From positions 124,001-188,000 of the forward strand of contig NZ_JACBZS010000001.1 in the NCBI RefSeq assembly GCF_013408305.1: a stretch of 64,000 nucleotides of DNA. The letters are read 5' to 3'. The DNA comes from Naumannella cuiyingiana (GTDB lineage Bacteria > Actinomycetota > Actinomycetes > Propionibacteriales > Propionibacteriaceae). The notes under the pieces are model-generated. The model was not told the DNA's origin. It did not search any database and saw nothing but the letters and a program-made list of their open reading frames with translations. Made by a program: the position numbers and the translations under genes. Of this stretch, positions 1 through 64,000 are shown piece after piece. Each line of letters starts with the position of its first letter. The stretch's first letter is position 1.

Positions 1-35
1 GGCGGCGGTCCTCCCCCTTCTCGGGTCGTGCTCAT
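1..35 (-). CDS. 5' end of an unidentified gene, cut by the window edge
   Basis: An ATG at 33-35 on the minus strand opens a frame reading MSTTREGGGPP to the edge. A purine-rich AAGGGGAG lies about 6 nt upstream, a good ribosome binding site, which is why I call a start here. The preceding minus-strand gene (semialdehyde dehydrogenase) ends 93 bp away, so this could be the next gene of the catabolic operon. Only 11 residues are visible and no function can be assigned. Confidence 0.45.
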   Translation of the reverse strand, partial: MSTTREGGGPP

Positions 36-128
36 GGCGAACTCCCCTTCCCGCTCGGTTCCCCCGTACGGTCGTCCACTGATTCAGGCTCGCTCCCCGA
101 GGCTGCCGCGTCCAGCGTTTCGCCCGAA

Positions 129-1652
129 TCAGACGAACTCGACCCCCTGGGCGAGCGGGAGCTGGCCGGAGTAGTTGACCGTATTGGTCGCGGGCCGCAT
201 GTAGGACTGCCAGGAGTCCGAACCCGACTCCCGGCCACCACCGGTCTCCTTCTCGCCGCCGAAGGCGCCGCCGATCTCCGCGCCCGAGGTGCCGATGTTG
301 ACGTTGGCGATCCCGGTGTCGGAGCCCGCACTGGAGACGAACAGCTCGGCCTCGGCCTGGTCGCCGGTGAAGATCGCCGCGCTCAGGCCCTGCGGAACCG
401 CATTGTTCATCGCGATGGCGTCCTCGATGTCGTCGTAGGTCATCACATAGAGGATCGGGGCGAAGGTCTCCTCGGTGACGATCGCTTCCTGGCCCGGCAT
501 GGACACCACGGCCGGCTCGACGTAGTACGCCTCGGGCGCCTCGTCGGCCAGCACCCGCTCGCCACCGGCGCGGACCTTGCCGCCCTGGGCCTGGGCCTCG
601 TCCAGCGCCCGCCGCATCCCCTCGAATGCCTTCTCGTTGATCAACGGGCCGACCAGCGTTCCCTCGGCCTCCGGGTCGCCGATCGCCAGCGTGCCGTAGG
701 CGGCGGTGATCCGGCCGACCAGCTCGTCGGCGATCGAGGAGTGCACGATCAGGCGGCGCATGCTGGTGCAGCGCTGCCCGGCGGTGCCGGCGGCGGCGAA
801 GACGATGCCGCGTACCGCAAGATCGAGATCGGCGCTCGGGGTGACGATCGCCGCGTTGTTGCCGCCCAGCTCGAGCAGCAACTTGCCGAACCGCGCGGCG
901 ACGCGCGGCCCGACCTCGCGGCCCATTCGGACCGAGCCGGTGGCAGAGACCAGCGCCACCCGCGGGTCGTCGACCAGCCGCTCGCCGCCGGCCCGGTCGG
1001 AAACGATCACGTGGTGCAGGTCGGCCGGCGCACCGACCTCGGCGACGGCCTTCCCCAGCAGCGCGTCCGCGGCCAGCGCGGTCAGCGACGTCAGCTCGCT
1101 CGGCTTCCACACCACGGTATTGCCGCAGACCAGCGCGAGGGCGGTGTTCCACGCCCAGACCGCGGCCGGGAAGTTGAATGCGGAGATGATCCCGACCACG
1201 CCGAGTGGGTGCCAGGTCTCCATCAGGCGATGCCCCGGCCGCTCCGAGGGCATCGTCTTGCCGTAGAGCTGGCGCGACTGGCCGACGGCCAGGTCGCAGA
1301 TGTCGATCATCTCCTGGACCTCACCGAGCGCCTCGGAGGTGATCTTGCCCGCCTCGGCGGTGACGATCCGGGCCAGGTCGGCCTTGTGCTCGGTGAGCAG
1401 CTCTCCCCAGCGCTTGATCAGATTGCCGCGCACCGGTGCCGGGGTGTCGCGCCAGGCGGGGAACGCCGCAGCGGCACGGGAGATCTTGTCGTCGATGCTC
1501 GCCGCATCGTCCCCGGTCGCGCCGGGCAGCGCACCGCCGGTGATCGGGGTACGCGTGGCGAAGTCGCCGCCGATCCGATCCGGGGCCACGCCGCAGGCGG
1601 CGAGGGCGTCGGTGACGGATCCGGCGATGGTCGCGGTGCCGGGCAGGGTCAT
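129..1652 (-). CDS. amaB: L-aminoadipate-semialdehyde dehydrogenase (ALDH7 family)
   Basis: NAD-dependent aldehyde dehydrogenase of 507 aa, the usual length for the family. The catalytic cysteine is Cys295 in GQRCTS and the general base is Glu261 in LELGG; the Rossmann-domain motif FNFPAAVWAWN is near residues 159-169. The whole protein resembles the antiquitin/AmaB (ALDH7) group, which oxidises 2-aminoadipate 6-semialdehyde to L-2-aminoadipate. Its ATG overlaps the stop of the upstream hglS-like gene by 4 bp, so translation is probably coupled. The neighbours (FAD oxidase, HglS, aminotransferase) support a role in lysine or pipecolate catabolism. Substrate specificity is inferred; a broader semialdehyde range is possible. 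Confidence 0.88.
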   Translation of the reverse strand: MTLPGTATIAGSVTDALAACGVAPDRIGGDFATRTPITGGALPGATGDDAASIDDKISRAAAAFPAWRDTPAPVRGNLIKRWGELLTEHKADLARIVTAEAGKITSEALGEVQEMIDICDLAVGQSRQLYGKTMPSERPGHRLMETWHPLGVVGIISAFNFPAAVWAWNTALALVCGNTVVWKPSELTSLTALAADALLGKAVAEVGAPADLHHVIVSDRAGGERLVDDPRVALVSATGSVRMGREVGPRVAARFGKLLLELGGNNAAIVTPSADLDLAVRGIVFAAAGTAGQRCTSMRRLIVHSSIADELVGRITAAYGTLAIGDPEAEGTLVGPLINEKAFEGMRRALDEAQAQGGKVRAGGERVLADEAPEAYYVEPAVVSMPGQEAIVTEETFAPILYVMTYDDIEDAIAMNNAVPQGLSAAIFTGDQAEAELFVSSAGSDTGIANVNIGTSGAEIGGAFGGEKETGGGRESGSDSWQSYMRPATNTVNYSGQLPLAQGVEFV

Positions 1653-3112
1653 GATCGATCTCCAATCGGTTCGGTGCGGATGCTGATGCCGAGTCGGTCG
1701 GCCGCGGCGGCCAGCGACTCGGTACGACGCGCGGCGTAGAGCCGCTGGGGATCGGCGATGGCGACGCCGATCAGCTCGGACAGTCGGGCGAGATCGTAGT
1801 CCTCGCCCGACCGGGAGGCATCGCGCGTACCCTCCCCGGTGAGGTTGGACTGGAAGATCCCGGCGGCCGAGCGGGGCAGGAAGTCCTCGTAGACGATCGG
1901 TTCGGCGACGAGCACGCCGCCGGCGACCAGGTCGGCAAGGTCGTGCTCGCCGCCGCGTACCACGGAGTCCTCGCCCACGGTGTAGCTGAACCAGCCCAGG
2001 CCCTGCTCGGCCAGCCCGGACTCGGTGTCCGGCAGTCCCGCGGCCCAGACCGTCCGGGCGGTGCGCTGGCGGGGCGTGCCCAGGGCCCGGATCCGTGGCC
2101 CGTCGCCGCTCGGCCCCGCCTCGGCGGGCCCGTCCGGGTCGGCGGCCAGTCGGCGGTCGGTCTCGGTGAGCAGCTCGTCGTAGCGGTCCCGTCCCGCCGG
2201 GGTCAGCGCGATCCCGCGCGCCTCGACCTCGCCGAACCGGACGCGGAGCGCGCCGGGGCCCTCGGTGCCGTCGGCGAAGCGGAAGCTGCGTTCCTCGTCC
2301 AGCGCCCGGAACGAGGTCTGGCGCAACAACACGTCGGGCCCGTTCCAGCGCGGCGGGCCCTGGATCTCGTCGATCATGGTGATCCCGCGGCGTTCCATCC
2401 GGTCGTAGAGCTGATCGATGTCCAGCACCCGGGGCGTCAGGTGGTTGATGTGGGTCGACGTCACACCCGCGATGTCGGCGGCGACCGCGCTGACCCGTTC
2501 CAGGCGCCGGTACCAGTCGTGGTCGACCGGCTCCGCCGACAGTTCGAACGCGCCGGTGGCGAGCTCGAGCAGTCGCTCGGCGTCGTCATCGCGCAGCCCG
2601 CCGCCGGCGATCGCGGCATCGGCGAGTTCGAGCAGCTCCGGGCCGAACAGTTGCCGCGAGGCGACGAAGGCCTCGACCTGGGCGCCGAGCTCGGGATCGA
2701 AGAAGCGCCGATCGCCCGGGGTGAGCATCGAGGTGAACACTCGGAAGGGGTTGCGGGCCAGCTCGTCGGCCGTGGTCGGCCGGAACGCGGTGGAGACCAC
2801 GGGCACCGCGGAGGCGGCCGCATCGCGCAGGTCGTAGAAGCCGACCGGGCTCATCCCGAACGCGCCGAACACCCGCGCCACCTCCGCGAGCTCGCGCGGG
2901 GAACCGACCCGGATCGCGCCGTGCCGCTCGGCGGTCACCCGGTGGATCGACCCGAGCCGTTCCGCGCCCGCCGGGTCGGCGGCCGCGACATCGGTGTTCA
3001 CCTCCGTCGAGACCTCGACCAGCGTGGTGTAGGCGGGCACCTCGGCCCCGTACATGGCCGACAGCCTGCGGGCGAACGCGGCCCGCAGTTGCCAGGCCGG
3101 GACGAAACTCAT
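1649..3112 (-). CDS. hglS: 2-oxoadipate dioxygenase/decarboxylase (DUF1338, HglS-like)
   Basis: Protein of 487 aa starting MSFVPAWQ. It matches the DUF1338 VOC-like family whose characterised member HglS converts 2-oxoadipate with O2 to D-2-hydroxyglutarate and CO2 using Fe(II). Visible landmarks are HGAIR (His64, Arg68), THINHLTPR (His221/His224), FGEVEARG (Glu295/Glu297) and the family-typical YEDFLPRSAAGIFQSNL near the C-terminus. His64, one of the second histidines and one of the glutamates are the likely metal ligands and Arg68 a likely substrate arginine; this assignment is from memory of the family. An open frame extends further upstream, but that part is a shadow of the oxidase gene; the chosen ATG lies 29 bp after the oxidase stop. 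Downstream it overlaps amaB by 4 bp. Confidence 0.88.
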   Translation of the reverse strand: MSFVPAWQLRAAFARRLSAMYGAEVPAYTTLVEVSTEVNTDVAAADPAGAERLGSIHRVTAERHGAIRVGSPRELAEVARVFGAFGMSPVGFYDLRDAAASAVPVVSTAFRPTTADELARNPFRVFTSMLTPGDRRFFDPELGAQVEAFVASRQLFGPELLELADAAIAGGGLRDDDAERLLELATGAFELSAEPVDHDWYRRLERVSAVAADIAGVTSTHINHLTPRVLDIDQLYDRMERRGITMIDEIQGPPRWNGPDVLLRQTSFRALDEERSFRFADGTEGPGALRVRFGEVEARGIALTPAGRDRYDELLTETDRRLAADPDGPAEAGPSGDGPRIRALGTPRQRTARTVWAAGLPDTESGLAEQGLGWFSYTVGEDSVVRGGEHDLADLVAGGVLVAEPIVYEDFLPRSAAGIFQSNLTGEGTRDASRSGEDYDLARLSELIGVAIADPQRLYAARRTESLAAAADRLGISIRTEPIGDRS

Positions 3113-3141
3113 CGCTGCCCTTTCGATCGATCGTGGACGGT

Positions 3142-4329
3142 TCAGATGATGTGCAACTCGCGCGGCCGTTCGGCACGGCGGGCGAACCGCTCGGCGCTGA
3201 ACGGCGCGGGATCCATGAAGGGGCGCCGGCCGAGCACCAGATCGGCGACGATCCGCCCGGCACCGGGCGCCTGGAGGAATCCGTGGCCGGAGAAGCCGGT
3301 GGCATAGAGGAATCCCGGCACCCGATCGCTCGCCCCGATCAGGGCGTTGTGGTCGGGCGTGTTCTCGTACAGCCCGGCCCATCCGCCGGTGGTGGGCAGG
3401 TCGGCCAGCCCGGGTGCGCAGACCCGTGCGGCGGCCCGGAACCCGGGGAGCCACTCCTCGCTCGGCTCGCGGTCGAAACCGTCGGGGGTGTCGGGATCGG
3501 AGATGCCGACCAGCAATCCGTCGTCGGCCGCGGCGGTCCGGGCGCCGAAGCTCGCGTTGTGGAAGTACATGGTGGTGGCGAGGTCGAGGGTGAACGGCAC
3601 CCGCGGCCATCCTCCGCGCCGGGGCGGGGTGATCGCGATCTGTCGTTTCACCGGGGTGACCGGCAGGTCGACGCCCACCCAGTCCCCGACGCGGGCACTC
3701 CACGCCCCGGCGCAGCAGATCACCGTGTCGGTCGCGACCAGGCGGTCGCCGACCCGGACCCCGGCCACCCGGCCGCCGGTGAGCTCGATGCCGGTCACCG
3801 CGGTGCGGGTGCAGATGGTGGCGCCGGCGCGGGCGGCAGCGACGGCGTACCCGTCGACGACGCGGGCCGGCTGGGCGAATCCGTCGCGCGGCGACCACGA
3901 CGCCGCCACGAGGGCGGCGGGATCCACCGGCGGACAGAGCGCCGCCGCCTCCTGCGGGCCGATCACCCGGGCGCCCGCGCCGAACGCGTTCTGCACCGCG
4001 ACGGCGTCCTCGCAGACCGGGAGGTCCGCATCGTCGCGGACCAGGAACAGGTAGCCCACCCGGTGCAGCCCGATGTCGCAGCCGACCTCGGCGCCGAAGT
4101 CCAGATAGCGCCGCAGGCTCCATGCGGCCAGCTCGACATTGGCGGGATCGGAGAAGGTGGCGCGCACCCCGCCCAGCGGCTTGGCCGAAGATCCGGCGCC
4201 CAGCTCGGCCGCCTCGAGCACCACGACATCCGACAGCCCGCCGGCGGCGAGGTGGTGGGCCACCGAGACCCCGAGCACGCCGCCGCCGATGACGACCGCA
4301 GCGGCGCGGTCCGGGAGCGGTGCGGACAT
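3142..4329 (-). CDS. FAD-dependent amino-acid oxidase (DAO family), possible L-pipecolate oxidase
   Basis: Protein of 395 aa from ATG 4329 (MSAPLPDR). A dinucleotide-binding signature VVIGGGVLGVSVAHHL begins near residue 12, and the C-terminal FSGHGFLQAPGAGRIV is typical of DadA/glycine-oxidase-like flavoproteins. Such enzymes oxidise a C-N bond of an amino or imino acid and reduce O2 or a quinone. Its position as first gene of an operon with hglS and amaB suggests it makes the 2-aminoadipate semialdehyde precursor, as L-pipecolate oxidase AmaA does; this is inference. An in-frame ATG at 4383 would add 18 residues and run through the palindromic control region, so I prefer 4329. D-amino acid, sarcosine or N-methyl substrates remain possible. 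Confidence 0.75.
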   Translation of the reverse strand: MSAPLPDRAAAVVIGGGVLGVSVAHHLAAGGLSDVVVLEAAELGAGSSAKPLGGVRATFSDPANVELAAWSLRRYLDFGAEVGCDIGLHRVGYLFLVRDDADLPVCEDAVAVQNAFGAGARVIGPQEAAALCPPVDPAALVAASWSPRDGFAQPARVVDGYAVAAARAGATICTRTAVTGIELTGGRVAGVRVGDRLVATDTVICCAGAWSARVGDWVGVDLPVTPVKRQIAITPPRRGGWPRVPFTLDLATTMYFHNASFGARTAAADDGLLVGISDPDTPDGFDREPSEEWLPGFRAAARVCAPGLADLPTTGGWAGLYENTPDHNALIGASDRVPGFLYATGFSGHGFLQAPGAGRIVADLVLGRRPFMDPAPFSAERFARRAERPRELHII

Positions 4330-4362
4330 GGCGCCATCCCACCCCGCCGATCCGTTTACGTC

Positions 4363-4405
4363 AAGTGAAGTTTCCTTGACCAATCACTTCACAGCTTGCG
4401 AAGCT
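4363..4405. promoter_or_regulatory. Palindromic operator region between the oxidase operon and the lysR gene
   Basis: The 82-bp divergent gap holds a perfect inverted repeat GTGAAGT (4365-4371) and ACTTCAC (4386-4392) with a 14-nt spacer, directly followed by a second perfect palindrome AGCTT-GCG-AAGCT (4393-4405). The region is clearly more AT-rich than its surroundings. Interrupted dyads of this kind between a LysR gene and its divergent target are the classical LysR binding arrangement, so I infer autoregulation plus control of the catabolic operon. Binding is not proven. Confidence 0.6.
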
Positions 4406-4411
4406 TTCCCG

Positions 4412-5326
4412 ATGCAGTGGTCACCGCAGCAACTGGAGGCATTCCTCGCCGTGTCCGGCGAGGCGACCATGGCCGAGGCCGCCGACCGGCTGGGCCTCAG
4501 CCTGGCCGCGGTGTCCCAGCGCATCGCGGCCCTGCAGGCCGGACTGCCCGAACCGTTGCTGGTCCGCGACGGTCGGCGCCTGGTCACCACCGACGCCGGC
4601 CGCACCTTCGCGCGGTACGCCGAGCGCATCCTCGCCACCGCCCGCGAGGCCGAGCAGGCACTGGCGGCCGATGCGACCCGGCGGGCGACGGTGACGCTGG
4701 GCGTGTTCGGGTCGGCCGCGGCCACCATCGTCCCGGCGGCGATGCACGAGCTGGCGGGCCACGCGGCGATCGCGGTCGAGACCCGCGAGATCGGCGTGGA
4801 CGAGTTGGGCGCCGCGGTGGCCGCCGGCCGGGTCGATCTCGGCCTCGGAGTGGGGTACGCCGATGCGCCGGAACCGCCCCTGCGCGGCGTCGACACCGAG
4901 GTGCTGCAGACCGAGGAGCTGCTGTTGGCGCTGCCCCCGGGATCGGATCCGGATCCGGCCGGCCGCGCCGCGCTGGCCGATCGGCTCGACTGGATTCTCG
5001 GGCCGGCGAGTTCCTACTTCGGTCGGGCGGTCCGGGTCGCCTGCGGGCGTGCCGGCATCACGCCGCGGGTGCGACACGAGGTCACCGACACCGCCGTGGC
5101 GATCGCGCTGGCCGAGGCCGGCGCGGGCATCACTCCCGTCACCGCCCGCATGGTGCGGCTGCGCCCGACGAGCTCACCGCTGGTGCCGCTGCCGGTCCCG
5201 GCGTACCGACAGGTCGTGATTCGCGCGCGGCGGGCCCAGTTGTCGCGACCGAGCGTGCGTGCCGTTGCGGACGCGCTCACCCGCGCGACGATCGGCACGG
5301 CCGGGGGCGCCGCCGGCGTGCCGTAA
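4412..5326 (+). CDS. LysR-family transcriptional regulator (ArgP/LysG-like)
   Basis: Protein of 304 aa. The N-terminal winged helix-turn-helix spans about residues 5-60 (QQLEAFLAVSGEATMAEAADRLG, then AAVSQRIAALQ, split here), followed by a LysR substrate-binding domain to the end. The opening MQWSPQQLEAFLAV and the spacing of the HTH resemble the ArgP/LysG subgroup, whose members respond to lysine or arginine. That fits its place, divergent from a putative lysine/pipecolate catabolic operon and 32 bp upstream of an aminotransferase with which it may be co-transcribed. Effector and targets are inferred. The ATG is chosen because the HTH begins immediately after it; the open frame upstream is a shadow of the oxidase gene. 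Confidence 0.85.
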   Translation: MQWSPQQLEAFLAVSGEATMAEAADRLGLSLAAVSQRIAALQAGLPEPLLVRDGRRLVTTDAGRTFARYAERILATAREAEQALAADATRRATVTLGVFGSAAATIVPAAMHELAGHAAIAVETREIGVDELGAAVAAGRVDLGLGVGYADAPEPPLRGVDTEVLQTEELLLALPPGSDPDPAGRAALADRLDWILGPASSYFGRAVRVACGRAGITPRVRHEVTDTAVAIALAEAGAGITPVTARMVRLRPTSSPLVPLPVPAYRQVVIRARRAQLSRPSVRAVADALTRATIGTAGGAAGVP

Positions 5327-5358
5327 CGTCGGCCGGGCACGCGAGCGAGGGAGGCAGC

Positions 5359-6516
5359 ATGCACAACCCGTTGGTCGATCGGATGCGGGGCTTCGGCACG
5401 ACGATCTTCGCCGAGATGACGGCACTCGCCGACGCCACGGGGGCGATCAATCTCGGCCAGGGCTTTCCCGACACCGACGGACCACCCGAGGTGCTCGAGG
5501 CCGCGCAACGGGCCATCACCGACGGGCACAACCAGTACCCGCCGGGCCGGGGCATCCCGGCCCTGCGCCGCGCGGTCGCCGAACACCAGCGCGCCTGGTA
5601 CGGCCAGAACTGGGATCCCGACACCGAGGTGTTGATCACCGCCGGCGCCAACGAGGCGATGACCGCCACCATCCTCGCCCTGTGCGAGCCGGGCGACGAG
5701 GTGATCCTGCTCGAGCCCGCTTTCGACTCCTACTGGGCCTCGATCGCCCTGGCCGGCGCGCGGGCGGTGCCGGTCCCGCTGCAGGGCCACGACCTGCGCC
5801 TGGACCCCGATCTCCTGCGCGCCGCGGTGAGTCCGCGTACCCGGTTGATCATCGTCAATTCCCCGCACAACCCGACCGGCCGCGTCCTCGATCGCACCGA
5901 GCTGCAAGCGATCGCCGACGTGGCAACCGAACGCGACCTGCTGGTGGTGACCGACGAGGTCTATGAGCACCTGACGTTCGATGATCATGCCCACCTTCCG
6001 CTGGCCGGGTTCGACGGCATGCGGGACCGCACGATCTCGATCTCGTCTGCCGGCAAGACCTTCTCGGTCACCGGCTGGAAGATCGGCTGGGTCTGCGCGG
6101 TGCCCGAGTTGATCAACGCGGTCACCACGGTCAAGCAGTTCATGACCTATGTGAACGGCGCGCCGTTCCAGCACGCGATCGCCGCCGGGCTGGGGCTGCC
6201 GCCCGAGCGGTTCGAGCAGATTCGCGCCGACCTGCAGGCCGGTCGCGACGTGTTGGTGCCGGCGCTGGCCGAGGCGGGCCTGGACGTGCTGCCGAGCCAG
6301 GGCACCTATTTCGTCACCGCGGACGTGTCGGCGCTCGGCGAGAGCGACGGGCTCGCCTTCTGCCGGTCCCTGCCGGAGCGGTGCGGCGTCGCGGCGATCC
6401 CCAGCCAGGTGTTCTACGCCGAGCAGACGCCCCGACCGCTGGTCCGCTTCGCGGTCTGCAAGCGACCCGACGTGCTGGCCGAGGCCGCGGACCGGCTGTC
6501 GGCGCTGCATCGCTGA
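5359..6516 (+). CDS. PLP-dependent class I/II aminotransferase, candidate 2-aminoadipate transaminase
   Basis: Protein of 385 aa with fold-type I aminotransferase landmarks: NSPHNPTGR (168-175), the PLP-contacting Asp199 and Tyr202 in TDEVYEHL, and the Schiff-base lysine Lys233 in SSAGKTFSVTGWKIGW. It starts at an ATG preceded by GAGGGAGG about 5 nt upstream. Close relatives are usually annotated as DapC-like N-succinyldiaminopimelate, methionine or kynurenine aminotransferases. In this neighbourhood a 2-aminoadipate to 2-oxoadipate transaminase is exactly the step missing between AmaB and HglS, and the kynurenine/aminoadipate transaminase family can do that chemistry. The specific substrate is inference; DapC or methionine transamination are real alternatives. 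Confidence 0.8.
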   Translation: MHNPLVDRMRGFGTTIFAEMTALADATGAINLGQGFPDTDGPPEVLEAAQRAITDGHNQYPPGRGIPALRRAVAEHQRAWYGQNWDPDTEVLITAGANEAMTATILALCEPGDEVILLEPAFDSYWASIALAGARAVPVPLQGHDLRLDPDLLRAAVSPRTRLIIVNSPHNPTGRVLDRTELQAIADVATERDLLVVTDEVYEHLTFDDHAHLPLAGFDGMRDRTISISSAGKTFSVTGWKIGWVCAVPELINAVTTVKQFMTYVNGAPFQHAIAAGLGLPPERFEQIRADLQAGRDVLVPALAEAGLDVLPSQGTYFVTADVSALGESDGLAFCRSLPERCGVAAIPSQVFYAEQTPRPLVRFAVCKRPDVLAEAADRLSALHR

Positions 6517-6550
6517 TCGCCGAGGTCGCGGTCCGGGTCGGCGGCAGAGC

Positions 6551-6636
6551 GCGCCACAACCGACCACTGGTCGGGGTTTGGTCCGGCCTGCGGCGTTCGC
6601 ACTCGCCGTTACCGACCACTGGTCGCGGTTGTGGCG
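6551..6636. repeat. Intergenic inverted repeat, member of the CCGACCACT palindrome family
   Basis: The 274-bp gap 6517-6790 carries no gene. It holds an imperfect inverted repeat: left arm 6551-6573 contains CCACAACCGACCACTGG and right arm 6613-6636 contains CCACTGGTCGCGGTTGTGG, so CCACAACC faces GGTTGTGG. Each arm also contains the near-palindrome CGACCACTGGTCG (6561-6573 and 6613-6625). There is no T-run, so it is not an obvious intrinsic terminator. The core CCGACCACT recurs at 24.7, 25.0 and 50.4 kb. Confidence 0.65.
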
Positions 6637-6790
6637 GCGCGATGTCGACGGCTTCGAATCGCGTCGGCCGAGGCTGCCCAAAGGCTGGCGGCACTCGGGC
6701 GGTGACGGTTAGGGTCGCAGTGGTTTGACCTTTCCGGCTGCCACTCGCGGGTGGCCGGCACCCCCGACCGTCCGACCGAAGGAAACATCA

Positions 6791-8725
6791 ATGCCGATGT
6801 ACAGATCCGCCCCGCGGCGGTTCGCCGCGGCCATCGCCGCCGTGCCGCTCGCCGCCGCCGGCCTGTTCGTGGCGTCGCCGCCACAGATCGCCGGCGCCGA
6901 CCCGCTCGATCCCGCCGACGGGATCACCCGCGCGGAGAATCCCCGCGTACCCGAGGGCGCCGTCTGGTACGAGCAGTACTTCGACTCCCCCGTCGCCTCC
7001 AACGACGGCAGCCCCGTGGAACTGCATGCCGACGTCATCCGGCCGGCCGACATCCCGGCCGACCAGCAAACCCCGGTGATCTTGTCCGTCGGGCCCTACT
7101 TCGCCCACGCCGGACAGACCAGCGTCGAGCAGTCGGCGACCGGCCCCTCGGAGCGGTTCAACGACCTGATCGAGGGCGCGGACCTGATGGATCGCGGCTA
7201 CACCTTCGTGATGGTCGACCTGCGCGGCTTCGGCGGCAGCTCGGGCTGCCTGGACTGGGCGGGGCCGGGCGAGCAGGCCGACGTGAAGGCGGCCGTCGAG
7301 TGGGCCGCCGACCAGGAATGGTCCAACGGCAAGGTCGGCATGTACGGCAAGTCCTACGACGCCGTCACCGGCCTGATCGGTGCCAACCTGCAGCCCGACG
7401 GGCTCGAGGCGGTGATCGCCCAGGAGCCGGTGTGGAACATGTACAACTACCTGTACTCCAACAACGTGCCGCGGCCCAACCAGATCTACACGCCCTCGGC
7501 GTACAACTCGATCGCCAGCATCCCGGGCTTCCCCGAGGACAGCCAGCGCTACCGCGACAACGCCGCCTACACGGGTACGCCCGCCGGCGCTTGCTACGAG
7601 ACGAACTCCCGCGAGCCCGCCGAGAACACCAGCCTCGACACGGCGTACTGGCAGGCCCGCGATCTCGCGGCGCAGGCGCAGGGTTCGACCGTGCCGCTGT
7701 TCGTCACCCAGGGCTTCATCGAGACCAACACCAAGCCCGAGGACATGGACACCTACCTGGCCAACCACGCCGGCCCGCAGCGCGGCTGGCTCGGCCAGTG
7801 GAACCACGTCCGCGGCAACGATCTCGACGACCCCGATGATCCGAACAGCCCGCTCGCGATGGGCCGCGAGGGCTGGTTCGACGAGGTGATGTCGTTCTAC
7901 GACGAGTACCTCCAAGGCGTCGAGCCGACCGTCGACTACCCGAACTTCCTGATCCAGGACAGCGACGGCAACTGGCGCGGCCAGGAGACCTGGCCCGGCA
8001 AGGCCCGCACCGTCTCGGTCAGCCTCGGCGGCGGTCGCTATCTCGACGACGGCGTGGCCCAGGGCCCCGCCCCGGACCGGACCCAGGCAGACCGGACCCA
8101 GGCAGACCAGAGGCAGGCAGACCAGAAGCAGGCGGACCGGGGCCGATCCGGCGAGGGTGCCGCCCGCGAGGGCGACATGGAGTATGTCGAGCGCACGCCC
8201 CCGGGCCTGCGCAAGGACCGGGACAAGCGTGGCGGCCCGCGGCACGGCGAGGTCGGCCAGAACTACGCGACCTTCTCCGATCCGGTGCGCCGCGAGGTAC
8301 GCCTGACCGGTACGCCCGCGATCAACCTCAAGACCAAGGGCGAGCGCAACGTGATGGTGCGACTGTGGGACGTCTCGCCGGACGGCACCGCGGTGATGAT
8401 CAACGAGAATGTCGCGGTGCTGGAGGCCGACGGGAGGACCCGCTTCGACCTGAAGTCGATGGAGTGGACGCTCCATCGGGGCGACTCGCTCGCGGTGACG
8501 ATCGGTACGCTCACCGACGGCTACTGGTGGCCGGAGCCCTCCGGGCAACAGGTCACCGTGCAGTCGGCCAAGCTCGACCTGGCCCTGCAGTCGACGACCG
8601 ATGACGTGGCGGCCGAGGGCGAGCGCGCACCGTTCCTCGATCGCTACATCGCCGCCTACACCGCCGACGAGCCGATGACTCCACCGGCCAAGGGCAGGTT
8701 CCGCCTGGCCCTGCCGGGCAAGTGA
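6791..8725 (+). CDS. Secreted S15/CocE-type alpha/beta hydrolase (X-Pro dipeptidyl-peptidase-like)
   Basis: Protein of 644 aa with a signal peptide (RR at 9-10, hydrophobic 12-29, probable cleavage after AGA near 36). The alpha/beta-hydrolase core carries the nucleophile Ser188 in YGKSYDAVTG and His339 in GQWNHVRG. The third triad position aligns with Glu311 in GFIETNTKP, where most S15 enzymes have Asp. Residues about 427-460 are a low-complexity Gln-Ala-Asp repeat linker, followed by the family's C-terminal jelly-roll domain ending DLALQ. An AAGGAA sits about 6 nt before the start. The family includes Xaa-Pro dipeptidyl-peptidases, cocaine esterase and cephalosporin acylases, so the substrate is unknown. 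It is probably monocistronic, convergent with galK. Confidence 0.82.
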   Translation: MPMYRSAPRRFAAAIAAVPLAAAGLFVASPPQIAGADPLDPADGITRAENPRVPEGAVWYEQYFDSPVASNDGSPVELHADVIRPADIPADQQTPVILSVGPYFAHAGQTSVEQSATGPSERFNDLIEGADLMDRGYTFVMVDLRGFGGSSGCLDWAGPGEQADVKAAVEWAADQEWSNGKVGMYGKSYDAVTGLIGANLQPDGLEAVIAQEPVWNMYNYLYSNNVPRPNQIYTPSAYNSIASIPGFPEDSQRYRDNAAYTGTPAGACYETNSREPAENTSLDTAYWQARDLAAQAQGSTVPLFVTQGFIETNTKPEDMDTYLANHAGPQRGWLGQWNHVRGNDLDDPDDPNSPLAMGREGWFDEVMSFYDEYLQGVEPTVDYPNFLIQDSDGNWRGQETWPGKARTVSVSLGGGRYLDDGVAQGPAPDRTQADRTQADQRQADQKQADRGRSGEGAAREGDMEYVERTPPGLRKDRDKRGGPRHGEVGQNYATFSDPVRREVRLTGTPAINLKTKGERNVMVRLWDVSPDGTAVMINENVAVLEADGRTRFDLKSMEWTLHRGDSLAVTIGTLTDGYWWPEPSGQQVTVQSAKLDLALQSTTDDVAAEGERAPFLDRYIAAYTADEPMTPPAKGRFRLALPGK

Positions 8726-8738
8726 GTCTGTCCGGCAG
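8711..8738. terminator. Possible hairpin at the convergent end of the S15 gene and galK
   Basis: CTGCCGG (8711-8717) and CCGGCAG (8732-8738) form a perfect 7-bp stem around a 14-nt loop that spans the S15 stop codon. It lies in an 18-bp convergent gap, where a shared terminator would be useful. There is no U-tract, so termination is only inferred. Confidence 0.35.
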
Positions 8739-8743
8739 GTAGG

Positions 8744-9862
8744 TCAGCCCGGATCGGGCTCGCGGCGGGGGCCGTCGGCCGCCGCCGCGAGCCGGATCAC
8801 CGGGTCCGGGTGCCCGCCCGCGACGACCCCGGCGGTGATCGCGGCCGCGAGCTGCTCCGCGCGGTCGGTCGGCACCAGTGCCAGGCACGCACCGCCGAAT
8901 CCCCCGCCGAACAGCCGGGCCCCGAGCGCACCCGCATCGACGGCGGCCGCCACGGCCGCGTCGATCGCGGGCACGGAGTTCTCGAAGTCGTCGCGCATCG
9001 AGGCGTGCGAGGCTGTGAGCAGGTCGCCGATCTCGGCCGCGCGGCCGGCGTCCAACAGCTCGGTCACCCGGGCCGTGCGGGCGTTCTCGGTGACGACATG
9101 GCGGACCCGGCGAAACACATTCGGGGCCAGGCGCGGGCGTACCCGATCAAGATCATCGACGCCCAGCTCGCGCAGCGAGGTCAGGCCGAGCACCGAGGTC
9201 GCCTCCGCGCACTCGGCCCGACGCTGCCCGTAGCCGCCCGTGCCGTGCTCGTGCCGGGTCCCGGAGTCGATGATCAACACGCCGAGCCCCGCGGCGGCCA
9301 GGCCGAGCGGGACCGCACGCCGGGCGAGATCGGCGAAGTCGATCAGTACGCCGTGATCGCGCCGGGCAAACATCACGGCGGTCTGGTCGAGGATGCCGGT
9401 GGGTGCGCCGACCGCGACATTCTCCGCCCGCTGACCGGCCGCCGCGAGCTCGGCGGGACCGAGGTCCAGCCCGAACAGCTCGGCCAGCGCGGTCCCGACG
9501 GCCATCTCCAGGGCGGCCGACGACGAGACGCCGATGCCGACCGGGACGTCGGAGGTGACGGTCGCCTCGAACGGCCCGATCGCCCCCGGCACCGCCTGTG
9601 CGAGCGCCCACGCCATCCCGATCGGGTACGCCGCCCAGCCGTCGACGGCCGGGGGTTCGGGCAGCTCCAGGACCCGGGCGGGGACGCTCACCGGCCCGGC
9701 ACCCGGGCTGTCGCTGCGCACCCGCAGGATCGGCTCGTCGGCGCGGCGCACGGTGACCGACGTCCTGCGGTCCAGGCCGAACGGCAGCGACAGGCCGGCG
9801 TTGTAGTCGGTGTGATCGCCGATCAGGGTCACCCGGCCGGGCGCCGACCAGGTCGTGCTCAT
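8744..9862 (-). CDS. galK: Galactokinase
   Basis: GHMP-family kinase of 372 aa that phosphorylates alpha-D-galactose at C1 with ATP in the Leloir pathway. The galactokinase signature GRVTLIGDHTDYNAG lies at residues 9-23, the ATP-binding loop GIGVSSSAALE near 109-119, and the third GHMP motif FGGGFGGA in the C-terminal part. The length is typical. Its ATG overlaps the galT stop by 4 bp (ATGA), so galT-galK form a coupled operon. The operon diverges from a sugar ABC importer and a DeoR gene, which suggests galactose or galactoside induction. Confidence 0.95.
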   Translation of the reverse strand: MSTTWSAPGRVTLIGDHTDYNAGLSLPFGLDRRTSVTVRRADEPILRVRSDSPGAGPVSVPARVLELPEPPAVDGWAAYPIGMAWALAQAVPGAIGPFEATVTSDVPVGIGVSSSAALEMAVGTALAELFGLDLGPAELAAAGQRAENVAVGAPTGILDQTAVMFARRDHGVLIDFADLARRAVPLGLAAAGLGVLIIDSGTRHEHGTGGYGQRRAECAEATSVLGLTSLRELGVDDLDRVRPRLAPNVFRRVRHVVTENARTARVTELLDAGRAAEIGDLLTASHASMRDDFENSVPAIDAAVAAAVDAGALGARLFGGGFGGACLALVPTDRAEQLAAAITAGVVAGGHPDPVIRLAAAADGPRREPDPG

Positions 9863-11028
9863 CGCGCGACCACCGGATGCTCCCGCTCGGCCCGGGCGAT
9901 CGCCTCGCGCAACCGGTCGGCCTGCTCCTCCGGGGCCACGTCACCGACCCAGCCACCCATCGCGGCCTCGCTGCCGGCGAGGTACTTCAGCTTGTCCGGG
10001 CCGCGGCGCGGCGAGGTGATCTGCCAGGTCAGGCGTACCGTGTCACGGTGCTGGTGCACCGGGGCCTGGTGCCAGCCGGCGATATAGGGCGTCGGGGTGT
10101 CGTAGAGCGCGTCCACCCCGCGCAGCAGCTCCAGCGTGGCAACCGCCAGCTCGGCGCGCTCTTCGGAACTGGTCGCGGCGAGATCGGGAAGCTGCCGATG
10201 CGGGACCAGATGCACCTCCAGCGGCCAGCGGGCGGCGAACGGGACATAGGCCGACCAGTGTTGACCGCGCAGGACCACGCGCGGCCCGGACAGCTCCGCG
10301 GCGACGATGTCGCCCATCAGCGTCGGGCCGTAGCTGTCGATCTGGCGCAGCAGGGCCGATGTCCGCGGAGTGATGTAGGGATAGCCGTAGATCTGACCGT
10401 GCGGATGGTGCAGGGTGACGCCGATCTCCACACCCCGGTTCTCGAACGCGAAGACCTGCTCGACCCCGGGCACCCGGCTCAGGGCGGCCGTGCGCGCGGC
10501 CCACGCCTCGACCACGGTCCGCGCGCGGGTCGCGGTCTGGGTGGCGAACGAGCCCGTGCTGTCGGGGCTGAAGCAGACCACCTCGCAGCGGCCGACCGCG
10601 CGCCGATGGTCGAACAGGCCGGGATCGCCGGGGCCGGCGCCGACCGACTCCGCGACGTCCGGGCCGAAGGCGGGCGACCGGTTCTCGAAGACCGCGACGT
10701 CGTAGTCGTCCGGGATCTCCGAGTTGGGGTTGTCGGTGCCCTGCGGTGCGAGCGGATCCAGGGTGGGCAGCACGGCGCGGGCCTGGCGGGCCGTGGCCAT
10801 CGTGATCCAGTCGCCGGTCAGCGGATCGCGCCGCAGTTGCGGCGTCTCGGGGCGCGGCGCGAGGCTGCGGCGGTCAACCGAAGGCACCGGGCGCGGAGGC
10901 GTACCCGGGTCGTCGAAGTAGATGATCTCGCGGCCGTCGGCCAGCCGCCCGGCGCGCTGCGTGACCTCCGATGCCGGCTCCCGCCGGGTCGTCGCCACTC
11001 GTCCGCTGCGCGATGCCACGTGTGTCAT
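9859..11028 (-). CDS. galT: Galactose-1-phosphate uridylyltransferase
   Basis: Leloir-pathway enzyme that transfers UMP between UDP-glucose and galactose-1-phosphate. It is 389 aa from ATG 11028 (MTHVASRSG). The catalytic motif HPHGQIYGYPY is present in the middle of the protein, and the N-terminal LRRDPLTGDWI and FENRSPAF segments are typical of bacterial GalT. An upstream in-frame start at 11091 would add 21 poorly conserved residues. GGGAGG lies directly against the chosen ATG, which is tight, so the true start could be slightly downstream, for example a GTG a few codons in. It overlaps galK by 4 bp. Confidence 0.92.
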   Translation of the reverse strand: MTHVASRSGRVATTRREPASEVTQRAGRLADGREIIYFDDPGTPPRPVPSVDRRSLAPRPETPQLRRDPLTGDWITMATARQARAVLPTLDPLAPQGTDNPNSEIPDDYDVAVFENRSPAFGPDVAESVGAGPGDPGLFDHRRAVGRCEVVCFSPDSTGSFATQTATRARTVVEAWAARTAALSRVPGVEQVFAFENRGVEIGVTLHHPHGQIYGYPYITPRTSALLRQIDSYGPTLMGDIVAAELSGPRVVLRGQHWSAYVPFAARWPLEVHLVPHRQLPDLAATSSEERAELAVATLELLRGVDALYDTPTPYIAGWHQAPVHQHRDTVRLTWQITSPRRGPDKLKYLAGSEAAMGGWVGDVAPEEQADRLREAIARAEREHPVVAR

Positions 11029-11060
11029 CCTCCCGCCGCCACGCCCCCGCCGACCCCGTT

Positions 11061-11145
11061 TCGGGGGCAAAACTAACACTTCGTTACACAAACGCGTTCA
11101 TACGCACCAACCATGTGCAGGTTTTTTCGTTTATGGTCGTTTCAG
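11061..11145. promoter_or_regulatory. Divergent galT / sugar-ABC control region with DeoR-type repeats
   Basis: This stretch is markedly AT-rich in a roughly 70% GC window. Repeated TTTC/CGTT elements occur: TTTTTTCGTTTATGG then TCGTTTC (11122-11143), and CTTCGTTACACAAACGCGTT (11080-11099) with the palindrome AACGCGTT. DeoR-family repressors of sugar operons commonly bind tandem TTTCRTTT-like half-sites, and a DeoR gene closes the ABC operon. A -10-like TATGGT (11132-11137) faces the ABC operon. I infer that the downstream DeoR protein represses both directions. Confidence 0.55.
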
Positions 11146-11212
11146 AACGTCAGTCGGCGTTCACCCGCCGCGGTCGGCCGCGTCGGTCTGGACAATGTCG
11201 TCAGGAGTCAGC

Positions 11213-12508
11213 GTGACCACTCATCCCGCCCTCACCCGCCGCCGCCTTCTCGGGCTCGGACTCGGGGCCGCCGCCATCGGCGCCGTACCAGCGCTCGGTG
11301 CCTGCACCGGGACCACGACCCCGCCGGGCGCGGGCTCGCCGGGGGCCACCGGTTCGGCCACCTTCGGTTCGAACGCCTCCGACCCGGTGCCCCGGGCGGC
11401 CTATGCCGCGGTGGTCGAGGCCTACTCCGCCGGCGGCAACACCGTGACCACCAACACGGTCCCGCACAACGACTTCCAGAACAACATCAGCACCTACCTG
11501 CAGGGCAGCCCGGACGACGTCTTCACCTGGTTCGCCGGCTACCGGATGCAGTACTACGCCGAGCAGGGTGTGCTGGCGGACGTGGACGACGTCTGGGCCG
11601 AGATCGGCTCAAACTTCTCACCGGCTCTGGCGGCCGCCTCGACGGGGCTGGACGGCAAGAAGTACCTGGTGCCGAACTACAACTATCCGTGGGTCGTGCA
11701 CTACCGCAAGAGCCTGTTCGCCGAGCGCGGCTACCAGGTGCCGACGACCTGGGACGAGTTCGTCGCGCTCTGCAAGCAGATCCAGGGCGACAAGATCATT
11801 CCGATCGAGTTCACCAACAAGGAGGGCTGGCCCGCGTTCGGCATGTTCGACTACCTCAACATGCGGACCAACGGCTACCAGGCCCATGCCGACCTGTGCG
11901 CCCACCGGTCGAGCTGGGACAGCCCGGACGTGGCCGCGGTCTTCGACGGGTGGCGCGAGATCCTGCCCTTCCAGAATCCCGGCGCGCTGGGCATGACCTG
12001 GCAGGACGGTGCGGCGAACCTGGGCGAGAAGAAGTCGGCCATGTACCTGATCGGCACCTTCGTCACCCAGGAGTACGCCGACAACAACGAGGTGCTCGAC
12101 GACATCGACTTCTTCCCGTTCCCGGCGATCGGCGACGAGGGGCAGAGCGCGGTCGAGGCGCCGATCGACGGGCTGCTGCTGTCGCGCCGCGGCGGGGAGA
12201 ATCCGGTCGCCCGCGATTTCGCGAAGTTCGTCGGTACGCCGCAGGGGCAGGATGCCTACTCCGCCAAGGACACGTCCAACCTGCCGACGGCAGCCGAGGC
12301 CGATCGCAGCTATCTGACCCCGATGCTGACCAAGGCGGCCGAGCTGATCGCCGGGGCGAGTGCGGTGAGCCAGTTCTTCGACCGCGATGCCCTGCCGGCG
12401 ATGGCCAGTAATGTCCTGGCTCCGGCCCTGCAGGAGTTCACCCGCGACGGCAAGATCGACCTCGCCAACATCGAGGCGCAGGCCGCCCAGCTCTACGCAG
12501 CCCAGTGA
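11213..12508 (+). CDS. Carbohydrate ABC transporter substrate-binding lipoprotein
   Basis: Protein of 431 aa from a GTG preceded by AGGAG at 11203-11207. The N-terminus TRRRLLGLGLGAAAIG followed by a lipobox VPALGAC fits a Tat- or Sec-exported lipoprotein anchored at the outer face of the membrane. The rest matches family 1 extracellular sugar-binding proteins (UgpB/MalE type), for example VPTTWDEFVALCKQIQGDKI and MTWQDGAANLGEKKSAMYLIG. An ATG at 11195 would add six residues but has a poorer RBS. It is the first gene of an importer operon; the sugar is unknown, galactose or a galactoside being suggested only by the divergent galTK. Confidence 0.9.
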   Translation: MTTHPALTRRRLLGLGLGAAAIGAVPALGACTGTTTPPGAGSPGATGSATFGSNASDPVPRAAYAAVVEAYSAGGNTVTTNTVPHNDFQNNISTYLQGSPDDVFTWFAGYRMQYYAEQGVLADVDDVWAEIGSNFSPALAAASTGLDGKKYLVPNYNYPWVVHYRKSLFAERGYQVPTTWDEFVALCKQIQGDKIIPIEFTNKEGWPAFGMFDYLNMRTNGYQAHADLCAHRSSWDSPDVAAVFDGWREILPFQNPGALGMTWQDGAANLGEKKSAMYLIGTFVTQEYADNNEVLDDIDFFPFPAIGDEGQSAVEAPIDGLLLSRRGGENPVARDFAKFVGTPQGQDAYSAKDTSNLPTAAEADRSYLTPMLTKAAELIAGASAVSQFFDRDALPAMASNVLAPALQEFTRDGKIDLANIEAQAAQLYAAQ

Positions 12509-13440
12509 CCGCAACGCTCGATGCGCCGGCCCGCGACCGGGTCCGGCCGCGCCGCCCCCTGCGCACGCTCTCGATCACCGACAAGATCGCGCTGGCGATC
12601 ATGGTCGGCGTCCCGACGCTGGTGCAACTGCTGCTGGTCTGGCTGCCCGCACTGGCCTCGATCGGCCTGTCCTTCACCCGGTGGAACGGGATCGATCTCG
12701 ACCGCATCGAGCCGGCGGGACTGGCCAACTACGACTACATCGTCTCGCTCTACCCGCCGTTCTGGCCCGCCGTGGCGCACAACGTCATCTGGCTGCTCTT
12801 CCTGGCCGGCATCGCCACTCCGCTCGGGCTGCTGCTCGCCGTGCTGCTGGACGGCAAGCTCGCCGGCAGCCGGATCTACCAGAGCGTGTTCTTCGTCCCG
12901 GTGATGATCTCGCTGGCTCTGACGGGCGTGATCTGGCAACTGTTCTACCAGCGCGACAACGGCCTGCTGAACAACGTCCTCGGCACGGCAGGTACGCCGG
13001 CCGCGATCGACTGGTTCGGCGATCCAGATGTCAACCTGCTGGCGGCGATGGTGGCGGCGACCTGGCGGCACGCGGGCTATGTGATGATCCTCTATCTCGC
13101 CGGCCTCAAGGGCGTCGACCCGGCGTTGCGCGAGGCCGCCGCGATCGACGGCGCGAACGGCTGGCAGACGTTCTTCCGGGTCGTCTTCCCCGCCATGCGA
13201 CCGATCAACATCATCATCGTGGTGATCACGATCATCGAGTGCCTGCGCGCCTTCGACATCGTCTATGTGATCAACCGGGGCACGAACGGCCTGGAGCTGC
13301 TCGGCGCGCTGGTCGTGCAGAACCTGGTCGGCGAGGGCCAGGTGATCGGCATCGGCTCCGCGCTGGCGGTGATCCTGCTGGTCGTCTCCCTCGGGCCGAT
13401 CATCTTCTACCTCACCCGCGCCTTCGGAAGGGAGGACTGA
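12505..13440 (+). CDS. Sugar ABC transporter permease (MalF/UgpA type)
   Basis: Integral membrane protein of 311 aa with about six transmembrane helices. The cytoplasmic EAA loop EAAAIDGANGWQTFFRVVFP near residues 212-231 docks onto the ATPase. Its GTG start overlaps the stop of the binding-protein gene (GTGA), so the genes are translationally coupled. It pairs with the next gene to form the heterodimeric pore. No ATPase gene is present here, as is common in actinobacteria, where a shared MsiK-type ATPase elsewhere serves several CUT1 importers. Confidence 0.93.
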   Translation: MTATLDAPARDRVRPRRPLRTLSITDKIALAIMVGVPTLVQLLLVWLPALASIGLSFTRWNGIDLDRIEPAGLANYDYIVSLYPPFWPAVAHNVIWLLFLAGIATPLGLLLAVLLDGKLAGSRIYQSVFFVPVMISLALTGVIWQLFYQRDNGLLNNVLGTAGTPAAIDWFGDPDVNLLAAMVAATWRHAGYVMILYLAGLKGVDPALREAAAIDGANGWQTFFRVVFPAMRPINIIIVVITIIECLRAFDIVYVINRGTNGLELLGALVVQNLVGEGQVIGIGSALAVILLVVSLGPIIFYLTRAFGRED

Positions 13441-14309
13441 TGGCGACCACCGCGCGTACCATCCGACCCCGATGGGGGACCCATCTGTTCTTGTTGACCA
13501 TGTCCGTGATGTGGCTGGCCCCGCTGCTCTGGGCCGCCTACACCGCGCTGCGGCCCTACGGCTCCACCCAGCGCCTCGGCTACTTCTCGGTCGGCGGCGA
13601 GTACAACCTGGACAACTTCGCCAGGGCGTGGACCCAGAGCGGATTCCTCACCTACCTGACGAACTCCGTGATCATCGTGGTCCCGACCGTCTTCTTCACC
13701 CTGGCGTTGTCGTCGATGATGGCCTATGCGGTGACCCGGGTGCGCTGGGCGCTCAGCATCCCGCTGCTGATCGCCTTCACCGCGGGAAACCTGCTGCCGC
13801 CCCAGGTGTTGGCCGCCCCGTTGTTCGCGATCTTCAAGAACCTGCGACTGCCCTACTGGTTCTCCGACTCCGGCTCGCTGCTCAACACCTACATCTCGGT
13901 GATCATCGTGAACCTGGCCTTCCAGGTCGGATTCTGCACCTTCGTGCTCGCCAACTACATGAAGGCGCTCTCCCCCGATCTCACCGAGGCCGCCCTGGTC
14001 GACGGCGCCGGCGTCTGGCGTCGCTACTGGTCGATCGTGCTTCCCCTGTGCCGACCCGCGCTGGCCGCGCTGGCCACCTTGGAGATCATCTTCATCTACA
14101 ACGACTTCTTCTGGCCGTTGCTGTTCATCACCTCCGGGGACCGGCTACCGGTGACCACGGCGATCAAGAATCTGCAGGGCCAGTTCTTCAGCGACTACAA
14201 CCTGCTGGCCGCGGGCGCGCTGATCACTCTCATCCCAACGTTGATCGTCTATCTGCTCCTGCAACGCCACTTCGTCGCCGGGCTTACGCTGGGATCGAGC
14301 AAAGGATGA
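13440..14309 (+). CDS. Sugar ABC transporter permease (MalG/UgpE type)
   Basis: Second permease subunit, 289 aa, with about six membrane segments and an EAA loop EAALVDGAGVWRRYWSIVLP near residues 182-201. The ATG shares one base with the preceding stop (TGATG), following GGAGG about 7 nt upstream. The start MATTARTIRPRWG is supported by this coupling; the long open frame extending upstream is a shadow of the first permease. It functions with the preceding permease and the lipoprotein as a CUT1-type importer. Confidence 0.93.
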   Translation: MATTARTIRPRWGTHLFLLTMSVMWLAPLLWAAYTALRPYGSTQRLGYFSVGGEYNLDNFARAWTQSGFLTYLTNSVIIVVPTVFFTLALSSMMAYAVTRVRWALSIPLLIAFTAGNLLPPQVLAAPLFAIFKNLRLPYWFSDSGSLLNTYISVIIVNLAFQVGFCTFVLANYMKALSPDLTEAALVDGAGVWRRYWSIVLPLCRPALAALATLEIIFIYNDFFWPLLFITSGDRLPVTTAIKNLQGQFFSDYNLLAAGALITLIPTLIVYLLLQRHFVAGLTLGSSKG

Positions 14310-14314
14310 GAGCG

Positions 14315-15142
14315 ATGAACCAACGCACGCGCACGATGATCGCCGCCGAGCGGCAGGCCGCGATCATGCAGACCGTACGCGAGCGACGGATCGTCCGGGT
14401 CAGCGATCTTGCCGACGACTTCGAGGTCTCCCCGATGACCATCCGCCGCGACATCGACGGGCTGCACGAGCAGGGGCTGCTGGAACGCGTGCACGGCGGC
14501 GCCCGGCTGGCCCGACACGGCGCGACGGAGGAGCCCCGGCCCGGCGAGAAGGCACGGCAGCAGCAGGCCGAGAAGGCCGCGATCGCCGAGGCGGCGCTGG
14601 CCCAGATCCAGCCGGGACAGGCCGTCGGACTGTCGGCCGGCACCACCACACTCGCGCTGGCGCGCCTGCTCGGCCGGGTCAGCGAGCTCACCGTGGTGAC
14701 GAACTCGGTGCCGATCGCCGAGGCCCTGCGGCAACATGCCGGGGCCAGCACCGTGCTCACCGGCGGCCAGCGAACCGTCTCCGACGCGCTGGTCGGTCCG
14801 ATCGCGGTGTCGGCGCTGCGCCAGTTGCACATCGACCTGCTGTTCGTCGGGGTGCACGGCATCGACGAACGCGCCGGGTTCACCACGCCGAACATGCTGG
14901 AGGCCGATGCCAACCGCGCGTTCCTGGAATCGGCGCGCCGGCGGGTGGTGCTGGCCGACCACAGCAAGTGGGGCCTGCTCGGGATCAGCTCCTTCGCCGG
15001 CCTCGACGACGTCGACGAGGTGATCAGCGATGTCGGTCTCGACCAGGGGGCGCGCGCGCTGCTGGCCGACGGGGTCGGGCGGCTCACCCTGGTGGATCCC
15101 GGCGCCGGCGAGCCGCTGGTGCTCACCGGCGGAGACGGATGA
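14315..15142 (+). CDS. DeoR-family transcriptional regulator
   Basis: Protein of 275 aa with an N-terminal DeoR winged helix (RQAAIMQTVRERRIVRVSDL, then ADDFEVSPMTIRRDIDGL) and a C-terminal sugar-phosphate sensor domain with SAGTTTLALA and GVHGIDERAGFTTPN typical of DeoRC. Two ATGs are possible, 14306 and 14315; AAAGGA at 14301-14306 is properly spaced only for 14315. It follows the ABC permease directly and overlaps the next gene by 4 bp. The likely role is repression of the importer operon and perhaps galTK through the TTTCGTTT-type sites upstream, relieved by a sugar phosphate; this is inferred from family and context. Confidence 0.9.
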   Translation: MNQRTRTMIAAERQAAIMQTVRERRIVRVSDLADDFEVSPMTIRRDIDGLHEQGLLERVHGGARLARHGATEEPRPGEKARQQQAEKAAIAEAALAQIQPGQAVGLSAGTTTLALARLLGRVSELTVVTNSVPIAEALRQHAGASTVLTGGQRTVSDALVGPIAVSALRQLHIDLLFVGVHGIDERAGFTTPNMLEADANRAFLESARRRVVLADHSKWGLLGISSFAGLDDVDEVISDVGLDQGARALLADGVGRLTLVDPGAGEPLVLTGGDG

Positions 15143-15783
15143 GGCCGGCGCGTCCGCGGCTCGGGGAGCCGGTCGGCACGCGCGCGGAGCTGCGCTCGGA
15201 CACGGTGCTGGAGGCCGTGTCCGTGGACGCACCCGGCTGGGCGGCGACCGACACCGAGTTCGCCGAGCTGCTGCAGGTCGCGCTGCACGGCGGCTCGCTC
15301 GCGGACGCGCAGCTCTATCGGACGCGCTGGACCGACGTGGAGGTGGTCGGGTCCGATCTGGCGAATCTGGTGCTTCGGGAGAGCATCTGGTCGCGGGTCG
15401 CGCTGGAGCGTTGCCGCGCCACCGGGCTCATGCTGGCGGGCTGCCGGATCGCCGATCTGACGGTGGTCGATACCGTCGCCGAGCTCGCCAACTGGCGGCA
15501 GGCGCGCGTGCGCCGGGCGGCGTTCACGGGCTGCCGGCTGTCCGGGGCCGACTTCGGTGACGCCGAGCTGGAGTCGGTCACCTTCGATCGTTGCGACCTG
15601 ACCGACGCGCGGTTCGCCGGGGCGCGGCTGTCCTCGGTCCGGTTCGTCGGCTGCACGATGACCGGGCTGACCGGCGTCGCCTCGCTCGCCGGCGCCCGTA
15701 TCGAACCGGTGAATCTCGCCGAGCTCGCCGGGCAGCTCGCCGGCGCCCTCGGCATCGAGCTGGTCGTCAAGAACGACGCCTGA
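15139..15783 (+). CDS. Pentapeptide-repeat protein
   Basis: Protein of 214 aa built of A(D/N)LXX-like repeats from about residue 50 to 190 (for example SGADFGDAELESVTF, CDLTDARFAGARLSSVRF), which fold into a right-handed quadrilateral beta-helix. Several coils carry Cys at the turn (GCRL, RCDL, GCTM). Its ATG overlaps the DeoR stop (ATGA), so it is the last gene of the sugar operon. Some pentapeptide proteins (MfpA, Qnr) mimic DNA and protect gyrase, but many have unknown roles; nothing in the sequence settles which applies here. Confidence 0.85.
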   Translation: MRPARPRLGEPVGTRAELRSDTVLEAVSVDAPGWAATDTEFAELLQVALHGGSLADAQLYRTRWTDVEVVGSDLANLVLRESIWSRVALERCRATGLMLAGCRIADLTVVDTVAELANWRQARVRRAAFTGCRLSGADFGDAELESVTFDRCDLTDARFAGARLSSVRFVGCTMTGLTGVASLAGARIEPVNLAELAGQLAGALGIELVVKNDA

Positions 15784-15798
15784 CCCGCAGCCACACCT

Positions 15799-15819
15799 GC
15801 GCCCGCGGCACCGGGGCGC
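15799..15819. terminator. Possible short hairpin in a convergent gap
   Basis: GCGCCC (15799-15804) and GGGCGC (15814-15819) form a 6-bp G/C stem with a 9-nt loop in the 36-bp space between the pentapeptide gene and the convergent alpha/beta-hydrolase gene. No T-tract follows on either strand. The position suits a terminator, but the evidence is thin. Confidence 0.3.
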
Positions 15820-16455
15820 TCAGGCGGGCTCGAGGAACTCCCAGATGGCGGCATTCAGGCCCCCGTCACCGAGTCGGGCGTACCGCCCGTCGGGCAATCC
15901 ACGCTCGACCAGCCGGACCGCGCGCTCGTCGGCACCATCGGCGAGGACCAGGGACGCAGCCCGCACCTCCCCGAGGCGCCCGGTGACATCGACCCGGCCG
16001 AGCGCATCGATGGCGGCCAGCAGCCGGTCCTTGTCGATATTGCGGTCGGCGAGGCGGCTGCGCGGCATCAGCTTCACCGCCATCCGCTGGCTCGCCCGGG
16101 CCCAGCCCGGCAGGCCGAGCAGCGGATCCACCAGCACCAGCCGGTCGACCAGCTCGGGATGGTCGGCGGCCAGCCGGATCGCGACCGCCGCGCCGAGGCT
16201 GCGCCCGCACAGGCTGATCCGCTGCACACCGTGCAACTGCGGCAGCCGCGCCAGCGCGTCGACCGCCGCGCCCAGATCGAACGCGCCGCTGTCGGTCGGC
16301 TTGGTTCCCGCGATCCACGGCGTCAGGGGCTGCCAACCCGGCGCCATCGCCACCACCTGGTCCTGCCAGACCAGCGGCGTCTCCCCCAGTCCGTGCAGGA
16401 AGACCAGCAGCCGTGGGGCATCCTGCGCGCCGGGCTCCGGCTGCGGTTCGCTCAC
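15820..16455 (-). CDS. Alpha/beta-hydrolase-fold protein, catalytic His not evident
   Basis: Protein of 211 aa. It has an oxyanion HG motif (LVFLHGLGETPLVW, 17-30), a nucleophile elbow CGRSLGAA with Ser86, and a candidate acid in LADGADE. The usual C-terminal GH motif carrying the catalytic histidine is replaced by RLGDGGLNAAIW, so a normal Ser-Asp-His triad is not visible. Its start overlaps the aroB stop by 4 bp, making it the last gene of the aro operon, where some actinobacteria have aroQ. It is not a dehydroquinase. An esterase/peptidase-like or non-catalytic role is possible. Confidence 0.7.
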   Translation of the reverse strand: MSEPQPEPGAQDAPRLLVFLHGLGETPLVWQDQVVAMAPGWQPLTPWIAGTKPTDSGAFDLGAAVDALARLPQLHGVQRISLCGRSLGAAVAIRLAADHPELVDRLVLVDPLLGLPGWARASQRMAVKLMPRSRLADRNIDKDRLLAAIDALGRVDVTGRLGEVRAASLVLADGADERAVRLVERGLPDGRYARLGDGGLNAAIWEFLEPA

Positions 16456-17537
16456 GCGTCACCTCCGAGTTCTCGGTACGCCGCGGCGAGCGCCGACTCG
16501 TCCGGGCCGGCGACCACGCACGCGCTCGCGAGCCCGTCCAACAGCACGAAGCGCAGCACCGCGCCGCGAGCCTTCTTGTCCAAAGCCATCGCCGCGCGCA
16601 GTCCGGACCACTCCCCGGCACCCGCCCCGGTCGTGGGCAGCCCCACCGCGGCAAGCACCTCCCGGTGCCGGTCCACCAGCGCATCGTCGGCCAGCCGCAG
16701 CCGGCGCGCCAGCAGCGCCGCATAGACCATGCCCACCGCGACCGCCTCGCCGTGCCGCCAGCGGTACTCGTGCACCCGTTCGATCGCGTGCGCCAGCGTG
16801 TGCCCGTAGTTCAACAGTTCCCGACCGACCCGCGTACCCTCCGAGGTCGCCTCACGAAGATCGGCCGACACCACGCGGGCCTTGACCGCGACGCCGCGGG
16901 TGATCAACTCCGTCAGCCGCGCCGAGTCCGGGCGTACCGCGTCGGCCGGATCATCCATGATCAGGTCCAGGATCTCCGGGTCGGCGATCAGTCCGCACTT
17001 GATCACCTCGGCCAGCCCGGCGACCAGGTCGGCCCTCGGCAGGGTGTCCAGCAGCGCGGGGTCACACAGCACCCCGGACGGTTCCCAGAAGGCCCCGACC
17101 AGGTTCTTGCCGGCGGCGATGTTGATCCCGGTCTTGCCGCCGACCGCGGCATCGACCATGCCGAGCACGGTGGTCGGGATCGTGATCAGGCGTACCCCCC
17201 GCAGCCAGCTCGCCGCGACGAATCCCGCCAGATCGGTGGTCGCACCGCCGCCGAGACCGACGACCAGGTCCGAGCGGGTGAATCCGTCGGCGGCCAGTCG
17301 GTCCCAGCACCGCGCCAGCACCGTCCGGGTCTTCGCCGCCTCGGCGTCGGGAACCTCGATCAGGCTGGCCGGTACGCCGAGATCCGCCGCGAGCCGCTCC
17401 GCCCGCTCCGCCAGCACGGCCGGGTGCAGGACGGCGACCCGGGACGCATCGCCCGCGAGCTCGCCCAGCCGCTCACTGGCGCCGCGTTCGATGATCACCG
17501 GGTACGGCCGTTCGGCGGCCACCTCGATCGTGCTCAC
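16452..17537 (-). CDS. aroB: 3-dehydroquinate synthase
   Basis: Enzyme of the shikimate pathway, 361 aa, that cyclises DAHP to 3-dehydroquinate using NAD+ and a divalent metal. Characteristic segments are [46 protein letters not shown] and the metal-site region [11 protein letters not shown] followed by HGEAVAVGM. It starts at a GTG that overlaps the aroK stop (GTGA). The longer open frame upstream runs through aroK in another frame and is not real. It is part of the aroE-aroC-aroK-aroB operon, read right to left. Confidence 0.96.
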
Positions 17538-18034
17538 CCGGAGCGCTCCGCGATGATCAGGTCGGCCACCTCGGCGGCGGCCAGGTCGTCGGTGTCGACG
17601 GTCAGTCCGGCCGCGGCCGCATACAGCGGGGTTCGCTCGCCGAGCAGCTTGATCAACCGGCCGCGGACGTTGCCGAGCAGCAGCGGCCGCGCCACGTTCA
17701 GGCCCACTCGATCGGCGGCGCGACCCGCGCTCACCTTCAGCCACACCACCTCGTGGGCGGCCAGCGCGTCGCGGACCTGCGGGTCCAGCACGGCACCGCC
17801 GCCGAGGGAGACCACCCGCTCCCCCGGCTCCGCGAGCACCGCCAGCGTGGCCTCGCGCTCCAGGTCCCGGAACGCCTTCTCGCCGTCGGTCGCGAAGATC
17901 TCCGCGATCGCGCGGCCGGTGCCGGCCTCGATCAGTTGATCGACATCGACGAAGGGCAGCTCGAGCCGCTCGGCGAGCGCCGGGCCGACCGTCGACTTGC
18001 CCGAGCCGGGGGCGCCGACCAGGACCAGGCTCAC
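17534..18034 (-). CDS. aroK: Shikimate kinase
   Basis: P-loop kinase of 166 aa, normal for the family, that phosphorylates shikimate at the 3-hydroxyl. Walker A is GAPGSGKST near residues 8-16; the shikimate-binding Asp is in FVDVDQLIE, Arg in GEKAFRDLE, and the Gly-rich turn is VSLGGG. The lid arginine lies in NVARPLL. The start is a GTG overlapping the aroC stop by 4 bp, and its own stop overlaps the aroB start, so aroC-aroK-aroB are tightly coupled. Confidence 0.96.
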
Positions 18035-19242
18035 GCGTGCACCTCCGCCGGCGCGACCGCCAGTCCACGCGCGGCGATGTCGGCGAGATAGGCCTCGGCA
18101 TTGCGCCGGGTCTCGCCGACCGAGTCGCCGCCGAACTTCTCCAGCGCCGCCTCCGCCAGCACCAGCGCGACCATCGCCTCGGCCACCACGCCGGCAGCCG
18201 GGACGGCGGCGACATCGCTGCGCTGGTGGTGCGCCGAGGCCGCCTCGCCGGTGGCCGTGTCGACGGTACGCAGCGCGCGCGGCACCGTCGCGATCGGCTT
18301 CATCGCCGCGCGTACCCGCAGCACCTCGCCGGTGCTCATCCCGCCCTCGGTGCCGCCGGAGCGACCGCTGGCGCGCCGCACCCCGCCGGCCGCCGGCTCG
18401 ATCTCGTCGTGTGCCCGGGAGCCCCGGGTGCGGGCCAGCGCGAAACCGTCGCCGATCTCGACGCCCTTGATCGCCTGGATACCCATCAGCGCGCCGGCCA
18501 GCCGCGCGTCCAGGCGCCGATTGCCCTGGCTGTAGCTGCCGAGGCCGGGCGGCAGCCCCCAGGCGACGACCTCGACCACCCCGCCGAGGGTGTCGCCCGC
18601 CTTCTGGCAGGCCTCGACCTCGGCATACATCGCCGCGGCCGCCTCCGGGTCCAGGCAGCGCAGCGGGTCGGCGTCGATCGCCGCCAGGTCACCCGGCCCG
18701 GGCAGCGTGCCGGGCGCCACCGAGACCGGCCCGAGCTCCACGACATGGGAGAGGATCGCGACGCCGAACGCCTGGGACAAGAAGTTCTGCGCCACCCGCC
18801 CGACGGCAACCCGCGCGGCGGTCTCGCGCGCCGAGGCGCGTTCCAGCACGGGCCGGGCCTCGTCGTGGGCGTACTTCTGCATCCCGACGAGATCGGCATG
18901 CCCGGGCCGCGGCCGGGTCAGCGCCGCGCCGCGCGCCTGCCCGGCCAACTCCTCCGGGTCGACGGGATCGGGCGACATCACGGTCTGCCACTTGGGCCAT
19001 TCGGTGTTGGCGACCTCGATCGCGACGGGCGAGCCCATCGTCTGCCCGTGGCGTACCCCGCCCAGCAGGCGCACCCGGTCGGCCTCGAACTTCATCCGCG
19101 CCCCGCGACCGTGACCGAGCCGGCGGCGCGCAAGCGCCTCGGAGATCTCGGAGGTGGTGATCGACACGTGCGCGGGCAATCCCTCGATGATGGCCACCAG
19201 GGCCTCCCCGTGGGATTCGCCGGCGGTCATCCAGCGGAGCAT
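18031..19242 (-). CDS. aroC: Chorismate synthase
   Basis: Enzyme of 403 aa that converts 5-enolpyruvylshikimate-3-phosphate to chorismate and needs reduced FMN. It starts [12 protein letters not shown], the first family signature, with [28 protein letters not shown] and the basic C-terminal motif [17 protein letters not shown] also present. The length agrees with actinobacterial AroC. It overlaps aroK by 4 bp and is separated from aroE by 13 bp, so it belongs to the same operon. Confidence 0.97.
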
Positions 19243-19255
19243 GGGCGCCAGTGTG

Positions 19256-20113
19256 TCACGGGGCCGCGCGCCGACGCAGTTCCGCCCGGCCGGCGGTCAC
19301 CAGCGTCGCCGCGGGCACGCCGCGGCCGATCATCAGCTCCAGCTGCAGCACGGCCTGGTCGGCCAGCAGCTCGAGCCCGTCGAGCACCTGCGCCCCGCGC
19401 TCGGCGGCGACGGCGGCGAGGGTGCTGGGCCAGGGGTCGTAGGCGAGGTCGAAGACCACCGGCGCCGTCGCGAACCGCGCCGCGACCGCCTCGGTCAGCG
19501 CACCGCCGGGCAGCGCGCTGACCACCAGATCGGTAGGCGGTGCCGCCGCGGACCAGTCCGCGATCTCGAGGCCCACCCCGGCGCGCGCGGCCAGCTCGCC
19601 GAGCGCGGCCGCCTTCTCCGGTGCCCGCGCGGCGACCAGCACCCGGCTGACGCCGAGGTCGGCCAGCCCGAGCAGCGCCGAGCGGGCGGTCGCGCCGCTG
19701 CCGAGCAGCAGCGCCGTCCGCGGCGCGAGCCCCGGGGCACAGCGGCGCACGGCGCGGGCCAGCCCCGCGATGTCGGTGTTGTACACGGTGACGGTACGCC
19801 GGTCCGCCGGCGCGTCCAGGATCACGGTGTTGCCGCCGCCGGCCAGCCGGGCCGCCGGGTCGATGCTGGCGCCGGGCAGATCGAGCAGCTCGGGCTTGTT
19901 CGGCATCGTCACGCTCAACCCGCGCCAACTCACGTCGAGGCCCTCGATCAGTGCCGCCACCCCGCCGCGCGGCACCTCGACCACGCCGTACTCCCAGTCC
20001 AGGCCGAGCTCGGCATAGGCGGCGCGGTGCATGGCCGGCGACAGCGAGTGCGCGATCGGGCTGCCGATCACCGCACAGCGCCGGATCGCGAGGGAGATCT
20101 CCGGCCTCAGCAC
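19256..20113 (-). CDS. aroE: Shikimate dehydrogenase
   Basis: NADPH-dependent reductase of 285 aa in the shikimate pathway. The substrate-binding motif [17 protein letters not shown] is at 17-33, the catalytic lysine is in TMPNKPELL, and the nucleotide-binding loop is [16 protein letters not shown] near 137-152. The open frame starts at a GTG that overlaps the mltG stop by 7 bp. As in many actinobacteria it lies between mltG and aroC. A 3-dehydroquinate dehydratase gene is not present in this cluster. Confidence 0.95.
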
Positions 20114-21291
20114 TTGCCCTTGTTCTCAGAACACCAGCGTCGCCAGGTCTCGACATTGCGCTGGTGCCCGGCGGCATCGTCGGCGAACTTGGTCTCGCCG
20201 GTCTCCAGGTTCACCGCGACGAAGTAGAGCCAGTTGCCGTCGGCCGGATTCGCCGCCGCCTCCAGCGCGGCCTTGCCGGGCGCCGCGATCGGGCCCGGCG
20301 GCAGGCCGTCGGCGACATAGGTGTTGTAGGGCGAGGGGTTCTTCCGCATCTCCTCGCTGGTGGACGCGCCGCCCCGCTTGTTGTTGGCGTACATGACCGT
20401 GGTGTCGAGCTGCAGCTTCATGCCCTTGTCCAGGCGGTTGTACAGCACCCGTGCGACCTTCGGCCGGTCCTCGTCGCGGCGTACCTCCTCCTCGATGATC
20501 GAGGCCACGGTGACGATCTCGCGCGGCGAGCGACCGAGCTCCTTCGCCCGCTTCTCCAGGTCGATGTCGCCCGCCACCTTGTCGAACTGGCCGGCCATCG
20601 CGGCCAGCACCGGGGTCGGGCCGGCGGCCACCTGCACGTTGTAGGTGTCGGGGAACAAGAAGCCCTCGGGATTGCCCTCGGCCCACGGCGACAGCCCGTA
20701 GGACTTGCCGTCCTTGGCCGCCGCCTCGAACTCCTCGACGCTCATCCCGGTCGCCTTGGCCAGCGCCTCGTACTGCTCGCCGATCCGCAGGCCCTCGCGG
20801 ATGGTCACCTTCTCCTGCTTCAGCGCATCGGGGGCGAGCATCCGGTCCAGCGCCTGGGCAGCGCTCATCTGGGTCAGCAACTGGTAGTAGCCCGCCTGCA
20901 GGTTCACCTCGTCGGTGCGGTTGCGGACGGCATTGCGCCAGGCCTCGGTGGACTTGATCACATCCTTCTCGACCAGCAGCGCGCCGATCTCGCTGACACT
21001 CGAGCCGGACGGCACCTCGACGAGGATCTCGGTCTCGCCCGGGCCGCGATAGTCCTCCGCGGTCAGGAAGCCCTCGATGCCGCTCTGCAGCTTGGTCATC
21101 GCGAACCAGCCGCCACCGACCAGCACAGCGAGGGAGATCAGCACGGCGATGGCGCTCTTGCCGTGATAGGCGACCGAACGCAGATTGACCCCCGACGGCG
21201 GGGTGGGCAGCTCGCCGCGGCCGTCGCGCGGCTCCGGCGCCTCGCCCGCCGCGCCCCGCCCGTGCGGTCTGGTGTCCACCGGGTCACTCAC
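20107..21291 (-). CDS. mltG: Endolytic murein transglycosylase MltG (YceG-like)
   Basis: Single-pass membrane protein of 394 aa: a Pro/Gly-rich cytoplasmic tail, one transmembrane helix at about 45-67, then the extracytoplasmic YceG domain. The catalytic glutamate region ASIIEEEVRRDEDRPKVARV and LQLDTTVMYA, followed later by SPYNTY, match the family signature. MltG cleaves nascent glycan strands and helps set glycan length. It starts at a GTG overlapping the ruvX stop by 4 bp. The ruvX-mltG-aroE order is the classical actinobacterial one. Confidence 0.95.
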   Translation of the reverse strand: MSDPVDTRPHGRGAAGEAPEPRDGRGELPTPPSGVNLRSVAYHGKSAIAVLISLAVLVGGGWFAMTKLQSGIEGFLTAEDYRGPGETEILVEVPSGSSVSEIGALLVEKDVIKSTEAWRNAVRNRTDEVNLQAGYYQLLTQMSAAQALDRMLAPDALKQEKVTIREGLRIGEQYEALAKATGMSVEEFEAAAKDGKSYGLSPWAEGNPEGFLFPDTYNVQVAAGPTPVLAAMAGQFDKVAGDIDLEKRAKELGRSPREIVTVASIIEEEVRRDEDRPKVARVLYNRLDKGMKLQLDTTVMYANNKRGGASTSEEMRKNPSPYNTYVADGLPPGPIAAPGKAALEAAANPADGNWLYFVAVNLETGETKFADDAAGHQRNVETWRRWCSENKGKC

Positions 21292-21773
21292 TGTTGCGTA
21301 CCTCCCCGGTCCGGCTCTCGCCGGATCGTCACTTCCTCGCCGGGCGGCTGCCCGGTCGAGCGCTCGGCCTCCAGCGCGTCGGTCAGGATCGCCACCGCCG
21401 CAGCCTGGTCGATCACGGAGCGCTGCCGGCGGGCCTTGCGACCCTGACCGGTCAGCATCCGCGAGGCGCTGACGGTGGTCAATCGTTCGTCCACCAACCG
21501 TAGCGGAACCTCGGGCAACGCCCGGGCGAGCTGTGCTGCGTGTTCCCGGATGCGAGCCGCCGCCGGACCCTCACCGCCGGCGAGCGAGCGCGGGAGACCG
21601 ACGACGATCTCGATCGGATCGTACTCGGCGACCAGCGCAACGATCCGGTCCACCGGGGCCGGCGAGGCGGGCACCGTCTCGACGGGGTACGCCAGGGCGC
21701 CGCGCGGGTCGCAGGCCGCGACCCCGATCCGTGCCTCGCCCCAGTCGATCCCGAGCCGGGTCCCGGTCCGCAT
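21288..21773 (-). CDS. ruvX: RuvX/YqgF-family Holliday junction resolvase-like nuclease
   Basis: Protein of 161 aa with an RNase H-like fold. Acidic active-site positions are visible in GIDWGEARIGVAACDP (8-23), VGLPRSL, DERLTT and DQAAAVAIL. In bacteria this family is linked to pre-16S rRNA processing and resolvase-like activity. The ATG at 21773 is chosen because the RNase H core begins right after it; the open frame upstream is an alaS shadow. It starts 5 bp after the alaS stop and overlaps mltG, so it is co-transcribed. Confidence 0.93.
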   Translation of the reverse strand: MRTGTRLGIDWGEARIGVAACDPRGALAYPVETVPASPAPVDRIVALVAEYDPIEIVVGLPRSLAGGEGPAAARIREHAAQLARALPEVPLRLVDERLTTVSASRMLTGQGRKARRQRSVIDQAAAVAILTDALEAERSTGQPPGEEVTIRREPDRGGTQQ

Positions 21774-21778
21774 GGCGC

Positions 21779-24457
21779 TCAGCCGCCGGACACGGCGCGC
21801 TCGACCGCCCCGAGCGCTTGGTCGGCGCGGGACCCGTCGGTGCCGCCGCCCTGGGCCAGGTCGGGTTTGCCGCCGCCCTTGCCGCCCAGCTCGGACGCGC
21901 CGACCCGGACCAGTTCCCCGGCGTTCAGCCCGCGATCGCGGGCCGGGCCGTTGACCGCGACCACGATGCCCGGCTTGTCGTCCGGCCCGCCGATCAGGGC
22001 CACCACGCCGGGCCGCTCGCCCAGCCGGTCGCGTACCTCCTGGGCGAGCGTCCGCAGGTCGTTGCCGGCGGCGTCGGCCCGCACGCCGACGAAGGCCACG
22101 CCGCCGAGGTCCTTGGCCCCGGCCAGGTGGTCCCCGATCGCCGCCCGCGCCCGCTCCGCGCGCAGGGCCGCGATCTCCTTCTCGGCCTCGCGGAGCTGGG
22201 TGACCATCCGGGAGACCCGGTCGGCGAGCTGGTCCGGCTGGACCCGGAGGGTGTCGGCCAGGCCGAGCACCAGGCTGCGCTCGGCGGCCAGCCGGTCGAA
22301 GGCGTCGCGGCCGACCAGCGCCTCGACCCGGCGTACCCCCGAACCGACGGAGGACTCCCCGGTCAGGGTCAGCAGGCCGATCTGGGAGGTGTCGGCGACG
22401 TGGGTACCGCCGCACAGCTCCCGCGACCAGGCACCGCCCAGCTCGACCATCCGGACCCGCTCGCCGTACTTTTCGCCGAACATCGCCATCGCCCCGAGCG
22501 CCTTGGCCTCGTCGAGGCTCATCTCGGTCGCGCTGACCGGCAGGTCGTCACCGATCGCCTCGGCCGAACGCCCCTCGATCTGGTCGCGCAGGTCCTTGCT
22601 CAGCGGCTGGTTGCTGCGGAAGTCGAAGCGCAGGTAGCCGGGCCGGTTGTAGGAGCCGGCCTGGACCGCCGTCGGGCCGAGCGCCTCGCGCAGCGCCGCG
22701 TGGATGATGTGGGTCGAGGTGTGGGCCATGCAGGCGCCGCGCCGGTTGTCGGCATCCACCTGGGCGGTGACCCGCTGCCCGGGGTGCAGCTCGCCCGCCT
22801 CCAGGCGGACCTTGTGCACGATCAGCCCCGGCACCGGCCGCTGCACGTCCAGCACCGTGAGGTCGGCGCCGTCGGCGCGGATGGTGCCGGAATCGGAGTC
22901 CTGCCCGCCGGCCTCGGCATAGAACGGGGTCTCCTCCAGCACGACCTCCACGACCTCGCCGGCCGTGGCCGCGGGGACCACCGCGCCGTCGCGGATTAGG
23001 CCGCGGATCCGGGTCTCCTCGCCGAGTTCGGTGAACCCGGTGAACCGGGTCTCGCCGTCGGCGCGGAGCTGGCGGTAGGCCTCGGTCGAGGTCGCGAGCC
23101 CCTTGCGGGCGCGGGCATCGGCCTTCGCGCGGTCGCGCTGCTCGGCCATCAGCGACGCGAACGCCTCCGTGTCGACCTTGAGCCCCTGTTCGGCCGCCAT
23201 CTCCAGGGTCAGGTCGACCGGGAAGCCGTAGGTGTCGTGCAACTGGAACGCGCTCTCGCCGGACAGCGTGTCGCCGCCGGCCGCGCGGGTCCGGGCCGCG
23301 GCGCCGGTGAAGATCTGCGTGCCCGCGGTGAGGGTACGCGCGAAGGCGCCCTCCTCGGCATAGGCCGCGGTCGAGGTGCCGTCCCAGTTGGCCTCCACCT
23401 CCGGCCAGGACTGCGCCATCAGGTCCTTGCTCACCGGCAACAACTCGGGCAGCACCGCGGTGTCGACGCCGAGCAGCCGCATCGCGCGGACCGAGCGGCG
23501 CAGCAGGCGGCGCAGCACGTAGCCACGGGCCTCGTTGCCGGGGCGTACCCCGTCGGTGAGCAGCATCAGCGAGGACCGCACGTGGTCGCCCACGACGCGC
23601 AGCCGCACATCGTCCTCACGGTCCGCGCCGTAGGTTTTGCCCGCGAGCTGTGCAGCGCGCTCGATGACGGGGAAGATCTCGTCGATCTCGTACATGTTGT
23701 CGACGCCCTGCAGCAGGTACGCCGTGCGCTCCAGCCCCATGCCGGTGTCGATGTTCTTGCTGGGCAGCGGGTGCGCGATGTCGAAGTCGGACTTCGACCG
23801 CACGGCCGACAGCTCCTCGGACATGAACACCAGATTCCAGATCTCCAGGAACCGGTCCTCGTCGACGATCGGGCCGCCGTCCGGGCCGTAGGCCGGCCCG
23901 CGATCGATGTAGATCTCCGAGGACGGGCCGCCGGGGCCCGGTACGCCCATCTGCCAGAAGTTGTCGGCCAGCCCCCGGCCCTGGATCCGCTCGTCGGGGA
24001 TGCCGACCTTGCGCCACAGCTTGCGCGCCTTCACGTCGCCGTCCGGATAGTCCGGGTGGTGGCCCGGCCCGAGCACGGTGACCCAGAGCTGGTCGGGGTC
24101 GAAGCCGAGGCCGCCGGCGCCCTGCGGGGTGGTGATCAGCTCGAACGCGTAGCGGATGGCGTCGGCCTTGAAGTAGTCGCCGAAGGAGAAGTTGCCGAGC
24201 ATCTGGAAGAACGTGCCGTGCCGGGTCGTCTTGCCGACCTCGTCGATGTCGAGCGTCCGCACGCACTTCTGGGCGCTGGTGGCCCGGTCCCACAGCGGCT
24301 TCTCCTCGCCGGTGAAGTACGGCTTGAACGGCACCATCCCGGCCGGCACGAACAACAGGGTCGGGTCCGGGTAGACCAGCGACGACGACGGGACCAGCTC
24401 GTGGCCGTTGCGCACGAAGAAGTCCAGGAACGTACGCCGGATGTCGGCCGTCTTCAT
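21779..24457 (-). CDS. alaS: Alanyl-tRNA synthetase
   Basis: Class II synthetase of 892 aa, normal length, starting MKTADIRRTFLDFFVRNGHE. The catalytic domain has the class II motif 2 region with KCVRTLDIDEVGKTTRHGTF and the motif 3 region GMGLERTAYLLQGV. The editing domain carries the zinc-site motifs HTSTHIIH and CGGTH. The C-terminal coiled coil and DHH-type domain follow. The start is supported by GAAGGA about 7 nt upstream. The reading frame stays open a further 213 codons upstream through the repeat cluster, but those residues are repeats and not part of AlaRS. A -10-like TAGGCT lies at 24513-24518. Confidence 0.97.
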   Translation of the reverse strand: MKTADIRRTFLDFFVRNGHELVPSSSLVYPDPTLLFVPAGMVPFKPYFTGEEKPLWDRATSAQKCVRTLDIDEVGKTTRHGTFFQMLGNFSFGDYFKADAIRYAFELITTPQGAGGLGFDPDQLWVTVLGPGHHPDYPDGDVKARKLWRKVGIPDERIQGRGLADNFWQMGVPGPGGPSSEIYIDRGPAYGPDGGPIVDEDRFLEIWNLVFMSEELSAVRSKSDFDIAHPLPSKNIDTGMGLERTAYLLQGVDNMYEIDEIFPVIERAAQLAGKTYGADREDDVRLRVVGDHVRSSLMLLTDGVRPGNEARGYVLRRLLRRSVRAMRLLGVDTAVLPELLPVSKDLMAQSWPEVEANWDGTSTAAYAEEGAFARTLTAGTQIFTGAAARTRAAGGDTLSGESAFQLHDTYGFPVDLTLEMAAEQGLKVDTEAFASLMAEQRDRAKADARARKGLATSTEAYRQLRADGETRFTGFTELGEETRIRGLIRDGAVVPAATAGEVVEVVLEETPFYAEAGGQDSDSGTIRADGADLTVLDVQRPVPGLIVHKVRLEAGELHPGQRVTAQVDADNRRGACMAHTSTHIIHAALREALGPTAVQAGSYNRPGYLRFDFRSNQPLSKDLRDQIEGRSAEAIGDDLPVSATEMSLDEAKALGAMAMFGEKYGERVRMVELGGAWSRELCGGTHVADTSQIGLLTLTGESSVGSGVRRVEALVGRDAFDRLAAERSLVLGLADTLRVQPDQLADRVSRMVTQLREAEKEIAALRAERARAAIGDHLAGAKDLGGVAFVGVRADAAGNDLRTLAQEVRDRLGERPGVVALIGGPDDKPGIVVAVNGPARDRGLNAGELVRVGASELGGKGGGKPDLAQGGGTDGSRADQALGAVERAVSGG

Positions 24458-24512
24458 CGAGTTCCTTCGGGGTCGAGCGATGTGGGTACGCCCGCGCGGG
24501 CGGGCGGCGTAC

Positions 24513-24518
24513 AGCCTA
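24513..24518 (-). promoter_or_regulatory. Candidate -10 element for alaS
   Basis: On the minus strand this reads TAGGCT, matching TANNNT. Predicted initiation near 24506 would give a leader of about 49 nt with a good Shine-Dalgarno. No T-box stem or specifier structure was recognisable in that short leader. Confidence 0.4.
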
Positions 24519-24556
24519 GCGCCGCGCCCGCCGAACGCCTGTCGAGCAGCGATCGC

Positions 24557-24651
24557 ACCGCCGGTCGAGCAGGCTCGCGAAGCGGGCGCCGTCGAGACCA
24601 CCCATCCACCGCCGGTCGAGCAAGCTCGCGAAGCGGGCGCCGTCGGGACCA
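24557..24651. repeat. Two tandem 44-bp repeats, GGTCGAGCA-type
   Basis: Two copies (24557-24600 and 24608-24651) of a 44-bp unit that starts ACCGCCGGTCGAGCA and ends GCGCCGTCGRGACCA, differing at two positions and separated by 7 bp. Each unit has GGTC at one end and a GACC end at the other. It is non-coding, at the left of a 640-bp repeat cluster upstream of alaS. Similar GGTCTCGACR...GCTCGACC strings are, from memory, widespread in actinobacterial intergenic DNA. Confidence 0.8.
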
Positions 24652-24815
24652 AGCCCCGAGCACAGCCCGAGCGCGCGGCGTACCCACCCCGCCCGACGAA
24701 ACCGACCACTCGCCCCGATTGTGGTGGACTTCCCAGGCCCAAGGCAGCCGAAAGCCCGACGAGTGGTCGCTTTCGGCGCGAAGCGCCCCGAGCGGTCTCG
24801 ACAGGTTCGACCAAC
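24647..24815. repeat. Long direct repeat, copy A (about 169 bp)
   Basis: Near-identical to 24926-25094 at a 279-bp offset, with only a few substitutions and one single-base indel near the right end. It contains an inverted pair CGACCACTCG (24703-24712) and CGAGTGGTCG (24760-24769), plus a nested stem GCCGAAAGC / GCTTTCGGC around the second arm, and it ends GGTCTCGACAGGTTCGACC. No protein-coding signal. Confidence 0.88.
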
Positions 24816-24922
24816 GCCGGTCGAGCAAGCAGGGAGCCAGCGCCGGTCGAGCAAGCGAGGGAGCCAGCGCCGGTCGAGCAAGCGAGGAAGCCAGCGCCGG
24901 TCGAGCAAGCGAGGAAGCCAGC
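24816..24922. repeat. Four tandem 26-27-bp repeats
   Basis: Four head-to-tail units, 24816-24841, 24842-24868, 24869-24895 and 24896-24922, each starting GCCGGTCGAGCAAGC and ending GCCAGC. The first lacks one base; units three and four are identical. They lie between the two 169-bp direct repeats. Tandem arrays like this vary in copy number between strains by slippage. Contiguous units without spacers rule out a CRISPR array. Confidence 0.88.
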
Positions 24923-24925
24923 GCC

Positions 24926-25094
24926 GACCAAGCCCCGAGCACAGCCCGAGCGCGCGGCGTACCCACCCCGCCCGCCGAAACCGACCACTCGCCCCGATTG
25001 TGGTGGACTTCCCAGGCCCAAGGCAGCCGAAAGCCCGACGAGTGGTCGCTTTCGGCGCGAAGCGCCCGTCCGGTCTCGACAGGCTCGACCAACC
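24926..25094. repeat. Long direct repeat, copy B (about 169 bp)
   Basis: Second copy of the 24647-24815 unit, including the CGACCACTCG / CGAGTGGTCG inverted pair and the GCCGAAAGC / GCTTTCGGC stem. It ends GGTCTCGACAGGCTCGACC, 35 bp before the downstream end of the small membrane-protein gene. The gap 24458-25129 holds only these repeats and the alaS promoter; no gene was seen. Confidence 0.88.
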
Positions 25095-25129
25095 AATCTT
25101 GCCGGGCTGACCGACGAGGCTCGACCAGC

Positions 25130-25423
25130 TCAGGCGCGGCGGCGGGCCAACGACTCGGCCGGCTCCGGGTCGATCTGCTCGACGACGGGGGCCATGCCCA
25201 GTTCGGCCCGGATCTCGGACTCGCGGCGGCGGGTGTTGATCAACACATCGTCGGCGAAGTCGGCGATCTGGTTGCCGACGTGCTGGGCCCCGCGGGCGAC
25301 GCGGGCCACGACGGCGTCCGGCCGGGTCTCGGCGATCACGGCATCCACCTTGCGTCGGGCCCAGCGGAAGACCAGCACCCCCGCGACGGCGCCGACGCCG
25401 AGCAGGACGACATTGCGGATCAC
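25130..25423 (-). CDS. Small membrane-anchored conserved actinobacterial protein
   Basis: Protein of 97 aa with one N-terminal transmembrane helix (VVLLGVGAVAGVLVFRWARR, residues about 5-24), then an amphipathic helical region and a charged tail. It overlaps the DUF948-like gene upstream by 4 bp. The pair just upstream of alaS is a common actinobacterial arrangement. No function is known to me; the pairing with a DUF948 protein suggests a shared membrane-associated role. Confidence 0.75.
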   Translation of the reverse strand: MIRNVVLLGVGAVAGVLVFRWARRKVDAVIAETRPDAVVARVARGAQHVGNQIADFADDVLINTRRRESEIRAELGMAPVVEQIDPEPAESLARRRA

Positions 25424-25875
25424 CGGGGCTCCAGATCCGTCCGGGTGACGATGTCGGCCCGATCGGGACGGGGGCCGCGCGCCCGCCTGCGTTCGCCACG
25501 CCGACGCCGCTGCCCCACGGCCAGCCGGAGCCCGTGCACGAAGGCGGTCAGCCGGATGATCGGGCCGCCGACGGCGGTGGTCATCAGATTGGACAGTTGG
25601 GCGCCGTTCTCGGCGATGGTGCTCACGCTGCCGGACAGCTTCGCGGCATCGTCGGTGACCACTCCGACCTTGGTCAGCTCGACATTGGTCGCCTGGACGG
25701 TGCCTTGCAGCTCGGTCAGGATCGGCACCGATTCGTCGCCGATCTCGTCGACGGTCTCCCGCATCGAGTCGAACAGCTTGCCGAGCTTGTACAGCGGCAC
25801 CGCCAGGAAACCGACCAAGATCAACAGGGCAATGGCGGCCAGCAGGCCGGCCACTCCGCCAAGGGTCACAGTCAT
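25420..25875 (-). CDS. DUF948-like single-pass membrane protein
   Basis: Protein of 151 aa with a strongly hydrophobic helix at about 5-31 (GGVAGLLAAIALLILVGFLA), then a long heptad-like helical region (residues 32-95) resembling DUF948/methyl-accepting-type coiled coils, and a very basic tail (RRRRGERRRARGPRP). It is the first gene of a two-gene unit and overlaps its partner by 4 bp. A TAGGCT -10 element ends 7 nt before the ATG, so the transcript is probably leaderless. Function unknown. Confidence 0.75.
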   Translation of the reverse strand: MTVTLGGVAGLLAAIALLILVGFLAVPLYKLGKLFDSMRETVDEIGDESVPILTELQGTVQATNVELTKVGVVTDDAAKLSGSVSTIAENGAQLSNLMTTAVGGPIIRLTAFVHGLRLAVGQRRRRGERRRARGPRPDRADIVTRTDLEPR

Positions 25876-25882
25876 GGCCGCG

Positions 25883-25888
25883 AGCCTA
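25883..25888 (-). promoter_or_regulatory. Candidate -10 element giving a leaderless DUF948 transcript
   Basis: TAGGCT on the minus strand, with 7 nt to the ATG at 25875, so initiation would fall on or next to the start codon. No Shine-Dalgarno lies in between, which agrees with leaderless translation. Confidence 0.5.
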
Positions 25889-25920
25889 GCCGTCCGGCGC
25901 CGGCCGGGGTCGCCCGGTGG

Positions 25921-27918
25921 TCACCGCGGCCCGTCGACGGTCCACCCCGTCGCGCGGTCCAGGGCCTTCTCCACCTGCGGCCGCGCGGTCTGCAGATAGC
26001 TGCGGGTGAGGTGGTGGGTGTCGAGGTAGACGCCGACATTGCCGATGGCGGCCGGGCAGTACCCGTCCGGGCACAGCAGGTCGGTGAAATCGATGCCGAC
26101 CACCCGGGGGTCGCCGGACACCTCGGCCAGCGGCGAATCCGCCGCCAGCATCTCCTCGGCCGGCGCCCCGCACAGCGGTGAATCGCTGCCGTACCGGGCC
26201 AGGCACTCCGCGGGATCCTTGGCCCAGCGCGGGTTGTCCCGGACCGCCAGCACGGTCATCCCGGCCTGCACGAACGGGGCGACCGCCTCGGCGTACCCCG
26301 GAACGGCAATCTCGTCCGGCTCCTGCCAGCCGGTCCGGGTCGCCACGGTCAGCACGGCGTCGGCGCGCTCGTCGAGCACCTTCTGGGTGGCCTCCCGGTT
26401 GAAGGCCGCGCAGTCGGCGGCGGCGTCGTCCAGCTCGCCGCGCAGCTCGCAGTCGGCCATCTCCAGTTGCAGCAGCCGCCAGCCGCGGTCCCGGGCGATC
26501 GGCAGCAGGGCACCCACCCACTGCGCGGCGTGCGAACTGCCGACCACCGCGACGGTCGCCGTCGTCTCCCCCTCGGGTTCGAACAGCTTGCAGCGGGCGG
26601 CGACGCCTTCGCCGAAGGCATAGTCCGGGCACACGTCGATCTCCGGCGCCCATTCGGCCGACAGCCGGTTGGGCAGCGGCAGCAGCGGCCCGGGCACCGC
26701 GTCGGCCGGGTCGTAGCCCGGTTCGAGCACCCGCGCGCCCGGATTCGCCGAGATGGGCTGCGCCGACGCCCGGGCGGCCTCCGCGTCCTCCCAGCGCTGG
26801 ACGCCGAGCACCAGGCCGACCACCAGGACCAGCGTCACGCCGGCCACCGCGCCGTCTCGGGTCCACCCCGGCAGCGGGCCGAACCGCGGGCGCCAGTCCC
26901 GCAGCGGCACCTCGACGAAGCGGCGGGTCAGCGCCGCCAGGACCAGGCTCGCGGCGATCACCGCGGCACCCTGGACCACCCCGACGGACGGGTCGTCGGT
27001 GACGATGATCCAGAACGTGAGCAGCGGCCAGTGCCACAGGAACAGCCCGTAGGAACGCTCGGCCAGCCAGCCCGTCACGCGGTGCTGCAGCAGGCCCCGG
27101 GTGATCTGCCCGCCACCGCCGCTCAGGATGACTGCCGCGGTCGCCAGCGTCGGAACCAGGGCGACCACACCCGGATAGCGGACATCGGCGGGCAGCACGA
27201 ATGCGGCGCCCAGCAGCGTCGTCAGCCCCAGCGCGCCGAGGACGGTGCCGGCCCGGCCACCGACCTGCCAGCGCTCGACCGCCAGGGCCAGCAGCCCGCC
27301 GAGCGCGAACTCCCACAACCGGCCGCTGGTCGCGAAGTACGCCGCGACCGGCGCCTGCGCGGTGCTCGCGACCCCGTGGGCGAAGGACGCCACGAACAGC
27401 ACGCCGAACGCCGCGGCCAGCACCCGCCGCATTCGCCGCCCGTCGCGGATGGTGGTGATCGCCCCGAGGCCGAGGCAGAAGGCGATGATCACCTGCCCCT
27501 GGATGGACAGGGACCAGAAATGTTGCAGCGGGCTGGTCAGCTCCGAGGCGGCGGTGTAGTAGTTCACGGCCGAGTCGATCAGCACCTGGTTCTGCCGGAA
27601 GGTCAGCGCCGCGACGGCCTGCTGCCAGATCGCGGCCCAGCGCGTACCGGGAATCAGGAACGGGGTGGCCAGCACGACCGCCGCCACGGTCACCGCGGCC
27701 GCGGGCACCAGGCGCAGCATCCGCGAGAACAGCACCTGCAGCGGCCGTCCGTCCTCGCCCCGGTCATGCCGGCGCAGGAAGGTCCCGGTGAGCAGGAATG
27801 CCCCGATCAGCAAGAACGCGTCGATTCCACCGGAGATCCGCCCGAACCAGACGTGGTGCAGCACGACCAGCCCGATGGCTACGGCGCGCAGGCCGTGGAT
27901 CTCGGGGCGGAACGTCAT
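25921..27918 (-). CDS. Acyltransferase-3 / SGNH-domain membrane protein (OatA-like)
   Basis: Protein of 665 aa. The N-terminal half (about 1-370) is an acyltransferase-3 domain with around ten to eleven membrane helices, starting EIHGLRAVAIGLVVLHH with the conserved His, and containing SLSIQGQ and SYGLFLWHWPLL. The C-terminal half (from about 430) is an extracytoplasmic SGNH domain with VVGSSHAAQW (Ser nucleophile) and DTHHLT (catalytic Asp/His). Proteins of this build O-acetylate peptidoglycan or cell-surface glycans. The start follows GAGG about 8 nt upstream. It stands alone between the DUF948 pair and rarA. The acceptor is unknown. Confidence 0.88.
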   Translation of the reverse strand: MTFRPEIHGLRAVAIGLVVLHHVWFGRISGGIDAFLLIGAFLLTGTFLRRHDRGEDGRPLQVLFSRMLRLVPAAAVTVAAVVLATPFLIPGTRWAAIWQQAVAALTFRQNQVLIDSAVNYYTAASELTSPLQHFWSLSIQGQVIIAFCLGLGAITTIRDGRRMRRVLAAAFGVLFVASFAHGVASTAQAPVAAYFATSGRLWEFALGGLLALAVERWQVGGRAGTVLGALGLTTLLGAAFVLPADVRYPGVVALVPTLATAAVILSGGGGQITRGLLQHRVTGWLAERSYGLFLWHWPLLTFWIIVTDDPSVGVVQGAAVIAASLVLAALTRRFVEVPLRDWRPRFGPLPGWTRDGAVAGVTLVLVVGLVLGVQRWEDAEAARASAQPISANPGARVLEPGYDPADAVPGPLLPLPNRLSAEWAPEIDVCPDYAFGEGVAARCKLFEPEGETTATVAVVGSSHAAQWVGALLPIARDRGWRLLQLEMADCELRGELDDAAADCAAFNREATQKVLDERADAVLTVATRTGWQEPDEIAVPGYAEAVAPFVQAGMTVLAVRDNPRWAKDPAECLARYGSDSPLCGAPAEEMLAADSPLAEVSGDPRVVGIDFTDLLCPDGYCPAAIGNVGVYLDTHHLTRSYLQTARPQVEKALDRATGWTVDGPR

Positions 27919-27988
27919 CCGGGCACCTCGCTGGTCTGGGTCCGTACTCGGCGGTCGGTGTCGACAAACAGTCGCCCACCCTACCCGC

Positions 27989-29350
27989 TCAGCGCCTCCG
28001 GCCGAGCAGCTCCTCGATCACCCGCAGCCGCTCGGCAACGGCGGCCTCGCGCCCGTGCTCGGTCGGCTCGTAGTAGCGGGCGTCGGCCAGCTCGTCGGGC
28101 AGATAGGCCTGCTCGGCGACGCCGTGCGGGGAATTGTGCGCGTGCCGGTAGCCCACGCCGTGCCCGAGCTGTTTCGCGCTGGCGTAGTGGGCGTCGCGCA
28201 GGTGCGGCGGGACCTGCCCGATCCGGCCGGCGCGGACATCGGCGCTGGCGCGCTCCAGCCCCTGGTAGGCCGCATCGGACTTCGGCGCCATCGCGCAGGC
28301 GACGGTGGCGTGGGCGAGATTGATCCGGGCCTCGGGCATGCCGATCAGTTGCACGGCCTGGGCGGCGGCGACGCAGGTCTGCAGCACGCTGGAGTCCGCC
28401 ATCCCGATGTCCTCGGAGGCCGCGATGACCAGTCGGCGCGCGATGAACCGGGGATCCTCGCCGGCCTGCAACATCCGCGCCAGGTAGTGCAATGCGGCCT
28501 GCACGTCGGAGCCGCGCATCGACTTGATGTAGGCGCTGATCACGTCGTAGTGCTGGTCGCCGTCGCGGTCGTAGCGCACCGCGACCACGTCGACGGCCCG
28601 CTCGATGGTCGCCGGGTCGATGCTGGTCGAGCCCTCGGCGCTCGCCCCGGCGGCGGCCTCCTCGAGGAAGGTGAGCGCGCGACGCGCATCGCCTCCGGCC
28701 ATCCGGAGCAGCGTCTCGCGGCCGTCGGCGGTCAGGGCGTACCGCCCGCCGAGACCGCGTTGCTCGACCAGGGCCCGGTCGATCAGGGTGCCGATGTCGT
28801 CATCGGTGAGCGGCTTCAGGGTGAGCAGCAGTGATCGCGACAGCAGGGGGCTGATCACCGAGAAGCTCGGATTCTCCGTCGTCGCGGCGATCAGGGTGAC
28901 GATCCGGTTCTCCACCGCCGGCAGCAACACGTCTTGTTGCGCCTTGGAGAAGCGGTGCACCTCGTCGACGAAGAGCACGGTGGGTACGCCGCGCGCGAGA
29001 TCACGCCGGGCCTCCTCCAGCACCGCGCGGACCTCCTTGACCCCCGCGGTCACCGCCGACAGCTCGACGAACCGGGCATCGGCGGTCTGCGACACCACGC
29101 TCGCGATGGTCGTCTTTCCCACGCCGGGCGGGCCCCACAAGAAGACCGACATCGCGGCCTCGCCGGTCGCCAGGCGGCGCAGCGGCGCGCCCGGCGCGAG
29201 CAGGTGTTGCTGGCCGAGGATCTCGTCGACGGTACGCGGGCGCATCCGCACCGCCAGCGGCAGCCGGTCGTGGTCGGCATCGAGGCTGCCGCCGCCGCGG
29301 CCACGCCCGGTCGCGGCCGGTGTGGTGTTGCCGAAGAGGTCCTCGCTCAT
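27989..29350 (-). CDS. rarA: Replication-associated recombination protein A (MgsA/RarA AAA ATPase)
   Basis: AAA+ ATPase of 453 aa related to clamp loaders and RuvB. It acts at stalled forks. Walker A is GPPGVGKTT near residues 73-81, Walker B is [10 protein letters not shown], and sensor 1 is AATTENPSF. The C-terminal half has the RarA-specific tetramerisation region ([20 protein letters not shown], then [12 protein letters not shown]). It starts MSEDLFGN at an ATG overlapping the esterase stop by 4 bp; the long frame upstream is a shadow of the esterase. Its position near alaS is typical for actinobacteria. Confidence 0.95.
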
Positions 29351-29997
29351 CCGGCGACCAGGAACGCATCGAGGTCGGCGATCACCCGCGCGTCGAGGGA
29401 GTGGCCGAGCCCGGGATAGGTGTGGACATCGACCCGCGCGTGTCCGTCGAGCCAGGTCTGCGTCGCCTCGGCCCAGCGGGCCGGCACGACCGGGTCCGCG
29501 ACATCGCGCGACCAGAAGACCCGCGGCAGCGGGTCGGCCGGCGCGGGCTCGGGCGTACCCGGCGCCACGAAGCCCGACAGGACCAGCCAGCCCTCCGCGG
29601 CCTCCGGTCGGGCCGCCATCGCGGCGAGACCGACGCTCGCGCCCTGGGAGAAGCCGCCGATGAAGACCTCGCGCCAGCGCCCGGACTGGCCAGCCAGCCA
29701 TTCCAGCACCGTCGCTGCGGCCGCCGCGGCCTGCGTGGCATAGGCCGGGGCGTCGACGATCCCGCCCGGCACCAGCTCCAGCGGATACCAGGCGCGGCCA
29801 CCCCAGGGCAGCGCGAACGGCGCGCGCGGAGCGGCGACGACGAAGCCGTCCGGGAGGTGCGGCGCGACACCGAGCATGTCGGCCTCGTCGGCCCCGAAAC
29901 CGTGCAGCAGCACCACCAGCCGGTCAGCGCCCGAGGTCGACGGGTCGGCGGAGAATCGCACCTGCAGCTCGGCCGGATCTGGGGTCAGGGCAGACAT
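29347..29997 (-). CDS. Carboxylesterase/phospholipase-like alpha/beta hydrolase
   Basis: Protein of 216 aa of the Abhydrolase_2 group. Triad candidates are all visible: Ser in [12 protein letters not shown], Asp in [11 protein letters not shown], and His in [12 protein letters not shown]. The oxyanion segment is [15 protein letters not shown]. Such enzymes hydrolyse short-chain esters or lysophospholipids. Of three in-frame ATGs (30027, 30006, 29997) I chose 29997, because a TAACAT -10 box at 30005-30010 sits exactly 7 nt before it and overlaps the 30006 ATG. It overlaps rarA by 4 bp. Confidence 0.82.
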
Positions 29998-30004
29998 GGC
30001 CGCC

Positions 30005-30010
30005 ATGTTA
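30005..30010 (-). promoter_or_regulatory. Candidate -10 element, leaderless esterase-rarA transcript
   Basis: TAACAT on the minus strand ends 7 nt before ATG 29997. There is no Shine-Dalgarno for that ATG, so a leaderless mRNA is likely, and this decides the start choice. Confidence 0.5.
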
Positions 30011-30034
30011 GGGGGACGGTCCGACAACGACCGC

Positions 30035-30409
30035 TCAGTGCAGGATCGGGATCTGTGCCGGGTAGCGGTACAGCTCGCCGCGGGATGCTCGCAGGGCGCC
30101 GATGACGTGACAGACGACGGTGAGCACGGCGGCGATCACCCAGAGGATGATCGCGACCGGGATCCCGATCACGGTGATGAACAGGATCCAGCCGATCACC
30201 GTCATCAGCCAGGCCCACAGGTTGAAGTTGAACGCACCGGCCGCCGAACCTCGGACCAGGGGCCCGCGCCCGCGGAACAGCAGCCAGATCAGCAGCGGCC
30301 CGGCGAAACTCAGCCAGCCCGCGGAGATGATCATGGCAATGATCGCGGACAGGTGCGCCAGCACCGCCAGCGTCCGGTCGTCGCCGCCCGCCCGCATGTC
30401 GCCCGTCAT
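30035..30409 (-). CDS. DUF4870 (Tic20-like) small membrane protein
   Basis: Protein of 124 aa with about three to four hydrophobic helices. The N-terminal [18 protein letters not shown] and the central [19 protein letters not shown] are characteristic of DUF4870. The ATG overlaps the aspS stop by 4 bp, so it is expressed with aspS. Function is not established for the family; a stretch of charged loops and no catalytic motif suggests a structural or transport-related role. Confidence 0.8.
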
Positions 30410-32244
30410 CTCTGCTCCTCACCTGGCTCGGTGGTCCGGTCGCCGTCCTGCGCGGGTCGATCGGTCTTGTCGGCCTGCTCCGGCCGCGCGTCGACGCCGG
30501 CCTCCTTGCGCTGCTGGCTGGTGATCGGCGCGGGTGCGCCGGTGAGCGGGTCGTAGCCCCCGCCGGACTTCGGGAAGGCGATCACGTCGCGGATCGAGTC
30601 GGTGCCGGCCAGCAGCGCGACGATCCGGTCCCAGCCGAACGCGATGCCGCCGTGCGGCGGCGCGCCGTAGGCGAACGCGTCGAGCAGGAAGCCGAACTTC
30701 TCGGTCGCCTCGGACTCGCTCAGGCCCATCACCTTGAACACGCGCTCCTGCACGTCGCGGCGATGGATACGGATCGAGCCGCCGCCGATCTCGTTGCCGT
30801 TGCAGACCAGGTCGTAGGCATAGGCCAGCGCGGAGCCGGGATCGGTGTCGAAGGTGTCCATCGATTCCGGCTTCGGCGAGGTGAACGCGTGGTGCACCGC
30901 CGTCCAGGCGCCCGAGCCGACCGCGACATCGCCCGAGGCCACCGCCTGGGCGGCGGGCTCGAACAGCGGCGCGTCGACCACCCAGCAGAAGGCCCAGGCG
31001 CCGGGCTCGATCATGCCGGTACGCCGGGCGATCTCGACCCGGGCGGCGCCGAGCAGCTCCTGGGAACCGCGGCGCTCCCCCGCGCCGAAGAAGATCGCGT
31101 CACCGGGCTGCGCCCCGACCCGCTCGGCCAGGCCGGCGCGCTCGGCGTCGGAGATGTTCTTGGCGACCGGGCCGCCGAGCTCGCCGTCCGCGCCGACCGT
31201 GACGTAGGCCAGCCCCTTCGCGCCGCGCTGGCGCGCCCACTCCTGCCAGGCGTCGAACTGCCGGCGGGGCTGGTCGCCGCCCCCGGGCATGATCACCGCG
31301 CCCACGTAGTCGGCCTGGAAGACGCGGAACGGGGTGTCGGCGAAGAAGTCGGTCACCTCGACGATCTCGTTGCCGAACCGCAGGTCCGGCTTGTCGGAGC
31401 CGTAGCGATCCATCGCGTCGTGCCAGGTGATCCGCGGGAACGGCGGGGTCAGCTCGACGCCCTTCAGCGCCCAGATCTCGCGGGCCAGCTCCTCGCCCAG
31501 GGCGATCACGTCGTCCTGGTCGACGAAGCTCATCTCGATGTCGAGCTGGGTGAACTCCGGCTGCCGGTCGGCCCGGAAGTCCTCGTCGCGATAGCACCGC
31601 GCGATCTGGTAGTAGCGCTCCATCCCGGCGACCATCAGCAACTGCTTGAACAGCTGCGGGCTCTGCGGCAGCGCGTACCAGGAACCGGGCGCCAACCGGG
31701 CGGGCACGAGGAAGTCGCGGGCCCCCTCCGGCGTGGAGCGGGTCAGCGTCGGGGTCTCGATCTCGACGAAGCCGCGCCGGCCCAGCACGTCGCGGGCGAC
31801 CCGGCTGACCTGCGAGCGCAGCCGCAGCGCGTCGCCGGCCGAGCGGCGGCGCAGGTCCAGGTATCGGTAGCGCAGCCGCGCCTCCTCGCCCACCCCGGAG
31901 CGATCATCGATCTGGAACGGCAGCGGGGCGGACGGATTGAGCACCTCCAGCTCGCTGGTCACCACCTCGATCTCGCCGGTCGGCAGGTCCGGGTTCGCGT
32001 TGCCCTCGGGGCGCAGCTCCACGGTGCCGACGACCTTGATCACGAACTCGTTGCGCAGGTCGTGCGCGCCCGAGGCGTCCAGCACCTCGTCGCGGACCAC
32101 CACCTGGGCGATCCCGGAGGCATCGCGCAGGTCGAGGAAGGCGACGCCGCCGTGATCTCGGCGCCGGGCCACCCAGCCGGCGAGGGTGACGGTGGTTCCG
32201 GCATCGGCCGCGGTCAGGGTCCCGGCCTCGTGGGTGCGCATCAC
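30406..32244 (-). CDS. aspS: Aspartyl-tRNA synthetase
   Basis: Class IIb synthetase of 612 aa, the bacterial length. The N-terminal OB anticodon domain starts [20 protein letters not shown] and includes [19 protein letters not shown]. Motif 2 is [20 protein letters not shown], and motif 3 is near [16 protein letters not shown]; the GAD insert lies between. The first codon is GTG at 32244, with ATG directly after; RTH at positions 3-5 matches relatives best with the GTG. A TAGCAT -10 box lies at 32305-32310, and AGAGGA about 12 nt upstream is a distant RBS. Confidence 0.96.
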
Positions 32245-32304
32245 GGGTGTCGCTGTTCCTCTCGTCGTGGCCCCGCATCGACGGTGCGGGCGCCGGTCAG
32301 GGCG

Positions 32305-32310
32305 ATGCTA
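32305..32310 (-). promoter_or_regulatory. Candidate -10 element for aspS
   Basis: TAGCAT on the minus strand, giving a leader of roughly 50 nt. The aspS to membrane-protein gap (32245-32397) otherwise shows nothing recognisable. Confidence 0.4.
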
Positions 32311-32397
32311 TGCCCCGCCCGGCAGCCGGCGCACACCCATTACCCCGGCATCACCTCAGCATCGGCGAGGTGGGTACGCCGCCACCGGCGAGCGCCA

Positions 32398-33711
32398 TCA
32401 GAACGGCAGCCACTGCCCGGTGGGCCTGCCCCCGCTGACCCCGGTCAGCACGAAGGACGCCGTCGGCTCGCCATCGCTTTCGAAGGTGCACGACGCTCCA
32501 CCGCGGCAGGTGCCGGTGGCGCTGAACTCCCACTTCACGGTGGTCCGGATCGTCGCCACGTCCGGGCTGTACTCGACCTTCGCGCCCCGCATCGGGTCGT
32601 TCTTGATGTTCCAGTCGATGCTGCCCGAGTCGACCTTCTGGCTGGTGCCCGCCTGAATGCCGAACGGGCACCCCTCCGGCGCGAGCTCCTTGGCCGAGGC
32701 GCACTTGTCGAGCGACCGCTTTGCCTGGTCCAGGGCGAACTTGCGGCCGTTGTCGGTCAGCTCCATCGTGCCGGTCCACTCGGCCGGTCCGGGCTTGCCG
32801 ACCACGATCTCCCGCTCGGTGTACTGCACCCGGTCCGAGCCGGTCGTCATGGCGTACCCGCCGGGCAGTGCCAGCGCAGCCGATCCGGACTCGATCGCCT
32901 GGCCGTTCACCTGCAGCGCCCCGTCGGAGACCAGGGTGAGTTCTGCGAGCCCGTTGTCGATCATCCAGCCGTCGCCGGTACTGGTGAGCTCGAACGTGTA
33001 GCTCTGCGAGTCCCCGCCGACGGTGTAGGTCGCATCCACCTGGGCGCTGTCGAGCGCGTCGGAGACGGTGACCTCGCCGACCTCGGCGCCGCCCACCGCG
33101 GCGATGTCGCGGGACTGCTTGACGGCCTTGTCCGCCAACAGCGGCGCATCGTCCGGCACGTTGCTCAGCAGGCCGAGCGCGTCGGCGGCATTGCCGTCGG
33201 ACAGCGCGGCGAAATACCGCTCGACCGTCTCGGTCGCGCCGTCCGCACGACGCTGCTTCTCCGCCTCGTGGGCGGCCGCGGCCTGCTCGGCCGCCTGCCG
33301 GTCGAGCTGTCCCTTGATCAACACACCCCCGCTGATCAGCACGATCAGCCCGACCACGCCGGCCGCGATTCCGATCAGCAGCTTGCGCGACTTCTTCGGG
33401 GCCGGGCCACCCGGCGGCATCGGGCCGTAGCCCTGCTGCCCGTGCCCCTGCTGCCCGTGCCCCTGCTGCCCGTGCCCCTGCTGCCCGTATCCCTGCTGCG
33501 GGCCCTGGTAGGACGGCGGGGGCTGGTTCGGGCCGGGCTGGTTCGGGCCGGGCTGGTTCGGGGGAACCTGGTTGGGCGGCCCCTGGTAGGGCGGTCGATG
33601 CGGTGGCCCCTGGTTGGGCGGGCCCTGCCACGGCGGCTGCTGTTGCGGTCCCTGACCGGGCCCGCTGGGGCCCCATCCGGGACCGTTGGGCGGTTGCGGC
33701 GGCTGGCTCAT
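32398..33711 (-). CDS. Membrane-anchored protein with Pro/Gln-rich repeat N-terminus, unknown function
   Basis: Protein of 437 aa. Residues 1-100 are Pro/Gln/Gly-rich and include a GQQGH five-residue repeat (four units) and PGPNQ repeats. One transmembrane helix follows at about 113-133 (LLIGIAAGVVGLIVLISGGV), then a short helical linker and an extracytoplasmic domain with four Cys (CASAKELAPEGC and CRGGASC, likely two disulfides). The region after the helix recalls DUF4878-type lumicin-like folds, but I do not recognise the C-terminal domain. GGAG lies 6 nt before ATG 33711, which decides the start. It may sense or bind something at the cell surface; no function can be assigned. Confidence 0.8.
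   Translation of the reverse strand: MSQPPQPPNGPGWGPSGPGQGPQQQPPWQGPPNQGPPHRPPYQGPPNQVPPNQPGPNQPGPNQPPPSYQGPQQGYGQQGHGQQGHGQQGHGQQGYGPMPPGGPAPKKSRKLLIGIAAGVVGLIVLISGGVLIKGQLDRQAAEQAAAAHEAEKQRRADGATETVERYFAALSDGNAADALGLLSNVPDDAPLLADKAVKQSRDIAAVGGAEVGEVTVSDALDSAQVDATYTVGGDSQSYTFELTSTGDGWMIDNGLAELTLVSDGALQVNGQAIESGSAALALPGGYAMTTGSDRVQYTEREIVVGKPGPAEWTGTMELTDNGRKFALDQAKRSLDKCASAKELAPEGCPFGIQAGTSQKVDSGSIDWNIKNDPMRGAKVEYSPDVATIRTTVKWEFSATGTCRGGASCTFESDGEPTASFVLTGVSGGRPTGQWLPF
33433..33495. repeat. In-gene 15-bp tandem repeats encoding GQQGH
   Basis: Three to four direct 15-bp units (CTGCTGCCCGTGCCC phase, + strand) inside the N-terminal tail of the membrane protein, followed at 33530-33565 by a second 15-bp repeat encoding PGPNQ. 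Units are a multiple of three, so copy-number change would lengthen or shorten the tail without a frameshift. Confidence 0.8.
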
Positions 33712-33802
33712 CGAGACTCCCTGGAACATGCGCGGGGACCTGCGGGCGGGGGCCCGGCAGCGGTACGCCGAGACTAACTCCGCGACGGGCCACCCGACCC
33801 GC

Positions 33803-34489
33803 TCAGTCCCGGGTGTCGCCGTAGAGCCTCGCGATCTGCTCCGAGCCGAGCCATCCCGAATACGCCGGCGACCGGGGCCAGCCGTCCGGCGAATCCTGCC
33901 AGTCCTCCTGCCTGCCGTAGGGCAGGACGTCGATCAGCGCGAAGCTGAAGCTCAGTTGTTCCGCGCCGCGCCCGCCGGTGGTCCAGGTGCGATAGACCTG
34001 ATCGCCGTCGCGGAGGAACACGTTGAACCCGAATCCGCCGCCGGGCGGCGCGCCGACGTCGGCCCCGAACGGGCTGTCGGCCGTCGAGTACCACTCCATC
34101 CGGTTCCCGACCTTCTCCCGGTAGGCCAGCACCTCGTCGATGGCACCCTGCGTGACGATCACGAACCGGGCGTCGTAGGCGTCCAGGAAGCCCAGCCGCG
34201 TGTACTGGCTGGTCAGCCCGGTGCAGCCGGCACACTGCCACTCCTGTCCCGGCGACCACATGTGGTGATAGGTGATCAACTGGCGCTTGTCGCCGAAGAT
34301 GTCGACCAGCCGGACCGGGCCGTCGGCACCGACCAGCGTGTAGTCCGGCATCTGCACCATCGGCAGCCGGCGGCGCTGGGCGGCGATCGCGTCCAGCTCG
34401 TGGGTCGCGGCCTTCTCCCGCGCGCGCAGCGCGTCGAGTTCGGCCTGCCAGGTCGCCGCGTCGGCGACCGGCGGAAGCGCGGTTGGCAT
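33803..34489 (-). CDS. DUF899 thioredoxin-like family protein
   Basis: Protein of 228 aa. The opening helical region (WQAELDALRAREKAATHELDA) is followed by a thioredoxin-like domain with the CXXC motif CAGC in WQCAGCTGLTSQYTRL near residues 94-110, and the family-typical GGRGAEQL. DUF899 proteins are small cytosolic thiol-disulfide-like proteins of undefined role. AGGAGG is 5 nt upstream of the ATG, an unusually strong RBS here. It appears monocistronic, with a TAGGTT -10-like box at 34518-34523. Confidence 0.85.
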   Translation of the reverse strand: MPTALPPVADAATWQAELDALRAREKAATHELDAIAAQRRRLPMVQMPDYTLVGADGPVRLVDIFGDKRQLITYHHMWSPGQEWQCAGCTGLTSQYTRLGFLDAYDARFVIVTQGAIDEVLAYREKVGNRMEWYSTADSPFGADVGAPPGGGFGFNVFLRDGDQVYRTWTTGGRGAEQLSFSFALIDVLPYGRQEDWQDSPDGWPRSPAYSGWLGSEQIARLYGDTRD

Positions 34490-34561
34490 GTGCCCTCCTC
34501 GATCGGTGGTTTCTGCGAACCTAGGCCGTCGCGAGGGGGCGCGCTTCTCCGATCTTGCGGC

Positions 34562-35887
34562 TCAGTGCAGGCGTACCGCCGGCCGCCGGTCGCCCGCTGG
34601 CGGCTGCCACGCATCGGGATCGGCCGCGACCTGCTCGCCGCTGCGGATGTCCTTGACCTCACCGGAGCCGAACCAGACGAACGGGATGCCGCGCCGCTCG
34701 GCGTACCTGATCTGCTTGCCGAACCGGTCCGCCCTCGGCGCCACCTCCGTGGCGATCCCCCGCGCGCGCAGCCGGCCGGCGATGTCGATCGCGGCGGGCC
34801 GGCTGGCCTCGTCGTCGACGGCGACGAGCACCGCGGTCGGTACGCTGCGCGACGCGTCGGCCCACCCCGCGGCGACGAGCGGGGCGAGCAGCCGGGTCAC
34901 GCCGACGCTGATCCCGACACCCGGCCAACTGTGCCTGCCATCGCTGGCCAGCGAGTCGTAGCGTCCGCCGGAACAGATCGAGCCGAGCTCGGGGTGGCCA
35001 GCCAGCTCGGTCTCGTAGACGGTGCCCGTGTAGTAGTCGAGCCCGCGCGCGATCCGCAGATCGGCAACGACGCCGCCGGGCCGGTACGCACGAGCCGTCT
35101 CGATCACCGCGGCGAGCTCGGCGAGCCCCTCGTCCAGCAGTTCGTGGGACACGCCGAGGGCGCGTACCCGCTCGACGAAGCCGGTGTCGGGGGTCCGGAT
35201 CTCGGCCAGTCGCAGGCAGGCGGCCGCGGTGTCGGTGTCCAGCCCGAGCTCGTCGACCAGCAACGCGGCGACCTTCTCGGACCCGATCTTGTCCAGCTTG
35301 TCGACGCGCTGCAGCACCCCGGCGGGCTCGGCGATGCCGAGTCCCCGGTAGTAGCCCTCGGCCAGCTTGCGGTTGGCCACGTGCATGGTGACCTCGGGCA
35401 GGCCCAGCTCGTCGCTCAGCCGGCCGAATGCCTCCAGCATCACCAGGGGAATCTCCGCGTCGTGGTGGGCCGCGAGCTGATCGGCGCCGACGATGTCGAT
35501 GTCGGCCTGGGTGAACTCGCGGTAGCGGCCCTGCTGCGGTCGCTCGCCGCGCCAGACCTTCTGGATCTGGTAGCGGCGCAGCGGGAAGTTCAGCTTGCCG
35601 GCGAACTCGGTGACATAGCGGGCGAACGGGACGGTGTTGTCGTAGCGCAGTCCGAGCTCGGCCTCGGTCTCGGCGTCGGCGTGCAGGCGGCGTACCGCAT
35701 AGACCTCCTTGTCGATCTCGCCCTTGCCGGCCAGCACCGACAGCGGCTCGACGCTTCGGGTCTCCAGCGAGCCGAAGCCGTGCAGCTCGAAGGTCTCCCG
35801 CAGCAGGTCCAGCACGCGCTGTTCAACGATGCGCCCCGCGGGCAGGTACTCGGGGTATCCGGACAGGGCGGTCACGCGCGGGCTCAT
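34562..35887 (-). CDS. hisS: Histidyl-tRNA synthetase
   Basis: Class IIa synthetase of 441 aa. Motif 2 and neighbouring histidine-specific regions are visible: YDNTVPFARYV, QKVWRGERPQQGRYREFTQ (split motif), and the histidine-A motif near RGLDYYTGTVYE. The C-terminal anticodon domain starts near VLVAVDDEA. ATG 35887 is chosen over the upstream 35935 because a TAGGCT -10 box lies 8 nt before it and a leaderless mRNA fits. It diverges from the DUF349 gene across 87 bp. Confidence 0.93.
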   Translation of the reverse strand: MSPRVTALSGYPEYLPAGRIVEQRVLDLLRETFELHGFGSLETRSVEPLSVLAGKGEIDKEVYAVRRLHADAETEAELGLRYDNTVPFARYVTEFAGKLNFPLRRYQIQKVWRGERPQQGRYREFTQADIDIVGADQLAAHHDAEIPLVMLEAFGRLSDELGLPEVTMHVANRKLAEGYYRGLGIAEPAGVLQRVDKLDKIGSEKVAALLVDELGLDTDTAAACLRLAEIRTPDTGFVERVRALGVSHELLDEGLAELAAVIETARAYRPGGVVADLRIARGLDYYTGTVYETELAGHPELGSICSGGRYDSLASDGRHSWPGVGISVGVTRLLAPLVAAGWADASRSVPTAVLVAVDDEASRPAAIDIAGRLRARGIATEVAPRADRFGKQIRYAERRGIPFVWFGSGEVKDIRSGEQVAADPDAWQPPAGDRRPAVRLH

Positions 35888-35895
35888 GGCGGCCC

Positions 35896-35901
35896 AGCCT
35901 A
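35896..35901 (-). promoter_or_regulatory. Candidate -10 element, leaderless hisS
   Basis: TAGGCT on the minus strand with 8 nt to ATG 35887 and no Shine-Dalgarno between, consistent with leaderless hisS. Confidence 0.5.
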
Positions 35902-35974
35902 GCCACGGCGCGACCGCTCGCCCGGCCTCGTGCACTGCCCGGGACGGGAGTGCCGGATGCGGCAGTATGGATCC

Positions 35975-37342
35975 ATGACCGAGTCCGACAAGCCGACCCC
36001 TGCCCCGCCGCCCGGCCCCGCGCCGGCCGCCGGGTCGCCGGCCGGCCCGCCCGTTCCGGGCGCCGCCCCGCTGCCCACCGCTCCGTCCCCGGAAGCCGCC
36101 GCCCCCGGACCTGCGCCGGACTCGTTCGGCCGGGTCGCCGAGGACGGCACGGTCTATCTGCGGACCGACGAGGGCGAGCGCGCGGTCGGCCAGGTGCCGG
36201 ACACGACCCCGGAGGAGGCGTTGGCCTTCTTCACCCGGCGCTATGACGCGCTGGCGCTGGAGGTGCAGTTACTGGAGACGCGGGTCCGCGGCGGCGCGCT
36301 GTCTCCGGAGGAGGCGCGCAAGGCCGTCGGGACGGTACGCCGCAGCATCGACGGCGCCAATGCCGTCGGCGACCTGCCAGGACTGCTCGCGCGACTGGAC
36401 GGGCTGGAGCCGGTGCTGGCCCAGGCGCAGCAGCAGCGCCGCGAGGAGCGCGCCCGCAACCAGGCCGAGACCCGGTCGGCCAAGGAGCGGATGGTCACCG
36501 AGGCGGAGAAGCTCGCCGCCGGCAACGACTGGCGGGGCGGGGTGAACCGGTTCCGGGCGCTGCTGGAGGAGTGGAAGGGCCTGCCCAGGATCGACCGGGC
36601 GACCGACGACGAGCTGTGGCACCGGTTCTCCTCCGCGCGCACGCAGTACACGAAGCGCCGCAAGGCCCAGTTCGCCCAGCAGGCGGAGCGCCGCGAGCAG
36701 GCCAAGGGCGTCAAGGAGAAGATCATCCGCGAGGCCGAGGGCCTGGCCACCTCGACCGAGTGGGGCCCGACGGCGGGTGCCTTCCGGGACCTGATGTCGC
36801 GGTGGAAGGCCGCGGGCCCGGCGCCGCGGGAGGTCGACGAGAAGCTCTGGCAGCGCTTCCGCGGCCTGCAGGACCAGTTCTTCGAGGCCCGCAATGCCGC
36901 GATGAGCGCCCAGGACGAGGAGTTTCGCGGCAACCAGGAGGCGAAGGAGGCGCTGCTCGCGGAGTACGAGCCGCGGGTCCGCCCCGATGAGGACCTGGCC
37001 GGCTCGCGGGCCGCGTTCCGGGAGTTCCTGGAGCGCTGGTCGGAGATCGGCAAGGTGCCGCGCGATGCGATCCGGCCGCTGGACGGCCGGGTGCGGGCGA
37101 TGGAGCAGTCGCTGCGGAGCACCGAGGACGCGGAGTGGAAGCGTACCGATCCGCAGGCCCGGGCGCGCGCGGAGGACACGGCGAACAAGCTGACCGCGCA
37201 GATCGCCGGGCTGGAGGAGAAGGCCGCGAAGGCCGAGGCACGCGGCGATGCGTCGGCGGCCCGGAAGGCGCGCGACTCGGCGGCGACCTACCGCAGTTGG
37301 CTGGAGCAGGCCGAGAAGGCCGTGCAGGACTTCTCCCGTTAG
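35975..37342 (+). CDS. DUF349-domain protein
   Basis: Protein of 455 aa. The first ~45 residues are Pro/Ala-rich and disordered. Three DUF349 repeats follow (WRGGVNRFRALLEEWKGLPR, WGPTAGAFRDLMSRWKAAGP, LAGSRAAFREFLERWSEIGK), each a Trp-anchored helical pair, then a C-terminal coiled coil (TANKLTAQIAGLEEKAAKAE). DUF349 proteins commonly lie near relA and hisS in actinobacteria, as here. No enzymatic motif is visible; a scaffold or RNA/translation-linked role is a guess. The start follows a TATGGA -10-like box closely. Confidence 0.88.
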   Translation: MTESDKPTPAPPPGPAPAAGSPAGPPVPGAAPLPTAPSPEAAAPGPAPDSFGRVAEDGTVYLRTDEGERAVGQVPDTTPEEALAFFTRRYDALALEVQLLETRVRGGALSPEEARKAVGTVRRSIDGANAVGDLPGLLARLDGLEPVLAQAQQQRREERARNQAETRSAKERMVTEAEKLAAGNDWRGGVNRFRALLEEWKGLPRIDRATDDELWHRFSSARTQYTKRRKAQFAQQAERREQAKGVKEKIIREAEGLATSTEWGPTAGAFRDLMSRWKAAGPAPREVDEKLWQRFRGLQDQFFEARNAAMSAQDEEFRGNQEAKEALLAEYEPRVRPDEDLAGSRAAFREFLERWSEIGKVPRDAIRPLDGRVRAMEQSLRSTEDAEWKRTDPQARARAEDTANKLTAQIAGLEEKAAKAEARGDASAARKARDSAATYRSWLEQAEKAVQDFSR

Positions 37343-37473
37343 TCGGCCGTCCGGCCGGTCAGCGTCCGGCCGCCCCGAACCACCCGCACTCCGACCCCGG
37401 TCCGACCCGGGAAGGTCGGCGCGGGACCGCTCTCGGCTGGTGGCGGGGCGCGCTGATGGGTTGAATCAGCGTC

Positions 37474-38163
37474 ATGGACCTGCTCGCGGTGCTGTCGCAC
37501 CTCACCGAAACCATCACCGCGCTGGCGAGCACGCCGTGGGTGTACCCGGTGGTCCTCGCGCTGACCACCATCGACGGATTCTTCCCCCCCGTGCCGAGCG
37601 AATCGGTCGTGGTGTCCCTCGCCGCGCTGTCGGTGAGCGACGGGAACCCCTCGTTGCCGCTGCTCTTCCTGGCGGCGGCCCTCGGTGCCGTCGCCGGTGA
37701 CAACGTCGCCTACCAGATCGGCCGGGTGCTGCATCCCGGGGGCGAGCGCGGACCCCGATTCCTGCGGGGCGAGCGAATGGCCCGAGCGTTCGCGTGGGCG
37801 CGGCGTGCTCTCGAACACCGCGCGGCGGTGATGATCCTGGTCGCCCGGCACATCCCGGTCGGCCGGGTGGCGGTGAACATGATGGCCGGGGCGACCGGTT
37901 ATCCCCGGCGCCGGTTCGTGCCGCTGACGATCCTGGCGGGCACGCTGTGGGCCGCGTACGGCATCGGCATCGGCACCGTGGCCGGGAGCTGGGTGAAGGA
38001 CCAGCCGCTGCTCGCCGCCGCCCTCGCCGTGGCCCTCGCGCTGGTCCTCGGCTTCGCGCTGGACCGGGTGCTCGAGTGGTTCAACCGCCGCCGCGGGGTC
38101 GGTACGCCGGGCGGCCCCGACGCCCCCGCACCCGACCCCGCGTCCAGCTCCTCGCCGCGCTGA
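37474..38163 (+). CDS. DedA-family membrane protein
   Basis: Protein of 229 aa with about five hydrophobic segments. The DedA/SNARE-associated core is present: FFPPVPSESVVVSLAAL near 37-53, GDNVAYQIGR and RHIPVGRVAVNMMAGAT. DedA proteins are thought to move undecaprenyl phosphate or other lipids across the membrane and affect envelope homeostasis. The C-terminal ~25 residues are Pro/Ser-rich and cytoplasmic. The 131-bp gap upstream (37343-37473) carries GC-rich dyads (GGCCG/CGGCC) and no other gene. It is convergent with the intradiol dioxygenase gene. Confidence 0.85.
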   Translation: MDLLAVLSHLTETITALASTPWVYPVVLALTTIDGFFPPVPSESVVVSLAALSVSDGNPSLPLLFLAAALGAVAGDNVAYQIGRVLHPGGERGPRFLRGERMARAFAWARRALEHRAAVMILVARHIPVGRVAVNMMAGATGYPRRRFVPLTILAGTLWAAYGIGIGTVAGSWVKDQPLLAAALAVALALVLGFALDRVLEWFNRRRGVGTPGGPDAPAPDPASSSSPR

Positions 38164-38213
38164 CCCCGGTCCCTGCGCCGGCGTCCGCGTCACCAAGACG
38201 CGCGGCCCGGCGC

Positions 38214-38267
38214 CGTGATCACTTTGTGGTCACTCACGCGCCCTGAGGTGACCACAAAGTGCTCACG
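38214..38267. repeat. Long intergenic hairpin with GTGGTCAC arms
   Basis: Left arm 38214-38233 and right arm 38248-38267 are 20-nt inverted copies with one mismatch; core CACTTTGTGGTCAC faces GTGACCACAAAGTG across a 14-nt loop. It lies between two convergent genes and has no U-run on either strand. It could end transcription of both, or be a mobile palindrome. It is AT-richer than its surroundings and shares the GTGGTC core with the CCGACCACT family. Confidence 0.8.
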
Positions 38268-38291
38268 CCGCCCGCGGGGCCGAGGAGAAGA

Positions 38292-39197
38292 TCATCGGCG
38301 AGGCTGCGGCGGTGCTCCCGAGGCCCGAGGCACGGCCCCACCGGGGCCCCCGCCACCCGTCGCGGGGGCGGTCCGGGTGTCGACGCCGACGGTCAGCTCG
38401 ACCCGATAGCCCGTCTCGGCGTCCCCGGTCACCGTGGCGAGCTGCGAGGCTCCCCCGTCGTCGCCGAACACCATGTCCGTGGCGAGGCTGACCCGCGCCA
38501 GGTTGGCCGCCGAGGTCTGGTAGCCGTCCGTCGCGTACACCGCCTCGCAGGCGTCTCGCGGGAGCGCCACCTGGGAGGTGGCGATCGCGTTCGCGGCGTC
38601 GGTGATCGTGTCCGCGGCGGGATAGACCTCGAAGTGGATGTGCGGCCAGCGCCCGTCGTAGCAGGCGGGGAATATGCTGGTGAAGCCGACCCGGCCCTCG
38701 GCGTCGGCGACCTGCACGCCGCGCAGGTAGTTCTCGTCCTCCAGCCCCTCGGCATACATCGAGTACCGGCCCTCCCGGTCGCAGTGCCAGACATAGACGG
38801 CCGCGCCGGCGAAGGGCGTACCCGCGGCGAGGTCGGTGATGATCAACTCCAGCTTCATCGGTACGCCGACCGCGGTCGCGCTGCCGGTCTCGAAGCTCGA
38901 CCGGATGTCGCTGCGCAGCACCCCGCTGCGCTCCAGCAGGTCGGGGCCGTTGGAACCGTCGCCGGGATACGGGCCGGCCGTCTCGTCGGGGATCTCCCCC
39001 GTTCCGGCACCCTCCGCGCCGGCCTGCGGGAGCGCCCCGCAGGCCGCGAGCCCGAGCCCGGCGCCCGCGGCGCCGATCAGGGCCAGCATGCGGCGCCGGC
39101 CGAACAGGGTGCCGAGATCGAAGGCCAGCCCCTGGTCCTCGACGTCCTCGCCCGGCCGGGGCAGCGGCCGGCCCCGATAGCTCGTCGGTTCGTTCAT
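38292..39197 (-). CDS. Exported intradiol ring-cleavage dioxygenase-like lipoprotein
   Basis: Protein of 301 aa. The N-terminus holds FGRRRMLALIGAAG with a twin-arginine-like RRR, then a lipobox GLAAC (Cys near residue 53), so it is predicted to be exported and lipid-anchored. The dioxygenase core is a beta-sandwich with YVWHCDREGRYSMYAEG and CYDGRWPHIHFEVY, containing the Tyr, Tyr, His, His Fe(III) ligand pattern of catechol and protocatechuate dioxygenases. AAAGGA is 5 nt before ATG 39197, which is preferred to the ATG at 39203. Cell-surface aromatic cleavage is plausible; no other aromatic-catabolism genes are nearby, so the substrate is unknown. Confidence 0.85.
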   Translation of the reverse strand: MNEPTSYRGRPLPRPGEDVEDQGLAFDLGTLFGRRRMLALIGAAGAGLGLAACGALPQAGAEGAGTGEIPDETAGPYPGDGSNGPDLLERSGVLRSDIRSSFETGSATAVGVPMKLELIITDLAAGTPFAGAAVYVWHCDREGRYSMYAEGLEDENYLRGVQVADAEGRVGFTSIFPACYDGRWPHIHFEVYPAADTITDAANAIATSQVALPRDACEAVYATDGYQTSAANLARVSLATDMVFGDDGGASQLATVTGDAETGYRVELTVGVDTRTAPATGGGGPGGAVPRASGAPPQPRR

Positions 39198-39328
39198 GAT
39201 CATCCTTTCCGCCTCATCGGGGCCGAAGCTAGCCCCGCGGGCGCGCGGGATGCTGTGCGGCGCCGCTGGCGCGGCTGTGAACCTGCCCGGGCGCGGTGCC
39301 CGTGTTTGCGCGCGGATCGCGCCGCGAG

Positions 39329-41668
39329 CTAGGACGTCACGCGGTAGACGTCGTAGACGCCCTCGACGCGGCGCACGGCCTTGGCGAGGGCGTCCAGATG
39401 CTTGGGGTCGGAGGTCTCGAAGCTCATCCTGATCTTGCACACCCGGTCGCGGCCGGTGTTCACGTTCGCGGAGACGATCGACACGTGATGCTCGGTCACG
39501 GCCCGGGTCACGTCGGACAACAGGCCGTGCCGGTCCAGGCCCTCGATCTGCAGCGAGACCAGGAAGCTGCTCTGCGCGGTCGGCGCCCACGACACCTCGA
39601 CCAGCCGCTCGGGCTGGTCGAGCAGCGCCGCGGCATTGGTGCAGTCGCGGCGGTGCACCGACACGCCCGCGCCGCGGGTGACGAACCCGAGGATCGGATC
39701 GCCCGGCACCGGCGTACAGCACTTGGCCAGCTTCACCCACAGATCCGTGGCGCCGTGCACGGCAACGCCCGTCCCGGAGGCCTTGTCGGTCCAGCGCCGA
39801 CGCTCCACCCCGACATCGGTGGCGGTCTCGTCCTCGGACTCCCCGCCCTCGAGCACCAGCAGCCGGCTGACCACCGATGCGGCGGTGACATTGCCCTCGC
39901 CGATGGCCGCGTACAGGGCGTCCACGTCGCGCAGCCGGTTGTGCCGGGCCGCCTCCGCCAGATGTGCGCCGGTGAGCAGCCGCTGCAGCGGCAGGCCCGC
40001 CTTGCGCAGCTCGCGGGCGAGCGCGTTCTTGCCGTTCTCGATGGCCTCCTCGCGGCGCTCCCGGGTGAACCAGTGTTTGATCTTGTTCCGCGCGCGGGGG
40101 CTCTTGACGAAGTTCAGCCAGTCGCGGCTCGGCGCGGCGTTCTCGGCCTTCGAGGTCAGGATATCGACCACATCGCCGTTGCTCAGCACCGATTCCAGCG
40201 GGACCAGACGCCCGTTCACGCGGGCACCGATGCAGCGCTGCCCGACCTCGGTGTGGATGGCATAGGCGAAGTCGACCGGGGTCGCCCCCTGCGGCAACGC
40301 CAGCACGTCGCCCTTCGGCGTGAAGGCGTACACCTCGGAGGTGTTGATCTCGAACCGCAGCGAGTCCAGGAACTCGCCGGGATCGGTCGTCTCCCGCTGC
40401 CACTCGGTCAGCGACCGCACCCAGGACAGCTCGGTGCCCGGCGCCTGGCCCTGGCCGTTCCTGGTCTCCTTGTACTTCCAGTGGGCCGCGACGCCGTACT
40501 CGGCCTTGTGGTGCATGTCCCAGGTCCGGATCTGCAGCTCGACCGGGGCACCCTTCGGCCCCAGCACGGTGGTGTGCAGCGACTGGTACATGTTGAACTT
40601 CGGCACCGCGATGTAGTCCTTGAACCGGCCGGGGAGCGGGTTCCACCGCACGTGCATCACGCCGAGAGCCGCATAGCAGTCGCGCGGGTTGTCCACCAGG
40701 ATGCGCAGCGCCACAAGATCATAGATGTCGGAGAAGTCGCGGCCGCGGACCACCATCTTCTGGTAGATCGAGTAGTAATGCTTCGGCCGCCCCTGCACGG
40801 TCGCCTTGATCTTGGCATCGCGAAGGTCGTCATTCACCTGCGCGGTGACCTCGCGCAGGAATGATTCCCGCGACGGCGCCCGTTCGGCGACCAGGTGCAC
40901 GATCTCGTCGTAGATCTTGGGATGCAGCACCGAGAACGCGAGATCCTCCAGCTCCCACTTGACGGTGTTCATGCCCAGCCGGTGGGCCAGCGGGGCGAAG
41001 ATCTCCAGCGTCTCGCGCGCGATCCGGCGCTGCTTGTCCGGCCGCAGGAACTGCAGCGTGCGCATGTTGTGCAGCCGGTCGGCGAGCTTGATCACCAGCA
41101 CCCGGATGTCGCGCGACATCGCGATCACCATCTTGCGGATGGTCTCGGCCTTCGCCGAGTCGCCGTAACGAACCTTGTCCAGCTTGGTCACCCCGTCGAC
41201 CAACTGGGCCACCTCGGCGCCGAAGTCGGCCTCGAGCTGGGTCAGCGTGTAGGAGGTGTCCTCGACGGTGTCGTGCAACAGCGCGGCACACAGCGTCGGC
41301 TCGTTCATGCCGAGTTCGGCAAGGATCGTCGTCACCGCGAGCGGGTGGGTGATGTAGGCGTCGCCGGACTTGCGCTGCTGACCGGAGTGATAGTGCTCGG
41401 CGGTGCGGTACGCCCGCTCGATCAGCGCGGTGTCCGCCTTCGGGTGATGGGACTTGATCACCTTCAGCAGCGGATCCAGCACGGCCATCTGCGGGCTGCG
41501 CGACGCGCCCAGCCGCGCCAGCCGCTGGCGCATCCGCAACCGAGGTTGCTCGGGCCCGGAGCTCAATCGATTGGTACGCCCGATCGGCTCGGCGAGCACG
41601 TCCACCGGCGCGGGCACGGGCCGCTCCCGTGCGTCGGCGCGCGCATCGTCCGGTGTCGCATCGCTCAT
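39329..41668 (-). CDS. relA: (p)ppGpp synthetase/hydrolase (RelA/SpoT homologue)
   Basis: Bifunctional stringent-response enzyme of 779 aa. The N-terminal HD hydrolase domain has [12 protein letters not shown] and [12 protein letters not shown]. The synthetase domain has [13 protein letters not shown] and [22 protein letters not shown] follows ([21 protein letters not shown] region), then the zinc-finger-like [15 protein letters not shown] and a C-terminal ACT domain ([16 protein letters not shown]). ATG 41668 has GGGAGG 7 nt upstream; a GTG at 41674 is less well placed. A TAGACT -10 box at 41730-41735 gives a leader of about 55 nt. The apt-relA pairing is typical, here separated by a channel gene. 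Confidence 0.97.
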
Positions 41669-41729
41669 CCGCACCCCTCCCGCCTCGGGCTCGGCCCGGC
41701 GAGTCGGGCCGGCTTTGACCAGTCGGTCC

Positions 41730-41735
41730 AGTCTA
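41730..41735 (-). promoter_or_regulatory. Candidate -10 element for relA
   Basis: TAGACT on the minus strand. The downstream leader contains a direct repeat of GACTGG (41713-41731 region). No riboswitch was recognised. Confidence 0.4.
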
Positions 41736-41771
41736 GTCAGCCGTGGCGGTGCGCGAGGGCGGGCGGGGGCC

Positions 41772-42884
41772 TCAGTCCAGTTCGGCGCGGGATTCGCGTC
41801 CGGGGCCGGGGGCCGAGCTCTCGCCGCCCCGCAGCCGTGCCACCTCGGCCTCGGACCGGCGTACCACGATCAACTGGTCCCCGGTCGCGAGCGTCTTCAC
41901 CGACGGATCGTAGAACCGGCGCAGCGTCTTGTTGCGGACCACGGCCAGCACCTGTTCGCCGGCGATCTCGACCGGCGAGCGGCCGACCTCGTCGGGTCGC
42001 ACCAGCCGCTCCGCCACCTCCAGGCCCTCGCCGGAGGCCAGCAGGTCCTCGATGGTGGTGCCGATGTCGGGACTGACAGCCGACAGCCCGAGCAGGCGGC
42101 CGACCGCATCGGAGGAGGTCACCACCGAGTCTGCGCCGGACTGCCGCAGCAGGGAGCCGTTCTCCTGTTCGCGGACGGCGACGACGACATGCGCGCTCGG
42201 GTTCAACTGACGCACGGTCAGCGTGCACAAGATGGCAGCGTCGTCGCGGTCCAGGGTGATGATCACCTCGCGGGCCTTGGAGATCTCGGCGCGGCGCAAC
42301 ACGTCGCGCCGCGTACCGTCGCCCTGGATCGACGCCACCCCGTCCAGGCTGGCGTCCTCGATGCCCACCGGGCTCTGGTCGATCACGACCACCTTCGCCA
42401 GATCGGCATCGTGTCGGCGCAGCGTGCCGACCGCGCTGCGGCCCTTGGTGCCGTAGCCGACCACCACCGTGTGATTGCGCATCCTCTTCCTCCAGCGGTT
42501 GTCCAGCCACATGCGCCGGCCCTGGTTGGCCAGCACCTCCAGGGTGGTGCCGACCAACAACACCAGGAAGGCGATACGCAGCGGCGTCACGACCAGCGCG
42601 TTGATCAACCGCGAGTGCGGCTCGATCGGGGTGATGTCACCGTAGCCCGTGGTGGTCACGGTGACCGTCGAGTAGTAGATCGCGTCGATCAGCGAGACGC
42701 CGTCGCTGTTGGTGTTGTCGATGTAGGCGTCCCGGTCGAACCAGACCAGCGCGGTCGAGATCGTCACCAGGGCGACCGCGACCAGCGCGCGGATGGCGAG
42801 CTGGCGGACCGGGGAGGCGTCGCGAACCGGCAGATTGACCAGGATCTTCTGGGCACTCCATCCCGCCCGCACCGGATTGCGCAT
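41772..42884 (-). CDS. Potassium channel with TrkA-N (RCK) domains
   Basis: Protein of 370 aa. The N-terminal part has two membrane helices flanking a pore loop with the selectivity filter TTTGYGD near residues 78-84. An RCK/TrkA NAD-binding domain follows ([18 protein letters not shown], residues about 138-155), and a C-terminal TrkA-C domain ends the protein. It resembles Kch/MthK-type ligand-gated K+ channels. It starts 9 bp after the apt stop, so it is likely transcribed with secF-apt. In many actinobacteria apt is directly followed by relA, so this channel is an insertion in that order. Regulation by nucleotides or ions is inferred. Confidence 0.92.
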
Positions 42885-42893
42885 CGCCCCGCC

Positions 42894-43451
42894 TCAGGCG
42901 CGCAGCACCGAGGAGACCCGCTCGATCCCGTGCTCGGCGAGCTTCGCGCGACCGTCCAGCGCGGTCAGCTCCAACAGCACCGACACCTGGACCAGCTCGG
43001 CGTCGAGCTGCTTCAACAGCGCGGCCGTGGCGGCCACCGTGCCACCGGTCGCGAGCACGTCGTCGACCACCAGCACCCGCGCACCGGCGGGGATGGCATC
43101 GGAGTGCACGGTCAGGGTCTCGGTGCCGTACTCCAGGGCGAAGGTCTCCGAAACCGTTGCGCCGGGCAGCTTTCCGGGCTTGCGGACGGGCACGAACCCA
43201 GCCCCCAGCGCCAGCGCGATCGGGGCGGCGAAGATGAACCCGCGCGCTTCCATCCCGACCACGAGGTCCACATCGCGCGGCGATGCGGCGACCAGCTCGG
43301 TCACGGCGGCGGCGAGCCCCGACGGGCGGGCCAGCAGCGGGGTGATGTCTTTGAACATGATTCCGGGCTTGGGGAAGTCGGGCACGTCGCGGATCAGGTC
43401 CGCGATCAGTCCGGCATTCGCCTCGCTGGGGCTCTGGGTCACAGATGTCAT
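42894..43451 (-). CDS. apt: Adenine phosphoribosyltransferase
   Basis: Type I phosphoribosyltransferase of 185 aa that makes AMP from adenine and PRPP in purine salvage. The PRPP motif VLVVDDVLATGGT is near residues 126-138; upstream FPKPGIMFKDITPLL and GMEARGFIFAAPIA are family signatures. The ATG overlaps the secF stop by 4 bp and follows AGAGGA at about 8 nt. The start is chosen by these features; the open frame upstream is a secF shadow. Position next to secF and relA is a common actinobacterial arrangement. Confidence 0.95.
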   Translation of the reverse strand: MTSVTQSPSEANAGLIADLIRDVPDFPKPGIMFKDITPLLARPSGLAAAVTELVAASPRDVDLVVGMEARGFIFAAPIALALGAGFVPVRKPGKLPGATVSETFALEYGTETLTVHSDAIPAGARVLVVDDVLATGGTVAATAALLKQLDAELVQVSVLLELTALDGRAKLAEHGIERVSSVLRA

Positions 43452-44689
43452 CGAGATTTCCTCTCGCTGCGGGTCTTTCGGCTGGGTTGTGGGCGCCCCG
43501 CTGCGCCGCGTCTGAGATCGTCGACCTTGGTCCGCGGCATCGTGAGTACCGAGCCGTCGGGTGTGCCTTCCTCGTCGGCGGTCTCGGTGATGCTGACCTT
43601 GGCCGAGGAGGCATTGCGGGCCTTCAGCTCGGCCTCGTCGCGGCGCTTGTGCACCCGCTTGTCCTGGCGTACCACGTCTTCGTCGCGGCGCTTGAAGTCC
43701 ACCACCAGCGGCGTGGCGATGAAGATCGAGGAGTAGGCGCCGGCGAGCATGCCCACCAACAGGGCCAGGCCGACATCCTTCAGGGGTCCGGTGCCGAGCA
43801 GCACGGCGCCGGTGAAGAGCAGCGCGACGACGGGCAGGATGCCGATCATGGTCGTATTCAGCGACCGGATCAGCACCTGGTTGACCGCGTCGTTGGCCTC
43901 CTCGGCATAGGTCTTGCGGGACAGCTCGCGGGTGTTCTCCCGGAGCCGGTCGAAGACCACCACGGTGTCGTAGAGCGAGTAGCCGAGGATCGTCAGCACG
44001 CCGATCACCGTGGTCGGGGTGACGGTGAAGCCGAGCAGCGCATAGACACCGACGGTCAGGATCAGGTCGTGCATCAAGGCGACGATGGCCGCCGCCGAGT
44101 ACTTCCAGTCCCGGAAGTAGATGGCGATCATGATCATCACCAGGGCCAGGAAGATGCCCAGCGCGAGCGCGGCCTTGCTGGACACCTGCTGGCCCCACGA
44201 TGGGCCGATCACGCTGTTGGCGACCTGGTCCGGGGGGATCTGCAGGCTGTCGGCGATCGCCGTGCGAACCGTCGTGGTCTCCTCGGGCGTCAGGGCACGG
44301 GTCTGGGCCCGGACGCTGGCGCCGGTCACCTGGACGGTGACCTCCTGCATGTCGGGTACGCCGGAGTTCTGGACCGCCTCGCGCACCACCGGCACCGCCG
44401 CGGCGGCGTCGGGCGCCGGAGCGGTGAAGGCGGCGCCGCCGGTGAACTCGATGCCGAGCGACAGGCCGCGCACCAACAACCCGATCAGGCAGATCAGGAT
44501 GACGACGGCGGAGGCGGCGTACCAGCGCTTGCGGACGCGGATGAACTCGAAGGCCAGATTTCCGGTCCACCACCGGTGCGCCAGCCGGCCGAGGGCGCTG
44601 CCGCCCCGGTCCGGCCCGGTGGTCCGTTCGGCTGCCTCCATCGGCTCGCCCGACGTGTCGTCGGTCGGATCGGTCTGCTTGGTTGCCAT
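43448..44689 (-). CDS. secF: Protein translocase subunit SecF
   Basis: Inner-membrane protein of 413 aa that assists SecYEG with proton-motive-force-driven export. It has one N-terminal helix (about 57-76), the GIEFTGG motif near residue 79, an extracytoplasmic domain and five further helices with YSLYDTVVVFDRLREN and SLNTT. The C-terminal ~60 residues are basic and extended. ATG starts one nucleotide after the secD stop, and its stop overlaps apt. Length is normal for actinobacteria. Confidence 0.96.
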   Translation of the reverse strand: MATKQTDPTDDTSGEPMEAAERTTGPDRGGSALGRLAHRWWTGNLAFEFIRVRKRWYAASAVVILICLIGLLVRGLSLGIEFTGGAAFTAPAPDAAAAVPVVREAVQNSGVPDMQEVTVQVTGASVRAQTRALTPEETTTVRTAIADSLQIPPDQVANSVIGPSWGQQVSSKAALALGIFLALVMIMIAIYFRDWKYSAAAIVALMHDLILTVGVYALLGFTVTPTTVIGVLTILGYSLYDTVVVFDRLRENTRELSRKTYAEEANDAVNQVLIRSLNTTMIGILPVVALLFTGAVLLGTGPLKDVGLALLVGMLAGAYSSIFIATPLVVDFKRRDEDVVRQDKRVHKRRDEAELKARNASSAKVSITETADEEGTPDGSVLTMPRTKVDDLRRGAAGRPQPSRKTRSERKSR

Positions 44690-44690
44690 G

Positions 44691-46346
44691 TCAGGCCCCC
44701 TTCCCGGCGAGTGCGGGTTCCGCGCCGCGGGTCCGCCCGCCGGGCAGTCGGCGGACGCCCATGTGGTCAGCGCTCAGGCCGGACAGCCGGTACTTGCCGG
44801 AACCGAAGAATCGCGTCCGCACCAGCAACGACATGAGTGGCTTGGTGAACCAGAACGCCACGGCGAGGTCGATCAGCGTGGTCAGGGCCAACGTGAACGC
44901 GAATCCGCGGATGCCACCGATCGCCAGGATGAACAACACGATCGCGGAGAGCAGCGAGACCGCATTGGCGATCATGATGGTACGCCGGGCCTTGACCCAC
45001 GCCGTCTCCACGGCCGAGCGCAGGGTCCTCCCCTCGCGGACCTCGTCGCGGATCTTGGCGTAGTAGATGACGAAGGAGTCCGCCGTCAGACCGATCGCCG
45101 CCACCGCCCCGGCGATGGCCGGCAGGTTCAACGCAAAACCGGTGATCGAACCCAGCAGCACCATTGCCTCATACGTCAGCGCACCCGCGATCACCAGCGT
45201 GGCGACCACCACGATGCCGAGCGCGCGGTAGTAGAGGAAGCAGTAGCCGAGCACCAGCAGCAGACCGACGGCGCCCGCGATCAGGCCGGCGCGCAACTGG
45301 TCCGCACCGAGCGTCGGCGACACCGTCTCCGCCGAGTCGACCGTGAACGACAACGGCAGCGCGCCGTACTTCAGCACGTTGGCGAGCTCGTTGGCGCTGT
45401 CCTGGTTGAAGGAGCCGGAGATCTCGGCCTGGCCGCCGGCGATGGGCTGGTTGACGCTCGGCGCGGAGACGGTGTCGCCGTCCAGCACGATCGCGAACTG
45501 GTTCTGTGGCTGCTGCTTCGTGGCCAGCGTACCGGTCGCCCGTTCGAAGGCGGCCGATCCCTGACCGTTGAACTGGAGCGTGACAACCCACTCGAAGCGG
45601 CCCTGCGGGATGCCCGCCTGCGCGCCGGTCACGTCCTGGCCGCTGATCAGCATCGGACCGAGCAGAAACTTCGCCGTCCCGGCCGTGTCGCAGGAGAACA
45701 GCGGCTGGTCGGCCACGTCCGGGAACGGCTGACCGCAGGTCCACTGGGCGAAGTCGGCGAGGTCTTGTTCCGAGGGCTGCCAGTTGAGCGCCTGGTCGGG
45801 CGCCGTCGCGCCCGGCTGGCCCTCGACGCTGGGGCGCGGCGCGAGCGGCTCCGGCGGGGCCGTCGGCAGACCGGGCCCGGGACGCCGGTTGCCCTCGGCC
45901 GGCGGTGGTTCCTCCGGCGGTGCGGTCGCCTCGGCGCCGGGCTGACCGCCGGCGTTCGGCGGCGGGGTCACCGATTCCATCTGGTACACGGGCCGGAACC
46001 GCAATTGCGCGGTGGTGCCGACGAGGCGGACCAGTTCTTCCTGGTCGACGTTCGGCACGGCGACGACGATCTGCCGGTCACCGGAGGTGGTGATCTCCGC
46101 CTCGCCGACGCCGAGCCCGTTCACGCGCTGCTCGATGATCTGGCGGGCCTGTTCCAGGCTGGTCGGGTCGACGGCGCCGGTTCCAGTGGTGTTGGTGGCC
46201 GTCAGGGTGACGGTGGTGCCGCCGCGCAGGTCGAGCCCGAGCCGGGGCACCCAGGTCCCGAAGGCCGCCATCGCGCCGGCCAGGGCCGCGATCACCACGC
46301 CGAAGATGATCAGCGTGCGGACAGGATGAATCTTTCGTGCTGCCAC
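44691..46346 (-). CDS. secD: Protein translocase subunit SecD
   Basis: Partner of SecF, 551 aa. It has an N-terminal membrane helix (about 11-32), the GLDLRGGTTVTL motif, the P1 domain with a Pro/Glu-rich insertion near residues 125-175 (GAEATAPPEEPPPAEG), and five membrane helices with IGLTADSFVIYYAKIRDE near 430-447. The insertion is unlike Gram-negative SecD and common in actinobacteria. The start is a GTG at 46346. It is followed by secF after one base. Confidence 0.96.
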   Translation of the reverse strand: MAARKIHPVRTLIIFGVVIAALAGAMAAFGTWVPRLGLDLRGGTTVTLTATNTTGTGAVDPTSLEQARQIIEQRVNGLGVGEAEITTSGDRQIVVAVPNVDQEELVRLVGTTAQLRFRPVYQMESVTPPPNAGGQPGAEATAPPEEPPPAEGNRRPGPGLPTAPPEPLAPRPSVEGQPGATAPDQALNWQPSEQDLADFAQWTCGQPFPDVADQPLFSCDTAGTAKFLLGPMLISGQDVTGAQAGIPQGRFEWVVTLQFNGQGSAAFERATGTLATKQQPQNQFAIVLDGDTVSAPSVNQPIAGGQAEISGSFNQDSANELANVLKYGALPLSFTVDSAETVSPTLGADQLRAGLIAGAVGLLLVLGYCFLYYRALGIVVVATLVIAGALTYEAMVLLGSITGFALNLPAIAGAVAAIGLTADSFVIYYAKIRDEVREGRTLRSAVETAWVKARRTIMIANAVSLLSAIVLFILAIGGIRGFAFTLALTTLIDLAVAFWFTKPLMSLLVRTRFFGSGKYRLSGLSADHMGVRRLPGGRTRGAEPALAGKGA

Positions 46347-46369
46347 GGATCGGTTACCTCATCAGCCGT

Positions 46370-46774
46370 TCAGCGGTCGGCGGGTGGCTTGGCACCGCCG
46401 GTGTCCTGGTCGTTCACCGGGTCGGATGCCGGCGGAATGCTCTCGGGTCCGGCGGGCTCCGCTGCCGGATCCTCGACCGCCGGCACGTCGGTGAACTCGT
46501 CGCCGTCGCCATCGGGCAGCACCTGCACGATCGCCTGCTTGACCACGGTCACGATCACCCCGGGGGCAATCTCGATCCGGGCCTGCCGGTCGCCGACCTC
46601 GGCGACGGTGCCGATGACCCCCGACGCCGTCATCACGCGGGCGCCGACGGTGGCCGACTCGAGGGTCCGCGCCTGTTCCTTCTGCCGATTGCGGGTCGGG
46701 CGGATGATCAGGAAGTAGAAACCGACGACCATCAGGGCGATCAGCCCGAGCGTGGTCAGGTTCTCGAGATTCAT
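46370..46774 (-). CDS. yajC: Preprotein translocase subunit YajC
   Basis: Small membrane protein of 134 aa: one N-terminal helix (LTTLGLIALMVVGFYFLIIRP), the family motif RPTRNRQKEQARTL, and GARVMTASGVIGTVAEVGDR. The acidic Pro-rich tail is longer than in Gram-negatives. It associates with SecDF. AGGAG lies about 6 nt upstream of the ATG. The 149-bp gap to ruvB (46775-46923) shows no gene and probably carries its promoter. Confidence 0.93.
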   Translation of the reverse strand: MNLENLTTLGLIALMVVGFYFLIIRPTRNRQKEQARTLESATVGARVMTASGVIGTVAEVGDRQARIEIAPGVIVTVVKQAIVQVLPDGDGDEFTDVPAVEDPAAEPAGPESIPPASDPVNDQDTGGAKPPADR

Positions 46775-46923
46775 TCGGCTCCTCGTTCGGCGGTGCTCTG
46801 CTCGTTGCGCACGTGTCCCCGCGCCTACCCGGCGGGCACGGCGCGCACACTCGTGCCTTCCGACCGCCGGAGTCTACCCAGACAACCCGTGAATCCCGCA
46901 CCGGCCGCGCCGACCCGCTGCGC

Positions 46924-48018
46924 TCAGTCGGCGTCGAACAGGCTCGGATCGCTGCGATTGTTCGGCGGCAGCAGGCCGAGATGCGCCCAGCCCGCGGGCG
47001 TTGCGACCCGTCCGCGGGGGGTACGCATCATCAACCCTTCCCGAACCAGGAACGGTTCGGCAACCTCCTCGACCGTCTCCGGCTCCTCGCCCACGGCGAT
47101 GGCCAGCGTGGACAGTCCGACCGGTCCGCCGGCGAAGCGCCGACACATGGCCTCCAGGACACCACGGTCGAGCCGGTCGAGCCCGCGCTCGTCCACCTCG
47201 TAGAGCGCCAGTGCCGCCCGCGCCAGCTCCAGCGTCACCGCGCCGTCGGCCTTGACCTGCGCGTAGTCGCGCACGCGGCGCAGCAATCGGTTCGCGATCC
47301 GCGGCGTACCCCGGGACCGGCCGGCGATCTCGGCGGCGGCATCGGGCGCCAGCGCGACGCCCAGGCGCTGCGCCGAACGCGACACGATCTCGCGCAGCGC
47401 GTCGGCATCGTAGAAGTCCAGTTGTGCGGTGAACCCGAAACGGTCGCGCAGCGGCCCCGGCAGCAGGCCGGCCCGGGTGGTCGCGCCGACCAGGGTGAAC
47501 CGCGGGATCTCCAGCGGAATGGCCGTGGCGCCCGGCCCCTTGCCGACGACCACGTCGACCCGGAAGTCCTCCATCGCGAGGTAGAGCATCTCCTCGGCGG
47601 CACGCGACATCCGGTGGATCTCGTCGAGGAAGAAGACCTCACCCTCCCCCAGCCCGGACAAGATCGCGGCCAGGTCGCCGGCGTGCTGGATCGCCGGCCC
47701 GGACGAGATCCGCAGCGCGACGCCCAGCTCGTTGGCGATGATCATCGCCAGCGTCGTCTTGCCCAGCCCCGGCGGCCCGGACAACAAGACATGGTCCGGC
47801 ACGTGCTCGCGCCCGCGGGCGGCAGACAGCACGAGCCCGAGCTGGTCGGCGACCCGCGGCTGGCCGCCGAAGTCGGCCAGCCGCTGCGGCCGCAGGGCGG
47901 CCTCGGCGGCCGCCTCGTCCGGGCCGGCCGCCGGGTCGACCGGCGATCCGTCGCGCCGGCCGCCGGGATCGCGGGAATCGCTGTCGGCAGACACCCGGCC
48001 ATTCTGCCAGCCGGTCAT
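46924..48018 (-). CDS. ruvB: Holliday junction branch-migration ATPase RuvB
   Basis: AAA+ motor of 364 aa that with RuvA drives Holliday junction branch migration. Walker A is [11 protein letters not shown], Walker B is FFLDEIHRM, sensor 1 is [11 protein letters not shown], and the arginine finger lies in PLRDRFG. The C-terminal winged helix ends [17 protein letters not shown]. The ATG at 48018 gives a longer, Asp/Arg-rich N-terminus; a GTG at 47994 is an alternative. It is 28 bp downstream of ruvA. Confidence 0.96.
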
Positions 48019-48046
48019 CCGCCGCCCCCGGTCTGCGGTCGGGCGA

Positions 48047-48643
48047 TCACTTGCGCGCGAGGGTCTGCAGCGCGGCCCGCATCAGGTCGGCGACTCGCGC
48101 CCGCTCGTCGGCCATCGGCGCGACCCGGTCGCACGCCGCCTCGGCGTCCTTGGCCGACCATCCCAGACCCTGCAGGCCCGCCAGCACCTGCTCGCGCCAC
48201 GCCGCCGTCGGCGAGGCGGGCGCCGCGACCCCCGCCGGACCGACCGCGTTGATCTTGTCGCGCAACTCGATGCAGATCCGTTCGGCGCCCTTGCGACCGA
48301 TCCCCGGCACCCGGGTCAGGGTGGCAAGATCACCGGCGGCAATGGCTGCCCGCAGGTCGTCCGGCCCGTGCACCGCCAAGGCCGCCTGGGCGAGCTTCGG
48401 CCCGACGCCATTGGCGGTGATCAACAGCTCGAACAGATCGCGCTCGTCGGCATCGGCGAAGCCGTAGAGGGTCATCGAGTCCTCGCGGACCACCATCGAG
48501 GTGGCGAGCCGGGCCCGCTCGCCGGGCCGCAGCTCGCTCGCCGTCGCCGGCGTGATCAGCACCAGTACGCCGAATCCGGAGAGATCGATCACCGCCGAGG
48601 TCGTGCCGACCCGGTCGACCGTGCCCGCCAGATGCGCGATCAC
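48047..48643 (-). CDS. ruvA: Holliday junction DNA helicase subunit RuvA
   Basis: Protein of 198 aa with an N-terminal OB fold ([20 protein letters not shown]), two HhH motifs ([15 protein letters not shown] and [18 protein letters not shown]) and a C-terminal RuvB-contact domain ([20 protein letters not shown]). It starts at a GTG that overlaps the ruvC stop (GTGA). The much longer open frame to the right is a shadow. It forms tetramers around the junction. Confidence 0.95.
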
Positions 48644-49212
48644 GCCTTCCTCCCGCCGCGGGCGTGGGCGGCCACCGCGGCCGCGTACCCGTTCGTCGGT
48701 CGGGAGGCGCCCGCCACCGCATCGGCGTACCGTCCGGCGGCGCCGCCGCGCCACAGGTGACAGATCGCCAGGGCCAGCGCGTCGGCGGCATCCGCGGGCC
48801 TCGGCGCCTCCGGCAGGCGCAGGATCCGGGTCACCATCTCGCCGACCTGGCGCTTGTCGGCGCGGCCGGAGCCGGTGATCGCCGCCTTCACCTCGCTCGG
48901 CGTGTGCAGCACCACCGGCAGCCCGGCGCGCGCCGCGACCAGCATCGCCACCCCTGCCGCCTGCGCGGTGCCCATCACCGTCTGCACGTTGTGCTGGGCG
49001 AACACCCGCTCGATCGTCACCACCTCGGGCCGGTGTTCGGCGAGCCAGTCCTGCACCGCCCGCTCGATCTGCACCAGCCGGCGCGCCGGATCGAGCTCGG
49101 CCGGTGTCCTGGCCACTCCGACCGCGACCAGCGTCGGCGGCCGGCCGACGGTCCCCTCGACCACGCCCAACCCGCAGCGGGTCAGGCCCGGGTCGATCCC
49201 GAGCACGCGCAT
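48640..49212 (-). CDS. ruvC: Crossover junction endodeoxyribonuclease RuvC
   Basis: RNase H-like resolvase of 190 aa that cuts Holliday junctions. Acidic catalytic residues lie in [12 protein letters not shown] (Asp7), TIERVF (Glu), and [12 protein letters not shown] (two Asp). ATG 49212 (MRVLGIDPG) has AGGAGG 4 nt upstream and a TAGCAT -10 box at 49246-49251; the ATG at 49236 is less likely. It is the first gene of ruvC-ruvA-ruvB. In most actinobacteria yebC lies directly upstream; here an opposite-strand block intervenes. Confidence 0.95.
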
Positions 49213-49245
49213 CCGGCCTCCTGATCGATAGAACACGTGTTCGGA

Positions 49246-49251
49246 TGCTAG
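49246..49251 (-). promoter_or_regulatory. Candidate -10 element for ruvCAB
   Basis: TAGCAT on the minus strand, about 27 nt of leader before ATG 49212. An overlapping CGAACACGTGTTCG palindrome (49232-49245 in GAACACGTGTTC form) lies just inside the predicted start site and resembles a SOS/LexA-like box (GAACN4GTTC), so LexA control is plausible. Confidence 0.5.
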
Positions 49252-49360
49252 CGGCGGGCGCGGCGGTTGGCGGTCCGGCGCGCCGGGCCCACCGCCGGTC
49301 GGCCCCCGGCGTTGCTAGCTTGCTCGCGAATCTGTCGGCGCCGGGCGGTCGGGGACCAAC

Positions 49361-50317
49361 ATGCTGCGCATCCATTTCACCGAGCGGGACCTGACCAGCG
49401 TCGTCCTGGCCGACGACGTCTCGTTGATGTGGGAGCTCGTGTTGAGCGTGCACCGGCTCCAGGCGCGTCGCCGGCACCGGGCGTTCGATGCGTGGCAGGC
49501 CGAGGTGCTCGCCGCCGGCCTGCCGGAGCAGTGCCGCGTGCTGCTGCACCTCGCGCCCCCGATCGGCTACACCCCCGACTTCCTCACCCCCGAGGACGCG
49601 GTGACCAGCATCGATGCCGGCCGCGACGCCATCGCCGACACCGACCGCAGCATCGTCGGCGCCCAGGTCGCCGAGCTCGACGCCGAACGGGGGCTGGCCG
49701 CGGCGCAGCGGCCGGCCGTCGACATCGACGCGCTCGTCAAGGCGCTCGACGTGTACTGGCACCTCGCGCTGGCGCCCTACTGGCAACGCATCCGCCGGCG
49801 CGTCCACGAAGACCTCGAGGTACGCCGCCAACTGCTCGCGACCAGCGGCATCGCGGCGCTGCTGGAGTCGCTCGGGCCTGGGATCGAGTGGCAGCCGCCC
49901 TTTTTGATCATCAAGGGACCGCGCCGCTCGGCGGACCTGCACCTCGACGGCCGCGGGATCGTGCTGCAGCCGGCGTACTTCTGCCTCGACGACCCGACCA
50001 AGCTGCGCGACCCGCTGGGCCGACCGACCCTGGTCCACCCCACCGCGCACGACCCCGAGGTGCTGGCGGCCGGGGAGGACACCGCCGATCCGGGCGTCGC
50101 CCGGCTGATCGGGCCGGCCCGGCACGAGATCCTCGGCGCCGCCGCCGTGCCCGGCACCACCAGCGATCTGGCCGACCGCGCCAGCGTGTCGGTGTCCGCG
50201 GCCAGCCGCCATGCGGCGGTCCTCCGGGCCGCGGGGCTCCTGGCGTCCTACCGGACGGGGCGCAGCGTCGAGCACCGCCTCACCGACCTCGGCCGGACCC
50301 TGCTCGACGGCGCCTGA
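49361..50317 (+). CDS. ArsR-like winged-helix transcriptional regulator
   Basis: Protein of 318 aa. The C-terminal ~70 residues are an ArsR-type winged helix: RHEILGAAAVPGTTSDLADR then ASVSVSAASRHAAVLRAAGL, with LTDLGRTLLDG at the end. The N-terminal ~240 residues (IHFTERDLTSVVLADDVSLMWE...) are not a known enzyme to me and resemble the regulator subgroup annotated DUF5937. A TAGCTT box at 49316-49321 could be its -10. It is divergent from ruvC and heads the opposite-strand block. Target genes are unknown; the adjacent hydrolase genes are candidates. Confidence 0.82.
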   Translation: MLRIHFTERDLTSVVLADDVSLMWELVLSVHRLQARRRHRAFDAWQAEVLAAGLPEQCRVLLHLAPPIGYTPDFLTPEDAVTSIDAGRDAIADTDRSIVGAQVAELDAERGLAAAQRPAVDIDALVKALDVYWHLALAPYWQRIRRRVHEDLEVRRQLLATSGIAALLESLGPGIEWQPPFLIIKGPRRSADLHLDGRGIVLQPAYFCLDDPTKLRDPLGRPTLVHPTAHDPEVLAAGEDTADPGVARLIGPARHEILGAAAVPGTTSDLADRASVSVSAASRHAAVLRAAGLLASYRTGRSVEHRLTDLGRTLLDGA

Positions 50318-50377
50318 GCCTCCGCCCGCCGGGGAACCCGCGTACGCCTGCTCGCCCCGGCCACCGGCCGCCGCCCC

Positions 50378-50496
50378 GCCGGAACCGACCGCTCGCCCGG
50401 GTTCTGGTCGCCGACGCCGGCCGATGCCGGCCGAGACCCCGACGAGCGGTCGGTTCCGGCGGCGATGCGGCAGCCCGGGCCAGCCAGAACCTGGGC
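50378..50496. repeat. Nested intergenic inverted repeats, CCGACCRCTCG family
   Basis: Left arm GCCGGAACCGACCGCTCG (50378-50395) is perfectly complementary to 50443-50460 (18 of 18). A second right arm at 50474-50496 (CCAGAACCTGGGCGAGTGG, continuing TCGG) pairs with 50386-50407 with two mismatches over 23 nt. The left arm can therefore form two mutually exclusive hairpins. No T-run follows. It fills most of the 339-bp gap 50318-50656, which has no gene. Confidence 0.85.
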
Positions 50497-50560
50497 GAGT
50501 GGTCGGTAATGGCGCAGCTCGGCGACCCCGGACCAGCTCGACGCAGTCAGGCGCCGGGCA

Positions 50561-50582
50561 CCTTTGCGTCCTTCTGCAAAGG
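50561..50582 (+). promoter_or_regulatory. Small hairpin upstream of the NlpC/P60 gene
   Basis: CCTTTGC (50561-50567) and GCAAAGG (50576-50582) form a perfect 7-bp stem with an 8-nt loop, 75 nt before the NlpC/P60 start. It could be an operator or part of a leader. It lacks the ydaO/c-di-AMP riboswitch core. Confidence 0.4.
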
Positions 50583-50656
50583 ATTGTCGTCCCCGATCCG
50601 CTCCGGCCAGCGTGGTGTTCGCAACAACCGGACACTCACGAAGGGCAGGAAAGATC

Positions 50657-51535
50657 ATGACCACCACGACCATCCGTCCCGACGGAATCCGCAGGACGAT
50701 CGCCGGCATCGCCGCGACCCTCGCGCTCGGCGGCGGTCTCGCCGCCGGCGTCGCGACCACGGCGCCGATCGACCGGGCCAGCGCCGCGAGCTGCGCGGCG
50801 CAGACCGACGCCACCGCCGAGGCGACGGCGATGATCGACGCCGCGTGCGCCGAGGTCGCGGCCGGCACCCTCTACTCGTGGGGCGGCGGGCACGACGCCG
50901 AGCCCGGCCCGTCGACCGGCATCCCGAATCCCGACGCCGGCTACGACCACACCAACCGCACCGGCCTGGACTGCTCGGGCCTGGTCCGCTGGGCCTGGTT
51001 CAAGGCGACGGGCGTCGACTTCGGCGGCGTGGCCACCAGCGGGATGCCCGACGCGCTCGAGGCGAACGGCTTCACCGATGTCGGCACCGACGAGGCCAAC
51101 TGGCAGCCCGGCGACATCATCATCTGGACCGGGCACACCGCGATCTACCTCGGCGGAGGCCAGATGGTGCAGGCCCAGGGCGCCGACGAGGGCCTGAACG
51201 TGAAGCCGGTGAGCTCGCAGGGCGACCGGACGCGGGTGGGCACCTTCCGGCACGGCGGCGACGGCGGCGGAACCGTCCCGCCGCCCAGCCCGGGCGGACA
51301 GTCGATCACGGTGTACGCCACGGACGTCAACGTCCGCAGCGACGCCACCAGCCAGAGCACCTCGGTCGGCAAGGTCAGCCAGCGCCCGGCCAACTTCACC
51401 TGCCAGAAGCGGGGCGAGAGCGTCAGCTCCGAGGGCTACACCAACGACCTGTGGTCCTACTCCGACGAGCTCGGCGGCTATGTGAACAACGTCTTCCTGC
51501 AGGGCCCGGCCGACTTCGGTCTGCCGACCTGCTGA
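50657..51535 (+). CDS. Secreted NlpC/P60 endopeptidase with C-terminal SH3-like domain
   Basis: Protein of 292 aa. A signal peptide (RRTIAGIAATLALGGGLAAGV) probably ends near residue 44. The NlpC/P60 domain (about 65-200) shows Cys106 in LDCSGLVRWAW and His160 in GHTAIYLGGG; the third polar residue is likely Gln172 in MVQAQG. A Pro/Gly linker leads to an SH3b-like domain (216-292) with two Cys. Such proteins cut peptidoglycan stem peptides. AGGAAAG is about 5 nt upstream of ATG 50657. It is 34 bp from the next gene, so the two form an operon. Confidence 0.9.
   Translation: MTTTTIRPDGIRRTIAGIAATLALGGGLAAGVATTAPIDRASAASCAAQTDATAEATAMIDAACAEVAAGTLYSWGGGHDAEPGPSTGIPNPDAGYDHTNRTGLDCSGLVRWAWFKATGVDFGGVATSGMPDALEANGFTDVGTDEANWQPGDIIIWTGHTAIYLGGGQMVQAQGADEGLNVKPVSSQGDRTRVGTFRHGGDGGGTVPPPSPGGQSITVYATDVNVRSDATSQSTSVGKVSQRPANFTCQKRGESVSSEGYTNDLWSYSDELGGYVNNVFLQGPADFGLPTC
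51296..51532 (+). repeat. SH3-domain coding repeat, copy 1
   Basis: A 237-bp coding segment repeated at 51687-51923 with a 391-bp offset, about 90% identical by eye, with long identical runs at the start (GTACGCCACGGAYGTCAACG region) and end. It encodes the C-terminal SH3-like domain of the NlpC/P60 protein. The sharp edges suggest recent duplication or gene conversion. Confidence 0.88.
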
Positions 51536-51569
51536 CCACCCGCAGCCACACCGACTCCAGGAGATGATC

Positions 51570-52493
51570 ATGAACACCAGCAAGCTTCGCACCGGCGGCC
51601 TCACCCTGGCAGCGACCGCGCTCGCCGCGACCGGCGCCCTGGCCCCGACCGCCCTTGCCCCGACCGCCCCGGCGCATGCCGCGGACGGCCAGTCGATCAC
51701 GGTGTACGCCACGGATGTCAACGTCCGCAGCGACGCCACCAGCCAGAGCACCTCCGTGGGCAAGGTCAGTCAGCGCACCGCGGTCTTCACCTGCCAGAAG
51801 GCCGGCGAGACCGTCAGCTCCGACGGCTACACCAACAACCTGTGGTCGCGCAGCGACGAGCTCGGCGGCTACGTGAACAACGTGTTCCTGCAGGGCCCGG
51901 CCGACTTCGGCCTGCCCGCCTGCGACGGCGACTCCGAGCCGACACAGCCGCCGGCGCCCGGGGGCGAGGACGTCACGCTCGACCAGCTCAAGACGCTGTT
52001 CCCGAACGACATCCACGACGAGGCGACGCTGGCCGAGGACCTGGCCAACCTGAACGCCGAGATGAAGGCGGCCGGCATCACCACGCCGGCACGCAAGGCG
52101 GCGTTCCTGGCCACGCTCGCCTCGGAGAGCGGTCTCGCCTACGACCGCGAGGAGGGTGACCAGTCGCACAACCAGCCCTACTGGGGCCGCGGCTACATCC
52201 AGCTCACCACCGCGGACAACTACGCGGACGCGTCGAACGCACTCGGGGTCGACCTCTCCAGCAACCCGGAGCTGGCGATGAGCCGGGACCACAGCGCCAG
52301 GATCGCGACCTGGTACTGGACCGATCGCGACCTGAACGCGGCGGCCGATGCGCTCGACATGGCGGCGGTCAACAAGGGCATCGGCTACCGCGCCAACGAC
52401 GCCGAGGACACCAAGCGCTGCAACAACTTCACTGCCGCGCTGACCCTGTTCAACGGCGGCTCGCTGCCCGGCGAGGTGAACTGCGCCCGCTGA
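51570..52493 (+). CDS. Secreted GH19-like peptidoglycan/chitin hydrolase with N-terminal SH3-like domain
   Basis: Protein of 307 aa. The signal peptide ends near AHA (about residue 37). An SH3b-like domain (40-118) is nearly the same as that of the preceding protein. After a Pro-rich linker, the catalytic domain (about 135-307) has LATLASESGLAYDREEG with Glu186 as likely acid and GRGYIQLTTADNYADAS at 207-223, signatures of GH19/lysozyme-like enzymes. It is shorter than plant-type chitinases and resembles phage-lysin and bacterial muramidase-like GH19 domains. ATG 51570 has AGGAG 6 nt upstream; the ATG at 51564 lies within that RBS. The substrate (chitin or glycan strand) is not fixed. Confidence 0.88.
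   Translation: MNTSKLRTGGLTLAATALAATGALAPTALAPTAPAHAADGQSITVYATDVNVRSDATSQSTSVGKVSQRTAVFTCQKAGETVSSDGYTNNLWSRSDELGGYVNNVFLQGPADFGLPACDGDSEPTQPPAPGGEDVTLDQLKTLFPNDIHDEATLAEDLANLNAEMKAAGITTPARKAAFLATLASESGLAYDREEGDQSHNQPYWGRGYIQLTTADNYADASNALGVDLSSNPELAMSRDHSARIATWYWTDRDLNAAADALDMAAVNKGIGYRANDAEDTKRCNNFTAALTLFNGGSLPGEVNCAR
51687..51923 (+). repeat. SH3-domain coding repeat, copy 2
   Basis: Partner of 51296-51532, at the N-terminus of the GH19-like protein. Differences cluster in two short patches (the RPANF/RTAVF and WSYS/WSRS regions), leaving the rest almost identical. Conserved residues include the domain core and both Cys. Confidence 0.88.
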
Positions 52494-52518
52494 CCGGGAA
52501 CCGCTCCGGCGCACGAGA

Positions 52519-52560
52519 AGCGACGGGGCGGCCGGCGAGAGCCGGCCGCCCCGTTTCGCT
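52519..52560. terminator. Strong bidirectional hairpin terminator
   Basis: A perfect 12-bp stem GGGGCGGCCGGC (52525-52536), GAGA tetraloop (52537-52540), and GCCGGCCGCCCC (52541-52552), extended by flanking pairs including AGCGA (52519-52523) with TCGCT (52556-52560). It sits between the convergent GH19 and yebC genes. The short TTT after the right stem and the reverse-side purines fit a shared actinobacterial terminator without a long U-tract. Confidence 0.8.
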
Positions 52561-52579
52561 GCCCGGGTCGGGCGCGCGC

Positions 52580-53338
52580 TCAGGCGTCGGCCAGCGCGTC
52601 CTCGGGGACGTCGGCATTGGTGTAGACGTTCTGCACGTCGTCGGAGTCCTCGAGCGCGTCGACGATCTTCTCCAGCTTCGCGGCGTCGTCGGCGTCGACG
52701 GTCTGGGTGTAGTCGGGCACGAAGCCGACCTCGGCGGAGTCGTAGTCCAGGCCGGCGGCCTGCACGGCCTTGCGGACCTCGACCAGCTCGTTCGGGCCGG
52801 AGACGATCTCGAACACCTCGCCCAGGTCGTTGACCTCCTCCGGCCCCGCATCGAGCGTGGCCTCCAGCAGGTCGTCCTCGGACACCGCGCGTCCGTCCTG
52901 GTTCTTCTCCAGCACCACCACGCCCTTGCGCTGGAAGATCCGGGCCGTCGAACCGACATCGGCCATCGTGCCTCCGTTGCGCGTCACCGCGACGCGCACG
53001 TCCGAGGCCGACCGGTTGCGATTGTCGGTCAGGCACTCGATCAGCATGGCGATCCCGGCCGGGCCGTACGCCTCGTACATCACGGTCTCGTAGTTGGCCC
53101 CGCCGCCGTCCAGGCCGCCGCCGCGTTTGACCGCGCGGTCGATGTTGTCGTTCGGGACGCTGGACTTCTTCGCCTTCTGGATGGCGTCGTACAGCGTCGG
53201 GTTACCGGCCGGATCGGGGCCGCCCAGCCGGGCCGCCACCTCGACGTTCTTGATCAGCTTGGCGAACAGCTTGCCGCGCTTCGCGTCGATCACGGCCTTC
53301 TTGTGCTTGGTCGTCGCCCATTTGGAGTGTCCACTCAT
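52580..53338 (-). CDS. yebC: YebC/PmpR-family translation factor
   Basis: Protein of 252 aa, the normal length. It starts [23 protein letters not shown], the diagnostic N-terminus, with [13 protein letters not shown] and [22 protein letters not shown] downstream. YebC proteins help ribosomes through polyproline-like stalls and were earlier described as DNA-binding regulators. The start is unambiguous. A TAGGAT -10 box at 53348-53353 overlaps the GNAT stop codon and leaves only a 2-3 nt leader. Normally ruvC follows; here the opposite-strand block separates them. Confidence 0.96.
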
Positions 53339-53347
53339 AACTTGCCC

Positions 53348-53353
53348 ATCCTA
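53348..53353 (-). promoter_or_regulatory. Candidate -10 element for yebC overlapping the upstream stop codon
   Basis: TAGGAT on the minus strand, 9 nt from ATG 53338, so the mRNA is nearly leaderless. The element includes the TAG stop of the GNAT gene. Confidence 0.45.
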
Positions 53354-54337
53354 CTGCTCGCGCCCGTACAACAGCACCGTGTCGGTCACCTCGTAGCCGA
53401 CCGACTCGTACAGCTCGAAACGACGCTCCGTCGCGTCCACGCCGAGGCCGCCGCCGTCCAGCCCGGCGGTGGCGAACGAGGCGAGGGTACGCTGCAGCAA
53501 CGCCCGCGCCACGCCGCGCCCGCGCCAGTCGGGGCGGACGCCCAGCCGGTCGGTCCAGCCCTCCGCATACGCACCCGGGTGTTCCTGGGCGGTCGCGGAG
53601 TTCAGGGCATAGCCGACGACCTCGCCGCGTGACAGCGCGACCCACGACCACTCCGGGCGGGCCGCCCGCCGTTCGATCGACTGGCGCCAGGCGTCGGGCG
53701 GGACCGGCTGGCTGCCCCAGCCCTGCGCGAACGCGTCGTTGTGGGCGAGCCGGACCGGCTCGGACAGCGCCGCGGTGAACGGGACCAGCTCGATGCCCAC
53801 GGGATCGGGCGCGATCGGTCGCTCGCCGGCGCGGTCGAGCTGCACGTGCAGGTCGCTGAACCAGCGCAGCGGTGCGAGCCCGTTGCGTTCGTACAGCCGG
53901 CGGCGGCTGTTCAGGTGCTCATCGGCGTACGCCTCGACCCGCAGGCCGCCGCTCGCCCCGGTCTCGCGGTGGTGTTCCCGGGCGCGGCGGAGCTGCCACT
54001 CGAACACCCCGCGGCCGATCCGGTGGTAGCGCCACGCCGGGTGGACCACGCCGGTCAGCACCACCCGCACCGGGTCCACGTCGCCGGCACGCGGATGGTT
54101 CCAGCCGTACGCCACCACCGAGCCGCCCTCGCTGCCGATCACCGCGTGCTCGGACGGGTCGACCGGCGACTCGTCGAAGTCGGCGCGCAAACGCTCCAGG
54201 CCGTGCCGATCGGCCGGGTCGTCGAGATGTTCGGCGGCGGCGAGGAGGTCGGCCAGCGCCCCGAGGTCGTCGCGGCGCAGCGGGCGCCAGTCCAGATCCG
54301 TGCGCGCGAGATCGCTGTGGGCGAGATCCTGGATCAC
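53351..54337 (-). CDS. Tandem GNAT acetyltransferase
   Basis: Protein of 328 aa with two GNAT domains. The second is complete, with the acetyl-CoA loop VRPDWRGRGVARALLQRTL and the ending YESVGYEVTDTVLLY. The first has VHPAWRYHRIGRGVFEWQL in the equivalent place and is less canonical, so may be degenerate. A GTG at 54337 is preferred, with AGGAGG 7 nt upstream; the ATG at 54370 lies upstream of that RBS. The pattern resembles mycothiol synthase-like and other two-domain GNATs, but MshD-specific features were not established. The substrate is unknown. Confidence 0.85.
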   Translation of the reverse strand: MIQDLAHSDLARTDLDWRPLRRDDLGALADLLAAAEHLDDPADRHGLERLRADFDESPVDPSEHAVIGSEGGSVVAYGWNHPRAGDVDPVRVVLTGVVHPAWRYHRIGRGVFEWQLRRAREHHRETGASGGLRVEAYADEHLNSRRRLYERNGLAPLRWFSDLHVQLDRAGERPIAPDPVGIELVPFTAALSEPVRLAHNDAFAQGWGSQPVPPDAWRQSIERRAARPEWSWVALSRGEVVGYALNSATAQEHPGAYAEGWTDRLGVRPDWRGRGVARALLQRTLASFATAGLDGGGLGVDATERRFELYESVGYEVTDTVLLYGREQ

Positions 54338-54368
54338 CGTTGATCCTCCTCGGTTGTCGACAATGCCC

Positions 54369-54374
54369 ACCCTA
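54369..54374 (-). promoter_or_regulatory. Candidate -10 element for the GNAT gene
   Basis: TAGGGT on the minus strand, about 24 nt of leader including AGGAGG. It supports the GTG start at 54337. Confidence 0.4.
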
Positions 54375-54414
54375 TGTCCGACGGGGTCGGGCGCCTATGG
54401 TCGCGGCCGACCGG

Positions 54415-55020
54415 TCAGCGATCCGGCCCGACCCGGGCATCGATCACCGCGGCCAGCGCGGCGAGCACCCCCTCGGTGACCGCGCCGGCGTCGTCGCCGG
54501 CATCGAGCCGCGCGAAACCCGCATCCACGAGCTGGTGCGTCATCGCCACGAGCAGCGCGAGATCGGCGGGCCTCCCGGGTCCGAGCAGTTCGCGCCACGC
54601 CCCCGTGACCGCGTCGCTGCCCGCATGGACGTCGGCGAGTTCGCGGCGAAGCTGCTCCGGCAGCGCCCCCTCGCGCGCGATGCCCATCAACCAGCCGTGG
54701 CCGGACCGTGCGGCCTGGTCCAGGTTGCCGCGCGCCCAGGCGAGCAGTCGCTCCCGGGCGTCGTCGCGGCCGGCGACGGCGGCGTCGACGGCGGCCAACC
54801 AGGGCGGCAGGTGCCGGGTCAGCACGAGGCCGCGCAACTCGTCCACCGAGCGCACATAGCTGTAGAGCGAGTTGCGGGCGATCCCGACCTCACGGCTGAC
54901 CGCCGCCGCGGTCAGCGCACCCGGGCCGCCGCTGCGCATGATCGTCTCGGCCGCGTCGATCAGCGCCGCGAGCACGCGCTCGTGGTGTTCCTGGACGGTG
55001 GGGGCGGCGATCCGCGGCAT
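54415..55020 (-). CDS. TetR-family transcriptional regulator
   Basis: Protein of 201 aa. The N-terminal HTH spans about residues 13-60 (ALIDAAETIMRSGGPGALTA, then AAVSREVGIARNSLYSYVRS), followed by a ligand domain rich in helices. ATG 55020 (MPRIAAPT) is chosen; a longer ORF with an ATG at 55116 would overlap the operator. A TAGGGT -10 box ends 7 nt upstream, so the mRNA is likely leaderless. It is divergent from a DUF2871 membrane gene, with palindromic sites between, which suggests local repression. The ligand is unknown. Confidence 0.9.
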   Translation of the reverse strand: MPRIAAPTVQEHHERVLAALIDAAETIMRSGGPGALTAAAVSREVGIARNSLYSYVRSVDELRGLVLTRHLPPWLAAVDAAVAGRDDARERLLAWARGNLDQAARSGHGWLMGIAREGALPEQLRRELADVHAGSDAVTGAWRELLGPGRPADLALLVAMTHQLVDAGFARLDAGDDAGAVTEGVLAALAAVIDARVGPDR

Positions 55021-55027
55021 GCCGGAC

Positions 55028-55033
55028 ACCCTA
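55028..55033 (-). promoter_or_regulatory. Candidate -10 element, leaderless tetR-type gene
   Basis: TAGGGT on the minus strand, 7 nt before ATG 55020. Confidence 0.5.
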
Positions 55034-55049
55034 CCGCCGGGATTTGTTC

Positions 55050-55088
55050 CCGACACCCGCGTCGGTATGATGCCGACACAGGTGTCGG
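55050..55088. promoter_or_regulatory. Twin TetR operator
   Basis: CCGACAC-AG-GTGTCGG (55073-55088) is a perfect 7-bp dyad. A second, imperfect copy CCGACACCCGCGTCGG lies at 55050-55065, 23 bp away centre to centre. Both sit between the divergent TetR and DUF2871 genes and flank the expected promoters. This is the normal layout of a TetR autoregulated pair; the TetR protein as binder is inferred. Confidence 0.65.
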
Positions 55089-55118
55089 AAACTGTCCGGC
55101 CGAACGAGAGGAACATCG

Positions 55119-55571
55119 ATGGGACGAAAGATCTATCTGGCCACGGCTGTCTGGACCGCGCTCGGCCTGGCCAGCGGGCTGTTCTACCGCGAGTTCACCA
55201 AGCTGAACGGGTTCACCGGCGACACCCAGCTCGCCGTCGCCCACACGCACGCGCTCGCCCTGGGCACCACGGTGGGGCTGGTGGTGCTCGGCCTGCGTCA
55301 GGTGTTCGGGCTGACCGGACGCCGGTTCGCCGCCTGGTTCTGGCTGTGGAACGCGGGTCTCGCGCTGACCTTCGGCACGCTCGTGGCAAAGGGCTCGCTG
55401 CAGGTGCTCGGCAGCGCCGCCGCCGACTCCAAGATGCTCGCCGGCATTGCCGGGCTGGGCCACATGAGCCTGACCGCGGCGCTCGTGCTGCTCTTCCTCG
55501 CGCTCGCCCCGCGGCTGCGCTCCGACGCCGCGCTCCGCGGCGACGACGCCGCCGCGCTCGCGACGCGCTGA
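55119..55571 (+). CDS. DUF2871 family four-helix membrane protein
   Basis: Protein of 150 aa with four hydrophobic segments (ATAVWTALGLASGLFYREF, LALGTTVGLVVLGLRQVF, FWLWNAGLALTFGTL, ALVLLFLAL). Conserved His residues in AVAHTHALALG and LGHMSLTA are a hallmark of DUF2871 and recall heme or metal-binding membrane helices. GAGAGGAA lies about 6 nt before the ATG. It is under a putative TetR-controlled promoter. Function unknown. Confidence 0.85.
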   Translation: MGRKIYLATAVWTALGLASGLFYREFTKLNGFTGDTQLAVAHTHALALGTTVGLVVLGLRQVFGLTGRRFAAWFWLWNAGLALTFGTLVAKGSLQVLGSAAADSKMLAGIAGLGHMSLTAALVLLFLALAPRLRSDAALRGDDAAALATR

Positions 55572-55577
55572 GCGGGC

Positions 55578-58049
55578 TCAGCGCCAGACAGTGCTGCCGC
55601 GCCGGGCGAGCACGGGGCTGACCGGCCGGCGCTCGCGGCCCAGCCGGGCCTCCGCGTCCTCGACCACCGGGCGTACCCGGGTCCACTCGACCATCGGCCA
55701 ACCCTGCGCATCGGCGACCCGGAGCAGGCCGAGGTCCGGGCACACCGCCACCGGCCGGCCGACCGCGCTGAGCATCGGCTCGTCGGCATGGGAGTCGGCA
55801 TAGGCGTAGCTGCGGTCCAGGTCGATCCCGTGCAACTGCGCGTAGTGCCGCAGCCACGCGCCGCGCGACTCCCCCACCATCGGCGGACCGGTCAGGAATC
55901 CGGTGCAGATGCCGTCGTCGTCGGTCTCCAGGTCGGCGGCCACGATCACGTCGAAGTAGCGGCGCAGCGGACGGGTCAGCGGGCGGATCACGCCGGTGAT
56001 CAACACCGTGGTGTGCCCCGCGGCCCGGTGCTCCTCGACGCGACGCAGTGCATCGGGCGACAACCGGCCGAGGATCTGCCCATCCAGCTCGGTGTCGACG
56101 AGGCGATCGAGCGCGGCCAGATCGGCCCCGGCGTAGCGGCGGTAGAAGCTGCGCAGGAACGTGCCGCGGTCCCGGCTCTCCGCCACCAGGTAGTCCGGCA
56201 CCCGGCGGGCGAGCGCGGCGACCTCGCCGAGCCGACCGGCCGGACCCAGCTCGGGCAGCCGCGCCCACAGATAGGTCTCGACGACATTCGTCGCCAGCAT
56301 GGTGCCGTCCAGGTCGAAGGCGGCCAGGACATCGGTGGCCTTCGGCAACGGGGCGGCACCCCGGGCGACCTTTTCCTGGCGGGAGCGTCGGTGCTCGCCG
56401 CGACGCACGGGCGCGGTGACGCTCGGCGCGTGCACCTCGCCCATGTAGTGCCGCCAGTCATAGGCCCCGGAGTCGAACGCCCAGTCCGCCGCATCGGCAG
56501 GGTCGAGCGAGCGGTGCAGCGCGAGCGTGTGATCGTCGACGAAGTGCAGTTCGGACTGCAGGTACTCCCCGTACAGGGTCAGGTAGCGCTCCAGGAACTC
56601 CAGCTCGGCGCTGGCCTTGTCCACCCGGCGGGCGAGCTCACGCGTGGTCCGCGATCGGGGCAGGAAGCGCAGCGCCCCGCGGGCGGCGTCCACCCCGGTC
56701 CGGTACCAGCGCAGCTTCCGGTCGACCGCAGCGGCGCCGGGGAAGTCCCATTCGGGCAGTTCCGGATTCTTGCCGTTGATCTCGAACGGATGCTCCTGGA
56801 AGTACGCGCGGATGATCTGGTAGATCCGCGAGTAGGTCAGCGGATTGCGCGCCCCGGAGTTGAGATGGAAGTACTCCGGACGGCCCACCTCGGGGTCGGT
56901 GGCACAGACCGCCAGCGTGGCGTTGACGACGAGGTCGACCGGAATGATGTCGATCACCGAGTCGGGCGACGCCGGGAACTCCGGCATCTGGCCCTTGCCG
57001 TAGGCCATGATCAGCGGCTCGGCCATCTTGAAGCCCTCGATCCAGCCCGGGTAGGGCTGGCTCAGCGCCGACTCGACGATCGCCGGCCGGACGATGCTGA
57101 CCTTGATCGACGAGCCCAGATCCTCCACCGCCCGCTCGGCCATCGCCTTCGCGAACGTGTAGACATCGGTCCAGCCCAGCGACCGGGCGCGCTCGGTGCC
57201 GGCCTCGACGAGCCGCTCGGCGACCCATTCCAGCCGGCGCCGCTCGGTGTCGCGGGAGGTGGTCAGGTACCCGGCCTTGCGGTGGTCGCGCTCGGCCGCG
57301 CGGCGCAGCTCGGCCAGTTGGCCCGGGGTGCGGGACTGCTTCTCGATGGTCTCGCTCATCTCCATCGCCTGAGCGGTCTCGGCCAGATAGTCGACATCGT
57401 GGTCGTGCGCGGCCTCGGGGATCGCGCCGCGGCGGCGGCCCGCGGTGTAGGCGGTGGAGACGTGGACATAGTGCGGTACGCGGTCCAGCGTCCCGTCGGG
57501 ACCGGTGCACGCCTCGATGGTCCGCTCGATCAGCGCCCGGGTGCCCAACACATTGGTGCTGAAGGCCTTGTCGATGGGCGGGTCGAAGGACACATCGCCG
57601 GCGCAGTGCAGGACGATGTCGAGGTCTCGCGGCAGCGCCGGCACGTCCGGCAGATCGCCCGCGATCACCTCGATCCGGTCGGCCAGCAGGTTGGCCACCC
57701 CGTCCGGCCGCTCGGGCGTGGCGGCGGCCTCGCGCGCGGAGGCGAAGATGCTCTTCTGCAGCAGGGCGCGGACCCGGGTCTCCGCCGGCCGCTTGCCCTT
57801 CGGGCGTACCAACAACGCCACCTTCGTGTCGGGCAGCTGCGTCAGGATCTTCCACAACAACAACTCACCGATGAAGCCGGTGACGCCGGTCATCACGATC
57901 TTCTTGCCGCCCAACAGCTCGGCGAGTCGCCCGTCCAGGACCGTCCCCGTCGGCTGGCCGGGGGCGACGCCGAAGCTGGCCGCGGGCGCGTGCTCGCCGA
58001 ACCCCGCGTGGCCGGAGTCGGGGCTGTCCGGCGGGGCGCTCGACGTCAT
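55578..58049 (-). CDS. Fatty acyl-CoA reductase-HAD phosphatase fusion
   Basis: Protein of 823 aa. Residues about 45-400 are an extended SDR/NAD_binding_4 domain: [18 protein letters not shown] with the cofactor loop TGVTGFIG (54-61), Ser198 in HVSTAYT and a YXXXK active site YTFAK (297-301). Residues about 440-545 match the FAR C-terminal (Sterile) domain. After a basic linker (548-572), residues 575-775 are a HAD-IB hydrolase: nucleophile DLDGT (579-583), motif II Thr685 in LITGV, and acidic pair in DSHADEPML. The likely reaction is reduction of an acyl-CoA or acyl carrier substrate to aldehyde or alcohol, plus phosphate removal. Its ATG overlaps the priA stop by 4 bp. The combination is unusual and its product is unknown. 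Confidence 0.85.
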
Positions 58050-58831
58050 CTGGGCTGCTCTCCTTCGGCGGATGTCGCACCGGCGGGGTCCGGGCCGGCG
58101 GGCTCGGCGCCCCGGCAGATCGCCAGCGCGTCGGGCAGGGAGAAGTTACCGACATACAGGGCGGTTCCGACAATCGCGCCCTCCACGCCGATCGGCACCA
58201 GGCCCCGCAGACGCCGCAGGTCCTCCAGCGTGGACACGCCACCGCTGGCCACGACGGCGGCGTCCGTGCGGGCACAGATGTTGCCGAGCAGTTCGTAGTT
58301 GGGCCCGGACAACATGCCGTCGGAGGCGACATCGGTGACCACGAAGCGCGCGCAGCCCGCCTCGGACAGCCTGGCCAGCGTGGCGTAGACGTCGCCACCC
58401 TCGCGGGTCCAGCCGCGGGCGGCGAGTCGGTCGTTGCGCACGTCCAGCCCGATGGCGATCCGGTCGCCGTGCGCGGCGATGATCTCCTCGCACCAGTCCG
58501 GGTTCTCCAGCGCGGCGGTGCCGATGTTCACCCGGCGGCAGCCGGTCGCCAGGGCCCGCTCCAGGCTGGCATCGTCGCGGATGCCCCCGGACAGCTCGAC
58601 CTGCAGGTCCATGGCCGCGACCACCTCGGCGATCACCTCGGCATTGTCGCCGCGGCCGAACGCCGCATCGAGGTCGACCAGGTGGATCCACTCCGCGCCG
58701 CCGTCCTGCCAACGCCGCGCGGCCGCCAACGGATCGCCGAACACCTTCTCGGTGCCGTCGACGCCCTGGACAAGCTGGACGGCCTGACCGCCCTTGACGT
58801 CGACGGCGGGCAACAGCTCGAGTTGAAGCAC
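58046..58831 (-). CDS. priA: PriA: bifunctional phosphoribosyl isomerase (HisA/TrpF)
   Basis: TIM-barrel protein of 261 aa. Catalytic Asp11 is in [10 protein letters not shown], and [22 protein letters not shown] and [16 protein letters not shown] are barrel signatures. In actinobacteria this HisA homologue usually also performs the TrpF reaction as PriA, and GWTR(E/D)GGD with Arg is typical of it; the dual function here is inferred. It starts at a GTG; a TAGGGT -10 element at 58838-58843 ends 6 nt before it, so an internal leaderless promoter is likely. The C-terminal ~20 residues are an Ala/Glu-rich extension that overlaps the FAR-HAD gene. Confidence 0.93.
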
Positions 58832-58837
58832 CAGCCG

Positions 58838-58843
58838 ACCCTA
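58838..58843 (-). promoter_or_regulatory. Candidate -10 element, internal leaderless priA promoter
   Basis: TAGGGT on the minus strand with 6 nt to the GTG at 58831. It lies in the 56-bp gap after hisH, so priA and FAR-HAD could be transcribed apart from hisDCBH. Confidence 0.45.
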
Positions 58844-58887
58844 CTCGACACCGGCCGGGCCGGACCGCCACGACAGGACAGGGCGCC

Positions 58888-59544
58888 TCAGCCGGCCGGG
58901 ACCAGGCTGTCGACCCAGTTGTGCAGCAGCCGCGCACCGGCCTCGCCGGACTTCTCCGGGTGGAACTGGGTGCTGGCCAACGCCCCCCACTCCACCGCGG
59001 CGACGAACCGGTCGCCGTCGTGCTCGGCCCAGGTGACCACCGCGTCGCCGGGCAGCCCCGCCGCCTCGCGCACCGCATAGCTGTGCACGAAGTAGAAGCG
59101 CTCGTCCGCCACCTGGTCGAACAGCCGGCTGCCGGCGCCCGGTTGCACGGTGTTCCAGCCGATGTGCGGCAGCCGCCGGGCCTGGAGTCGCTCGACCGTC
59201 CCCGGATAGATCTGGCAGCCGGTGCTGGCGACGCCGTGCTCGACGCCGCTGGTGAAGAGCACCTGGTGTCCGACACAGATGCCGAGCACCGGGCGGGAGG
59301 CGGCCAACCGGTCCGCGATCAGGCTCGGGCCGTCGACACTGACCAGGCCGTCCATGCAGGCGGCGAAGGCGCCCACACCGGGCACCACCAGGCCGTCCGC
59401 GGCGGCCACCGCCTCCGGGTCGGCGGTGATCTCGACCTCGGCGCCCGCCGCGGCGAGCGCGCGGGAGGCCGAGTGCAGATTGCCGGATCCGTAGTCGAGC
59501 AGGACGACCCGCGGCCCGCGCAGCAGGCCGAGGGCCGACGTCAC
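58888..59544 (-). CDS. hisH: Imidazole glycerol phosphate synthase glutamine amidotransferase subunit HisH
   Basis: Class I glutamine amidotransferase of 218 aa. It supplies ammonia to HisF. Triad: nucleophile Cys in [11 protein letters not shown], then His and Glu in [10 protein letters not shown]. The N-terminal [17 protein letters not shown] is typical. A GTG at 59544 overlaps the hisB stop by 4 bp. hisF is not present in this window; a separate location is required. Confidence 0.95.
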
Positions 59545-60155
59545 AACGCACCCTTGGTGCTGGGCACCCCGTCGACCCGGGGATCCGGCTCGACCGCCGC
59601 CCGCAGCGCGCGGGCCAGCGCCTTGTACTGGGCCTCGGCGATGTGGTGCGGGTCGCGCCCGGCCAGCAGCCGCAGGTGGACGCAGATGCCCGCATGGTGG
59701 GCGATCGACTCGACGACATGCGCGGTCAGCGACCCGGGATAGGGCACCTGTCCGCGGCCGCCGCCGATCAGGGCGTACGCCTGCAGCTCCGGTTCCCCGG
59801 ACACGACGCTGTACGGCCGCCCGGAGGCATCCACCACGCAGTGCGCCAGCGCCTCGTCCAGCGGGACCGTGGCGTCGCCGAAGCGGCGGATGCCGGCCTT
59901 GTCGCCCAGCGCCTCGCGGATCGCCTGCCCGAGCACGATCGCCGTGTCCTCGACGCTGTGGTGCGCATCGACCTCGACATCGCCCACGGTCTCGATCTGC
60001 AGGTCGATCAGCGAGTGCTTGCCGAGCGCGGTCAGCATGTGGTCGAAGAACGGTACGCCGGTGCTGATCGCGGTCCGGCCCGTCCCGTCCAGGTCGACGC
60101 GGACCGTGACGCGCGATTCCGCCGTCTCGCGGGTCAGTTCGGCGGTGCGGCTCAT
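59541..60155 (-). CDS. hisB: Imidazoleglycerol-phosphate dehydratase
   Basis: Enzyme of 204 aa that dehydrates imidazoleglycerol phosphate. The Mn-binding histidine motifs [12 protein letters not shown] (64-75) and [12 protein letters not shown] are present, with [12 protein letters not shown] near 36-47. It is monofunctional, without the phosphatase domain of enteric HisB. ATG 60155 overlaps the hisC stop by 4 bp. Length is normal. Confidence 0.96.
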
Positions 60156-61282
60156 CGGGGGGCCTCCTCGGCGGACGGGCGGGGGTCGGTGATCGGCAGG
60201 TCCAGCTCGCGGGCGACCTCGAGCAGCGCGTCGCGGAAGGCCGCCATCTCCTGCGGCGTACCCGCCGAGACGCGCAACCAGCCGGCCGGCCCGGTCTCGC
60301 GGACCAGCACGCCGCGGTCCAGCAGACCCTGCCACACCGCGTGCCGGTCGGTGAAGGTACCGAAGAGCACGAAATTGGCATCGGACTCGGCCACGCGCAG
60401 CCCGGCCCGGGTCAGCCAGTCGGCCAGCCCGTCGCGCTCGGCACGCAGCGCGGCGACCTGACCGAGCAGCTCCGCCGAGTGCCGAAGCGCGACCCGGGCC
60501 GCACGCTGGCTGAGCGCGGACAGGTGGTACGGCAGCCGGACGATCCGGCAGGCGTCGACCACGGCCGGATCGGCGGCCAGATAGCCCAGCCGCCCGCCCG
60601 CGAACCCGAAGGCCTTGGACATCGTGCGGCTGACCACCAGCCTGGGGTGGCCCGGCAGCAGTTCCAGCGCCGACCGGGTGCCCGGCCGGGCGAATTCGGC
60701 GTACGCCTCGTCGATGATCACCAGGCCGGGTGCGGCGGCCAGCACCGCCTCGATCAGCTCCGACGGCGTCGCGGTCCCGGTCGGATTGTTCGGCGAGGCG
60801 ATCAGGACGACGTCCGGGCGCCGCTCGGCGATCTCGGCCACGGCGGCGTCCGGGTCGATGCTGAAGTCGTCGCGGCGCGGGACGTGCAGCATCGCCGTGT
60901 GGGTGTTGCGGGCGTACTCGGGATACATCGAGTAGGTCGGCGGAAAGGTCAGCAGGCTGCGGCCGGGACCGCCGAAGGCCTGCAGGAGCTGGGTCATCAC
61001 CTCGTTGCTGCCATTGGCGACCCAGACATTCGCGGCGGTCAGGCCGTGCCCGAGGTAGGCCGCCAGGTCCGCGCGCAGATCCGCGGCCTCGCGGTCGGGA
61101 TAGCGGTTCAGCCCGGCGGCCTCCTCCGCGATCGCGGCCCCGAGTTCGGTACGCATGGCCGCCGGCGCCGGGTAGGGATTCTCGTTCACGTTGAGGCGTA
61201 CCGGCACGTCCAGTTGGGGCGCGCCGTACGGCTCCTGTCCGGCCAGCTCCGGGCGCAGCGGCAGATCGGCGAGGCGGCTCAT
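60152..61282 (-). CDS. hisC: Histidinol-phosphate aminotransferase
   Basis: PLP fold-type I transaminase of 376 aa. The Schiff-base lysine is in [19 protein letters not shown], with [10 protein letters not shown] and IIDEAYAEF upstream. N-terminal [12 protein letters not shown] is the HisC signature. The ATG overlaps the hisD stop by 4 bp, and its own stop overlaps hisB. It converts imidazole acetol phosphate and glutamate to histidinol phosphate. Confidence 0.95.
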
Positions 61283-62655
61283 CGCGGATCCTCCTCGACC
61301 CCGGCCCCATCGACCCGGGCCCCGTCGACCCGGGCCCCCTCGACCAGGGCCAAGTCGAATCGTGCGCTCACCGCGGCCCCGTGCGCGGGCAGGTCCTCGG
61401 CCTCGGCGAAGGTGACCACGGCGTCGGCGATCTCGGCCAGCCCGGAGCGGTCGTAGTCGATCACATGCACGGCCTTGAGGAAGGTGCGCACGTTCAGGCC
61501 CGAGGAATGACAGGCACAGCCGGCGGTCGGCAGGACGTGGGTGCTGCCCGCGGCATAGTCGCCGAGCGAGACCGGCGACCACGCGCCGACGAAGATCGCG
61601 CCCGCATTGCGGATCCGGGCCGCGACGGAGGCGGCGTCGCGGGTCTGGATCTCCAGGTGTTCGGCGGCATAGGCGTCGGCCACAGCGATCCCGGCAGCGA
61701 GGTCGTCGACCAGCACCATCGCCGACTGCGGGCCGCCCAGCGCGGTGGCGATCCGCTCGGCGTGCTTGGCGGCGGCGACCCGCGATTCGAGCTCGGCGGC
61801 GACCGAGTCGGCCAGGGCGGGCGCATCGGTGATCAACACAGCGCCGGCGAGCGGGTCGTGCTCGGCCTGGGAGATCAGGTCGGCGGCGACGTGGGCGGGC
61901 TCGGCGCTGTCGTCGGCGAGGACGGCGATCTCGGTCGGTCCGGCCTCGGCGTCGATGCCGACCTGGCCGCGCAGCAGGCGCTTGGCCGCAACGACGTAGA
62001 TGTTGCCGGGCCCGGTGACGAGATCGACGCGCTCGCACAGGCCGGGGACCCCGTGGGCGAACATCGCGATGGCCTGCGCCCCGCCGACGGCGTACACCTC
62101 GTCCACGCCGAGCAGGCCGCAGACCGCGAGCACCGCCGGGTGCGGCAGCCCGCCGAAATCGCGTTGCGGCGGGGAGGCCACGGCGATTCGGTCGACGCCT
62201 GCGACCTGGGCCGGAACGACGTTCATCAACACGCTGGACGACAGCGGCGCCAGCCCGCCGGGCACGTAGAGCCCGACCCGGGAGACCGGGATCATCCGCT
62301 GGCCGACCCGCGCGCCGGGCGCGAGCTCGACCACCGTGGACCGATCGCCGCCCTCGGCCGCGGCGACCCGCCGACGCCGGTCGATCGCGACCTCGAATGC
62401 GGCACGAAGTTCGGGATCCAGGCCGGCGACCGCGTCCGCGATGGCGGCTGCCGGCACCCGGAAGCTGTCGGGTACCACATGATCGAACCGCTCGGAGTAC
62501 TCGGCCAGCGCATCGGCGCCGCGCGCGGCCACGTCGTCGATCACCGGCGCGACGACTCGCGCCGCGGCGGCCACGTCGAACGGCGCGCGCGGCACGATCG
62601 CGGTCAGGTCCTCGGCGGCCAGGTCGCGGCCGCGCAGGTCGATGGTGCGGATCAC
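61279..62655 (-). CDS. hisD: Histidinol dehydrogenase
   Basis: Enzyme of 458 aa that performs the last two steps of histidine synthesis with NAD+ and zinc. Visible motifs are [34 protein letters not shown], catalytic HDP in [10 protein letters not shown] and zinc-site [29 protein letters not shown]. Start: GTG at 62655 (VIRTIDLRG), with TAGAAT ending 7 nt upstream, so the mRNA is probably leaderless. The C-terminal tail has an ARVDG repeat ([18 protein letters not shown]). It is the first gene of the operon. Confidence 0.96.
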
Positions 62656-62662
62656 CCGCCCG

Positions 62663-62668
62663 ATTCTA
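62663..62668 (-). promoter_or_regulatory. Candidate -10 element, leaderless his operon promoter
   Basis: TAGAAT on the minus strand, 7 nt before the GTG at 62655. No leader peptide or attenuator-like histidine run can fit, so classical attenuation is absent at this promoter. Confidence 0.55.
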
Positions 62669-62734
62669 GGAGCCGGCACCGCCGGGCGCCTGCCGGTTCC
62701 GCCCGCGCGAGACACCCCCGGAAGAATGGGCCGC

Positions 62735-63226
62735 ATGGCACGACGCGACGGCACTGGTACGCCGGCGATCGCCGCCCTGGTCGCAGCCGGCGCGGCGCAC
62801 ACACTGCACCCCTATCCGCACGACCCGCGCAGCTCCGCGTTCGGCGACGAGGCGGTGGCCGCGCTCGGACTGGATCCGCGGCACGTCTTCAAGACCCTGA
62901 TCGCCCGGGTCGGACCGGCGGGCGGCTTGGTCTGCGCGGTGCTGCCCGTTGCCGACCGACTCGACCTCAAGGCGTTCGCGGCCGCCGCCGGCGGCAAGCG
63001 CGCCGAGCTGGCCGATCCGGCCGCGGCGCAGCGGTCCAGCGGCTACGTGGTCGGCGGCATCTCCCCGCTGGGCCAGCGGCATCCGCTGCCGACGATCATC
63101 GACGACAGCGCGCGGGCATGGCCGACGATCTTCGTCTCGGCCGGTCGGCGGGGCCTGCAGGTCGAGCTGGCGCCGACCGACCTGGCGGCGCTGACCGATG
63201 CGCGGTGGGCCGCGATCGCCCGCTGA
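62735..63226 (+). CDS. ybaK: Cys-tRNA(Pro) deacylase-like YbaK/EbsC protein
   Basis: Protein of 163 aa. The YbaK fold core shows the conserved catalytic Lys in [29 protein letters not shown] and [20 protein letters not shown]. Such proteins clear Cys mischarged on tRNA-Pro. Two ATGs are possible, 62726 and 62735; 62735 is better spaced from GGAAG. It diverges from the hisD operon and is convergent with the membrane gene, the stops adjoining. Confidence 0.9.
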
Positions 63227-63916
63227 TCAGCGGCGACGCCAGGGCAGTCGCAGCGGCGTCGGCTCCTCGTGGTCCGGGGCGAGCGAGGACCACAACAGGA
63301 CCGGCAGCACGCCCGCCAGCGGCCAGGCCAGCAGCGCCGCGCTGCCGCGTACCGTCAGCGCGACCGCGACCACGTCGCCCGGCTGGGCCATCGCGATCCG
63401 GGACTCGAAGTCGCCGGGGCCGAGCAGCCAGCCGACCAGCCAGCAGACCAGACCCGCCGCCAGCGCGCCCAGCGCCGCCAGCACCGCGACCGGCCAGCCC
63501 AGCTCGGACAACCAGCGCCAGCAGATCACCCCGAGCGCGAGGCTCAGCACCAGCCCGATCACCACGAACCAGGCGTCCGAGGCGTAGTAGCTCGCCAGGC
63601 CGCGTTCGGTCGTGGTGGCGGCTCCGTCCGGGGCGATCTGGTAACCGGGCAACGCGACCACGGCGAACCACAGTGCCCCCGCCAGGGCGCCGGTCGCCGC
63701 GCACAGGGCGAACCAGATCGCCGCCCAGCGGGCGATCCTGGTGGCGGAGAAGGCCGGGCGCAGCTCCGGCGGGGTGGCCATGTCATCGGTGATCACGGGG
63801 ATCGACCCGGTGGTCACGGCGTCACCGACATAGCGCACATCGGGCTGCTCGGCGGCGGGCCGCGTCTCGTGCCCCTCGGGTGCCTGCCTGCCCCCGGCCG
63901 GTTGTTGGAAAACCAT
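63227..63916 (-). CDS. DUF2567-like membrane protein
   Basis: Protein of 229 aa. The first ~55 residues are polar; four hydrophobic segments follow (IWFALCAATGALAGALWFAV, FVVIGLVLSLALGVICW, VAVLAALGALAAGLVCWLVG, ALLAWPLAGVLPVLLW). The layout matches the DUF2567 group often found between dnaE and hisD in actinobacteria. The ATG lies two bases after the dnaE stop, so expression with dnaE is likely. No catalytic motif is visible. Confidence 0.78.
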   Translation of the reverse strand: MVFQQPAGGRQAPEGHETRPAAEQPDVRYVGDAVTTGSIPVITDDMATPPELRPAFSATRIARWAAIWFALCAATGALAGALWFAVVALPGYQIAPDGAATTTERGLASYYASDAWFVVIGLVLSLALGVICWRWLSELGWPVAVLAALGALAAGLVCWLVGWLLGPGDFESRIAMAQPGDVVAVALTVRGSAALLAWPLAGVLPVLLWSSLAPDHEEPTPLRLPWRRR

Positions 63917-63918
63917 GA

Positions 63919-64000
63919 TCAGCTCGCCAGGCAGGCCGGGCCGAGCAGCGCCTTGAGATCGGCCATCAGGGGCGGTGACGGGGCGACCCGCAGGGTGTCC
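63919..64000 (-). CDS. dnaE: DNA polymerase III subunit alpha, C-terminal fragment
   Basis: Twenty-six codons are visible before the TGA at 63919: DTLRVAPSPPLMADLK, then ALLGPACLAS. This matches the C-terminal tail of actinobacterial DnaE, where a LKALLGP-like ending is common. The neighbouring DUF2567 and hisD genes also fit the dnaE locus. The rest lies beyond the window edge, so identity rests on a short stretch plus context. Confidence 0.6.
   Translation of the reverse strand, partial: DTLRVAPSPPLMADLKALLGPACLAS

Follow-up and report, generated by a model that had tools for sequence, protein, structure and literature searches.

Rice DPW is a plant alcohol-forming fatty acyl reductase (FAR) that prefers acyl-ACP. 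It is the closest described counterpart of the reductase half of FAR-HAD, the fused protein reported here, and the best structural match of FAR-HAD residues 37-550 (PDB 7eoz; 444 residues aligned, Z 40.3, rmsd 3.5, 29% identity); phmmer matches it to residues 42-552 with an E value of 5e-47. Unlike FAR-HAD, DPW is a plant protein without a HAD domain. The HAD part gave sequence matches to the HAD-IB hydrolases 3fvv (E 2e-16) and SerB (E 4e-9), from which it differs in being fused behind a FAR and, relative to 3fvv, in having Arg729 in place of Lys. The nearest concept is the elb ether-lipid operon of Myxococcus xanthus (ElbB, ElbD, ElbE), which, in the portion of PMC9131029 available, brings together a FAR1-like enzyme, a HAD protein, an acyltransferase, and an SDR, and thus shares enzyme kinds with the FAR-HAD operon described below. 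According to the same portion, ElbD joins FAR1-like, acyl-CoA synthetase, ACP, and acyltransferase parts and ElbB (HAD) is separate, unlike FAR-HAD, in which Pfam shows reductase and HAD parts only; neither a LarA-like enzyme nor a Zn-alcohol dehydrogenase (Zn-ADH) is named in that portion for elb. The LarA-like nickel-pincer enzyme of the FAR-HAD operon has its nearest solved relatives among single-His LarA-like enzymes (PDB 9q2u, 9q3j, 9q3k; PMC12611868; E 2.6e-30 and 6.3e-20), which adjoin sugar-metabolism genes in the part of that report available. By its residues, the operon enzyme appears to belong with them, Asn taking the place of the other His in 66/67 copies, but it lies in a lipid-type operon and its Propionibacteriaceae copies are without the cofactor lysine. 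Each of these enzyme families is already known. A search of the open-access literature (subscription journals being outside its scope) yielded no description of either the FAR-HAD fusion or the four-gene operon, and a term search of the available text of three LarA papers (PMC7583248, PMC11770544, PMC11796402) returned no mention of acyltransferases or fatty acids.

The window, which is the whole stretch of 64,000 nucleotides that was analysed, carries FAR-HAD as a single ORF of 823 aa with an ATG start and zero internal stops. The gene and its domains are as follows.

55578..58049, reverse strand: FAR-HAD fusion gene, from the ORF, Pfam, subfamily models, and predicted structure.
56916..57890, reverse strand: extended-SDR NADP-binding acyl reductase domain, residues 54-378 (S198, Y297, K301), from Pfam NAD_binding_4.
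56394..56915, reverse strand: C-terminal FAR part, residues 379-552, from phmmer to 7eoz (42-552) and fold (37-550), with a weak Pfam Sterile match.
55770..56324, reverse strand: HAD-IB phosphatase domain, residues 576-760 (D579, D581, T583, T685, R729, D752, D756), from Pfam and subfamily models.

The fusion of a FAR with a HAD-IB domain, as proposed in the initial annotation, is real, since the ORF is unbroken and Pfam, fold, and HAD-IB score agree. NAD_binding_4 was matched at residues 54-378 (E 2.9e-47) with its TGxxGFxG, Ser, and YxxxK signatures, and HAD at residues 576-760 (E 2.1e-30) with DxDxT, S/T, K/R, and DxxxD. The C-terminal FAR domain was recognised from the fold and phmmer matches, the Pfam Sterile match being weak at 20 bits vs a cut-off of 35.4. 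The HAD part scored 98.7 bits against TIGR01490 (HAD-IB), barely above the cut-off of 98.3, and 56.8 bits against TIGR01488 (cut-off 45). A structure was predicted using AlphaFold2 with 73 homologues (pLDDT 91.1, pTM 0.86); its ends are probably disordered, because pLDDT falls below 50 at residues 1-9, 11-22, and 806-823. The structural matches after DPW, at Z 28.6, were thioester-reductase domains and other SDRs. Domain scores, phmmer, and the structural match to DPW thus identify a full-length FAR that is followed in the same chain by a HAD-IB domain. Lys301 and Asp579, previously singled out for mutation, occupy the SDR lysine and HAD nucleophile positions and are invariant in 73 aligned sequences. 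In a larger alignment of 127 rows (50 from a Propionibacteriaceae clade and 77 from outside it, with the divergent L203 set aside), T54, G55, G58, G61, S198, Y297, K301, D579, R729, D752, and D756 were invariant in 127/127, and the catalytic residues were kept in all rows of both sets. D581, which we take to be the HAD acid/base position, is replaced by Glu in 29 of the 77 outside rows, and given this replacement the HAD domain may not be an active phosphatase in every homologue.

FAR-HAD was matched (E <= 1e-30) in 94 of 396 genomes sampled from Actinomycetota and in 77 of 147 sampled from Propionibacteriaceae, so that the survey suggested earlier points to more than a chance fusion. One open frame covering 600 or more residues of the fusion profile was found in 128/128 loci (80 named loci and 48 others, the latter partly chosen for length), which disposes of the idea that an unfused FAR and HAD pair is present in all relatives. 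Judged from these sequences, the fusion is old in Actinomycetota. Divergent relatives of about 41-45% identity were also seen in family genomes without LarA-like (e.g. G443, G491, G512), and some of this group had stops inside the match.

Gene order around FAR-HAD was determined by neighbour clustering and profile searches, and Lar_N, ADH, and acyltransferase domains were confirmed in representative neighbours using Pfam. Outside Propionibacteriaceae the usual order is FAR-HAD, Zn-ADH, LarA-like nickel-pincer enzyme, and PlsC. For 40 distant loci, which were our own pick from 93 phylum hits and mostly on longer contigs, all three partners lay 3' of FAR-HAD in 26 and ADH followed by LarA-like in eight, four of these eight being short of sequence and four belonging to a lineage with hisF upstream; the others had ADH alone (4/40), LarA-like and PlsC (1/40), or none (1/40). 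At the 80 named loci, Zn-ADH, LarA-like, and PlsC followed in 32 and LarA-like and PlsC without ADH in 35, while LarA-like stood alone in five (four with little sequence left), ADH alone in one, PlsC alone in one, and none of the three was present in six (one with little sequence). The operon Zn-ADH is closest to polyol/sugar dehydrogenases, e.g. L-idonate 5-dehydrogenase, and PlsY lies directly upstream of FAR-HAD in 4/40 distant loci (L185, L191, L193, L197; one tested). LarA-like matches occurred in 111/396 Actinomycetota genomes; 21 of these, with a best match of <=42% identity, were set aside before co-occurrence was counted. LarA-like (>42% identity) was present in 87 of the 94 FAR-HAD genomes, and FAR-HAD was missing in three of the 90 such LarA genomes, all three being 60-79% complete (Fisher p 6.5e-75 for the 396 genomes, a value that ignores kinship). 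Within Propionibacteriaceae, LarA-like was found in 50/147 genomes, all 50 among the 77 with FAR-HAD.

A cluster resembling larE, the gene for the nickel-pincer cofactor, lies beside the operon in six of the 40 distant loci (e.g. L172:5109-5957), and one member was identified as LarE at 298.7 bits. A TetR-family regulator cluster was observed next to the operon in 16/40 distant loci (e.g. L168:12028-12645), and because of it the operon may have its own control outside Propionibacteriales.

A FastTree tree of the 128 rows placed 50 Propionibacteriaceae rows in one clade with local support of 100; L203 (G011), for which in-frame stops were reported by the search, sits on a very long branch and its placement is unsure. 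LarA-like copies outside the clade have His124, Lys200, and His216 in 67/67 and Asn191 in 66/67 (the equivalence of the first three to LarA numbering is presumed from the alignment), so the cofactor lysine and key histidines are present there. Inside the clade they are lost, Lys200 being found in 0/40, His124 in 2/40, and His216 in 3/40 readable copies. By row, LarA-like in the clade was scored as dead in 40, absent in seven, partial in two, unscored in one, and live in none. The dead copies are full length with the fold kept (the L008 copy still folds like single-His LarA-like enzymes, TM 0.73-0.80) and are under purifying selection, with w 0.12-0.23 in seven pairs. Lost synthesis of the NPN cofactor was considered as the cause of the decay but does not alone account for it, since LarC is present in 22 of the 50 family genomes with LarA-like; outside the family it was found in 12/12 genomes with high-identity LarA and in 0/4 order relatives without LarA.

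PlsC shows a similar decay. Outside the clade NHx4D (HX4D) was found in 57/57 readable copies (61 rows, 4 unreadable), and inside it in 8/36 (37 rows, 1 unreadable), with both NHx4D and PEG in four. Dead PlsC copies are constrained to differing degrees, w being low in most pairs, 0.37-0.40 in one, and ~0.75 in L045/L046; because the latter values denote weak constraint, a role as structural partner is better founded for dead LarA-like than for dead PlsC. The dead PlsC of L008 had no Pfam match at E <= 0.001 and was identified by its position and by a profile from relatives. A dead LarA-like together with a PlsC scored as live was seen at five loci and the opposite pairing at none, which suggests that LarA-like died before PlsC. 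Rows with LarA-like absent fall in four places of the tree, and complete partner loss in at least four places speaks against the partners being needed. Because the partners died without damage to FAR-HAD, its reaction is independent of theirs.

On balance, FAR-HAD is probably a working bifunctional acyl reductase/phosphatase, the surviving core of an old Actinomycetota lipid operon whose partners have decayed or been lost. On this reading, its reductase half would use NADPH to turn acyl-CoA or acyl-ACP into alcohol, its other half would be a HAD-IB phosphatase, and the gene would lead an operon with Zn-ADH, LarA-like, and PlsC that most likely serves lipid synthesis; the role on lipids suggested earlier for the fused reductase and phosphatase probably holds. 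Reduction of acyl thioesters is likely because of the FAR fold and residues, and an alcohol rather than an aldehyde is fairly likely as the product because of the nearness to DPW. The phosphatase would dephosphorylate a lipid phosphate or polyol phosphate belonging to the PlsC/PlsY step, a substrate proposed because PlsC and PlsY adjoin, and both activities would contribute to a neutral lipid of the alkyl/acyl polyol or ether type. In the ancestral version, Zn-ADH and the nickel-pincer enzyme may have reshaped the polyol. In the Propionibacteriaceae clade, LarA-like would have lost its cofactor site and PlsC later its active site, both often remaining full length, and in the genus of the window, where both are gone from the locus, FAR-HAD would work without them. 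Long-chain 1,2-diol lipids were considered as the product, 2-hydroxy acids being substrates of LarA enzymes, and set aside, as a literature search gave no tie and the operon LarA-like is nearest to the single-His subfamily.

FAR-HAD might instead be a plain storage-lipid enzyme that makes fatty alcohol for wax esters, with the HAD domain in general phosphatidate/lysophosphatidate hydrolysis and the operon partners never forming one pathway. The FAR fold would fit, and FAR-HAD is intact where LarA-like and PlsC die or vanish, as expected of an enzyme independent of them, but the gene order with Zn-ADH, LarA-like, and PlsC recurs in distant loci and FAR-HAD presence is tightly correlated with LarA-like, and we regard this account as rather improbable. 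An ether-lipid route as in myxobacterial elb, in which the FAR alcohol is incorporated as an alkyl ether, with PlsC as the acylating and HAD as the dephosphorylating enzyme, is judged unlikely. It is favoured by the same enzyme kinds (FAR1-like, HAD, and acyltransferase, as given in the available portion of PMC9131029) and by PlsC in most operons and PlsY in one lineage; however, alkyl-glycerone-phosphate synthase is absent among the neighbour genes conserved at the distant loci, although it may lie elsewhere, and FAR activity of ElbD was, in the same portion of PMC9131029, undetected in vitro.

A wider scheme in which FAR-HAD is the core of a phylum-deep lipid pathway is put forward tentatively. 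LarA-like, with its single catalytic His, and a polyol-type Zn-ADH might ready a phosphorylated polyol for PlsC/PlsY and FAR-HAD, giving an unusual neutral or ether lipid; Propionibacteriaceae might have rebuilt this pathway around dead LarA-like and PlsC as non-enzymatic partners, and the genus of the window might keep a minimal form with FAR-HAD alone. If true, this would provide the first testable lipid-synthesis role for a nickel-pincer enzyme, within a four-gene operon carried by roughly one in four of the Actinomycetota genomes sampled, and the graded natural series of live, dead, and no partners could be used for probing non-catalytic enzyme copies.

The initial annotation lacked the ancestral partners, their decay in the family, and their absence in the window. 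The genes that lie 3' of FAR-HAD in the window are as follows.

55119-55571, forward strand: DUF2871 gene, with a DUF2871 match, in the position of LarA-like/PlsC in relatives by synteny.
54415-55116, reverse strand: TetR-like gene, with TetR_N barely under the cut-off, in the position of LarA-like/PlsC in relatives.
53351-54370, reverse strand: GNAT gene, with a GNAT match, at the distal end of the syntenic block and next in relatives.
52580-53338, reverse strand: a putative YebC-like gene, at the distal end of the syntenic block and next in relatives.

No operon partner stands in this context, which is silent on lipids. LarA-like gave zero matches in the window's genome (G000) and in that of a sister species of the same genus (G001), and PlsC is absent at the window locus, other PlsC-family genes being located elsewhere in G000. 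The DUF2871 gene faces FAR-HAD tail to tail, their stop codons being 6 bp apart. The DUF2871/TetR-like pair is absent at the G001 locus (L199), where the GNAT gene follows ~180 bp past FAR-HAD with nothing between. Replacement of the partners by this pair in a single event was thereby ruled out, and, from the comparison of the two loci, the pair arrived later in the species of the window. The genus falls inside the 50-row clade on a long branch (0.42). With this branch and with the partners gone, FAR-HAD could be a decaying relic about to leave the genus as they did; such decay is very improbable, given the open frame with all tested catalytic residues kept, the constraint on FAR-HAD (w 0.22, window vs G001), and a hisA overlap kept in both species.

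Upstream, FAR-HAD adjoins a histidine operon with the following features.

58046..58831, reverse strand: hisA-trpF (priA), TIGR01919, 348 bits (cut-off 306.45).
58046..58049, reverse strand: ATGA, in which the stop codon of priA and the start codon of FAR-HAD overlap, from the sequence.
58060..58065, reverse strand: AAGGAG, Shine-Dalgarno-like, 10 nt ahead of the FAR-HAD ATG, read from the sequence.
61279..62802, reverse strand: hisD, upstream in the his operon, from the ORF list, with the name also obtained via tblastn in relatives.

The frames between hisD and priA are presumably hisC, hisB, and hisH by similarity; the names hisC and hisD are backed by tblastn of the window frames in relatives. 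The 4-bp overlap with priA noted initially was borne out, the FAR-HAD start ATG (58049-58047) overlapping the hisA stop TGA (58048-58046) and the upstream gene being a hisA-trpF equivalog, and it is retained in the species of the window and in G001. The coupling is therefore real here, but it is no peculiarity of this genome: hisA lies within 300 bp upstream of FAR-HAD in 67/80 named loci, further off in one, and out of reach or absent in 12. Where both genes were found (71 loci), the nearest in-frame FAR-HAD start was at -4 relative to hisA in 42 and at -8 in 13. The link spans Propionibacteriaceae, Kribbella, and Actinopolymorpha and is missing in Nocardioides loci, and is thus an old, lineage-bound trait. 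The fusion needs no histidine synthesis, because hisA is upstream in 0/40 distant loci, and the overlap most likely serves to couple its translation to that of a housekeeping operon, and not to involve the enzyme in making histidine; if so, an overlap with a his gene can be conserved over long periods as a mode of expression without indicating common chemistry. The gene hisF is absent after FAR-HAD and is located instead at G000:C1:3224941-3225693. A promoter scan of 54300-63300 returned no promoter-like sites, a result that says little in such DNA. That the HAD domain is the missing histidinol-phosphatase, as its position in the his operon and matches of 69.5 and 66.3 bits to HAD-type histidinol-phosphatase models might suggest, has a negligible probability and was rejected, since these scores fall far below the NCBIfam equivalog cut-offs of 280 and 400, three inositol-monophosphatase-family genes are present in the genome, one of them HisN-like (258 bits vs the HisN cut-off of 275.15), and the same HAD domain occurs in 40/40 distant loci without hisA.

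A second his neighbourhood was observed in a separate distant lineage, where hisF, hisIE, and trpE precede the FAR-HAD operon by a few kb in L185, L197, and relatives (L183, L187, L193). There, hisF lies ~4-5 kb upstream of FAR-HAD in 5/40 distant loci; HisF, HisIE, TrpE, and PlsY were confirmed in L185 and HisF in L197. This neighbourhood is possibly due to chance.

Two further observations concern the genome of the window. A second, stronger NAD_binding_4 match was found in G000 at L001 (G000:C1:1176739-1177527), in a 1189-aa frame that also includes an AMP-ligase-like part and looks, by eye, carboxylic-acid-reductase-like. Within the window, the secreted-looking neighbour ORFs at 50564-51535 and 51564-52493 share, by eye, a nearly identical GQSITVYATDVNVRSDATSQSTSVGKVSQR stretch.
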